Assembly (NCBI GenBank): GCA_014729725.1
Contig: WJJL01000033.1
Span: 1-40,682 of the forward strand
Direction of reading: 5' to 3'
Length of the DNA: 40,682 nt
DNA from: Candidatus Moraniibacteriota bacterium
GTDB lineage: Bacteria > Patescibacteriota > Minisyncoccia > CAIUEV01 > JAHKAQ01
Shown: positions 1-40,682 of the stretch, one piece after another
Layout of the letters: each line of letters begins with the position of its first letter
Numbering within the stretch: position 1 is the stretch's first letter
The notes under the pieces: generated by a model
The model's input: the letters and a program-made list of their open reading frames with translations, nothing else
Told to the model about the DNA's origin: nothing
The model's database searches: none
Program-made: the position numbers and the translations under genes

Positions 1-8
1 AAAAGATT

Positions 9-39
9 CCAAAACCCAACCTTTAAGCTTTTGGTTTTT
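9..39 (+). terminator. weak intrinsic terminator-like hairpin at the left edge
   Basis: CCAAAA (9-14) can pair with TTTTGG (29-34) and is followed by five T (35-39). It could end a gene lying to the left of the window. The stem is short and AT-rich, so this is tentative. Confidence 0.3.
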
Positions 40-145
40 CAATTATCGGAGTTTGGTTTGGGTAAGGTGTGAAATGGGAGGGTGGTGGATTGGAATTATT
101 GGATAAGGAGGTCGCCATTGTTTTTAGGTGGAGTTGATTTTTTAT

Positions 146-175
146 TTGCCTGAATTTAGAATTTTGTTGTATAAT
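146..175 (+). promoter_or_regulatory. putative sigma-70-type promoter for the 246-1382 gene
   Basis: TTGCCT (146-151), an 18-base spacer and a perfect TATAAT (170-175) precede the first gene by about 70 bases. The -10 box is preceded by TGTTG, which may act as an extended -10. This rests on consensus match only. Confidence 0.45.
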
Positions 176-245
176 TTAGGAATAGAAGTTACCGTACATT
201 AAGTAGCCTTTAATTTTTTAAAGTATAAAATTTTAAAATAAAAAT

Positions 246-1382
246 ATGTTTGGATTAAAAAGAAATAAAAAATCAAAAGATCAAAAACAGGATCAGGCTA
301 ATCAAAAAGACAAAGCAAAGGATGACTCTAATGAAATTAAAAATCCCGCAATCCCTCCGCTTAATATTTCCGCCAAAAGTGATGACAATAAAAATGATGG
401 CAAAGATGAAGAAAAACAGGAGATAAAAATTCCCTCCATTATGCAAAAAGTACAGCCCAAAGAAAAAGATAACACCTCCAAAAAGACAACCCAGCAATCT
501 GATGGGCAGGAGTCGAATTTAAATCAAACCAATAACTCAAACCCTTCAAAAAATCAGGATTTTAAAATTCAAAAAATTTCCGCCAATAATGATTCAAAAG
601 AGGCGGAGATAAGCACAAAAGAAAATAATAAAGCCCAACAAAGCTCTGATCAAGAAAATAAAGACAATCAGGCTCAACAAAATCAGATAAATGACGCTCA
701 AAATATTCAAACTTTTAAAACCCAAAAAGAGGTTGACGGCATCATTCAAAACGAAGAAATCAAAAATTCAGCCAGTCAAAACCAGATTTCCCAACTTTCA
801 AAAAATAATACCAGCAATACTGATAATGCTGAAATTAAAAAAGAGCCTTCCAAAAAAGAGCCCTCCAATTCAATTGGCGATAATCAAGCTTCTCAAGAGG
901 CTAATCTTAAAGAATCAGGCCCCTCATTGCAGGTTGAATTAAAAGATGAGCTTAATAAAGAACAAGAAAAAAGTGATCCAAATAAGAGCTCCAATAGAAA
1001 AAACAAACTAAATCCCGGCACTTTAGTCCAACTAGCAAATGACATTTCCCGGGGTTACTCGGATATTGAAAATAACAATGAAAAACCCAAGGAAATAAAG
1101 GAGATTGAATATGAATATTCCATTTTTAGAAATATAGCTATAAATAAATTAAATCAGCTAACTTCTTTAATTGAAGAGGTTGGAGGCAATGAAAAAATTA
1201 TGAATCTGACTAATGATAAAGAGAAGATGAGACAGGCTATGGTGGACGCTTATCAAATTATTCCTTTTTTAGACAATATGATTGAAAGAGCTCAAAACCT
1301 TAATTATCAAGTTCAATCCTTGGAAAAACTTAAACTCGCCCTTAGAGATTTTGCTCACAATCTTAGTTTAATTCTTTCTTAA
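246..1382 (+). CDS. low-complexity Lys/Gln/Asn/Ser-rich protein with an ordered C-terminal helical domain
   Basis: The protein has 378 residues and I do not recognise it. Residues 1 to about 280 are extremely hydrophilic and biased to K, Q, N, S, D and E, with no predicted fold, signal peptide or membrane segment. From about residue 285 the composition changes to a regular helical pattern with hydrophobic spacing, beginning YSIFRNIAINKLNQL and ending in ALRDFAHNLSLILS, which looks like a folded helical bundle. The long tail may be a linker or a phase-separating or binding region. The ATG follows an A/T-rich leader without a Shine-Dalgarno sequence. The even bias through all codons and a promoter upstream support a real gene. 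Function unknown. Confidence 0.75.
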   Translation: MFGLKRNKKSKDQKQDQANQKDKAKDDSNEIKNPAIPPLNISAKSDDNKNDGKDEEKQEIKIPSIMQKVQPKEKDNTSKKTTQQSDGQESNLNQTNNSNPSKNQDFKIQKISANNDSKEAEISTKENNKAQQSSDQENKDNQAQQNQINDAQNIQTFKTQKEVDGIIQNEEIKNSASQNQISQLSKNNTSNTDNAEIKKEPSKKEPSNSIGDNQASQEANLKESGPSLQVELKDELNKEQEKSDPNKSSNRKNKLNPGTLVQLANDISRGYSDIENNNEKPKEIKEIEYEYSIFRNIAINKLNQLTSLIEEVGGNEKIMNLTNDKEKMRQAMVDAYQIIPFLDNMIERAQNLNYQVQSLEKLKLALRDFAHNLSLILS

Positions 1383-1504
1383 ACCTCTTTTTGGATTTTG
1401 AAATTAATCAATTTGTTTTTTAAGAGATATTTGCTATCGATTATTCCTTGATTTTGTGATTTAAGGCGATATTTTAAAATAATTTTAATTTCTAAGCTTA
1501 TTCA

Positions 1505-2551
1505 ATGACAATTATTAAAACCCAAAAGGAAGAAGAGGCTGAAAAAAGCGGTTTACCCAATGAGTTGCAGAGATTTAGCGAAGATTTAATTTCGCCTCAA
1601 AAAGTAATTAATCTTAAAAAGGAAGTGGGGCTTTTTGATTTTAATTTATATTGGTTAGAACTAAAACATAACCAAAAAACCGTAGAAGGGACTTTTTCTT
1701 TTGATCAAAAGTTAACCAGAAAATTAATCGTTTTTGTTCCCGGTTTTCCCGGTGATGGCTCTGTAAGGTTTGAAGTTAATCATTTGGAAGAGGTGGCTAA
1801 AAATAAATATAGTATTTTTTGCCTAAGACATAACGGGACTATTTTAAATGGGAAATATTCAGATAATTTTATTGGTTTTAAAAGCAGACAAAATCAGGTT
1901 AAATCAGCCAAATCTTTTAAAACAATAGGCAGCAAGCAACTTTATTCAATGAATGATCTAATAAATGAACCCAAAACGGTTCTAAGTGTTCTGGCCAAAG
2001 AATTTGAAGAAATTTATTTAATTGGTCATTCTTTTGGGGTTTTGTCTATTATATATTCTCTTTTGGATTTTTCTGTGGAATCTAAGAACTTAATTAGTAA
2101 AATAAAACGAGTAGTTTCTTTAGCCGGAACTACGGGAATAATAAGAGGCGCTAAAAGTCCTGTTTTAAAAATGTGGTCACAATTATTAAACAGTAAAACC
2201 AACCAGAAAATTATCAATCTTAAACAAACCGCAGACAATCTTGATTTTATAAAACAAGCTTATAACAGAATTCATTTAGAAGCCTTTGATCGAATCCCCA
2301 ATTCCATAGATTTTGTTTTTGTTTTTCCCTGGGGCGATATCCCAGGATCCACTGATGAATTTATTAGCCCTATAGAGAACTTGGAGTTTATAACCAATTT
2401 TGGTAGAGGTTCTTTAATTATTGATAAAAATCAAAAGTCTGATATTAAAAAAAATATTTTAGCTCACGATATGAACAATCTTAAAACTTCCACTATCTTA
2501 GATTTAATCAGGAATGATAAGTATTTAAATAAAAGAATAGATGTAATTTAG
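1505..2551 (+). CDS. alpha/beta-hydrolase fold protein
   Basis: A 348-residue protein with the marks of a serine hydrolase. The strand-loop VFVPGFPGDGS (about residues 77-86) fits the oxyanion-hole region, and GHSFG (174-178) is the nucleophile elbow with Ser176. A late histidine in ILAHDMNNL (about residue 320) is a plausible catalytic His, with an Asp or Glu upstream. There is no signal peptide, so it is probably cytoplasmic. The substrate cannot be told from sequence; esterase, lipase or acyl-transfer activity are all possible. It stands alone, 122 bases after the preceding gene, with a possible terminator at 2656-2690. Confidence 0.8.
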   Translation: MTIIKTQKEEEAEKSGLPNELQRFSEDLISPQKVINLKKEVGLFDFNLYWLELKHNQKTVEGTFSFDQKLTRKLIVFVPGFPGDGSVRFEVNHLEEVAKNKYSIFCLRHNGTILNGKYSDNFIGFKSRQNQVKSAKSFKTIGSKQLYSMNDLINEPKTVLSVLAKEFEEIYLIGHSFGVLSIIYSLLDFSVESKNLISKIKRVVSLAGTTGIIRGAKSPVLKMWSQLLNSKTNQKIINLKQTADNLDFIKQAYNRIHLEAFDRIPNSIDFVFVFPWGDIPGSTDEFISPIENLEFITNFGRGSLIIDKNQKSDIKKNILAHDMNNLKTSTILDLIRNDKYLNKRIDVI

Positions 2552-2655
2552 AAGAATAATTTTTACGGTTTTGTTTCAAGAACAAAAATACTTGGCGTTA
2601 AACCTGAATCTTGATTTAATTTTTAAAGCTCCGGAGTATAACAATTTTTTACAAG

Positions 2656-2690
2656 AAAGATTTGTTTTTCTTAAAGGTGAATCTTTTTTT
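2656..2690 (+). terminator. possible terminator after the hydrolase gene
   Basis: AAAGATT (2656-2662) is complementary to AATCTTT (2680-2686), with a 17-base loop, and the right arm runs into a T-run to 2690. The arms are only seven pairs and AT-rich. Confidence 0.35.
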
Positions 2691-2736
2691 GTTTTTGAAA
2701 AAGTTTAATAATTAGAAACCCTTTATTTGTCGAGGC

Positions 2737-2793
2737 TTGACAAAGATTATTATTTGAATATACTATGCATATAGGGGTGTATAATTAGTAAAC
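2737..2793 (+). promoter_or_regulatory. lexA promoter with putative SOS operator
   Basis: TTGACA (2737-2742), a 16-base spacer and TATACT (2759-2764) form a strong promoter, with a second TATAAT at 2780-2785. Just downstream is CATATA (2768-2773), GTG (2777-2779) and GTAAAC (2788-2793). The same three blocks at identical spacing occur downstream of the recA promoter (6582-6607). Autoregulation of lexA is known in many bacteria, so this shared block is a candidate LexA site; that is inference. Confidence 0.6.
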
Positions 2794-2800
2794 AATTAAA

Positions 2801-3448
2801 ATGAAAATTTTAACTCAAAAACAAAAAAAAGTATTAAACACAATCAGAAACTTTTTTTCCATCAACGGTAAAATGCCAACTATCAGAGAAATCAAACAGG
2901 AGTGTGAAAAAAAAGGATTAAAATTAAAAAGCACTCGCAGCATTTTTAATTATTTGAATGCTTTGGAACAAAAAGGTTATATTAAAAGAAGCTCAAAGGA
3001 AAGAGGAATAAAAATTTTAGATGGCATTAATAATAATTTCATTAATGTCCCCATTATCGGTTCTGCCAACGCTGGAATGCCTGCTGTTTTTGCCGAAGAA
3101 TATGTAGAAGGTTATTTAAAAGTTTCCAAAAGAATTATTCAAGATAAGAAGGTTTTTGCCATTCAGGTTAGCGGGGATTCTATGGATTTGTCGGTTGTAA
3201 ATCACAAAAAAGTGGAAGATGGGGATTTTGTGATTGTGGATGGAGATTATAGTGATTACAGAAACGGGGATAAAGTTTTGGTTTCTATCGACGGCCTTGC
3301 CACTGTAAAAACTTTTAGAAAAATGGACAATAATCATATTGGTTTATTTCCGGAATCTCAGAATCAAAAACATAAACCTATTTATTTAACTCAACAGGAT
3401 CAATTTATTATTAATGGGAAAGTTATTGATGTTTTAAAATTTAATTAA
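2801..3448 (+). CDS. lexA: LexA-type SOS repressor
   Basis: At 215 residues it has the normal LexA length. Residues 1-70 form a winged helix-turn-helix of LexA type (MPTIREIKQ followed by a wing ending around residue 70). The C-terminal half is an S24 self-cleaving peptidase: the scissile Ala91-Gly92 lies in SANAGMPA, the nucleophile is Ser127 in SGDSM, and the general base is Lys170 in ATVKTF. In the family, RecA filaments trigger cleavage and derepress repair genes. recA lies 3.3 kb away with a related promoter element. The start is the only ATG that gives a full DNA-binding domain. A phage-type repressor is less likely given the layout and context. Confidence 0.93.
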   Translation: MKILTQKQKKVLNTIRNFFSINGKMPTIREIKQECEKKGLKLKSTRSIFNYLNALEQKGYIKRSSKERGIKILDGINNNFINVPIIGSANAGMPAVFAEEYVEGYLKVSKRIIQDKKVFAIQVSGDSMDLSVVNHKKVEDGDFVIVDGDYSDYRNGDKVLVSIDGLATVKTFRKMDNNHIGLFPESQNQKHKPIYLTQQDQFIINGKVIDVLKFN

Positions 3449-3478
3449 ATTAATTAATTCTAAAAATTAAATTTAAAA

Positions 3479-3712
3479 ATGGATAAAAAAAATATTCATG
3501 TAATCCCTCATTTAACTCAGTGGGCGATTAAAATCGAGGGGGAAAATAAAATTATTTCCGCCCATAAAACACAATCCAGCGCCATTGATGAAGGCAGGAA
3601 ATTGGCTAAAAAATATATGTCAGAATTAATAATTCATACCGCGGAGGGGAAAATTCGCGATAAAGACAGCTATGGAAATGATCCTTGTCCGCCCAAAGAT
3701 ACTAAATTTTGA
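3479..3712 (+). CDS. DUF2188 domain protein
   Basis: A 77-residue protein spanning essentially one DUF2188 domain. It shows the typical pattern of VIPHLTQWAIKIEG at the N-terminus, alternating strands, and a C-terminal RDKDSYGNDPCPPKD tail that is characteristic of the family. The biochemical role of DUF2188 is not known. It follows lexA by 30 bases on the same strand and could be cotranscribed, which would place it under SOS control, but no direct evidence is visible. The gene ends with TGA and is followed by a hairpin at 3776-3809. Confidence 0.8.
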   Translation: MDKKNIHVIPHLTQWAIKIEGENKIISAHKTQSSAIDEGRKLAKKYMSELIIHTAEGKIRDKDSYGNDPCPPKDTKF

Positions 3713-3775
3713 ATTCAAAATAGTTCTTAGTAAATTTTAAGATAAAAATTGTGGTTTTTTGTTGATTTTTGAACA

Positions 3776-3809
3776 AATAAAAACACTATTTATTTAGTGC
3801 TTTTATTTT
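3776..3809 (+). terminator. intrinsic terminator after lexA-DUF2188
   Basis: CACTA (3784-3788), loop TTTATT and TAGTG (3795-3799) form a stem flanked by an A-run on the left and a T-run on the right, so it could work in both directions. It separates the lexA pair from the alkylation-repair gene. Confidence 0.6.
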
Positions 3810-3851
3810 AGGAAAAGCTTTGACTTATATATATAAATTTATAAAAATAGA

Positions 3852-4568
3852 ATGAATCAAGTTATACCAAAGATAAGAAACGAGCTTAAAAAAAATATTG
3901 ATCAAAAATATAAAGAAAATTCTAAAAATTTTTTTAAGGAAAAAATAAAAATATATGGAGTAAGAAGCCCGATTGTTCGAAAAATTGCTCAAAAGTATTA
4001 TAAAGAAATTTCGCATTGGGACAAAAAAGCCATATTTAAACTTGCTGAGAAATTATTACAATCGGATTATAATGAAGAAGCTATCATTGCTTTTGATTTT
4101 ATTTTTAGAAAAAGAAAGGATTTTTCTAAACAGGATTTTCGAAAGTTTGAATATTTTATTGATAAATATGTAAACAATTGGGGAAAATGTGATGATTTTT
4201 GCACTCACAGCGTAGGATGCTTGTTGGAGCGATTTAGTGTCCTGGTTAGCCGGAATGATTTAGAAAAATGGGCTAAAGCAAAGAATATGTGGCTAAGAAG
4301 AGCCGCGGCTGTTTCTTTAATCTTACCGGTTAGAAGGAAAATGTATTTGAAAAAAGCTTTTAAAATTGCCGATATTTTGTTATTGGATAAAGAGGATTTG
4401 GTGCAAAAAGGTTATGGCTGGCTTTTAAAAGAAGCCAGCAACCAATTTCCCAAAGAAGTGATTGATTTTGTTAAAAAAAGAAAAGCCAAAATGCCTCGAA
4501 CCGCCCTTCGCTATGCTATTGAAAAACTGCCAAATAAGACTAGGAGGGAGTTAATGAGGCGAAATTAA
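3852..4568 (+). CDS. AlkD-like DNA alkylation repair protein
   Basis: This 238-residue all-helical protein matches the DNA alkylation repair (HEAT-like, AlkC/AlkD) family. Bacillus cereus AlkD excises N3- and N7-alkylated purines without base flipping, using Trp109, Asp113 and Trp187. Equivalent residues can be placed here: Trp110 and Asp114 in NNWGKCDDFC, and Trp190 in GYGWLLKEAS. The helix WLRRAAAVSLI (147-157) is also a family mark. The full length suggests it is intact. It follows LexA, the DUF2188 gene and a terminator, so it has its own transcription start or reads through. The glycosylase assignment is from family knowledge. Confidence 0.88.
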   Translation: MNQVIPKIRNELKKNIDQKYKENSKNFFKEKIKIYGVRSPIVRKIAQKYYKEISHWDKKAIFKLAEKLLQSDYNEEAIIAFDFIFRKRKDFSKQDFRKFEYFIDKYVNNWGKCDDFCTHSVGCLLERFSVLVSRNDLEKWAKAKNMWLRRAAAVSLILPVRRKMYLKKAFKIADILLLDKEDLVQKGYGWLLKEASNQFPKEVIDFVKKRKAKMPRTALRYAIEKLPNKTRRELMRRN

Positions 4569-4696
4569 AATTTTTAAAAATATTTTTCTCTAGTAATGGA
4601 TTTAGCAATTTCTAAAAATTGCAGTAGTTGATACAATATGCAAAAATCTAATTAGTCATTTACAAAAAATTCTTTTTAATTATTAATCAAAACAAG

Positions 4697-4969
4697 ATGG
4701 AAATCCAAATCGATAATAATCCAAGTTCAGAAAAATTACAAAATTTAGATGTTTCCTCCTGGGGAGTTTGGGAGAAAGAAACCTCAAGCTTTCCCTGGAG
4801 TTATGATGAACAGGAAAGTTGTTATATTTTAGAGGGGGAGGCTGAAATAACTCCGGAAGATGGGGAAAAGGTTGTAATTAAAAGTGGTGATTTTGTTGTT
4901 TTTCCCAAAGGTTTAAAATGCACCTGGGATATTAAAAAACCAATTAAAAAACATTATAAATTTGGCTAA
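4697..4969 (+). CDS. small cupin (DUF861/EutQ-like) protein
   Basis: A 90-residue single-domain cupin of the cupin_3 (DUF861) type. Residues 22-30 (SWGVWEKET) and FPWSY lead into a beta-barrel with SCYILEGEAEIT and the second cupin motif KSGDFVVFPKGLKCTW. The classical metal-binding histidines are largely absent: the first motif has Cys-Tyr where many cupins have His-Xaa-His. It may therefore bind a small ligand rather than a metal. The gene is monocistronic, convergent with tyrS. Substrate unknown. Confidence 0.8.
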   Translation: MEIQIDNNPSSEKLQNLDVSSWGVWEKETSSFPWSYDEQESCYILEGEAEITPEDGEKVVIKSGDFVVFPKGLKCTWDIKKPIKKHYKFG

Positions 4970-5106
4970 GTAAGGGAACGTTGAGATTCATTTTGGATCA
5001 CTGGCAAAATATATGCCTTATCCTATTTCCAGCAATGTTCTTGTATAAAATATTCTTATCAGATGAAGGGGATCGAGATTTTTAGCCACTGTGAAGAATT
5101 TTTGAT

Positions 5107-6348
5107 TTAGGCTTTAATTATTTTTAAAAAATCCTTTTTGCCGGCTTTTATAATAATTTGAGGTTTTTTATCTAATATTTCAGTAATTGATAAATTAAGG
5201 TCGGTTTGTTTTTTTCCATCAATCGAAACTCCTCCTTGAGCGATTAATTGTTTGCACTTACCTTTGGAATCTCGGATTTTTAAGGAATTTAAAAGATCAA
5301 GGAGATTTAATTGTTGTTGTGATTCTTTTAATAAAGAAGAAAGTTTGTAAGTTTTTATTTCATCAGGAGTTTCTCTTTTAGAAAACACTTTTACAAAATG
5401 TTCTTTAGCTTTTTTAGCTTTTTTTTCGCCCTTTATTAATTTGACTATTTCAAAGGCCATTATTTTTTTAAATTTCATTGGGTTCTGTCCTTGCTTTATT
5501 AATTTTTCATATCTTTTTATATCTTTCATTTCAACTTTGGTTAGAAGCTCAAATCCTTTGATAATTAAGCTGTCCGGATAACTCATAGCTTTACCAAAAA
5601 TTTCTTCGGCGCTGTCGGAAAGATTAATACCATTGCCTTTGGTTTTGCTCATAGTGCGCTGATCCGGAGCATCCATCATTTGATGAGTTCTGACAAATTT
5701 TTCTTTATTTAAGTAGGCTCTACTGATATCGCGACCTACCAACATATTGAAAGTTTGATCCGAACCTCCCAGCTCCATGTCAACCTCCATGGCCACTCCG
5801 TCATAACCTTGCATTAAAGGATAAATCATTTCATGGAGCCTTATTGGATCGCCTTGTTTTAATCTTCTTTCAAACATGTCTCGTTCAATCATTCGCTGTA
5901 AAGTTATTTTACTCATCAATTTTAAAATATCCTCGAATTGTAACTTTGAAAGCCAGGAGGAGTTATATAAGAATTTGACCGGATTTTTTCCTTCAAACTC
6001 AATCAATTGAGCGGCCTGTTTCTGCCAACCTCTCATATTGCTATAAATTTGCTGATCATTTAGCATTTCGCGTGTGGTATCTTTATCCGGATCCCCGATT
6101 TTTGAGGTAAAATCACCTACTAAAAAAATAACTTCATGTCCGAGTTTTTGGAGAATGCTTAGAGCTCTTATTCCTATTGCATGACCGACATGCAGATATT
6201 TACCAGTTGGATCAAAACCCTGATAAATTTTTAGTTTTTTTCCGGATAACAGTTTTTTTCTAAGCTTTTCTTTGCTTGGATAAATTTTTTCCACTCCTCT
6301 GTTTAAAAATTCATCAATTAGTTTTTGATCTTTTAATATTGTTGCCAT
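5107..6348 (-). CDS. tyrS: tyrosyl-tRNA synthetase
   Basis: A class I aminoacyl-tRNA synthetase of 413 residues that charges tRNA-Tyr. The HIGH motif reads HVGH (53-56) after GFDPTGKY, and the KMSKS loop reads MSKTK (233-237). The tyrosine pocket strand YDGVAMEVDMELGGSDQ is present. The C-terminus from about residue 345 is an S4 RNA-binding domain (KCKQLIAQGGVSIDGKK), as in the TyrRS type with a KMSKS-like loop. The ATG is preceded by an A-rich leader with no Shine-Dalgarno. No T-box leader is visible upstream. It is divergent from recA across a 368-base gap. Confidence 0.96.
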   Translation of the reverse strand: MATILKDQKLIDEFLNRGVEKIYPSKEKLRKKLLSGKKLKIYQGFDPTGKYLHVGHAIGIRALSILQKLGHEVIFLVGDFTSKIGDPDKDTTREMLNDQQIYSNMRGWQKQAAQLIEFEGKNPVKFLYNSSWLSKLQFEDILKLMSKITLQRMIERDMFERRLKQGDPIRLHEMIYPLMQGYDGVAMEVDMELGGSDQTFNMLVGRDISRAYLNKEKFVRTHQMMDAPDQRTMSKTKGNGINLSDSAEEIFGKAMSYPDSLIIKGFELLTKVEMKDIKRYEKLIKQGQNPMKFKKIMAFEIVKLIKGEKKAKKAKEHFVKVFSKRETPDEIKTYKLSSLLKESQQQLNLLDLLNSLKIRDSKGKCKQLIAQGGVSIDGKKQTDLNLSITEILDKKPQIIIKAGKKDFLKIIKA

Positions 6349-6716
6349 TTTTCAATCTTTAAATTTTAAAACCATTAGGGTGCCGGTTTTTATAATTATT
6401 GTCTATTGCTGAAATTATTGCTTATAATGCCTTTATATATTAAATAATGTCATTATTTTAGAAATTTTGCAATTAAAAAATTTTTAAAAATTAATTTGTC
6501 GTTGTATTTAAAGGTTTCTTAAGCCCCGCTATACTTACTTGTTTTTTTGATTTGACATAAAGATTAATTTAGATTAACATACATATATTAGTGAATATAA
6601 TGTAAACAAAAATAAATTATCCAACTAAAATTTTATTTTTATTTAATCTTTTTCTTATATTCTTTTCATAAAAATTCATTAATGTATAATTTAATTTAAT
6701 AATTAATAAAATATAA
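6349..6716. other. divergent tyrS/recA intergenic region (368 bases)
   Basis: The region holds the recA promoter and putative SOS element (6552-6607) and another TATAAT at 6685-6690 about 27 bases before the recA ATG, which could be a second start site. The tyrS-proximal part (6349-6550) is AT-rich with no clear hairpin, small gene or T-box element. Confidence 0.5.
6552..6607 (+). promoter_or_regulatory. recA promoter with putative SOS operator
   Basis: TTGACA (6552-6557), a 17-base spacer and TAACAT (6575-6580) form a promoter. It is followed by CATATA (6582-6587), GTG (6591-6593) and GTAAAC (6602-6607), the same blocks at the same spacing as in front of lexA. Binding by the local LexA is inferred. 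Confidence 0.6.
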
Positions 6717-7781
6717 ATGTCCAAACAAAAGAAAAAAACGGTAAAAAAATCAACAGCAAAAAAAAGCAAAACCAAAAGAAAGCCAAACAAAAAGCACGTG
6801 GCAGTAGAAGAAGCCGTAAATAAAATTAAAGAAAAATACGGCGAAGGTTCGATTATGAAACTTGGAGAAGCTAAAAAAGTTGATGTGGCTTCGATACCGA
6901 CCGGTTCCATTTCGCTCAATTATGCTTTGGGAATAGGCGGGGTTCCCAAAGGAAGGATTGTGGAAATTTATGGACCTGAAGCCTCCGGAAAAACAACCTT
7001 AGCCCTTCATGTTTTAGCGAATTGTCAAAAAAATGGCGGTTCGGTTGCTTTTGTCGATGCTGAACACGCCCTTGATCCAGAGTACGCCAAAAGGGTTGGG
7101 GTAAATGTTGATGAAATGTTAATTTCTCAGCCCGACACTGGAGAGCAGGCTTTGGAAATTGTTGAAACTTTAGTGTTATCAGGGGGAGTGGATGTAATTG
7201 TGGTTGATTCTGTGGCTGCGCTTACCCCCAAAGCTGAAATAGAAGGGGAGATGGGGGATTCTCACATGGGTTTACAAGCCCGCTTAATGTCTCAGGCTCT
7301 TAGAAAACTTACTTCCATTGCTTATAAAAACGGTACCACTATTATCTTTATTAATCAGGTTAGAATGAAAATTGGAGTGTTCTTCGGAAATCCGGAAACC
7401 ACCACCGGAGGCAAAGCTTTGAAATTTTATTCTTCAGTTAGAATTGAGGTTAGAAGATCAGCTCAAATCAAGCAGGGCGATAAAGTAATTGGTAATCGGG
7501 TTAAATCAAAGGTGGTAAAAAATAAAGTGGCCCCTCCTTTTAAAACAGCTGAATTTGATATTATGTATAATGAAGGTATTTCTTGGGCCGGAGACTTAAT
7601 TAATATGGCGGCCTCTTATAATGTCGTTGAAAAAAGCGGTTCCTGGTATGTTTATGGTAGCGAGAAATTGGGACAGGGTTTGGAAGCTGCTAAAAAATCC
7701 TTGAAAGAAAATTCTAAATTAGTTAAAGATATTATGAAAAATCTGGATATTGCTTTGAAAGAGGAATTGGAAAAAGAGTGA
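6717..7781 (+). CDS. recA: recombinase RecA
   Basis: A 354-residue RecA that polymerises on single-stranded DNA, catalyses strand exchange and, in the SOS response, stimulates LexA cleavage. Walker A is GPEASGKT (86-93), DAEHALD follows at about 114-120, and the [10 protein letters not shown] Walker B strand and L2-region [10 protein letters not shown] are intact. Unusual is the first ~27 residues, a lysine/threonine-rich extension ahead of the normal N-terminal helix. The ATG at 6717 is kept because the frame and A/T-rich leader fit; an internal start would lose the extension but no later ATG lies close to the core. No Shine-Dalgarno is seen. Confidence 0.97.
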
Positions 7782-7863
7782 ACTTAAAATTAAAAACAAA
7801 ATAAACAGTTTTAATAAAGCAAATTCCTTCTTTGGTTGGTTGGAGGCTGGCTGGGGGTTTAAA

Positions 7864-8040
7864 TTAGTAACCGTAAATTAATAACATGACAACTGGTAAT
7901 ATCCCCAAACTAATAAAGCCAATTAATTTTTGTAAAGCAATAGCATTGCTAAATTTTCTTTCTATTTCTATAATAAAAAAAACATAAGTTAACCCAGTAA
8001 AGATAAATAAAAAAATAAATGGAATTTGTATATTTTTATT
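7864..8040 (-). other. open antisense frame with two hydrophobic segments but no ATG
   Basis: On the minus strand a frame stays open for 58 codons before TAA at 7864-7866. It reads as a plausible two-span membrane peptide (IPFIFLFIFTGLTYVFFII, a charged turn, then LIGFISLGILPVVMLLIYGY). There is no ATG near its beginning; only ATA/ATT-type codons are available. It overlaps the start of the next plus-strand gene. It may be a remnant, a small gene with an unusual start, or chance. Confidence 0.2.
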
Positions 8041-9320
8041 TTAATAATTTTCTTACTTTTGCAGGCAATTGGTGGTTTTTTTTATTACCCTTTTTTCTTT
8101 ATCCTCCAATGAAATCCATGTGGATTTATGATTTATATGCCAGACATTTTGTAAATGAAAAATACACTATTTTATCTATAAAGGTTCCCAAAGAGCTTGA
8201 AACCGGGCCCAGTTTAATGGAAAATGTTATTCACGGAATCTGGAATATTTTTGGAGAAACCAAGCATTTTATGCATACTTATTGTCAGGGGGTTTTTGAC
8301 GATTATATTTCTTTGGAGATTGTAGGAGTAGGAGGAAAAATTTATTACGGAATTTGGGTTAGGGCTGAAAAAGCTGGTATGATAAAGACTCATTTATACG
8401 CTAATTATCCCGACTGTGAAATCGAAGAGCTTGATTACAGTAACGATTATATGCATTATATTCCGGACAACATTCCCAATGAAGAATGGGATATGTGGGG
8501 GGCTAAGTTTACTTTGGCAAAACCGGATATTTATCCGTTAAATACCTATCCCAAGTTTGAAGATGAATTTTCCAAGGGGATGAGTGATCCGATTGCCTCT
8601 TATTTGGAGATGGTCGGCAGCACAGTACCTGGAGAATTTTGTTGTTTCCAATTGCTGATAGAACCTGTAAGAGCCGTGGATACTTGGAGGGAAGAGTTTG
8701 ATCAAGAGATTGAGAAAATTTTAGATAGAGGTAATTATAAAAAACCCTATTCCATAAAAGATGACCTAATTGATCATTTTGGAACCCTTCCTATGGATAC
8801 AATTAATGCCGTCTTTAAATATCCCGAATATGTACCTAGTGAAGATGAAAAAGAGCAAATGCAAAAAGCCGCCCTTATGTTCAGATTGTCTCCCGGCGAA
8901 CAGGAAACAATCAAGGAAATTGAAAGAAGTCTGGAAAAAAAGACTTTTAAATCTCAGTATTCCTTTGTTTATGTGGCTAAGAAAAATGTCATAGATTACG
9001 GTAAATATGTGGGCGGTCTTTTTGGGGCGACTAATCAGCTTTCTTCCGAGGAGTTAAACGGTTTTGAGCCTTATTATCCTTATATGACAAGTTCCAAATA
9101 TTTTTTAGAGAAAAATAGATTAAATTTTATTAAGCGCCGTTTAATAAGAATTACAAAAAACAGGCAGTTTCAGGGGGCTGACTATTATTTTAACACTGAA
9201 GAGATTGCCACTTTATGGCACTTTCCTTATATATGGGTTAAAACACCGGAAACCCCTTGGGTGGAGGCTAAAAAAGCTACTCCTCCCTTAAACTTACCAA
9301 CCAGTAAAGAAAATATTTAA
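8019..9320 (+). CDS. membrane-anchored DUF8128-like protein coupled to a VirD4/HerA-like ATPase
   Basis: A 433-residue protein with one N-terminal hydrophobic segment (about residues 10-28, WWFFLLPFFLYPP) and a large soluble part of mixed alpha/beta composition. From memory it resembles the DUF8128-type family found in CPR genomes directly upstream of a type IV secretion-like ATPase, which is the arrangement here: the ATPase gene starts 6 bases after this stop. The function is unknown. A membrane platform or partner for the ATPase is inferred from the coupling. The short hydrophobic N-terminus lacks a cleavage site, so it is probably an anchor. Confidence 0.75.
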   Translation: MEFVYFYFNNFLTFAGNWWFFLLPFFLYPPMKSMWIYDLYARHFVNEKYTILSIKVPKELETGPSLMENVIHGIWNIFGETKHFMHTYCQGVFDDYISLEIVGVGGKIYYGIWVRAEKAGMIKTHLYANYPDCEIEELDYSNDYMHYIPDNIPNEEWDMWGAKFTLAKPDIYPLNTYPKFEDEFSKGMSDPIASYLEMVGSTVPGEFCCFQLLIEPVRAVDTWREEFDQEIEKILDRGNYKKPYSIKDDLIDHFGTLPMDTINAVFKYPEYVPSEDEKEQMQKAALMFRLSPGEQETIKEIERSLEKKTFKSQYSFVYVAKKNVIDYGKYVGGLFGATNQLSSEELNGFEPYYPYMTSSKYFLEKNRLNFIKRRLIRITKNRQFQGADYYFNTEEIATLWHFPYIWVKTPETPWVEAKKATPPLNLPTSKENI

Positions 9321-9326
9321 ACAATT

Positions 9327-10898
9327 ATGATAACCGTATTTGCAAAAACAAATTTTAGAAGTCAAGAGGAGGTTTTTGGAATTAAAACCGATGACAGAAG
9401 AAGGCATATGTATATTATCGGAAAAACCGGTATGGGAAAAACCAACTTACTTCAAACTATGATCATTCAGGATATTTATGCCGGTAATGGTTTGGCTTAT
9501 ATTGATCCTCACGGCGATACTGCTGAGGAATTATTAAAATACATTCCTAAAAACCGAATTAATGATGTGGTTTATTTTAATCCGGCTGATCTGGATTATC
9601 CGATTGCCTTTAATGTTTTGGAAAATGTTAATGAGGAGCATAAACATTTAATAGCTTCAGGTATGATGGGAGTTTTTAAAAAGATTTGGCCAGATGTCTG
9701 GAGCCCCAGAATGGAGCATATTTTGAACTATACCCTGCTTGCCTTATTGGATTATCCAGGCTCCACTATGCTTGGAATTAATCGGATGCTTTCGGATAAA
9801 CAGTTTAGAAATAAGGTTTTAAATAAAGTACAAGATCCTATTGTTAGAAGTTTTTGGGTAAACGAATTTGCTAAATGGAACGAAAGATATATGAATGAAG
9901 CGATTGCCCCGATTCAAAACAAAGTGGGTCAATTTATCGCAACTCCGGTAATCAGAAATATTGTAAGCCAAACTAAATCCACTTTACGAATGAGAGACAT
10001 TATGGACAACGGAAAAATTTTAATTGTTAACTTGAGTAAGGGTCGAATAGGAGAAGAAGCCATGCAGCTGCTTGGAGGAATGGTTGTAACGAAACTTCAA
10101 TTGGCGGCCATGGAAAGAGTTGATATTGACGAAGAGAAAAGAAAAGATTTCTATATGTTTGTGGATGAATTTCAAAATTTTGCCACTGAAAGTTTTGCCA
10201 ATATTTTATCCGAGGCCAGGAAATATCGTTTAAATTTAACTTTGGCTCACCAATACATCGGTCAATTAATAAAAGAAGGCAATACTTATGTTAGAGATGC
10301 GGTTTTTGGGAATGTGGGAACTTTAATAAGTTTTAGAATCGGGGCGGAAGATGCTGAAGTTATAGAAAAAGAGTTTGAACCTGTGGTTTCGGTTCAAGAT
10401 TTGGTAAATTTACCCAAATATAATGTTTATTTAAAATTAATGATTGATGGAATAGCAGGGGGTGCTTTTTCTGCTTCCACCCTCCCACCTTTAGCCGCTC
10501 CCTTGGAAAGCGATCCGGATAAAGTCATTAAAGTTTCAAGACAAAGATATGGAAAAGACCGCAAAGTAATTGAAGGTAAAATTTCCAGATGGAGTTTAAA
10601 TGAAGATCAAAAGAGCCAACTTCAAAAACAAAATTTCAAAGAAACTCAAAAACCTGAAAAAGCAGATAAAAACAAAAATAAAGACCTACATAAAGCCAAA
10701 TGCGATAATTGTAATGTGGAAATTTTGTTGCCGTTTAAACCGGATGGTATTAGAGAAACTTTTTGTAAAAAATGTTTCCAGGAGCTTAAACAAGCCGGGA
10801 AATTAAAAAATTTTTCTAAATCAAAAAAGCAAAAAGCTAAAGTGGACTCTTCTTCAATAAGGGATTTAATAAATGATGCCAAAAATGCCTGGGAATAA
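9327..10898 (+). CDS. VirD4/HerA-like type IV secretion DNA-binding ATPase with C-terminal zinc ribbon
   Basis: A 523-residue P-loop ATPase of the VirD4/TraD/HerA superfamily. It has Walker A GKTGMGKT (32-39), the family motif IDPHGDTAEELL just after, Walker B FYMFVDE (275-281) with FQNF, and the sensor-like LTLAHQYIGQL. No membrane segment is present, unlike classical coupling proteins, so membrane attachment may come from the upstream gene. The C-terminus carries two CxxC pairs (Cys459/462 and 480/483), a likely zinc ribbon, then a basic tail. It probably pumps DNA or translocates protein, perhaps at pili or during division; which one cannot be told. No other type IV secretion gene lies in the window. 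Confidence 0.85.
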   Translation: MITVFAKTNFRSQEEVFGIKTDDRRRHMYIIGKTGMGKTNLLQTMIIQDIYAGNGLAYIDPHGDTAEELLKYIPKNRINDVVYFNPADLDYPIAFNVLENVNEEHKHLIASGMMGVFKKIWPDVWSPRMEHILNYTLLALLDYPGSTMLGINRMLSDKQFRNKVLNKVQDPIVRSFWVNEFAKWNERYMNEAIAPIQNKVGQFIATPVIRNIVSQTKSTLRMRDIMDNGKILIVNLSKGRIGEEAMQLLGGMVVTKLQLAAMERVDIDEEKRKDFYMFVDEFQNFATESFANILSEARKYRLNLTLAHQYIGQLIKEGNTYVRDAVFGNVGTLISFRIGAEDAEVIEKEFEPVVSVQDLVNLPKYNVYLKLMIDGIAGGAFSASTLPPLAAPLESDPDKVIKVSRQRYGKDRKVIEGKISRWSLNEDQKSQLQKQNFKETQKPEKADKNKNKDLHKAKCDNCNVEILLPFKPDGIRETFCKKCFQELKQAGKLKNFSKSKKQKAKVDSSSIRDLINDAKNAWE

Positions 10899-10961
10899 GT
10901 TTGTCCTAATTTCAAGGAAATTTTCAAACAATTAAAGTGTTTTATAAAAGAAATGGTCAAA

Positions 10962-11606
10962 TCAACTAATATAATCTCTTTTTTTGAGGTAATCTAAAAA
11001 CGCCAGGCCAATTTTTGTTAGTTTATAATTTTTATTTGTTTTGTTAACAAGTTTTGACTGGAGAAAAATATATAAAAAATCTTCAGTAGTCCAGTGCTTG
11101 AATTTTTCGATTTCTAAATTTTTACTCTTTTCAAACAACTTGTTAATCTGACTAAAGGTTAACCTCGAGTTTTTAAGAGTCAATAAAATCTCAATTTGTT
11201 CATTTAATATCAAATTATAAGTTCTTTCAAAAAAAATTATTTTATCTTTTTGCTTTTTTGATTTTTGAAATTCGTTAAAATTGACTTTCGAGTAATGGAG
11301 CTGATCTTTTAGGGAGGGCGTGCTGTAAACAGAAATTTTTTTAATTTCGACAGCATATTTTTGAAGTTTTTTTTGTTTTATTTTTTCCAAAAAATCAAAA
11401 AAATCTTTACTTAAAGTCAAAATAAGTGCAAAGAAGATACTTTGTAAAATTATAATAACTATTAAATATTTAAATATGTTTAATATGTTATTTTCTTGAT
11501 TTAAGGATCGAGACAAGGTAGAAAATAACAAAATTAAACAAAAAACAAGAGTTATAATAATTAAACATTTGATTACAAACAAGAGCCAGTCCTTTTGTTT
11601 ATTCAT
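10962..11606 (-). CDS. two-span membrane protein with possible cytoplasmic winged-helix domain
   Basis: A 214-residue protein that I do not recognise. Two hydrophobic segments (about 8-30 and 42-66) sit at the N-terminus. The rest is hydrophilic and basic. The C-terminal ~80 residues (LLTLKNSRLTFSQINKLF to LTKIGLAFLDYL) have the rhythm of a winged-helix domain, as in some membrane-linked regulators; this is a pattern impression only. The gene faces the ATPase gene convergently with a 63-base gap, and is divergent from mnmA. Confidence 0.65.
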   Translation of the reverse strand: MNKQKDWLLFVIKCLIIITLVFCLILLFSTLSRSLNQENNILNIFKYLIVIIILQSIFFALILTLSKDFFDFLEKIKQKKLQKYAVEIKKISVYSTPSLKDQLHYSKVNFNEFQKSKKQKDKIIFFERTYNLILNEQIEILLTLKNSRLTFSQINKLFEKSKNLEIEKFKHWTTEDFLYIFLQSKLVNKTNKNYKLTKIGLAFLDYLKKRDYIS

Positions 11607-11853
11607 TTTTTTGATTAACTTTAGATATTAAGCAATAAATGATAGCTTTTAAAAGTAATTTTGTAAATATTTGTTTTTTTGTGACAATAATGTAAAGAAG
11701 GTCTCGATTGAGGGATATGGAAATCTTTTATTTTTTATAATAATATTTTACGGCTAAATAAAATTATTATTTTTGAATAATTTTTTCAAAGACCCATTAA
11801 TAGTTTTAAGTTTATTCTAGCTGCAATTTTAAGATGCTTAAATATATTGAACT

Positions 11854-13026
11854 ATGAAGTCAAACCAAAGAAAAATTCTACATGCGATTTCAGGCGGGGT
11901 GGATTCCATAACGGGAGCTTTTCTTTTGAAAAAAAGAAATTTTGATGTTCAGGCGGTTTATTTTATTATTCCTCAGGGAGCTCAACCGTTCCAGGAAAAC
12001 TTTTTTTTATCTCAAGTTCGAGCAAGGATTTTTACTATAAAAAAAATTTGTAAAAGGCTAAATATAAAATTGGATATTATAGATATTAGAAAGGAATTTA
12101 ATCAAAAAATTATTAAACATTCTTTAGAAAAAATTAAATTAGGTCAAACGCCTAATCCATGTGTGATATGTAATAAAGAAATGAAATTTAAAAAATTATT
12201 AGAGATTGCCGATAAAAAAAATATTAATTTAGTTTCAACCGGTCATTATGCGGACAAAACTTCCCTAAAAGATTTAATGGCATTGGAAAAATTTAAAAAT
12301 ATTAACTTAAAGAAAGTTTTCTCAAAAAAGGAAATGGAAGATTTTTATTTTATTAAAAAAGGTTTTGATTCTAAAAAAGATCAATCTTATTTTTTATCGA
12401 TGCTAAATTTTAAACATATTAAATCAATTGTCTTTCCTTTAGCTGCCTATAAAAAAAATCAGATTTATGAAATCGCCTATAAAAATAATTTGATTGAGAA
12501 GGATCTCAAAGAAAGCAAGGGCCTGTGTTTTATCAAGAAGAGTTTTAAAGAGTTTGTCAGTGCCAATGTTTCTCCACAACCGGGTAAAATTGTTGATTTA
12601 AATAGTAGAAAAGTCCTGGGAATTGTTGATGATTTATCAAATTACACCATAGGACAAAGAAAAAATATTCAAGTCGGTCAAAGTGGACCTTATTTTGTGA
12701 TAAAAAAAGATTATCAAAAAAGCATTTTATATGTTTCCAATATTGCAGATGAAAAAAGATTGTTTAAAGACAAGCTTTTATTGAAAGTTGATAACTTTAA
12801 TAAGTTGTTAAAAATTATAATCGATGAGAAAATGTTTCAACTACTTTCCGTAAAAACCAGATATGCTCAACATAATGAAGAGATTAAAAGCTTGGAATTG
12901 GTCTGTTCAAATCTATTAAAAATAAATTTAAAAGACAAAATAAGAGCAATCACTCCTGGGCAGATAGGGGCTATATACCTTGATAGAAAAATTGTTTTAG
13001 CAGCCGGAGAAATTCAAGATATTTGA
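11854..13026 (+). CDS. mnmA: tRNA-specific 2-thiouridylase MnmA
   Basis: MnmA makes the 2-thio group of uridine-34 in tRNA-Lys, -Glu and -Gln, using ATP and a sulfur carrier. At 390 residues it is slightly longer than the ~365 usual. The PP-loop SGGVDS (13-18), the first catalytic cysteine in GQTPNPCVICN (Cys103), and the second in GLCFI (Cys225) are all present, with TGHYAD and DQSYFLSML marking the family. An extra ~15 residues sit between TGHYA and DQSYF. tRNA-Lys(UUU), one of its substrates, is encoded at 22283-22356. Ends with TGA. Confidence 0.95.
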   Translation: MKSNQRKILHAISGGVDSITGAFLLKKRNFDVQAVYFIIPQGAQPFQENFFLSQVRARIFTIKKICKRLNIKLDIIDIRKEFNQKIIKHSLEKIKLGQTPNPCVICNKEMKFKKLLEIADKKNINLVSTGHYADKTSLKDLMALEKFKNINLKKVFSKKEMEDFYFIKKGFDSKKDQSYFLSMLNFKHIKSIVFPLAAYKKNQIYEIAYKNNLIEKDLKESKGLCFIKKSFKEFVSANVSPQPGKIVDLNSRKVLGIVDDLSNYTIGQRKNIQVGQSGPYFVIKKDYQKSILYVSNIADEKRLFKDKLLLKVDNFNKLLKIIIDEKMFQLLSVKTRYAQHNEEIKSLELVCSNLLKINLKDKIRAITPGQIGAIYLDRKIVLAAGEIQDI

Positions 13027-13145
13027 ACAAACATGCGAAAAATTTTTAAAAACTTGCCTAAATCTAAAATATGTGATATAAGAAATAGTTTAGGCAAAAA
13101 AATTATCATTGAAATTATAATAAATTGTTAATATAAGCTTTTAAA

Positions 13146-13778
13146 ATGAATAAAAGAAATTCAACATCTAAATCCAAAAATAATTCTGTGAGTCAAAATA
13201 ATTTTGACTTGACTGAAAATCAAGAAAAATTCGGCGATATTGAGGAAACTTTTTTTCTATTGGAAAAAAACACCCAAGCCCTGGCGGAACAGTTAAGAAA
13301 AAAAGACGAGCGTTTAAAAAGCCAGGACAATCAAATAAACTCAATTTGTAAAAGAATTAGAACCATTTTAGACAAGGATGTTGAAGAAAGTCTGATCAAT
13401 GATTTCACTCAAGAGCAAGCTTTTTTTAAAAAACAAGATTCCGAAGAATTTAAAGAGGAAGAGACGAGCAAAGATTCAAGAGGGGAAGCTGGCCAGGAAA
13501 AAGAAGAAGCAGCAGCAGAATCGGTTTCAGATGAAGAGCTTTCTAAATATGATAAAGATTTGGAAGTGGAAAAATCAGATTTTTCAGATTCTCAAGACAA
13601 AAAGCAACAAGATCAACAGGATAAATACCTGGAAACCGAAGAAGATGATTTGGATGAGCTGGATGACCTAACAGACCTTCAAGAGGAAAAAGAAACTGGA
13701 GAAAAAAAATCAAAAGATAAAGATAAAGATAAAGGGGGCAGCTTATGGGATAAGTTTAGAGATATTATTAATAATTAA
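13146..13778 (+). CDS. acidic coiled-coil protein of unknown function
   Basis: A 210-residue very hydrophilic protein. Residues ~20-85 form a short coiled coil (FFLLEKNTQALAEQLRKKDERLKSQDNQINSICKRIRTI, given here in its key parts). The middle (about 90-190) is acidic and low-complexity, rich in E, D, K and Q. The last residues GGSLWDKFRDIINN look like a short amphipathic helix, perhaps a docking peptide. No membrane span or catalytic motif. It is followed 51 bases later by the long coiled-coil gene, and both share the KKDxxIxxL type of heptad, so the two products may act together. Confidence 0.7.
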   Translation: MNKRNSTSKSKNNSVSQNNFDLTENQEKFGDIEETFFLLEKNTQALAEQLRKKDERLKSQDNQINSICKRIRTILDKDVEESLINDFTQEQAFFKKQDSEEFKEEETSKDSRGEAGQEKEEAAAESVSDEELSKYDKDLEVEKSDFSDSQDKKQQDQQDKYLETEEDDLDELDDLTDLQEEKETGEKKSKDKDKDKGGSLWDKFRDIINN

Positions 13779-13829
13779 GTTATAAAAGTTTATTTAAATA
13801 TTCAATTTAATCTGATTTAATTTTTTATT

Positions 13830-15389
13830 ATGATAATAAAATTCACCAGAGATTTAGGAAACTACAAAAAAGGCAAAATTTATGTTTGCAAAAATGATTT
13901 GGATAAAACCAAAGCCAAAGAATTAATAAAATGGGGGTTTGCCGTGGAAGCCAACCCTTTCACTGTTTCAGAAGAAGACCGCAAAAAAGAATTAAAAGCC
14001 GAATCCCAAAATAAGGGGAAAAAACAAGAATCCTCTGTAGAAGTTAAACGATCAGCATCTGCAACAAACAAAGAAGAATTAGATCAAGCCCAATCTGTTT
14101 CTCCAAAACCACAAGAAGCTGCTTCTTTAGGGGAAAAAGAAAGAAAAGCCTATGACAGAAGAATTAAAGAAATGGAAGTGGAAAAGAAAAAAATACTTGA
14201 TCTTATTAAGAGAAATATTTCTTTGATCAAAAATCAGCTTTCCGCCAAAGATGATTATATCGAAAATAAAGATCAACAAATTGATGTTTTAAATGAAGAA
14301 GTGGAGAAACTTCAGGTTTCAGAAGCTTTAAAGTTGAAGGAGATCAGAAAAAGAACAAAATTGGAAGGGGAAGTTAAGAAAATGGAAAAAGAAATCGAAA
14401 AAGCCAGGAAAGAAAAGAGCGATCAAATTAAATCTCTTAATCAGGAAATTAAATCTTTTAAAGAAATTATCAGTAAAAAGAACGAACAAATTGATCTTTT
14501 GAATAATAAAGTCAGTGATCTTACCAAAACCAATGAGATGCAGGAGGAAAAAGGCAGACAAAAAGACAAAAAAATTCAAGAATTGGAACAAGAAATTGAA
14601 AAAACTCAGGAAAAAATGCAAGAAAAGATTGATTTATTGGAGGAAATAAAGAACGAAAAGGAAAAGGAGTTAGAGCAAAACAACAAAAAAATTGAGTCTC
14701 TAAGAGAGCAACTAAAGGAAAAAGAAGAAAGAATTGAATCTTTATCAAAGGAAGTCAAAGGCTTGCAAATTCTTGAAAACTTTAATCTAAATAAAAAGGA
14801 ACAGGAATTAAAAGAAAAACAAGAGCTTATAAATATTTTGGAAGATAGAGTATCTGAGTTGGAAAATGAAGAAAATAAAACCATATCTTTATTTAAAGAC
14901 AATTTAGCTGATCTTGAAACCCAGCTCGAGAAAAAAGACAATCAAATTGAAAGACTTGATAGACAAGTGATTGCCTTAAATAATGAAATCAGAAGAATAA
15001 AATCGACTGAATCATTAAGATTGGAGCATGCTACCAACGATGCTATTAAAAAACAGGATATTAGTAGAGAAGAAAAACAAATGCTGTTGGAAAAAATTGA
15101 TAAATTGAAAAAAGAAAAAGATGAAGCGCTTGACTTATTTAAATCCAAGCTTTATGCTTTAAAGGAAGAGGTTAAACAAAAGGATCAGAAAATCGAGCAA
15201 TTAAGTGACCAAGAAAGCAATCTAAATAATCAAAGTGCTCAACACCATCAGCAGATTCCCTCTAATGAAAATTCCTCTCCCCTTACTCAAGCAGAACAAG
15301 GGCAGCAAAAAGAAACCGCTATGAGCGGATCTGAAAGAAAAATCAGAGAGATTGCTTCTGATATGATAATCGATAGTAGTAATGAATAA
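13830..15389 (+). CDS. long coiled-coil protein with small N-terminal beta domain
   Basis: A 519-residue protein. Residues 1-45 (IIKFTRDLGNYKKGKIY, then KAKELIKWGFAVEA) resemble small SH3-like domains seen at the start of some phage and CPR proteins. Residues ~100-470 are an almost unbroken coiled coil. Inside it a module recurs in degenerate form at about residues 127-178, 350-400 and 430-465, each with a SLFKxxL strand, then KKDxQIExL, a V..LNxE heptad and an EsLrL end. The tail is Gln/Ser/Asn-rich and ends in a short amphipathic helix. There is no membrane segment or ATPase head, so it is not an SMC protein. Structural or scaffold role is a guess. Confidence 0.75.
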   Translation: MIIKFTRDLGNYKKGKIYVCKNDLDKTKAKELIKWGFAVEANPFTVSEEDRKKELKAESQNKGKKQESSVEVKRSASATNKEELDQAQSVSPKPQEAASLGEKERKAYDRRIKEMEVEKKKILDLIKRNISLIKNQLSAKDDYIENKDQQIDVLNEEVEKLQVSEALKLKEIRKRTKLEGEVKKMEKEIEKARKEKSDQIKSLNQEIKSFKEIISKKNEQIDLLNNKVSDLTKTNEMQEEKGRQKDKKIQELEQEIEKTQEKMQEKIDLLEEIKNEKEKELEQNNKKIESLREQLKEKEERIESLSKEVKGLQILENFNLNKKEQELKEKQELINILEDRVSELENEENKTISLFKDNLADLETQLEKKDNQIERLDRQVIALNNEIRRIKSTESLRLEHATNDAIKKQDISREEKQMLLEKIDKLKKEKDEALDLFKSKLYALKEEVKQKDQKIEQLSDQESNLNNQSAQHHQQIPSNENSSPLTQAEQGQQKETAMSGSERKIREIASDMIIDSSNE

Positions 15390-15422
15390 TTTCTTCAATA
15401 AGTGTTTTATTTGTTTTTTTAC

Positions 15423-15450
15423 TTGTAAAATTTTGGGCAAATTTTAAAAT
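15423..15450 (+). promoter_or_regulatory. putative promoter for the L10 leader and rplJL
   Basis: TTGTAA (15423-15428), a 16-base spacer and TAAAAT (15445-15450) would start transcription about 10 bases before the L10 leader stem at 15468. The position fits; the match is moderate. Confidence 0.4.
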
Positions 15451-15467
15451 AAATGGAAATTTCATTT

Positions 15468-15594
15468 CAAAGACAGTAAGTTTTTAAATTACTTACCCAG
15501 AAATGACCCTATCGATATTTATTAATTTTTCTTAAATTAAGAAAAATTAGCTTTATGATATTTTTAGGCTGTCTTTGATTTAAGACAGTTTTTT
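15468..15594 (+). ncRNA. L10-type ribosomal leader with terminator switch
   Basis: CAAAGACAG (15468-15476) is complementary to CTGTCTTTG (15569-15577), closing a structured domain. Inside are GTAAGT/ACTTAC (15476-15481 with 15491-15496) and an 11-bp perfect stem AATTTTTCTTA/TAAGAAAAATT (15524-15534 with 15538-15548). The right arm CTGTCTT (15569-15575) can instead pair with AAGACAG (15582-15588) to form a terminator followed by six T. This mutually exclusive layout is the known mode of L10 autoregulation: L10 bound to the leader frees the terminator. Confidence 0.85.
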
Positions 15595-15619
15595 ATTTTT
15601 AAAATAATTTAATAAAATT

Positions 15620-16138
15620 ATGCTGACCAAAAAAGATAAAGAAAAAATTATTGAAGAGCTATTGGAGAAAATTAAAAATTCCAAATCGGTTGTTTTGAGC
15701 GATTATAGGGGACTGGAGGCTAATGAAGTTAGAGATTTAAGGGACACATTAAGAAAAGAGGGAATTGAGTATAGGGTATTTAAAAAAAGCCTGATTCAGA
15801 TCGCTTTAAATAAACTGGAAATTAAGGCTGATTTAAAAAAACATGAAGGTCCGGTGGCGATGGCTTTTTCAAAAGAAGATGAGGTGCTTGCCGCTAAACT
15901 AATCAGTGATTTTTCCAAAAAAAACGAAGAGCTGGAAATTGTTAGCGCGATTTTAGAAAATAATTATCTAGCCAAACAAGAGGTGATTAATTTATCAAAA
16001 CTACCCGGCAAAGAAGAATTGTTGGCAAAAGTTGTGGGTACTATTAATGCTCCCATAACCGGTTTTGTATCCGCCACAAACGGAATTATCAGAAATTTTG
16101 TGGGGGTTGTTGATGCGATTAGAAACTCCAAAGAATAA
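15620..16138 (+). CDS. rplJ: 50S ribosomal protein L10
   Basis: A 172-residue L10, the base of the L7/L12 stalk on the large subunit. The N-terminal half contains the typical KSVVLSDYRGLEANEVRDLR and KKSLIQIALN motifs that bind 23S rRNA. The C-terminal helix, which anchors L12 dimers, ends in GVVDAIRNSK. The gene lies directly behind its own autoregulatory leader and 35 bases before rplL. The ATG has an A/T-rich leader and no Shine-Dalgarno. Confidence 0.96.
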   Translation: MLTKKDKEKIIEELLEKIKNSKSVVLSDYRGLEANEVRDLRDTLRKEGIEYRVFKKSLIQIALNKLEIKADLKKHEGPVAMAFSKEDEVLAAKLISDFSKKNEELEIVSAILENNYLAKQEVINLSKLPGKEELLAKVVGTINAPITGFVSATNGIIRNFVGVVDAIRNSKE

Positions 16139-16173
16139 ATTTTAATTTAAATAATTAATATTAACAATAATTT

Positions 16174-16620
16174 ATGAACGAAGAAAAAAAAGATAATAAG
16201 GAGCAGGCTAAAGAAGTAAAAGAAGTTGAGGTTCCTAAAAAATTTAAAAAAATTGTAGAGGAAATCGAAAAAATGAGTGTTTTGGATTTAAGCGAATTAG
16301 TTAAGGTTCTGGAAGATAAGTTTAATGTTTCGGCTGCGGCCCCTGTGGCAATAGCTGGATCCGGCGCCACCCCGGGAGGAGATCAGGAAGAAGGAGCGGA
16401 AGCTCAAAAGAGTGAATTTAATGTTGAACTTGTAGGTGCGGGAGATTCAAAAATTCAAGTAATTAAGGTAGTTAACGAAATAACCGGTCTTGGGTTAAAA
16501 GGCGCTAAAGATTTAGTTGATGGAGCCCCTAAAGCGGTAAAAGAAAATGTAGCCAAAGAAGAGGCTGAAGAAATGAAAAAGAAATTGGAAGAAGCCGGAG
16601 CAACTGTTGAATTAAAATAA
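16174..16620 (+). CDS. rplL: 50S ribosomal protein L7/L12
   Basis: The stalk protein recruits translation GTPases. At 148 residues it is about 25 longer than the usual form, mainly from a charged N-terminal extension ([20 protein letters not shown]). The dimerisation region [17 protein letters not shown], the Ala/Gly hinge and the C-terminal domain [19 protein letters not shown] with [16 protein letters not shown] are intact. It is cotranscribed with rplJ, and a perfect 18-bp terminator lies 20 bases after the stop. Confidence 0.97.
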
Positions 16621-16639
16621 TTTTTCCCTTACCAAAAGA

Positions 16640-16675
16640 TTAATAAAGAGCGGCTTTAAAGCCGCTCTTTATTAA
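16640..16675. terminator. perfect bidirectional terminator between rplL and the minus-strand gene
   Basis: TTAATAAAGAGCGGCTTT (16640-16657) is followed at once by its exact complement AAAGCCGCTCTTTATTAA (16658-16675), an 18-bp perfect stem with A- and T-rich ends on both sides. It serves rplJL from the left and the convergent 16682-17050 gene from the right. Confidence 0.85.
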
Positions 16676-16681
16676 TTTAAA

Positions 16682-17050
16682 TTAATTTTTCTTTTGGGAA
16701 TCGGATTTTTCTTTTAGTTTATTTTCCAGCTGTTCTTTGATTTCTTTTATTTCTTTTTCCAAATCTTTAATTTTTTCTTGAAAATCCAGATTATCATAAA
16801 TTTTTTCTAAATTTTTCTCCGCTTGGCTGATTTCTTTTTCCACTTTGTCAAAATCTTTGTAGATCAAGGCTTCTTTTGCGGATTCTATGTTGGTCTTTAT
16901 TTGAAAAAGAACATTTTTATTTGATTGTGATTGTTTGTTAGGGTTTTGCTGATCAGTTTGTTTCTTGGTATAGGCAAAATACAAACTAATGAAAAAAATA
17001 ATAAAAAGAAAAAAAATAACTAAAAGTATTGTTTTTTTTTGCTTGCTCAA
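16682..17050 (-). CDS. single-span membrane protein with coiled-coil tail
   Basis: A 122-residue protein. After a short basic N-terminus (MSKQKK) a strongly hydrophobic span runs from about 8 to 27 (TILLVIFFLFIIFFISLYFA). The rest is polar with a coiled coil from about 55 to 118 (FDKVEKEISQAEKNLEKI and onwards). The N-in orientation and lack of a cleavage site suggest an anchored protein with an extracellular coil. No family recognised. It is last in the minus-strand group gdhA, RNHCP gene, tRNA. Confidence 0.65.
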   Translation of the reverse strand: MSKQKKTILLVIFFLFIIFFISLYFAYTKKQTDQQNPNKQSQSNKNVLFQIKTNIESAKEALIYKDFDKVEKEISQAEKNLEKIYDNLDFQEKIKDLEKEIKEIKEQLENKLKEKSDSQKKN

Positions 17051-17093
17051 AGCTTTTTTATTTAGGAATTATTTTGATTTAGTTTTTATCAAG

Positions 17094-17165
17094 TGGGTCC
17101 AGCAGGGATCGAACCTGCGACCATTCGGTTATGAGCCGAGTGCTCTGCCGCTGAGCTATGGACCC
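17094..17165 (-). tRNA. tRNA with CAU anticodon (tRNA-Ile2 or elongator tRNA-Met)
   Basis: The minus strand folds as a full cloverleaf: acceptor GGGTCCA with TGGACCC, D arm AGCTC/GAGC with a very short loop, anticodon stem CTCGG and loop CTCATAA, and T stem GCAGG with loop TTCGATC. The anticodon is CAU. The three consecutive G:C pairs of initiators are lacking, so it is not tRNA-fMet. The GGCTCATAACCG region resembles bacterial tRNA-Ile2, where TilS converts C34 to lysidine, but elongator Met is possible. Discriminator A; CCA is not encoded. Confidence 0.9.
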
Positions 17166-17180
17166 TTATTATTAAAATTT

Positions 17181-17618
17181 TTACGGTTCACCTAATATTT
17201 GTTTTCTAAATTCCTGGAAATCTTTTTTATCGAGCAGTTTAATTTGGTGTTTATTTAATTTAAGTCTATCTTGTTTGGAAATTTTTTTTATATTAAAAAA
17301 TGTTTTTTTTAATTCTTGATAACAATCATCGCTGGCTAATCTATTTAAGGAAATTTTATTGCATTTAAGGCACTTTTGAACCAACATTAACTCTCCGGTC
17401 TTTTTATTATATTTGTTTGGTTTTGTTTTTTTAAAGGTAAGTCCGATAGGCTTCATTAATCCCCAACAGCTTGACTGTCTGTCTCCCGCCACTTCCTTAT
17501 CTAAGTGTATAGAAAAAAGACATTTTGGGCAATGGTTTCGATTAACTATGGCATAACTTTTAGAAATTCTTACTTTATAACTACAATTTTTACAGATAAA
17601 ATTTGAATTTTGTTTCAT
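17181..17618 (-). CDS. RNHCP domain zinc-ribbon protein
   Basis: A 145-residue protein with the RNHCP domain, named for the sequence RNHCPKCLFSIHLD seen here at residues 27-40. The pairs CKNC (9-12), CPKC (30-33) and CLKC (83-86) would bind zinc. The C-terminal ~55 residues are basic and helical. The domain's molecular function is not established; the ribbon and basic tail suggest nucleic acid binding. Its ATG overlaps the stop of gdhA by 4 bases, so the two are translated together. Confidence 0.85.
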   Translation of the reverse strand: MKQNSNFICKNCSYKVRISKSYAIVNRNHCPKCLFSIHLDKEVAGDRQSSCWGLMKPIGLTFKKTKPNKYNKKTGELMLVQKCLKCNKISLNRLASDDCYQELKKTFFNIKKISKQDRLKLNKHQIKLLDKKDFQEFRKQILGEP

Positions 17619-18847
17619 TTTAAAGATTGGATATATTTTTTTTCTAATTTTTTTAAAGAAAATATATAGGCCGCAGTTCTGAAATCGGTTTGATATTTTT
17701 TTTTGTTTTCATCCACTTGGACAAAGGAGTTGAGAATATATTTTTTTAATTTTTCAAAGACTTTTTGCTTACTCCAGTAGCGGCCCTTTTTGTTTTGCAA
17801 CCATTCAAAATAACTAACAATCACTCCGCCGCTATTGGCTAAAATGTCGGGAATAACATCAATGTTTTTTTTAAAAAGAATTTCATCGGCTTTGGGGGTA
17901 ACAGGCCCGTTAGCTAATTCTATAATTAAAGGACTTTTTATTTTAAAGGCATTTTTTTGAGTAATTTGATTTTCCATGGCCGAAGGCGCTAAAACATCTG
18001 TTTCTAGCTCCAAAAGTTTTTCATTGCTTATGTTGGTGGCTTCTTTGAAATTTTTTACAGAACCTTTTTTTTCTTTTTGGATTAATAATTTATTAATATC
18101 CAATCCATTTTTATTATAGACTCCTGATTTGGAATCAGAGACAGCTATTATTTTAAAACCCTGTTTATAGCACAACTTAGCCAGGTTAGCTCCCGCATTT
18201 CCAAAACCCTGAATAACCATATCAATATCTTGCGGTTTTTTTCTGATCTTTTTTAAATGTTGCTTTAATATGATTAATCCTCCCATGGAGGTTGCCTCTT
18301 CTCTTCCTTTACTGCCTCCATTTTTTAGGGATTTTCCGGTAACTATGCCATAATCCTTTTTTCCATTGAATTTTGCGTACTCATCTACAAAAACATCCAT
18401 AATTTTAGCATTCGTATTCACATCAGGAGCCGGTATATCCAAATCCGAACCTATATCAGGGCTGATTTTTTTAAAATAATCTCTTGATAGTTCCTCCAAT
18501 TGCTCCTCGTTTAGTTTATCAGGATCAATGGACACTCCGCCTTTTCCTCCTCCCATAGGAATTTGAGCGACCCCGCATTTTAAAGTCATCCAAAAGGCCA
18601 AGGCTTTTACTTCACTTAAGTTAACATGCTTGTCGTAACGGATTCCTCCTTTATAAGGACCCATCAAATTGTTATATTGAACCCGATAGCCTTTGAAAAT
18701 TCTTAGTTTTTTAGTTTTATTGAGAGCTACTTTTACTTGGATTATTTTATCGGGCTGTTTTAAATGTTTAATTAGTCTTTGATCTATATTAATTATTTTT
18801 TGAGTTTTCTTAAGCTGAGTTAAAACGTTTCTAAAAGGATTTTTCAT
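17615..18847 (-). CDS. gdhA: Glu/Leu/Phe/Val dehydrogenase (glutamate dehydrogenase)
   Basis: A 410-residue amino-acid dehydrogenase, the usual length of hexameric NAD(P) glutamate dehydrogenase. The substrate domain carries GPYKGGIRYD and the catalytic lysine in MGGGKGGVSI (Lys102), with PAPDVNT following. The Rossmann domain has VIQGFGNAGANLA (about 211-223) and late SYFEWLQNK. It links glutamate and 2-oxoglutarate; coenzyme preference cannot be read safely. It is one of few metabolic genes here. The 4-base overlap with the RNHCP gene suggests one operon. Confidence 0.93.
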   Translation of the reverse strand: MKNPFRNVLTQLKKTQKIINIDQRLIKHLKQPDKIIQVKVALNKTKKLRIFKGYRVQYNNLMGPYKGGIRYDKHVNLSEVKALAFWMTLKCGVAQIPMGGGKGGVSIDPDKLNEEQLEELSRDYFKKISPDIGSDLDIPAPDVNTNAKIMDVFVDEYAKFNGKKDYGIVTGKSLKNGGSKGREEATSMGGLIILKQHLKKIRKKPQDIDMVIQGFGNAGANLAKLCYKQGFKIIAVSDSKSGVYNKNGLDINKLLIQKEKKGSVKNFKEATNISNEKLLELETDVLAPSAMENQITQKNAFKIKSPLIIELANGPVTPKADEILFKKNIDVIPDILANSGGVIVSYFEWLQNKKGRYWSKQKVFEKLKKYILNSFVQVDENKKKYQTDFRTAAYIFSLKKLEKKYIQSLK

Positions 18848-19147
18848 GTTTATGATTTTAAAATATTTTAAAAAATGCTAGATTATGATAGCTTTAATAT
18901 ATTAAACTTAGACATTGAGGCCTCTTGCTTTTCCAAGGTTCCTTGAGTAAACAAAAGTTATTTTATTTTAAATTTTGTGAAATCGCTCTACCGGCTAACA
19001 ATTCCCTTAACAGTTAAGGTCTCCATTAAATTTAATTCAGGGACAAAATATGCAATTAGAGCTAATCTTTATTAATCTTAATTGAAATTTTAAAATCATT
19101 CAAATTTCCAAGTGTTAAAATAATAACTTGAGCTTGAATATATTTGA
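18848..19147. other. 300-base divergent intergenic region between gdhA and the ABC exporter
   Basis: No gene is seen. CCTTAAC-A-GTTAAGG (19005-19019) is a perfect 7-bp inverted repeat with one central base and looks like a repressor operator or short hairpin. A near copy, CTTAACAGTAAGGT, occurs at 23772-23785. The rest is AT-rich with no clear promoter. Confidence 0.4.
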
Positions 19148-20971
19148 ATGCTATTAATTGTCATGAAAAAAATAAAAAAAATTTTTTTTAAAAATCCTTA
19201 CTCCAATCTTTTTAAGTATTTTTGGAAATACTCCAAAGGCAATCGGCATATGGTGGTTGTTTTTTTGATTTTTTCGCTAATTTCCTACGGGGTTACTCTT
19301 ATTGAACCTTTAATTATAGCAAGAATATTTAATAATGTTCAATTTAATTCCGATAATCCGGAATTCCTGGAGCTTATAGTTTACAATATTTTAATCTTAT
19401 TTTTATTAACTGTAATTTTTTGGATTTTTCACGGCACTTCTCGGATTTTGGAAAATAAAAATGCTTTTTTTGTAAGAAAAAATTACAAGCAGGAAATGTT
19501 TGAAAAGGTGGTGCATTTGCCTTCTAAATGGCATAGAGATCATCACAGTGGAGACACTATCGATAAAATCAATAAAGCTTCAGACAGACTTTTTTATTTT
19601 AGTGAATCGGTTTTTATGTTCGTTAACGAGGGGTTGGTTAATTTATTGGGATCTTTTATTATTATTATAATTTATTATAAAATAGCTGGCTTGATAACTG
19701 TTGTCTCCACGGTGTTAATATTTTTAATTATAATTTTGCTGGATAGAATTTTGAATAGACGATATTTTCAAATCTTTAAAAAAGAAAATTATATTGCTGC
19801 GGCCATTCATGACTATGTTTCCAATATTTTTACCGTAATCACCCTTAGAATCAAGAAAAGAGCTCTTTATGAAGTAAAGCGAAGATTAATGCTTCCTTAT
19901 AAACTTTTTATGAAAAATGTTTACTTGAACGAGTTTAAGTGGTTTGGGGTTTCAATTTTAATTCAATTAATGATTTCGGTAATTATTATTTCCAATGCCT
20001 ATCATCAATTTAATACAAAAGGAGTGATAGCTATTGGGATTTTGTTTGCTCTTTTTCAGTATCTGGAAAAAATTTCGCGGACTTTTTTTAATTTTGCCTG
20101 GCAATACACGGAGATGGTGGAAAGAAATTCCGCCTTGGTTTCCGCGGAGGTTATAAATAAAGAATATGCCAAAACCGAAAAAATTAAGAGAAAACCTTTA
20201 AGGAAGAACTGGGAAAAAATTGAAATTAAAGATTTATTTTTTAGATATGAACAAGATGGACAAGACAAAAAACAGGTGGATTTTTCTAAAACTTTAAAAA
20301 ATATTTCTCTAGATTTAAAAAGAGGACAAAAAGTTGCTTTTGTAGGGGAAAGTGGTTCCGGAAAGACTACTTTGATGGTGCTTTTAAGAGGATTATATAA
20401 CGCTAACAAGGCTAAAGTTTTTTGTGATGGAGAAAAACTGGAGGATGGCATCAAATCTTTATGGGATGAAACTTCCCTAATTCCTCAGGAACCGGAAATT
20501 TTTCAAAACACTATCTTATACAATATAACGCTAGGTATTAACACTAAAAAAGAACAGGTAGAAAAATTTATTGATCTGGCCTGTTTTAGAAAGGTGTTGG
20601 GCCGTCTTCCCAAAGATTTAAAAACCAATGTGGCGGAAAAAGGCGTCAGTTTGAGTGGGGGTGAAAAACAAAGACTGGCTTTAGCCCGGGGGTTGTTGGC
20701 GGCTAAATCTAGCTCGATTTTGCTTTTAGATGAACCTACCAGTAGCGTGGATACCTTTAACGAAATTAAAATCTTTAAAAATATTTTTTCCCATTTCAAG
20801 GATAAAACCATTATTGCTTCAGTTCATCGACTACATTTGTTAAAAAGCTTTGATTATATTTATTATTTCAAACAAGGCCGAATAGCGGCTCAAGGTTCTT
20901 TTGATCAGATTTATAAAAATTCTGTTTTTCAAAAAGTCTGGTCAAAATATAACGAAAAGAAAAGGCAATGA
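19148..20971 (+). CDS. ABC exporter, fused permease and ATP-binding protein
   Basis: A 607-residue half-transporter. Residues ~35-320 contain about six membrane spans (type I exporter fold). The nucleotide-binding domain has Walker A GESGSGKTT (about 400-408), a Q-loop LIPQEPEIF, signature LSGGEKQR (about 502-509), Walker B ILLLDEPTSSVD and the switch histidine in ASVHR. It probably works as a homodimer exporting lipids, peptides or small molecules; the substrate is not readable. An alternative ATG at 19163 (MKKIKKIFFK) gives a more typical basic N-terminus and may be the true start. TraX follows after 22 bases. Confidence 0.93.
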   Translation: MLLIVMKKIKKIFFKNPYSNLFKYFWKYSKGNRHMVVVFLIFSLISYGVTLIEPLIIARIFNNVQFNSDNPEFLELIVYNILILFLLTVIFWIFHGTSRILENKNAFFVRKNYKQEMFEKVVHLPSKWHRDHHSGDTIDKINKASDRLFYFSESVFMFVNEGLVNLLGSFIIIIIYYKIAGLITVVSTVLIFLIIILLDRILNRRYFQIFKKENYIAAAIHDYVSNIFTVITLRIKKRALYEVKRRLMLPYKLFMKNVYLNEFKWFGVSILIQLMISVIIISNAYHQFNTKGVIAIGILFALFQYLEKISRTFFNFAWQYTEMVERNSALVSAEVINKEYAKTEKIKRKPLRKNWEKIEIKDLFFRYEQDGQDKKQVDFSKTLKNISLDLKRGQKVAFVGESGSGKTTLMVLLRGLYNANKAKVFCDGEKLEDGIKSLWDETSLIPQEPEIFQNTILYNITLGINTKKEQVEKFIDLACFRKVLGRLPKDLKTNVAEKGVSLSGGEKQRLALARGLLAAKSSSILLLDEPTSSVDTFNEIKIFKNIFSHFKDKTIIASVHRLHLLKSFDYIYYFKQGRIAAQGSFDQIYKNSVFQKVWSKYNEKKRQ

Positions 20972-20993
20972 ATTAATCAGTTTAATAAAATTT

Positions 20994-21761
20994 ATGTCGG
21001 CTTTTACTTTGAAAATTTTAGCTTGCTTGTTGATGCTTGCTGATCATATCGGCTTAATATTTTTCCCCCAAAATATTTTTTTAAGAATCATTGGCAGACT
21101 TTGTTTTCCGATTTTTGCCTTTTTGGTAGCTAACGGATATGTTTATACCGGCAATTTAAAAAAATATTTTTTAAGATTGGGAGGCTTTTTTCTGATTTCT
21201 CAAATCCCTTACAGCTTGGCCATTGGCTCAATTTTTGAATTAAATATATTCTTCACGCTGTTTTTAGGGCTTTTATTTATTTTTATTTTTGATAAAACAA
21301 AGCATTATTTAGAACAAAAAAAACAAGATTCCAGACCTTATAATTTTTTGATTTTTTTTATTTTAGCTGGATTAGGTTTGGTTTTAAATCTTTTTTTAAC
21401 TTTTGATTACGGAATTTTCGGAGTTCTTATGATTTTGTTGTTTTATATTTTTAGAAATAATTTTAGATTTTTGATAATTGGCCAGCTAAGTCTTAACTTT
21501 TTTTATTTTTTAAGCTTTTTATTGATTTTATTATATTCAAATACTTATATTGGCTCTTTTTTATTTAATAGTTTTCGAATCAATGAAGTAACTCTTATTC
21601 AGTTTTTCGGTTTGCTTTCTTTGATTTTTATTGGTTTGTATAATAAAAAAAGAGGAGGGGAGTTTGGATTTAAATATTCCAGACAGCTTTCAAAATATTT
21701 TTTTTATTTTTTTTACCCCCTGCATTTAACAATATTGGTAATCATCAAAAAATTTCTGTAG
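20994..21761 (+). CDS. TraX family membrane protein
   Basis: A 255-residue polytopic protein with about eight hydrophobic spans. MSAFTLKILACLLMLADHIG, RIIGRLCFPIFAFLVANGY and the C-terminal FFYFFYPLHLTILVII are the marks of TraX, whose founding member N-acetylates F-pilin. Chromosomal TraX homologues in other bacteria are of unclear role; acylation of a surface molecule is a reasonable guess. The frame is open upstream to a TTG at 20901 inside the ABC gene, but the ATG at 20994 matches the family N-terminus and gives a 22-base gap, so it is preferred. Confidence 0.88.
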   Translation: MSAFTLKILACLLMLADHIGLIFFPQNIFLRIIGRLCFPIFAFLVANGYVYTGNLKKYFLRLGGFFLISQIPYSLAIGSIFELNIFFTLFLGLLFIFIFDKTKHYLEQKKQDSRPYNFLIFFILAGLGLVLNLFLTFDYGIFGVLMILLFYIFRNNFRFLIIGQLSLNFFYFLSFLLILLYSNTYIGSFLFNSFRINEVTLIQFFGLLSLIFIGLYNKKRGGEFGFKYSRQLSKYFFYFFYPLHLTILVIIKKFL

Positions 21762-22125
21762 TTAAACTTTGGTATTGTCCCCCTGCAATGACCAAAAAAA
21801 CAGTTTAGCATTTAAAATTTTGCATATAAATTTAGAATTTATCCCGAAAAAGAGAAATTTAGGCAAAAAAACACAAGACAATAAGAAATTGAATTGAAAA
21901 AGCTTAGAAAGCCAGAAATAAAATCAAGGTTAAAGAGGAAAAATTAACAAGTTTTAGGCTAGTGAATAGAATAAAATGGATGAAAAGCTAATCTAAAACC
22001 CTCTCAGAGTAGATTTGGGCTGATTTTTCAGGAATTTCCAACCTACTAGAATTAGTTAATGCAACCCGAAATTAACCGATTTTTTAGACTTTCTGATAGT
22101 TTTAGTAAAGCGAATTTTATTATTG
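21762..22125. other. 364-base gap between traX and the tRNA-Val gene
   Basis: No coding region or known RNA (RNase P, SRP, tmRNA, 6S) was recognised. GTTAAT (22055-22060) pairs with ATTAAC (22071-22076) and is followed by a T-run at 22080-22085, a weak plus-strand terminator that could serve the ABC-TraX transcript. The section 21780-22000 is A-rich on the plus strand and has many stops. Confidence 0.35.
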
Positions 22126-22200
22126 TGGGCGCTCAAGGACTCGAACCTTGGACCTACTGGGTGTAAACCAGTTGCTCTAAACCAACTGAGCTAAACGCCC
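22126..22200 (-). tRNA. tRNA-Val (UAC)
   Basis: Minus-strand cloverleaf: acceptor GGGCGTT with AGCGCCC (one G:U), D arm AGCTCAGTTGG, anticodon stem ACTGG/CCAGT with loop TTTACAC giving anticodon UAC, T arm CAAGG-TTCGAGT-CCTTG. Discriminator A; CCA is not encoded. It lies 82 bases downstream of tRNA-Lys and is probably in the same transcript. Confidence 0.95.
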
Positions 22201-22282
22201 ATTCACGAGATCGGTTTGCTGGGTTTTGAGGGGCGTTGTTATTATTTCAGTCTTTAAAATTTAGTCCCCAACCCCTAGCTTG

Positions 22283-22356
22283 TGGGTGCAGAGGGAATCG
22301 AACCCCCGGCCAATGGCTTAAAAGGCCACTGCTCTACCTAACTGAGCTATACACCC
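22283..22356 (-). tRNA. tRNA-Lys (UUU)
   Basis: Minus-strand cloverleaf: acceptor GGGTGTA with TGCACCC, D arm AGCTCAGTTAGG, anticodon stem GTGGC/GCCAT and loop CTTTTAA giving anticodon UUU, T arm with loop TTCGATT. Discriminator A; CCA is not encoded. A good promoter lies 49 bases upstream. U34 of this tRNA is a target of MnmA, encoded at 11854-13026. Confidence 0.95.
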
Positions 22357-22404
22357 TGTTATTTTTCAATATTAAATTTATTTGATATATTGGATTTAAA
22401 TTCA

Positions 22405-22433
22405 ATTATATTGATATTTTTTAAATAAGTCAA
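22405..22433 (-). promoter_or_regulatory. promoter of the tRNA-Lys-tRNA-Val transcript
   Basis: Read on the minus strand, TTGACT (22433-22428), a 17-base spacer and a perfect TATAAT (22410-22405) point into tRNA-Lys. This is one of the best promoter matches in the window. Confidence 0.7.
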
Positions 22434-22507
22434 AAATTCATTGCATTGCGGTTTGATATTAAAAGAAATATTTAGAGTAATCTATTATACATAACTTTCT
22501 AGGAATT

Positions 22508-23680
22508 ATGAAAATTGTAAATTTTACTAATGTCTTTTTTCCTTATATTTCCGGAGTAAGCGTTTCCATTAATTCAATTAAACAGGAGATGGAAAAAAGA
22601 GGTCATGAAGTTTTTATTTTTGCTCCCTATTTTAAAAAAAATTCCACAAAAATTTTTACCCCAAAACAAGAGGAACTGGGTATTTACAGGTATCCCAGCA
22701 TAAAAGTTAAATTCAGAAATAATTTTTATATCGCAATAAAACCTTATTATAAAATATTCAAAATTTTAAAAAAAATTGATCCAGATGTTATTCATTCTCA
22801 TCAATCTTTTTGGCTGGGATATGAAGCTTTAAGATATTCCAAAAAATTAAATAAGCCTTTGTTTTACACTTATCACGCCAATTATGAATACTATACTTAC
22901 TATTTACCAATTCCTTTTAAAAAAAAAATCACTTCTTTAGTGTTAAAAAGGGATGTAAATTATTGTAATAAATGCAAAGCAGTCATTGCTCCTACCAACT
23001 CCGTTAAAGAGGAACTGATTTTTAGAGACATCAAAACACCTGTTAAGGTGATACCAAGCGGTTTGAATTTGGAAAAATTCAAAAAAAAGAATTTTAAGGA
23101 TATAAAGAAAATCAGAAAAAAATTGGGTATTAAAAAAAATGACAATGTTATTTTATTTTTAGCCCGCCTAGAAAAAGAGAAGAATATTGATTTATTGATA
23201 AGAATTATAAAATACAGTTTAAAAAAAGATAAGAAATTGAAATTTTTAATAGTGGGTGATGGTTTTGAGGTTATAAATTTAAGAAAAATAAAAAAAATAT
23301 ATCCTAAAAACATCATTATTACGGGTAGCGTTAAACACAGCCAGGTCCCTAAGATTTATTGGATTAGCGATATTTTTTTACAGACTTCTTTTACAGAAAC
23401 TCAAGGCATAACCACGATTGAAGCAATGGCCAGCGGTTTAGCGGTTGTAGCTTTAAATGCTCAGGCGACTATTGATTTTATAAAAAATAAAAGATCCGGT
23501 TTTTTATGCGGTTCCAATCCGAAAGAATTTTATAAAATAATAGTAAAATTATTTAAAAATAAAGCTTTATTGAAAAGCATTCAAAAAAATTCCCAGCTTG
23601 AAGTGGAGAAATTCAATATTTCTAAAAATTGTGATAAATTAATTCAAGTATATAAAAAAGGACTGAGCGCAAACCGATAA
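22508..23680 (+). CDS. glycosyltransferase family 4
   Basis: A 390-residue GT-B fold glycosyltransferase of the GT4 type. The N-terminal domain shows FFPYISGVSVSINSIKQEM and DVIHSHQSFW. The C-terminal donor domain shows ILFLARLEKEKNIDLLI, GDG and the E-x7-E motif in ETQGITTIEAMASG, which contacts the nucleotide sugar. No membrane segment is present, so it acts on the cytoplasmic face. Overall resemblance is to transferases making diacylglycerol glycolipids or mannosides, but acceptor and donor cannot be settled. AGGA five bases before the ATG is one of few Shine-Dalgarno-like signals in the window. Confidence 0.9.
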   Translation: MKIVNFTNVFFPYISGVSVSINSIKQEMEKRGHEVFIFAPYFKKNSTKIFTPKQEELGIYRYPSIKVKFRNNFYIAIKPYYKIFKILKKIDPDVIHSHQSFWLGYEALRYSKKLNKPLFYTYHANYEYYTYYLPIPFKKKITSLVLKRDVNYCNKCKAVIAPTNSVKEELIFRDIKTPVKVIPSGLNLEKFKKKNFKDIKKIRKKLGIKKNDNVILFLARLEKEKNIDLLIRIIKYSLKKDKKLKFLIVGDGFEVINLRKIKKIYPKNIIITGSVKHSQVPKIYWISDIFLQTSFTETQGITTIEAMASGLAVVALNAQATIDFIKNKRSGFLCGSNPKEFYKIIVKLFKNKALLKSIQKNSQLEVEKFNISKNCDKLIQVYKKGLSANR

Positions 23681-23745
23681 CCAATAAGGGAGAATTGATA
23701 AAAACACAAAGCAACAAACAAAGTTTGGTAATTTAAAAAACCTAG

Positions 23746-23834
23746 ATCTTATCAACCCCGCCACATGCTTGCTTAACAGTAAGGTAGGGTTAAATCATTT
23801 AAAAATCTAAGTGAAAAAACCGTCTAGATAAGAT
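23746..23834 (+). other. possible folded RNA element of unknown type
   Basis: ATCTTATC (23746-23753) is complementary to GATAAGAT (23827-23834). Directly inside, AACCC (23754-23758) pairs with GGGTT (23887-less 100, that is 23787-23791), enclosing hairpin CTTGCT-TAAC-AGTAAG (23768-23783, one G:U). No known RNA class recognised. It may be an extended leader or the 3' end of the glycosyltransferase transcript. Confidence 0.3.
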
Positions 23835-23839
23835 TTAAT

Positions 23840-23869
23840 TTGACAATTTGAAAATTTTTTTGTTAATAT
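23840..23869 (+). promoter_or_regulatory. promoter of the infA-rpmJ-ribosomal protein operon
   Basis: TTGACA (23840-23845), an 18-base spacer and TAATAT (23864-23869). The likely start falls inside the perfect palindrome TTGTTAATTAACAA (23871-23884), which could be a repressor operator. Confidence 0.55.
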
Positions 23870-23882
23870 GTTGTTAATTAAC

Positions 23883-23958
23883 AAGAGGCAGGAAAGATTT
23901 GAAAAAGCTGTTTTACAAAAGGTATGCATGAAAGAAATGCCGGACAAGCCTCTTTTTT
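23883..23958 (+). ncRNA. structured leader or small RNA ending in a terminator, upstream of infA
   Basis: P1: AAGAGGC (23883-23889) pairs with GCCTCTT (23948-23954), which runs into six T. P2: TTTGAAAA (23898-23905) pairs with TTTT-A-CAAA (23911-23919, one bulge), loop AGCTG. P3: GGTAT (23921-23925) pairs with ATGCC (23937-23941), one G:U. Together they make a three-way junction with purine-rich joiners AGGAAAGAT and GGACAA. Transcription starting at the promoter just upstream would give a ~75-base RNA that stops 40 bases before infA, or reads through if P1 is opened. I do not recognise the class. Confidence 0.6.
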
Positions 23959-23999
23959 GTATTGCATTAAAATTTATTCATTTATTTTAAAATTTTTTA

Positions 24000-24212
24000 A
24001 TGAATAAAGAAGTAATTAAAATGGAAGGGGAAGTGATAGAATGCTTGCCAAATACTGTATTTAAAGTAAAGTTAGATAATGGTCATGAAATTTTAGCTCA
24101 TATTTCCGGTAAAATGAGAGTGAATTACATAAAGTTAATGACCGGGGATAGAGTTTTGGTGGAAATGAGCCCTTATGATTTAACAAAAGGACGCATTACT
24201 CAAAGGCTTTAG
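24000..24212 (+). CDS. infA: translation initiation factor IF-1
   Basis: A 70-residue OB-fold protein of the normal length that binds the 30S A site during initiation. The family pattern is clear: [20 protein letters not shown], then [25 protein letters not shown] and the closing GRITQRL. It is first in the infA-rpmJ-rpsM-rpsK-rpsD-rpoA-rplQ-rplM-rpsI cluster and sits behind an unusual structured leader. No Shine-Dalgarno precedes the ATG. Confidence 0.97.
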
Positions 24213-24279
24213 AAATTCCAGATCTACCCAATCAACAGAAGCTCTTTAATGCAAGAATTAAATAATCTTAAATTTTGTT

Positions 24280-24396
24280 ATGAAAGTGAACGCCTCAGTA
24301 AAAAGAATTTGTCGTGATTGTAAAATCGTAAAAAGAGGTAAAAAAATTTTTGTTATATGTAAAAAAAATCCCAAGCATAAACAAAGGCAGGGATAA
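24280..24396 (+). CDS. rpmJ: 50S ribosomal protein L36
   Basis: A 38-codon gene: it begins [17 protein letters not shown] and ends in NPKHKQRQG, the standard L36 sequence. It is the zinc-binding type, with CRDC (11-14), Cys27 and His33 as ligands. The position between infA and rpsM is the conserved bacterial order. No Shine-Dalgarno is seen; the start is fixed by the family N-terminus. Confidence 0.96.
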
Positions 24397-24538
24397 CCTT
24401 TTAATATTGTAAATAGATCAAGTTGTTAGTTCCAAATTAGACCAAAAGACTAAAAAGCCTTAAAGGTAAATTATAATAAATTTAAGAGTAAATTTTTAAG
24501 GAGTTTTTTCAGCAATATTTAATTAATTTTTATTTTAT

Positions 24539-24925
24539 ATGCCAAGAATTTCAGGGGTAAACATCCCGGAAGAAAAAAGAATAGAAGTAGCTTTAACCTA
24601 TATTTACGGAATAGGAAAATCCCTAAGTCAAAGAATTTTGGACAATTTAAACATTGATAAAAATTTGAAGGCTAATAAATTATCTTTCGATCAGTTAAAT
24701 TCTTTAAAGAAAGAAATTGAAAAGAATTATAAAATAGAAGGAGAATTAAGGCACGAGATTATCAGCAATATTAAAAGATTGAAAGAAACAGGGACTTATC
24801 GCGGGTTAAGACATTCCAAAAATCTACCGGTCAGGGGACAACAAACCAGAACCAACAGCAGAACCGTCAGGGGCAATATTAGAAGAACTATGGGTTCAGG
24901 AAAAAGAACAGTGGAAAAAACATAA
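24539..24925 (+). CDS. rpsM: 30S ribosomal protein S13
   Basis: A 128-residue S13 of the head of the small subunit, contacting L5 and the P-site tRNA. ISGVNIPEEKRIEVALTYIYGIG at the N-terminus (key parts), RHEIISNIKRL and the C-terminal GLRHSKNLPVRGQQTRTNSRT with a basic tail identify it. It is preceded by a 142-base spacer after rpmJ containing AAGGAG far (about 45 bases) from the ATG, too distant to serve as a ribosome-binding site. Confidence 0.97.
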   Translation: MPRISGVNIPEEKRIEVALTYIYGIGKSLSQRILDNLNIDKNLKANKLSFDQLNSLKKEIEKNYKIEGELRHEIISNIKRLKETGTYRGLRHSKNLPVRGQQTRTNSRTVRGNIRRTMGSGKRTVEKT

Positions 24926-24985
24926 CCTGTAATTTTCCAAATTAAATAAAGTTAAATTTTAAATTGATTATTTTATTTTTAAATT

Positions 24986-25420
24986 ATGGCCAAGAGTAAA
25001 TCAAAGGATTCAAAATCAACTAAAGATTCAGCTAAAAAAAGTTCATATAAACCCAGAAGAGCCAGGAGAAGAAGAATTTCCAGAGGAGAGGTTCATATTA
25101 AATGTTCTTACAACAACACCATTGTTGCCATTGCTGATTTAAATGGTGGTATTTTAGGTTGGTCATCGGCAGGCACTTTGGGTTTTAAGGGCGCTAAAAA
25201 GGCCACTCCCTACGCGGCCACTATGGTTTCGACAAAAGCGGTTGAAAATGTTACCAGAGTTGGGTTAAAAGAAGTGGATGTTTTCATAAAAGGAGTGGGA
25301 GCTGGCAGGGAAGCCGCTGTAAGAGCTTTAGGTAACAGTGGATTAAAAGTCAATTCAATCAAAGATGTCACCCCGGTTCCTCATAATGGAACCAGATCCA
25401 AAAAACCCAGAAGGGTTTAA
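24986..25420 (+). CDS. rpsK: 30S ribosomal protein S11
   Basis: A 144-residue S11 of the platform of the small subunit. The core starts at about residue 32 with RGEVHIKCSYNNTIVAIAD and continues with GWSSAGTLGFKGAKKATPYAA, GVGAGREAAVRAL and the terminal PVPHNGTRSKKPRRV. The first ~30 residues are a Lys/Ser/Arg-rich extension longer than in most bacteria. 60 bases separate it from rpsM. Confidence 0.97.
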   Translation: MAKSKSKDSKSTKDSAKKSSYKPRRARRRRISRGEVHIKCSYNNTIVAIADLNGGILGWSSAGTLGFKGAKKATPYAATMVSTKAVENVTRVGLKEVDVFIKGVGAGREAAVRALGNSGLKVNSIKDVTPVPHNGTRSKKPRRV

Positions 25421-25458
25421 AAGAGGATTCTTATTATTAATTAATTTGAGATAATTAA

Positions 25459-26076
25459 ATGACAGTTTGTAAAAAATGTAGAAGAGCGGGCATGAAACTT
25501 TTTCTAAAAGGCGAAAGATGTGATTTGCCTGTTTGTTCAGTTACCAAAAGAAATTATCCGCCCGGTCAACACGGATCTAAATCTAAAGGCCGTCTAACCG
25601 ATTATGGTATGCAGCTTAGAGTGAAACAAAAGCTAAAGCATACTTATGGGATTAGGGAAAAACAGCTTAAAAATTATTTTAATAAAGCCAAGAATAAAAA
25701 GGGAGATTTGGGAGAGATTATTTTGCAAGAATTGGAATTAAGATTGGATAATGTCGTTTACAGGTCAGGGTTAGCTGATTCCAGGAGGCAGGCCAGACAG
25801 ATAGTTTCGCACGGTTTATTGGAAATTTCCAGCAAAAGCGTTGATATTCCATCTTATCAGGTTAAACAGGGGACTGAAATTAAAATCAAGGAAAGCAAGC
25901 TTCAAAAACCATTTTTAAAGGAAAAATTCCAAAAATTAAAAAAGCAAAAGAGTTCGGTTGATTGGATAAATTTAGATATTAAAAATGGCATTATAAAAAT
26001 TATAGATATTCCAAGTAAAAACGAGATTAAAGGAGATAGGGATATTGGGCTGGTGATTGAATATTACAGCAGATAA
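25459..26076 (+). CDS. rpsD: 30S ribosomal protein S4
   Basis: A 205-residue S4, which nucleates 30S assembly and in some bacteria represses its own operon. The N-terminus has four cysteines, CKKCRRAG (4-11), CDLPVC (21-26), arranged as a zinc-binding form. PPGQHGSKSKGRLTDYGMQLR and the S4 domain LELRLDNVVYRSGLADSRRQARQIVSHG are typical. It is followed by a 180-base gap before rpoA that contains a hairpin with two alternative partners. Confidence 0.97.
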   Translation: MTVCKKCRRAGMKLFLKGERCDLPVCSVTKRNYPPGQHGSKSKGRLTDYGMQLRVKQKLKHTYGIREKQLKNYFNKAKNKKGDLGEIILQELELRLDNVVYRSGLADSRRQARQIVSHGLLEISSKSVDIPSYQVKQGTEIKIKESKLQKPFLKEKFQKLKKQKSSVDWINLDIKNGIIKIIDIPSKNEIKGDRDIGLVIEYYSR

Positions 26077-26184
26077 AATTTTTGATAATTTAAATATTTT
26101 AAATTTTTGGATTTTTAAAATAGGAATTTTAATAGAAACTTTGTCAAACCCGGAATTTCCAAAAATATATAGTTTATGGGTGGG

Positions 26185-26235
26185 GCTGATTAATTTAGTT
26201 TAAGAATAAACAACACCATCAGCTTTACTCATCAG
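26185..26235 (+). promoter_or_regulatory. possible alternative-pairing leader before rpoA
   Basis: GCTGAT (26185-26190) can pair with ATCAGC (26218-26223) or, by its CTGAT, with ATCAG (26231-26235). Inside lies hairpin GTTTA-AGAA-TAAAC (26198-26211). The site is 22 bases before the rpoA ATG and directly behind rpsD, whose product is a known operon regulator elsewhere. Function is inferred. Confidence 0.35.
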
Positions 26236-26256
26236 TTTAATTATAATTATAAAATC

Positions 26257-27270
26257 ATGAAAAAAATAGTCCTTCCTGAGAAACCGGTTTTCTTAAAAGG
26301 GGATCAAAATCAAGCTTCATTTGAAATAAAAGGTTGTTATCCAGGCTATGGAAATACTTTGGGGAATGCTTTAAGAAGAGTTATGCTCTCCAGTTTACCC
26401 GGTTTTGCCATAACCAAAATTAAAATAAAGGGTGTGGACCACGAATTTTCCACCATTGAAGGCATTAAAGAAAATATTATTGAACTTATTTTAAATCTTA
26501 AAAAATTAAGATTTAAAATGCACAAAGACGGACCTGTTAAAGTTAAGATAAATGCCAGTGGAGAAAAAATTATTAAAGGAGCCGATATTAAAGCTCCTTC
26601 CAGTGTGGAAATTGTAAGTAAAGATTTAGTTATCGCCAGTTTGACCAGCAAAAAGTCCAAACTGGATATGGAACTAACCATAGAAAAAGGAATCGGTTAT
26701 TCTGCGGTGGAAAGTAGAGAGGTAAGTGAAAAAAAGGAGCTAGGAGTTATCTCTATTGATGCTTTATTTACCCCAATTAGAAAAATTAATTATAAAGTGG
26801 AAAATATGAGAGTGGGAAAAAGAACCGATTTTGATAAAATTTTATTGGAAATTGAAACTGATGGAAGTATTTCCCCTCAAGAAGCATTTGAAGAAGCTTC
26901 AAAAATTTTAGTTAAGCAATTTTTGGTTTTAAGTCAAACCAATGAAAAGAAAGTTTTAAAAGAAGTTGAAAAAGAAATGGAAGAAAACTCCAAAGAGGGG
27001 AGTGAGGGAGTGAAATCTTCCCCATTTGATGAATTTACTCAAAAAGAAGTTGAGAAAGTAAAAAACGCCGAGCAAACCAAAGTTGAAGATTTAAATTTAT
27101 CCAAAAGATTAATCGGTATTTTGCAAAACGAAGACTTCCAAACCGTTGCTGAAATTTCTCGAAAAAGTGAGGAGGAGTTAAAAAAAATTGAAGGAATTGG
27201 GGAAAAGGGGATAAAGGAAGTCAAAAAAGCGATCGGGGGACTGGGAGTAATTTTAGAAGAACATAGATAA
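26257..27270 (+). CDS. rpoA: DNA-directed RNA polymerase subunit alpha
   Basis: A 337-residue alpha subunit. The N-terminal domain (to about 230) shows GYGNTLGNALRRVMLSSLPG, GVDHEFSTIEGIKENI and DLVIASLTS, and drives assembly of the polymerase. The C-terminal domain (about 275-337) with LNLSKRLIGILQNEDFQTVA and IEGIGEKGIKEVKKAIG is the promoter UP-element and activator contact. The linker (about 230-275) is long and Glu/Lys/Ser-rich. It precedes rplQ by 9 bases in the classic order. Confidence 0.98.
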   Translation: MKKIVLPEKPVFLKGDQNQASFEIKGCYPGYGNTLGNALRRVMLSSLPGFAITKIKIKGVDHEFSTIEGIKENIIELILNLKKLRFKMHKDGPVKVKINASGEKIIKGADIKAPSSVEIVSKDLVIASLTSKKSKLDMELTIEKGIGYSAVESREVSEKKELGVISIDALFTPIRKINYKVENMRVGKRTDFDKILLEIETDGSISPQEAFEEASKILVKQFLVLSQTNEKKVLKEVEKEMEENSKEGSEGVKSSPFDEFTQKEVEKVKNAEQTKVEDLNLSKRLIGILQNEDFQTVAEISRKSEEELKKIEGIGEKGIKEVKKAIGGLGVILEEHR

Positions 27271-27279
27271 AATAATTTT

Positions 27280-27825
27280 ATGAAAAAGTTACAAAAAGGC
27301 AGAAAATTATCAAGAACCAGTGATCAAAGAAGGGCTTTATTAAACAGTTTAGCCTCTTCCTTATTCATAAATAAAAGAATCACCAGCACTTTAATAAAAG
27401 CCAAGGAATTAAGGCCTTTCAGTGAAAAGCTAATAACCAAAGCTAAACAGAAAGATTTAAATAATATAAGATATGTTTTAAAATTTGTTTCCAATAAAGC
27501 ATCGACTGAGTTGTTTGATCAAATTTCTCAAAAAGCTAAAAAAAGAAATGGGGGTTATGTTAGGATAATTAAAATGTCTCCCAGAAAAAGCGATAAATCT
27601 CCAATGGCTATTGTTGAATTAGTGGATTTTGAGCAAAACCTTGATGATTATAAAAAAGACAAACAAAATAAAGGTCGATTAAAAAAGTCCGGAAATGATA
27701 AAAGCCAAAAAAAAGTCAAGAAATCTGGGGAATTAGAAAAATCCAAGAAGGAAAAAATAAAAAAACCCCTTAAAAATTCCACGACTAAAACTTTAGAATC
27801 TAAAACCTTAAAGAATAAGAAATAA
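27280..27825 (+). CDS. rplQ: 50S ribosomal protein L17 with long basic C-terminal tail
   Basis: The first ~118 residues are an ordinary L17: KLSRTSDQRRALLNSLASSL, LRPFSEKLITKAK, and the closing MAIVELVDF. The bacterial protein usually ends here. In this case ~60 further residues follow, almost all Lys, Ser, Asn, Gly and Glu (starting NLDDYKKDKQNKGRLKK), so the total is 181. The tail is low-complexity and probably disordered on the ribosome surface. It lies between rpoA (9 bases) and rplM (13 bases). Confidence 0.96.
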   Translation: MKKLQKGRKLSRTSDQRRALLNSLASSLFINKRITSTLIKAKELRPFSEKLITKAKQKDLNNIRYVLKFVSNKASTELFDQISQKAKKRNGGYVRIIKMSPRKSDKSPMAIVELVDFEQNLDDYKKDKQNKGRLKKSGNDKSQKKVKKSGELEKSKKEKIKKPLKNSTTKTLESKTLKNKK

Positions 27826-27838
27826 TTAATCTGGATTA

Positions 27839-28375
27839 ATGAAAAAACAAGCTAAAAATATTTCACTAAAATCTAATAAATCTTCCAAATCTTCCAACAA
27901 ACAGATCAACAAAAACAAGGAAGATAAAAAAACAACGGCAAAGAAATCCGAAAAAGTTAAAGGCGTCAAGAAGAAAAAAACTATCAAGAGAAGTCATCAT
28001 AAAATAAATTTAGAAGGTCAGGTTTTTGGAAGAGTGGCTTCTCAAATCGCTTTGATTATTTCAGGAAAAAGAAAAATCAATTACAGCCCCAATCAGGATC
28101 TGGGTGATTATGTGAGCGCTTATAATTTAAAAAAAATAAAATTTAAAGGCGATAATAAGCTTATTACAAAAAAATATTATCATTATAGCGGTTATCCAGG
28201 CGGAATAAAGGAAAGAAGTTTACAGGATTTAAAATCTCAGGATTTTGCAAAATTATTTAGAAATACCGTATTCAAGATGCTTCCCAAAGATAAATTGAAA
28301 AAAAACAGGATAAATCGTCTTAAAATTTATTATAATCAAATTAGTAATAATTTAAATTCCAATAATGAAAGATAA
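27839..28375 (+). CDS. rplM: 50S ribosomal protein L13 with basic N-terminal extension
   Basis: A 178-residue L13. The conserved core starts around residue 53 (HHKINLEGQVFGRVASQIA) and includes GDYVSAYNLKKIKFKG, YYHYSGYPGGIKERSL and GMLP-like KMLPKDKLKKNRINRLKIY. The first ~50 residues are a Lys/Ser/Asn-rich extension not seen in most bacteria. The start codon is fixed by the lack of another good ATG before the core. Its last codons overlap the rpsI start by 11 bases, so the two are coupled. Confidence 0.96.
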   Translation: MKKQAKNISLKSNKSSKSSNKQINKNKEDKKTTAKKSEKVKGVKKKKTIKRSHHKINLEGQVFGRVASQIALIISGKRKINYSPNQDLGDYVSAYNLKKIKFKGDNKLITKKYYHYSGYPGGIKERSLQDLKSQDFAKLFRNTVFKMLPKDKLKKNRINRLKIYYNQISNNLNSNNER

Positions 28376-28808
28376 TAAGAATTCCGTTAATTTAAAACAA
28401 ACAGAAACTGTTGCAAAAAGATATTGGTTTGGATTAGGTCGAAGAAAAACCTCGATGGCCTTGGTTAGGCTTTATGAATCTAAAGAAAAGGAAAATAAGG
28501 TTATCGTTAACACTAAAGATTTTAATAAATATTTTTTCACCAAGGATCTTAAAAAAAACGCGCTTAATCCTTTAGATTTAGCCCAAGATAAGAAATTTTT
28601 TATAACTGTCAAAACTCAAGGTGGTGGAATCAGGGGGCAATCCGATGCAATAAAGCTTGGAATTGCCAGAGCTTTATTAAATTATGACGATAAATATAAG
28701 GAAGCTTTGAAACAGGGTGGTTATTTAACCCGGGATCCAAGAACTGTGGAGCGTAAAAAACCTGGCCTTAAAAAAGCCAGAAGATCGCCTCAATTCTCAA
28801 AGAGATAG
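28365..28808 (+). CDS. rpsI: 30S ribosomal protein S9
   Basis: A 147-residue S9, whose C-terminal tail reaches the P-site tRNA. RYWFGLGRRKTSMALVRLY, TQGGGIRGQSDAIKLGIARAL and the terminal DPRTVERKKPGLKKARRSPQFSKR are the family marks and the conserved terminal Lys-Arg is present. An N-terminal extension of about 20 residues precedes the core. It overlaps rplM by 11 bases and is the last gene of the ribosomal cluster; a terminator lies at 28956-28998. Confidence 0.97.
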   Translation: MKDNKNSVNLKQTETVAKRYWFGLGRRKTSMALVRLYESKEKENKVIVNTKDFNKYFFTKDLKKNALNPLDLAQDKKFFITVKTQGGGIRGQSDAIKLGIARALLNYDDKYKEALKQGGYLTRDPRTVERKKPGLKKARRSPQFSKR

Positions 28809-28955
28809 AATGTTGGTTAAGTTTATCCGTTGCTCTTTTCTAGAGAAACTACGCATTTCCTATTATATTTGGGAGAATTTTTTTCCTCAGATACGGGTAT
28901 TATTAAAAAAGACATTATTTTTAATAAGCTCTCCTAAGCCTGTAAGCTTTATTTT

Positions 28956-28998
28956 AAAATCCCTAGAAACAAAAATCCTCTTCTTAGCAGGGTTTTTT
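28956..28998 (+). terminator. terminator of the ribosomal protein operon
   Basis: AAAATCCCT (28956-28964) pairs with AGGGTTTTT (28989-28997) with one T:T mismatch and a 24-base loop, continuing into a T-rich run. A weaker hairpin lies just upstream (28923-28930 with 28945-28953). It touches the stop codon of the convergent PEGA gene. Confidence 0.5.
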
Positions 28999-30649
28999 AT
29001 TTTTCAGGTGGAAAATCGGCTGAAAATAGTTGGATAAAAACATCTGATTGATCCAGGAAGAAAAGTTTTTCAGCAGAAGTATCATAAGAAAAACCAGGAT
29101 TGGAGACCTGGGTTTTTAAAACATTTTGATTGTTAACGGAGTCTCTAAGATCAATTTCCACGATATTTACTTGATCTTGAGTGTTATATAAAACATGTTG
29201 ATAATCTTTAAACCACATAGCATCTCTTATCCTTTCTTTTTTTTGAACAAAAACGGTTTTGTCGTTTCCAACTTTATTTTTGGGTTGCACCTCCCATTCT
29301 CTTAGATAATAAATTTTGATCTTATCTTCGTTAAAATAAAGCAATTTTTTACCGTCATCGGAGAATTGAACGCCTTTAATATTATCGGATATTTTTTTAA
29401 AAATCTGATATTCCGAGTCATTATTATTATAAAGATACAGCTGGTTATCGTTATTTCTTATTGCCAAGCGGTCATCATCATAAATCGTTATTTTATAAGA
29501 AGGGTCTTTCATATCCTGATCAATTAAATTTTCAGTAATTTGCTTTATATCCTTGCCTAAACTGTTGCTTTTAAAAACCAGATTATTTGGAGATTTAATA
29601 AAATAAATATTACCCTGGGACACCTCATAACCTCGAATATTTTCCAGGATTAATTTGGTTTTTTGTTCATTTAAATCGGAAAGATATAAATTTTTATCTT
29701 TATCCAAAAAATAAAAATTTTCATTATCGAGCCATTTAAATTTAGTTAATTCAAGAATATTTTCCTCTAGGGGGTTTTGAGTAGAATTTTTATCATCTTG
29801 TTCTATTTTGTTTTGTTTTTTTTCATAGCTGAAATTAAAAACAAATTCGGTGGAATCTTGATTGTTGTTTAATAAGTCCTTATCCTGTTGATTTTTAGCT
29901 TCTTTTAAGATATTTTTTTGTTCAAAAATGTTTAAAAATAAAGGATTTAAGTAAATTAAACCATTTTTATCTGAATTATCTTTTTCCAAAATAGAGAAAT
30001 TGGCTAAATAATATTTTAAAAAATCCTGTTCTTTTAATAACAGTAAAGCTTGATCTTTATCAGGGGAAAATTCTACAAACTCAATAGATACAGTGTTTTT
30101 CTTGTTGGGAGATTCTTCATAAATTAAAAACGCATTTTCTTTTTTGGAAGAGTATAAATAAATATTTAAAGGCCCATTTCTTCTATTGGCAAATAAAATT
30201 TTTTCTCCCCCTTCAGCCACTTTATAAAAAGTGGGATCAACAATGTCCAATCTTTCTTTTTCTAATTTTTCGGGTGCTAAAACTATATTCCAAAACTCAG
30301 TGGCTATCCCGGAATGAACTTGGATTGTTTTTTTCCACTCTTTATAGCCTTGTTTGGCAATGCGTAAATTGTATTCACCTGGTTTTAAGCCATGAATGTT
30401 ATAAGAATTGTTGATTATATCATAAGATTTTTTTTGAATTTTTTTATCATCAAGATAAATATCAACATTTTGAGGGGTGGTTTTAACCATTATGGTTCCT
30501 GAATAAATAAAAATTCGAGTGTCGAAATTGAATCTATAACCAAAAGCTAAAAATATAGCAAAAACAGAGCTTAATAAAAAAACAATTAAGGCTAAAAAAG
30601 ATAATATTTTTCTGGTTACAGAAACATCTTTGGATAATAAATCAAGCAT
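28997..30649 (-). CDS. PEGA domain protein with C-terminal beta-propeller
   Basis: A 550-residue protein. A single membrane span at about 14-36 anchors it, and the rest is presumably outside. Residues ~50-120 form a PEGA domain (MVKTTPQNVDIYLDDKKI, then GLKPGEYNLRIAKQGYKEWK), a carbohydrate- or wall-associated fold. After it come repeated beta-strands with SPDKDQALLL, LDNENFYFLDKDKNLYLS, FSDDGKKLLYF and MWFKDYQHVLYN, as in a WD40/TolB-like propeller. Such proteins are common in CPR genomes; the role is unknown. It is the 3' member of the minus-strand envelope group, 151 bases after the FemAB gene. Confidence 0.83.
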   Translation of the reverse strand: MLDLLSKDVSVTRKILSFLALIVFLLSSVFAIFLAFGYRFNFDTRIFIYSGTIMVKTTPQNVDIYLDDKKIQKKSYDIINNSYNIHGLKPGEYNLRIAKQGYKEWKKTIQVHSGIATEFWNIVLAPEKLEKERLDIVDPTFYKVAEGGEKILFANRRNGPLNIYLYSSKKENAFLIYEESPNKKNTVSIEFVEFSPDKDQALLLLKEQDFLKYYLANFSILEKDNSDKNGLIYLNPLFLNIFEQKNILKEAKNQQDKDLLNNNQDSTEFVFNFSYEKKQNKIEQDDKNSTQNPLEENILELTKFKWLDNENFYFLDKDKNLYLSDLNEQKTKLILENIRGYEVSQGNIYFIKSPNNLVFKSNSLGKDIKQITENLIDQDMKDPSYKITIYDDDRLAIRNNDNQLYLYNNNDSEYQIFKKISDNIKGVQFSDDGKKLLYFNEDKIKIYYLREWEVQPKNKVGNDKTVFVQKKERIRDAMWFKDYQHVLYNTQDQVNIVEIDLRDSVNNQNVLKTQVSNPGFSYDTSAEKLFFLDQSDVFIQLFSADFPPEK

Positions 30650-30800
30650 AAATAAATTTATTTTTATTTAGGATTCATAAACATTAATTATTTGCAATGA
30701 TGAAATTGTTAAATTCATTATTATTGTTGCTTTTTCAAGAAAAAACTTGAATTTTTTAATTCAAAATGATCAGTATTTTCTATTTAATAAATCTATTGAA

Positions 30801-31814
30801 TTATTTTTGAATTATTTTTTTTACTAAATTAAATAATTGAAATTTAAAATTTAACACCGGGATTTCATAGGTTGGTAAATATTTAATTATTTCTCCGCCA
30901 AAACCCAACTTGAATCTAGTAACTCCCGGCCATTTTATTTTATCAATTCCCCAAAAATCATAAAATAAACAATTCAGATTTTTTGCTTCTTGTATAGCTT
31001 CCCATTGAAGCAAATAAGTCGCCATTAAATTTCGATGTTCATTGGATGAAGCGCCGTGTAAATAAGTGGCGCAATTATTATAAAAAATTATAATATTGGA
31101 GGCAATTGGCTGATTATTGTAATAAGCTGTAAAAATTTTTAGCATTTTATTGGCTGCCAAAGTTTGAATCATTTTTTTATAATAATTGTTTTGGTGCAAG
31201 GAAAATTTATTTCTTTTAGAGGTTATGTTTAATAAAGTTAAGAAATCTTTGATCATTTTTTTGTCATAGCCTTTTTGAACCCTAACTTCTTTTCTTTGTG
31301 CCAGTCTTATGTTATATCTTGTTTTGGATTTCATTTGGGATAAAATTTTATCGAGATTTTGACTTAAATCAAGATAAAGAGTTTCTTGAGGTTCTTTTGT
31401 CTTGGCTTTTGATAAATAGAACTCACTGTCGAAAAATTTTTTTAAATTTGCTTTTGAAATTGGGACCGGAGGATTAAATCTTACAAAGCAATTTCCTTTT
31501 TGCCTGCTAAATTTTTTAATTAGAGCAAAGATCTCCCTTAGCTTTTCTTTCCCCGATTTACTATATTTAATAGCGGGTCCATAGGGGATAAAGGCGTATT
31601 TTACCGCAGGAGCTGGTTTTCTTTCAATTAGGGTGGCTCTGCAGATTGATTTTTTTTGATCGTTTTTTATAATAATCCTAAAGATTTGATCCCCGGTTTT
31701 TTTTTGAAATTCACCCCATTGATAAGACTGTAAAAAATCTCCGGGTATAAATTTTTTTTTATCTAAACCAAAGGCTTCGTATTGATCCTTGTCTTTAATA
31801 GAATAAATATTCAT
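30801..31814 (-). CDS. FemAB family aminoacyltransferase
   Basis: A 337-residue protein of the FemA/FemB/MurM family, which adds amino acids from aminoacyl-tRNA to the peptidoglycan stem lysine to build the interpeptide bridge. Two GNAT-like lobes can be followed: FLQSYQWGEFQKKTG at the N-terminus, FIPYGPAIKYSKSG, MKSKTRYNIRLAQRKEVRV, then ATYLLQWEAIQEAKNL and YDFWGIDKIKWPGVTRFKLGFG. The coiled-coil arm of larger FemX members is lacking. It starts 3 bases after the stop of the PAP2-like gene. The amino acid added is unknown. Confidence 0.92.
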   Translation of the reverse strand: MNIYSIKDKDQYEAFGLDKKKFIPGDFLQSYQWGEFQKKTGDQIFRIIIKNDQKKSICRATLIERKPAPAVKYAFIPYGPAIKYSKSGKEKLREIFALIKKFSRQKGNCFVRFNPPVPISKANLKKFFDSEFYLSKAKTKEPQETLYLDLSQNLDKILSQMKSKTRYNIRLAQRKEVRVQKGYDKKMIKDFLTLLNITSKRNKFSLHQNNYYKKMIQTLAANKMLKIFTAYYNNQPIASNIIIFYNNCATYLHGASSNEHRNLMATYLLQWEAIQEAKNLNCLFYDFWGIDKIKWPGVTRFKLGFGGEIIKYLPTYEIPVLNFKFQLFNLVKKIIQK

Positions 31815-31817
31815 TTA

Positions 31818-32291
31818 TCAAAATAACTTTTCAAAAATATAAATTAAAAGCAAAGATCCGGTAATCCCCAACACAACTCCGGATAAAACTTCAGATATGG
31901 AATGTCCCACTCGCTCTTTTAATCTGGGGTATTTATTTTTAAAACCCGCATCTTTTATTAATTTGTTTAAAATTTTTCCATAAGATCCGATATATCCTCT
32001 AAGTTTTACTGCATCAAAAATAATAATCATCCCCATTGTAAAGGCAATAGCAAATGCTGGAGAAAATATACCCTCATAATAACCTATTGTAAACATCAAA
32101 GCGGTTACTGAAGAAGTGTGAGAGCTTGGCATGTGGCCATATTCAAAAAGGTATTTCCAATTTACTCCATGTTTATAACTGTAGATTGAAAATTTAAGAA
32201 TTTGAGAAATTACCCACATTATTGCCGGAATAAGCAAAATTGGATAAACGCTTCCTTGATTTTCATAGGGACTTAAAAAATTGTGGTTCAT
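31818..32291 (-). CDS. divergent PAP2 family membrane protein
   Basis: A 157-residue protein of the DUF212/divergent PAP2 family (Bacillus YuiD-like). The PAP2 signature is preserved in GHMPSSHTSSVTALMF and the second motif in ERVGHSISEVLSGVVLG, so a phosphatase acting on a lipid phosphate such as undecaprenyl pyrophosphate is plausible. About four hydrophobic spans are present. It heads a minus-strand pair with the FemAB gene at a gap of 3 bases, which fits a role in cell-wall precursor recycling, though that is inference. Confidence 0.88.
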   Translation of the reverse strand: MNHNFLSPYENQGSVYPILLIPAIMWVISQILKFSIYSYKHGVNWKYLFEYGHMPSSHTSSVTALMFTIGYYEGIFSPAFAIAFTMGMIIIFDAVKLRGYIGSYGKILNKLIKDAGFKNKYPRLKERVGHSISEVLSGVVLGITGSLLLIYIFEKLF

Positions 32292-32418
32292 TATTTTTGT
32301 TTAAAAATTTAAATTTTATATTTTATATAAGGGAGAATTAATTAATTTTAAAAAAAGTGCTACAAATATGCATGAAATCTCTTTAAGCATCAATGCCTTT
32401 AAAAAAAATAATATATAC

Positions 32419-32447
32419 TTGCCATTAAAACAGGTTTGAGCTATAAT
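32419..32447 (+). promoter_or_regulatory. promoter of the lemA gene
   Basis: TTGCCA (32419-32424), a 17-base spacer and a perfect TATAAT (32442-32447) lie about 45 bases before the lemA ATG. The tract in between is A-rich. Confidence 0.65.
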
Positions 32448-32492
32448 TTAATTATAGAAAATTTTTTTTAAATTGTAAAAAAAATAATAAAA

Positions 32493-33065
32493 ATGTTGAC
32501 TTTAATTTTGATCATTATAGGTGTTGTTGTTTTAATTGCGGTTATCGGATTGGCTTCCTATTTAATAAAATTTTATAATGATCAAATTGTTATAAAAAAT
32601 AAAGTGGATGAAGCTTGGTCGGATATCGATGTTCAATTAAAAAGACGTTACGATTTAATCCCTAATTTAGTGGAAACTGTCAAGGGTTATGCTAAGCATG
32701 AAAGCTCCACCTTGGAAGATGTTACAAAAGCCAGAAACATGGCTATGCAAGCTACAAATCCGCAAGAAAAAGCCGAAGCTGAAAATTTTTTAAGCGACAC
32801 CTTAAAATCTTTGTTTGCCGTCTCGGAGCAATACCCTCAATTAAAAGCGGATAAAAATTTTTTGAATTTACAAAATAAATTGTCTGAAATAGAAGAAGTT
32901 ATTCAAAAATCTAGAAGATATTACAATGGAAATGTCAGAGACTTTAATACAAAAATTCAGAAATTTCCCAACAATATTTTTGCTCCGATTATGGGATTTA
33001 AGAAAAAAGAGTTTTTTAAATTAAAAACCGAAAAAGAAAGAGAAAATGTTAAAGTAGAATTTTAA
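32493..33065 (+). CDS. lemA: LemA family protein
   Basis: A 190-residue membrane-anchored protein. The N-terminal span (about 2-25) is followed by the family hallmark KVDEAWSDIDVQLKRRYDLIPNLVETVKGYA (key parts), then a long helical bundle with AVSEQYPQLKADKNFLNLQNKLSEIE and RRYYNGNVRDFNTKIQKFPNNI. LemA is widespread but its job is unclear; in some bacteria it is tied to stress and surface signalling. It is followed by two small membrane-related genes on the same strand. Confidence 0.94.
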   Translation: MLTLILIIIGVVVLIAVIGLASYLIKFYNDQIVIKNKVDEAWSDIDVQLKRRYDLIPNLVETVKGYAKHESSTLEDVTKARNMAMQATNPQEKAEAENFLSDTLKSLFAVSEQYPQLKADKNFLNLQNKLSEIEEVIQKSRRYYNGNVRDFNTKIQKFPNNIFAPIMGFKKKEFFKLKTEKERENVKVEF

Positions 33066-33117
33066 GAGAAATTTTAAATCATTTTATTAAAAATAATTAA
33101 AAAATTAAAACAAAAAT

Positions 33118-33462
33118 ATGGCAAAAAAAACAAAATCTACGAAAAATGAATCAAATCTAGGGCAATGGGTGGATTTGATCAAAAATTGGGCCAGTGAAAA
33201 CGCTAAAAACATTACAACGAATTTTATCGAGGAAACCAAAGAGGGGATAATTGAATTTTTCGAAAATCTAACCTCTAATGTTAATAAAATTATTTTTTCT
33301 TCGTTAACGGTTTTTGCGGGTTTAATATTTTTAATGGTTGGCTTATCTAAACTTATTAATGAAATTTTGATGGTTTCCGGAAGTATCGGTTATATTTTTG
33401 TGGGACTTTTAGTAATTTTTACCGGAGTTTTAATTCGTGATAATCACAATAGAACCAAATAA
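33118..33462 (+). CDS. small two-span membrane protein (holin-like superfamily)
   Basis: A 114-residue protein. A charged amphipathic region (1-55) precedes two hydrophobic spans (about 58-77 and 85-105, joined by SKLINEILMVSG). The layout resembles the phage-holin-like (PF07332-type) membrane proteins found in many non-phage bacteria and often next to DUF883 genes, as here. No lysis function is implied. The start has a run of A before the ATG and no Shine-Dalgarno. Confidence 0.65.
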   Translation: MAKKTKSTKNESNLGQWVDLIKNWASENAKNITTNFIEETKEGIIEFFENLTSNVNKIIFSSLTVFAGLIFLMVGLSKLINEILMVSGSIGYIFVGLLVIFTGVLIRDNHNRTK

Positions 33463-33552
33463 AAAAATTAATTAAACGGGAATTAAGACTGTTATTTTAA
33501 GCTCAAGGTTATTTGATTTTAATCCGATTAATTTATTAAATAAATTTAAAAT

Positions 33553-33777
33553 ATGTCTAAATCAACAAAAAAACAAATAGATGAAAAAGCGGAAATTTTC
33601 AGGAAAGAGGCTCAACGAAATTTGGAAAAAGCTAAAGAGGAACTAAGAGAAGTGGAAGAAAAGGTCAAAAGTTATATGAAAAAAAATCCGGCAAAAGCAG
33701 CCGGGATTGCAGCCGGGATTGGAGCAGTAATAGGAGCCGGCATTGTAGCTGTAATTGGTAGCAAAAGAAAAAAATAA
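33553..33777 (+). CDS. DUF883/ElaB-YqjD-like small protein
   Basis: A 74-residue protein. A charged helix (residues 1-42, rich in Lys and Glu with heptad spacing) ends with KKNPAKAAGIAAGIGAVIGAG, a glycine/alanine-rich single membrane span, and a basic tail GSKRKK. This matches DUF883/ElaB-type proteins, which bind ribosomes at the membrane in Escherichia coli. The function here is inferred only. It is followed by a terminator at 33803-33830. Confidence 0.75.
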   Translation: MSKSTKKQIDEKAEIFRKEAQRNLEKAKEELREVEEKVKSYMKKNPAKAAGIAAGIGAVIGAGIVAVIGSKRKK

Positions 33778-33802
33778 AGTAATTTTTGTTTTTGAATTTT
33801 TT

Positions 33803-33830
33803 TAAAAAAACGCATTTGTGCGTTTTTTTA
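33803..33830. terminator. bidirectional terminator overlapping the fmt stop codon
   Basis: TAAAAAAACGCA (33803-33814), loop TTTG and TGCGTTTTTTTA (33819-33830) form a 12-bp stem usable in both directions. The last three bases contain the TAA of fmt on the minus strand (33828-33830). Confidence 0.8.
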
Positions 33831-34787
33831 TTTTAGAACAGAACCTACAAGACTGTGGTGGCCATTTATGAACTCCAGGATGTCCATTTCCTTCTTGGCT
33901 TGAGGTTTGATTTTTACAAGCTCAATAGCTCCTTTTTTTGTTATAACAATTGGTCTTTCAGCGGTTTTCTTTCGCCAGATAACTGTTCCCGGTTTTTGAG
34001 GAAAGTTTTTTTTAATAATATTTAGATCTAGAATTTGAATTCTAATTCCCCCCTTTGATGATTGAAAAAAAGTAAAAATTCCGGGCCAGGGAGTGTAAGC
34101 CCGGAATTTTGCTTCAATCTCAGATGCTTTTTTCCTCCAATCGATATGACCATCAGCTTTTTTTATTAATTTAGTATAAGTGGCTTTTTGATGGTTTTGT
34201 TTTTTTGGTAAGATTTTTCCATTTAAATAATCTTTTAAAGTTTTTAATAATAAGTCGCAGCTAATTTGCGCCAAAATTTTTTCCAGTTGTTTGTAAAAAT
34301 ATTTTTTATCGATTTTTATTTTTTTTTGAGTCAATATATCGCCGGCATCCATTTTGTCATTTAAGAGCATTATAGTGGTTCCGCTTGTTTTATCATTATT
34401 AAGAATAGCTGTTTGAATGGGGGAGGGTCCTCGATATTTGGGAAGAAGAGAGGGATGGATATTTATACATCCCCAAACAGGAAGTTTTAAAACAGATTTG
34501 GGTAAAATAACTCCAAAGGCTGCTACTATTATTAAATCAATGTTTAAACTTTCCAATTTTTTCACATATTTTTTATCGGAAAAATTTTCAATTTCCCAAA
34601 GGGGAATGGATTTTTTTTTACTTGATTTATTTATTAATTCTTTTACCGGGGTAAAATTTTGCACTGATTTGGCGCAAACCGCTATTGGAGATAAATCGTT
34701 TTTTATCAATTTATTTAAAATTTGAGCCGCGAAATCAGAAGTTCCCATAAAAACTATTCGTTGATTTTTTAGTTTTTTATTTTGCAT
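33828..34787 (-). CDS. fmt: methionyl-tRNA formyltransferase
   Basis: A 319-residue Fmt, which formylates Met on the initiator tRNA using 10-formyltetrahydrofolate. The N-terminal Rossmann domain carries FMGTSDFAAQILNKL and the diagnostic NIHPSLLPKYRGPSPIQ, followed by DKMDAGDIL; the C-terminal OB-like domain has YTPWPGIFTF and a final GHHSLVG. Its start overlaps the def stop by 11 bases, giving the usual def-fmt coupling. The initiator tRNA that is its substrate is at the right edge of the window. Confidence 0.95.
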   Translation of the reverse strand: MQNKKLKNQRIVFMGTSDFAAQILNKLIKNDLSPIAVCAKSVQNFTPVKELINKSSKKKSIPLWEIENFSDKKYVKKLESLNIDLIIVAAFGVILPKSVLKLPVWGCINIHPSLLPKYRGPSPIQTAILNNDKTSGTTIMLLNDKMDAGDILTQKKIKIDKKYFYKQLEKILAQISCDLLLKTLKDYLNGKILPKKQNHQKATYTKLIKKADGHIDWRKKASEIEAKFRAYTPWPGIFTFFQSSKGGIRIQILDLNIIKKNFPQKPGTVIWRKKTAERPIVITKKGAIELVKIKPQAKKEMDILEFINGHHSLVGSVLK

Positions 34788-35235
34788 CTTTTTTATCTAT
34801 AAATAAAACACCGTCCAAGTGATCAATTTCATGTTGAATGGCCCTGGCTAAAATTCCTTTAGCTTTCAGAGTTTGTTTTTGACCAAACTGGTCGATATAT
34901 TTAATAGTAATTTTCTTATTTCGAATAATTTGATAAAATATACCAGGAAAAGACAAGCAACCTTCCTCCATAGCGATTCTATCTTTGGAAATATGTTTAA
35001 TTTCTGGATTAATTATGACATAAAGTTTATAATCTAATTCAATAACAAATAAACGAATTAGCTTACCGATTTGAGGGGCGGCCAATCCGATGCCATTATT
35101 TAATTTTAGAGTTTTTATCATATTTTTGATAGTATCTTGAATTTTAGGATCGCCTACATCGCTGATTTTTTTGGATTTTTGTCTTAAAGTGGGATCATTT
35201 TTGGTGATTATTTTTAATCCATCAGGATTGTACAT
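34777..35235 (-). CDS. def: peptide deformylase
   Basis: A 152-residue deformylase that removes the formyl group from nascent proteins. The three motifs are GIGLAAPQIG, EEGCLSFPG and HEIDHLDG; the metal ligands are the cysteine of the second and the two histidines of the third (HExxH). The length is normal. It overlaps fmt and lies behind a promoter at 35270-35298. Confidence 0.95.
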   Translation of the reverse strand: MYNPDGLKIITKNDPTLRQKSKKISDVGDPKIQDTIKNMIKTLKLNNGIGLAAPQIGKLIRLFVIELDYKLYVIINPEIKHISKDRIAMEEGCLSFPGIFYQIIRNKKITIKYIDQFGQKQTLKAKGILARAIQHEIDHLDGVLFIDKKDAK

Positions 35236-35269
35236 AGGGGTGATTTTAATTTTTTCGTTAATATTTAAT

Positions 35270-35298
35270 AATAAACTATATTTTTATAATTTTGTCAA
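35270..35298 (-). promoter_or_regulatory. promoter of def-fmt
   Basis: On the minus strand TTGACA (35298-35293), a 17-base spacer and TTTATT (35275-35270) point to def, giving a leader of about 28 bases. The -35 is perfect and the -10 weak. Confidence 0.5.
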
Positions 35299-35364
35299 AT
35301 ATTTTTTATCTTTGATTTAGTAATTCAGATTAATTCCTAGAATTATAAACTTAATTTATAAATT

Positions 35365-35571
35365 ATGCCAAAAAAAAAGAGCGCTAACAATCTAAAAGAT
35401 TCTTTAGCAAAATTAAAAGAAATTTCTCAATGGTTTGAGAACCAGGAAGATTTGGATGTTGAAAAAGGGTTGATTAAAGTTAAAGAAGGAGTTTTTTTAA
35501 TAAAAGACTGTCGTAAAAGATTAAATGAAATAGAAAATGAATTCGAAGAAATCAAAAAAGATCTTTCTTGA
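35365..35571 (+). CDS. xseB: exodeoxyribonuclease VII small subunit
   Basis: A 68-residue helical protein that fits XseB: LKDSLAKLKEISQWFEN, then LDVEKGLIKVKEGVFLIKDCRKRLNEIE. In the family it forms a complex with XseA and degrades single-stranded DNA. No xseA is present in the window, so the partner must be encoded elsewhere. The short N-terminal stretch MPKKKSAN is basic. It precedes murA by 89 bases. Confidence 0.82.
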   Translation: MPKKKSANNLKDSLAKLKEISQWFENQEDLDVEKGLIKVKEGVFLIKDCRKRLNEIENEFEEIKKDLS

Positions 35572-35660
35572 TTTGAAAATTATATTAAATAAGTTTATGA
35601 TAAAGAAAAGAAAACTTAATTGGTTTTTAAACAATAAGGATTAATAAATTAAATTTAGAG

Positions 35661-36941
35661 ATGTCGCAGCAGTTTATAATAAATGGAGGTAAGAAAATTT
35701 CCGGAGAAATTAAAGTAAATGGGGCTAAAAATTTTATTTTAAAAGCTTTATCCGCCGCTTTATTGACAAAAGAAAAGTGCACAATAAGAGGTGTGCCTGA
35801 AATTGCCGATGTATTGATTATGAAAGACATTATTCAAAAAATAGGCTGTAAAGTTAAAGTTAAAAAAGATCAGATTGGGGAAGCTTATGAAATTGAAGCT
35901 AAGAAAATAGATCAAAGCAAACTAAACAAAGAAGATGCCAAAAAGCTTAGGGCTTCCATTGTTTTTTCCGGTTCCATTCTTCCCAGAACCGGAGAGTTTA
36001 ATATCCCTCACCCCGGAGGAGACTTAATCGGTAAGAGACCTATAAATTTTTTCCTGGAAGGATATAAAAAAATGGGCGCTAAAATCACTGTTTCTCAAGA
36101 GGGATTTTATAATATAAAAACTCGCGGCCGCTTAAAAGCAGCGAAAATCTTTTTTCCAAAAATAAGCGTAACTGGAACCGAGACTTTGGCAATGGCAGCT
36201 AGTTTGGCTCAAGGAATCACTATCTTGGAAAATGTGGCAATTGAACCTGAGGTAATTCATCTGTTAACTTGTTTAAAAAAAATGGGAGCCAAAATTAGCG
36301 GCCTGGGAACTTCCACCCTGACCATAGAGGGGGTGGAGGAATTAAAAGGAGCTGAGTTTGAATTTTTACCTGACAGGTTGGAAGCCGGAACATTTGTGAT
36401 GATGGGAGTTATGAATAACGCTTCTTTAACTGTAAGGAATTGCATTCCTTCTCATTTAACAGCTCTTCTGGAAAGATTGAACAGAGCGGGAGCCAATTTA
36501 AAGATAGGGAAGGATTGGATTTCAACCCAACCCTATAAAAAAAGATTAAAGGCGCTGGATATCCAAACTCATGAATATCCGGGTTTTGCCACTGACTTGC
36601 AGCCTATTTACACTTTATTAATGACTCAGGCTGAAGGTAGCTGCATGATTCACGAATCGATTTTCGAAAGCCGCTTATTTTTCACAGATACGCTAAATCG
36701 TATGGGAGCCGATATCATTATGTGTGATCCTCACAGGGTTGTAATTAAAGGACCGACCAGACTTCATCCAAGAGTTATCGAAAGCCCTGATATTCGAGCC
36801 GGAATAACTTTGGTTTTAGCCTCTATAATGGCCTCAGGCCAATCCACCATCGAAAACATTCAGGTAATTGACAGAGGTTATGAAAAAATTGAAAAAAGAC
36901 TTAGAAAAATCGGAGTTGATATAAAAAGAGTCAAGGCTTAA
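35661..36941 (+). CDS. murA: UDP-N-acetylglucosamine 1-carboxyvinyltransferase (MurA) with Asp at the fosfomycin site
   Basis: A 426-residue MurA, first committed enzyme of peptidoglycan synthesis (enolpyruvyl transfer from PEP). The substrate site shows VNGAKNFILKAL (Lys23, Asn24) and FATDLQPIYTLLMTQAEG. In most bacteria the active-site loop has Cys115 (Escherichia coli numbering) in a GGCxIGxRP motif; here the loop is HPGGDLIGKRP, with Asp121 (codon GAC at 36021-36023) in that place. The same change is known in Mycobacterium, Chlamydia and Borrelia and gives fosfomycin resistance with an active enzyme. The rest is intact. Confidence 0.96.
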   Translation: MSQQFIINGGKKISGEIKVNGAKNFILKALSAALLTKEKCTIRGVPEIADVLIMKDIIQKIGCKVKVKKDQIGEAYEIEAKKIDQSKLNKEDAKKLRASIVFSGSILPRTGEFNIPHPGGDLIGKRPINFFLEGYKKMGAKITVSQEGFYNIKTRGRLKAAKIFFPKISVTGTETLAMAASLAQGITILENVAIEPEVIHLLTCLKKMGAKISGLGTSTLTIEGVEELKGAEFEFLPDRLEAGTFVMMGVMNNASLTVRNCIPSHLTALLERLNRAGANLKIGKDWISTQPYKKRLKALDIQTHEYPGFATDLQPIYTLLMTQAEGSCMIHESIFESRLFFTDTLNRMGADIIMCDPHRVVIKGPTRLHPRVIESPDIRAGITLVLASIMASGQSTIENIQVIDRGYEKIEKRLRKIGVDIKRVKA

Positions 36942-36996
36942 TATATATTAAAATATTTTTTAAAAAAATATCTATAATAATAAATTAAACAAAAAT

Positions 36997-37338
36997 ATGG
37001 ATCTACAATTAATAATTAAATGGCTCTTGGTAAGTGCGCTTATTTTGATTCTTTCTTTGATTATACCGGGTATTAAAATAAAAGGTTATCTGGAAGCTCT
37101 TCTGGTTTCTTTAGGGTTAGCGGTAGTAAATATTTATTTGGAGCCTATTATTCTTAGAATAACCTCTCCAATTAATGCTATGACTTACGGGATTTTCGCT
37201 TTTATTGTTAATGCTCTTTTAATTCTCTTGGTTTCGGCTATATTACCTGGTTTTAAAGTTAAAAATTTTTGGTCGGCTTTAATTTTTTCTCTGGGTTTGG
37301 CAATCGCTTTTTATTTTATTCCTAATTTAAAATTTTAA
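36997..37338 (+). CDS. four-span membrane protein (PF04020, mycobacterial 4TM phage-holin family)
   Basis: A 113-residue protein with about four hydrophobic spans. WLLVSALILILSLIIPGIKIKGYLEALL and GFKVKNFWSALIFSLGLA (key parts) match the small PF04020 family, common in bacteria that carry no phage. Each half has a similar PGIKIKG/PGFKVKN turn, which suggests an internal duplication. The role is unknown. It lies 9 bases before pgk and is probably cotranscribed. Confidence 0.8.
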   Translation: MDLQLIIKWLLVSALILILSLIIPGIKIKGYLEALLVSLGLAVVNIYLEPIILRITSPINAMTYGIFAFIVNALLILLVSAILPGFKVKNFWSALIFSLGLAIAFYFIPNLKF

Positions 37339-37347
37339 AATAAAAAA

Positions 37348-38430
37348 ATGAAAAACATTAAAAATCAAAATTTCAACAACCAAAACGCGATAATCAGGGT
37401 AGATTTTAACTGTCCCATTAAAAACGGGAAGGTTCTGGACAGTTTCAGAATTGATCAAACAATTGAAACTTTTCGTTATTTATTGAATTCAGGGATAAAG
37501 AAAGTTATTGTTTTAACCCATTTAGGAAGACCTAAATCAAAATACGAACTGGATTTATCTTTAAAACCGGTTGTTGCTTACTTTAAAGAAAAAATGATAA
37601 GTTTAGGATTTTATAACCTAAAAATAAAACTTTTGGACTACAATGACGATTTTTCTAAATGCCTTCTCCAAGCGCAAGCTGCCGAAAACGGAATTGTTTT
37701 TTTTGAAAATATAAGATTTTGGGACAAGGAAAAGCAAGGAGATGAAAAATTTTCCCGTCAAATCGCGGGTTTGGGGGTAAAATATATCAATGACGCTTTT
37801 AGTGTTTGTCATAGAAATCACGCTTCAGTTACCGGGGTGGCCCAAATCTTACCTTCCTACAGCGGTCTTTTACTTTCCAGGGAAATAGAGGAAATCAATC
37901 AAGCTATAGAAAATCCTCAGAGGCCGGCTATAGCTATAGTAGGAGGAGCCAAGCTAGACACTAAAATTCCGGTTTTGGAGGCTTTGATTAAAAAATATGA
38001 CAAGATTTTAGTGGGGGGGTTGGTCGCGGTGGAGCTGGAAAAAAATAAAGAAAAATTAGATTCTGATATTAAAAAAAATCTTGGCAAAAAGATTATTCTG
38101 CCTTTAGGTTATATGGATAAGGATAAAAAGGACATCGATCTTGAATCAGCTCAAAAGTTTGCTCAAATAATCCAACAAGCCAAAACTATTTTGTGGAATG
38201 GCCCTTTAGGAAAATTTGAAGAAAAACCCTATCATAAGGGGAGTCAAGTTGTGGGAAAGGCCGTGGCTCAATCAAATGCTTACAAAATCACCGGCGGAGG
38301 AGAAACCAATGAATTATTAAAATTATTGGGGGTTTTTGAAAAAATAGATTTTATTTCTACCGGAGGAGGGGCTATGTTGCAATACATCGGCGGTGAAAAA
38401 TTGCCGGGGATTGAAGTTTTAAGAAATTAG
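37348..38430 (+). CDS. pgk: phosphoglycerate kinase
   Basis: A 360-residue Pgk, 30-40 shorter than the usual ~395. It catalyses ATP formation from 1,3-bisphosphoglycerate. The substrate domain has AIIRVDFNCPIKNGKV, DSFRIDQTIETFRYLL and LTHLGRPKSKYE; the nucleotide domain has IAIVGGAKLDTKIPVLEAL, ILWNGPLGKFE and TGGGETNELL (usual GGGDS has become GGGET) and STGGGAML. The shortening is distributed over loops, with all key motifs kept. It begins 9 bases after the membrane gene and is followed by rbfA after 8 bases. Confidence 0.95.
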   Translation: MKNIKNQNFNNQNAIIRVDFNCPIKNGKVLDSFRIDQTIETFRYLLNSGIKKVIVLTHLGRPKSKYELDLSLKPVVAYFKEKMISLGFYNLKIKLLDYNDDFSKCLLQAQAAENGIVFFENIRFWDKEKQGDEKFSRQIAGLGVKYINDAFSVCHRNHASVTGVAQILPSYSGLLLSREIEEINQAIENPQRPAIAIVGGAKLDTKIPVLEALIKKYDKILVGGLVAVELEKNKEKLDSDIKKNLGKKIILPLGYMDKDKKDIDLESAQKFAQIIQQAKTILWNGPLGKFEEKPYHKGSQVVGKAVAQSNAYKITGGGETNELLKLLGVFEKIDFISTGGGAMLQYIGGEKLPGIEVLRN

Positions 38431-38438
38431 TTAATTAA

Positions 38439-38774
38439 ATGAAGCAAAGGATAAAAAGCGCTAATATTAATTTAAGAGACGAGATCGCTACAATCATAAA
38501 TAAATTAAATGAAGATTCTAACACATTAATAACCGTGACTTCTGTTAATGTCTCGAACGATTTAAAACATATGAAGGTTAAAATATCGGTAATGCCTGAA
38601 AAAAAATTAGTAAAAACTTTAAAATTTTTACAAAAAAATGTCTTTGCCATATCAGATGAATTATCCAAAAAAGTAAAAATGAAATATATTCCCAAAATTA
38701 AATTTATACTGGATAAAGGCTATTCCAATTTTGTTCAAGTTCAAGATATTATCTCCAAATTAAATGAAAAATAA
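38439..38774 (+). CDS. rbfA: ribosome-binding factor A
   Basis: A 111-residue KH-fold protein that binds the 30S subunit during 16S rRNA 5'-end maturation. It reads as RbfA: LRDEIATIINKL near the N-terminus, ITVTSVNVSNDLKHMKVKISVMP in the middle and KYIPKIKFILDKGY near the end. Its stop overlaps the next ATG by 11 bases, so translation is coupled. Confidence 0.9.
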   Translation: MKQRIKSANINLRDEIATIINKLNEDSNTLITVTSVNVSNDLKHMKVKISVMPEKKLVKTLKFLQKNVFAISDELSKKVKMKYIPKIKFILDKGYSNFVQVQDIISKLNEK

Positions 38775-39738
38775 CAGCTATAGACAAAACTTATATAAAT
38801 TATTTTCTGTAATTAAAAATTCCCAAAATTTTGCCCTAACCACCCACAAAAGAGCAGACGGGGATGCTTTTGGCTCAACTTTAGCTTTGAAAAATTTTAT
38901 TATCTCTTTAAACAAAAAAGCTGATATTATTTATGATGATCAAATTGATTTAAATTTTAATTATTTAAAAAACTTCGATGATTTTTTGTTTGCTAAAAAT
39001 AAAATAAATAAAAATTATGATTATTTAATTATTTGCGATGCCAATAATTTGGAGCGAACCGGATTGGAAAAAGAAATCAACTCCCGGATACCTGCCCAAA
39101 ATTTGATGATCATTGATCATCATTATGGTCAAAAAAATCCCAAAGATTATCATTTGAATCTTGTAAGGCCGGAAAAATCCGCTACTTGTCAAATTATATT
39201 TGACTTTTTTAAATTTAATAATTTTAAAATCGATAAAGATATTGCCCTTTGTTTGTTGACTGGTTTATACACTGATACAGGCGGTTTTCTCCACGCCAAT
39301 ACCGATAGTGAGGTTTTACAAATCGCTTCAGTTTTAATGAAGAAAGGTATAACTCTTTCTCAAATAGCCAAAAGAACCATGGCCAATAAGAAAGTTAATT
39401 CCTTAAAAATTTGGGGTAAAGCTATGCAAAGAACTCAATTAAATAATAAAAAAATGGCTTATTCTTATATCACCAAAAAAGATTTAAAAGATTGTAAGGC
39501 CAGCATTGATGATTTAAATGGGGTAACCAATATTTTAGGCGCAGCTGAAGAATCTTTATATTCTTTATTGTTAGCTCAAAGCGATAAAAATAAAATCAAA
39601 GCCAGTTTGCGAAGCGAAGACCATAAAAATATCAATGTTTCTAAAATTGCTCAAAAATTTAACGGAGGAGGGCATCCTTTAGCTTCCGGTTTTGAGATAA
39701 AAGGGAAAATTTCCAATAAAAACGGTAAAATTATTTAA
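38764..39738 (+). CDS. nrnA: DHH family phosphoesterase (NrnA-like nanoRNase / bifunctional oligoribonuclease)
   Basis: A 324-residue DHH-DHHA1 protein. Metal ligands are in TTHKRADGDAFGS (residues 26-38), ICDANNLERTG and IIDHHYG (DHH at 118-120); the GLYTDTGGF motif follows, and the C-terminal DHHA1 domain ends with NGGGHPLASGF (GGGH at about 301-304). The family degrades nanoRNA and pAp and sometimes cyclic dinucleotides. It overlaps rbfA by 11 bases and its stop is immediately followed by the nfo ATG, so the three form one translational unit. Confidence 0.92.
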   Translation: MKNNSYRQNLYKLFSVIKNSQNFALTTHKRADGDAFGSTLALKNFIISLNKKADIIYDDQIDLNFNYLKNFDDFLFAKNKINKNYDYLIICDANNLERTGLEKEINSRIPAQNLMIIDHHYGQKNPKDYHLNLVRPEKSATCQIIFDFFKFNNFKIDKDIALCLLTGLYTDTGGFLHANTDSEVLQIASVLMKKGITLSQIAKRTMANKKVNSLKIWGKAMQRTQLNNKKMAYSYITKKDLKDCKASIDDLNGVTNILGAAEESLYSLLLAQSDKNKIKASLRSEDHKNINVSKIAQKFNGGGHPLASGFEIKGKISNKNGKII

Positions 39739-40614
39739 ATGAATTTCGGAGCTCATGTTTCCATTTCGCCAAGCCTGGAAATGGCCCCTAAAAATGCGGC
39801 TGATTTAGGTTGCGAATGTTTTCAGTGTTTTTCCCAATCTCCCAGAGGAGGGGGGAGGAAAATTCCTCGTGATAAAATTATTCAGGCTTTTAAAAAAAAC
39901 CTTAAAAAATTTAAAATAAAATCATTTTATCTTCATGCTCCTTATTTTATAAATTTAGCTTCTACTAATAATAGAATTTTTTACGGCTCTATTAACGCTA
40001 TAGCTAAAGAGCTGGAAATCGCTTCGCTTCTTGGAGCCAACGGAATGGTAACTCACATTGGAAGTTTTAAAGATTTTAATTTAAAATCAAAAAAAGAGTT
40101 AAAAGAAATTAAAAAAATCCCCAAACAAGCTTTGGAAAGAGTGGTTAAAGGTTTAAATGAAATTATCAAAAAAAGTTCAAACAGCCATCTTTTATTATTG
40201 GAAAATTCCGCTGGTTCAGGTATGATAGCTGGATCCACCTTGGACCAATTGGCTTACTTTATCCAAAAAGTTCAGGGAAAAATCGGTGGTATTTGTTTTG
40301 ATACAGCCCATGCTTTTGAATCAGGAATAGATATTATTGGCAAAGAAAAAATAAAAATATTGATCAAAAATATGGAAAAATCCATTGGTTTAAAACAATT
40401 AAGGTTAATTCACCTTAATGATTCCAAAACTCCTTTGAATTCCAATTCCGATAGACATGCTCATTTGGGTGAAGGTCTTATAGGATTAAAAACCTTCAAA
40501 GAAATTGTTTTAAATAAAAAATTTCAAAACATTGATTTAACCCTAGAAACCCCGAGCTTGGAAGGGATAAAAAAAGATTTGAAGATATTAAAAGATTTTA
40601 GAGAAAAAAGCTAA
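39739..40614 (+). CDS. nfo: endonuclease IV (apurinic/apyrimidinic endonuclease)
   Basis: A 291-residue TIM-barrel AP endonuclease that cuts 5' of abasic sites and is full length. The family motifs are FGAHVSIS at the start, FYLHAPY, VTHIGSF, LLLENSAGSG, CFDTAHAFESG, LIHLNDSK, DRHAHLGEG and LTLETPS; most carry zinc ligands. Its ATG directly follows the nrnA stop. With AlkD, LexA, RecA and XseB it forms the window's repair set. Confidence 0.95.
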   Translation: MNFGAHVSISPSLEMAPKNAADLGCECFQCFSQSPRGGGRKIPRDKIIQAFKKNLKKFKIKSFYLHAPYFINLASTNNRIFYGSINAIAKELEIASLLGANGMVTHIGSFKDFNLKSKKELKEIKKIPKQALERVVKGLNEIIKKSSNSHLLLLENSAGSGMIAGSTLDQLAYFIQKVQGKIGGICFDTAHAFESGIDIIGKEKIKILIKNMEKSIGLKQLRLIHLNDSKTPLNSNSDRHAHLGEGLIGLKTFKEIVLNKKFQNIDLTLETPSLEGIKKDLKILKDFREKS

Positions 40615-40619
40615 AAATG

Positions 40620-40682
40620 TTGCGGGGGGCGGATTTGAACCGCCAACCTCGAGGTTATGGGCCTCGCGAGCTGCCAATTGCT
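40620..40682 (-). tRNA. initiator tRNA-Met (fMet, CAU), cut by the right edge
   Basis: The minus strand reads, from the right edge, the D arm (ATTGGCAGCTCGC), anticodon stem CGAGG with loop CCCATAA and CCTCG, T arm GGCGG-TTCAAAT-CCGCC, acceptor CCCCGCA and discriminator A. The anticodon is CAU. A at position 72 and the D-arm pattern fit an initiator tRNA. Position 33 is C rather than the usual U. The 5' end with acceptor is outside the window. CCA is not encoded (ACA follows). Confidence 0.85.

Follow-up and report, generated by a model that had tools for sequence, protein, structure and literature searches.

The two blocks shared by the lexA and recA promoters of the analysed 40,682-nucleotide stretch (hereafter the window) are very probably operators bound by the product of the lexA gene at 2801-3448. 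LexA governs the response of bacteria to DNA damage, and here it would autoregulate its own gene and repress recA. This reading, put forward in the original prediction, is well supported by motif discovery, by the ranking of a held-out matrix and by the recurrence of the motif at lexA and recA of relatives. The source genome (G000; 1.14 Mb in 69 contigs, ~95% complete) is that of a Moranbacteria-like patescibacterium, and its nearest LexA relatives among named records are Candidatus Moraniibacteriota bins. The relevant features of the window are as follows.

2737..2764, + strand: lexA promoter, TTGACA (2737-2742), 16-nt spacer and TATACT (2759-2764); consensus scan, 11/12 matches
2768..2773, + strand: CATATA of the lexA copy; also at recA here, CATATT at lexA of G002
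2777..2794, + strand: predicted LexA operator core of lexA, GTGTATAATTAGTAAACA; matrix score 15.7, second in the window
2801..3448, + strand: lexA, 215 aa, complete, DNA-binding domain and S24 peptidase; TIGR00498, PF01726/PF00717
2936..2938, + strand: codon of LexA Arg46 in the recognition helix, at the position of E. coli Asn41
3479..3712, + strand: DUF2188 ORF (PF09954), 30 nt downstream of lexA
6552..6580, + strand: recA promoter, TTGACA (6552-6557), 17-nt spacer and TAACAT (6575-6580); consensus scan
6574-6601, + strand: alternative recA promoter TTAACA-N16-TATAAT, overlapping the operator; consensus scan
6582..6587, + strand: CATATA of the recA copy
6591..6608, + strand: predicted LexA operator core of recA, GTGAATATAATGTAAACA; matrix score 17.1, top in the window, with counterparts at recA of G002 and three Moranbacteria genomes
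6717..7781, + strand: recA, 354 aa; TIGR02012, 529 bits

The LexA product scores 139.6 bits against TIGR00498 (cut-off 110.95), 50.9 against PF01726 and 88.6 against PF00717, and alignment with the solved E. coli LexA and with relatives revealed that it keeps the Ala91-Gly92 cleavage site as well as the catalytic residues Ser127 and Lys170. Judged by spacing alone, the DUF2188 ORF is possibly co-transcribed with lexA. Between lexA and recA lies an AlkD-like DNA alkylation repair gene (3852-4568; PF08713, 192 bits), which has no box of its own.

The block CATATA-N3-GTG-N8-GTAAAC is found exactly as originally described at 2768-2793 and 6582-6607, and these two are the only exact copies both in the window and in the whole 1.14 Mb source genome. 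Allowing up to three mismatches, the window holds four matches where 0.76 would be expected, and the exact two among them are the lexA/recA pair; the core RTGWANNNNNNGTAAAC likewise has two exact matches in the source genome, at the same pair. Since the block pattern was chosen after both copies had been seen, independent data provide the real test.

For this purpose, ~36 LexA relatives with upstream DNA were gathered by a search of genome contigs, and unsupervised expectation maximization (EM), with no pattern supplied, was run on the 250-bp upstream regions of 37 lexA promoters. It recovered TATGTAAGTnnaGTAAACAAA in most of them, with a log-likelihood of 228.8 compared to 72.7-83.6 in 12 Markov controls. 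The conserved motif in the lexA promoters of relatives is RTGWAAG-N4-GTAAACA, located just downstream of the -10 element and typically following immediately on a promoter with TTGACA and a TATWMT-like -10. Its information resides mostly in RTG, A, (A)G and GTAAACA. In a symmetry test, an offset of 9 gave the best direct-repeat score (4.1), compared to 1.7 for the best dyad. The predicted operator core is RTG-W-A-N6-GTAAACA, an imperfect direct repeat of TGWAA and RGTAA with a period of 9 bp.

A matrix built from 21 held-out lexA promoters, all outside the window's family, was then applied to the 40.7-kb window and to individual loci. In the window the top score, 17.1, went to the recA site and the next, 15.7, to the lexA site, followed by a third hit at 10.4. 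The best scores of 60 simulated windows averaged 11.7 and reached 19.4 at most; simulated DNA yields ~1.7 hits per Mb per strand at a score of 15.7 and ~1.0 at 17.1, and at such densities chance hits at exactly both expected promoters are highly unlikely. A single matrix score elsewhere in the genome is no proof. Moreover, matches with up to one mismatch are no commoner in the source genome (54) than those of a reversed-pattern control (74), so that weak further sites are indistinguishable from chance.

Within the window's family, LexA orthologues are found in G002 (76% identical) and G001 (60%); the same search gave no match in G003 and merely a 31% match in G004. G002, which belongs to another genus, is the closest relative with LexA. 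Its recA promoter (locus L049, CATATAATAGTGTATATAAAGTAAAC) carries the exact element, with 15/15 specified bases, and its lexA (L019/L078, CATATTATAATGTATAAACAGTAAAC) carries the element with two mismatches, both outside GTAAAC. G001 retains just GTAAACA at lexA, in addition to a weak recA site, GTGAATTAAAAGTAAATA, scoring 9.5. No box was found at the recA promoters of G003 and G004, the family members without a LexA orthologue. These comparisons also trim the original block. The offsets of 31 and 30 bases from TTGACA to CATATA are right for the window, but the distance is 20 at recA of G002, and fixed TTGACA spacing was rejected as an operator feature. CATATA was rejected as a part of the operator too, as it is found in the G000/G002 pair only, and beyond this pair just RTG-W-A-N6-GTAAAC(A) is retained.

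Beyond the family, recA carries the box in three Moranbacteria genomes with an Arg46 LexA (L219, L223 and L226), which together with G000 and G002 makes five distinct genomes. In many relatives that encode LexA, among them G047, G166, G186 and the genomes of L080 and L086, recA lacks the box, which indicates that control of recA is not universal. A match upstream of recA at L060 (13.4) looks like background, and the recA matches of L055, L060, L061 and L227 have one in-frame stop codon within the matched stretch. Where lexA is the second gene of a putative operon, the box lies upstream of the operon, as in NUDIX-lexA (L090), RhuM-lexA (L095) and dinD-lexA (L106); a NUDIX-lexA pair is also boxed at L181. 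The dinD product of L106 passes the DinD model with 338 bits (cut-off 242), and in E. coli this gene is among the targets of LexA. Other boxed genes in Moranbacteria encode DUF3800 (L095), Bro-N (L180, L184), RhuM/Fic (L211, L214) and PemK-like toxin (L188) proteins; the box suggests that these toxin-like or mobile genes may be DNA-damage-inducible.

The wide regulon expected by the original prediction is not seen in the source genome, where only lexA and recA stand out. Of the places where the block had been expected, namely lexA and recA of close relatives and other repair genes, the former hold it in G002, whereas none is present at uvrA and ruvA of the source genome. The repair genes checked for a box there were uvrA, ruvA and dnaE, uvrB being cut by a contig end, and a search for a Y-family polymerase gave no match in this ~95% complete genome. 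At dnaE the lone candidate, with a score of 13.2, lies inside the upstream coding sequence; it was rejected because the last part of that upstream ORF, a CxxC stretch (CKFCKF), is encoded there, and the frequency of such values, ~5.5 times per Mb per strand, also counted against it. The 52 one-mismatch matches of the source genome were rejected as further targets, being nearly all in coding sequences, and so was a match at C2:18363 (L153), which is part of a long palindrome, CCCAACCTTAGTTAACATAATGTAAGTTATGTTAACTAAGGTTGGG. The distance from this palindrome to the downstream ORF, which by eye resembles a tyrosine recombinase, is ~210 nt, and the palindrome is possibly a Xer/dif-type site.

Further analysis linked the box to the recognition helix of LexA, which reads KS-x-R-S in the box-associated proteins. 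The arginine of this helix, Arg46, aligns with Asn41 of E. coli LexA, a DNA-contacting position. Among 28 lexA genes encoding Arg46, 23 have the box directly upstream, and the number rises to 26 when three operon promoters are included; the exceptions are L079, with a GTAAACA half-site only, and L112. By contrast, the box is present at none of nine lexA genes with Ala, Gly or Lys at this position (23/28 versus 0/9, Fisher p 1.6e-5, counts that are not independent of kinship). In the LexA tree, whose backbone is unresolved, the genes with a box group into three supported clusters, set apart from one another by Ala/Gly lineages. Motif discovery on the lexA promoters of the Ala/Gly46 type returned just the -35 element TTGACA. 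Close to the start, TGAACA or AAACA-like elements occur in six of these promoters (L099, L100, L101, L103, L108 and L110), such as GTTTATTGAACA in L110, and by eye TGAACA is a candidate alternative operator. Residue 46 might accordingly act as a specificity switch, with Arg selecting the GTAAAC direct repeat and Gly or Ala a TGAACA-like element, while the SOS regulon of the window's family would have shrunk to lexA and recA with no Y-family polymerase; we regard this combined proposal as tentative, possible rather than probable.

The strongest competing explanation, in which a different regulator of lexA and recA uses the block as its operator and LexA binds elsewhere, draws on the comparative nature of the link between box and LexA, and on the boxed PemK-like toxin, RhuM/Fic and DUF3800 genes, which could form another stress regulon. 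Nevertheless, it is unlikely, since the box occurs in the lexA promoters of many genomes, where it tracks both the presence of LexA and its recognition-helix residue, and since the dinD-lexA operon has it as well. Even less likely is a shared promoter feature acting with no repressor, namely an alternative -10 TATAAT and an AT-rich start region. A TATAAT hexamer does lie inside each block (2780-2785 and 6596-6601), CATATA is -10-like, and at recA of G002 the -10 element is probably the TATAAT of CATATAAT. However, the whole genome has just two exact copies, GTAAAC, which is conserved 3' of the -10, does not belong to the sigma-70 elements, and such a feature leaves the link to the LexA residue unexplained. 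A chance likeness of two promoters in AT-rich DNA, made easier by picking the pattern after seeing both copies, has a negligible probability, given that the motif recurs independently in G002, at both recA and lexA, and in lexA promoters of other families, and given the held-out ranking.

The LexA-operator reading sets this motif beside known LexA boxes. The GAAC-N4-GTTC box of Firmicutes and the CTGT-N8-ACAG box of E. coli resemble it as LexA operators lying over the promoter; both are inverted repeats, whereas the motif here favours a direct repeat (4.1 versus 1.7 for a dyad). The originally noted difference from GAAC-N4-GTTC and CTG-N10-CAG therefore holds for RTGWAAG-N4-GTAAACA. More doubtful is the claim that the box had not been described, because a 2017 report on Patescibacteria appears to describe a direct-repeat LexA motif. 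The study concerned (Sanchez-Osuna, Barbe and Erill 2017, Environ. Microbiol. 19:3465) reportedly addresses the DNA-damage network of Patescibacteria, and a later paper cites it among examples of direct-repeat LexA motifs. The two cases share the superphylum and the protein family and, going by that citation, the direct repeat. A literature search, with the 2017 Patescibacteria consensus outside the comparison, found no published motif matching RTGWAAG-N4-GTAAACA. The LexA motif of Balneolaeota, TTACACATATTTTWTACATA (PMC7739468), is a direct-repeat operator too, and its reverse complement begins with TATGTA, like TATGTAAG here. They differ in the second half-site and in the period, which is ~11 bp by our own reading of the consensus compared to 9 bp here, and the Balneolaeota regulon includes translesion polymerases (PMC7739468). 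The alphaproteobacterial box GTTC-N7-GTTC (PMC8565304) is also a direct repeat, with another half-site and a period of 11 bp.

From the computed operators, their conservation and their link with LexA and its recognition-helix Arg46, we infer a course of binding, repression, cleavage and induction. LexA would bind RTG-W-A-N6-GTAAACA at the -10 element or slightly past it and, sitting over the start region, would block transcription of its own gene as well as that of recA. Upon DNA damage, RecA filaments would trigger the self-cleavage of LexA at Ala91-Gly92, and both lexA and recA would be released.

Altogether, the motif provides a testable LexA operator for uncultured bacteria with reduced genomes, whose regulons are nearly uncharacterised. 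It also suggests that the SOS core of lexA and recA under LexA control persists in a genome of 1.1 Mb. How LexA specificity drifts, long a topic in SOS evolution, could be probed simply through the pairing of the recognition-helix residue with the type of operator, and in Moranbacteria the box points to toxin-like and mobile-element genes that are likely to be DNA-damage-inducible.
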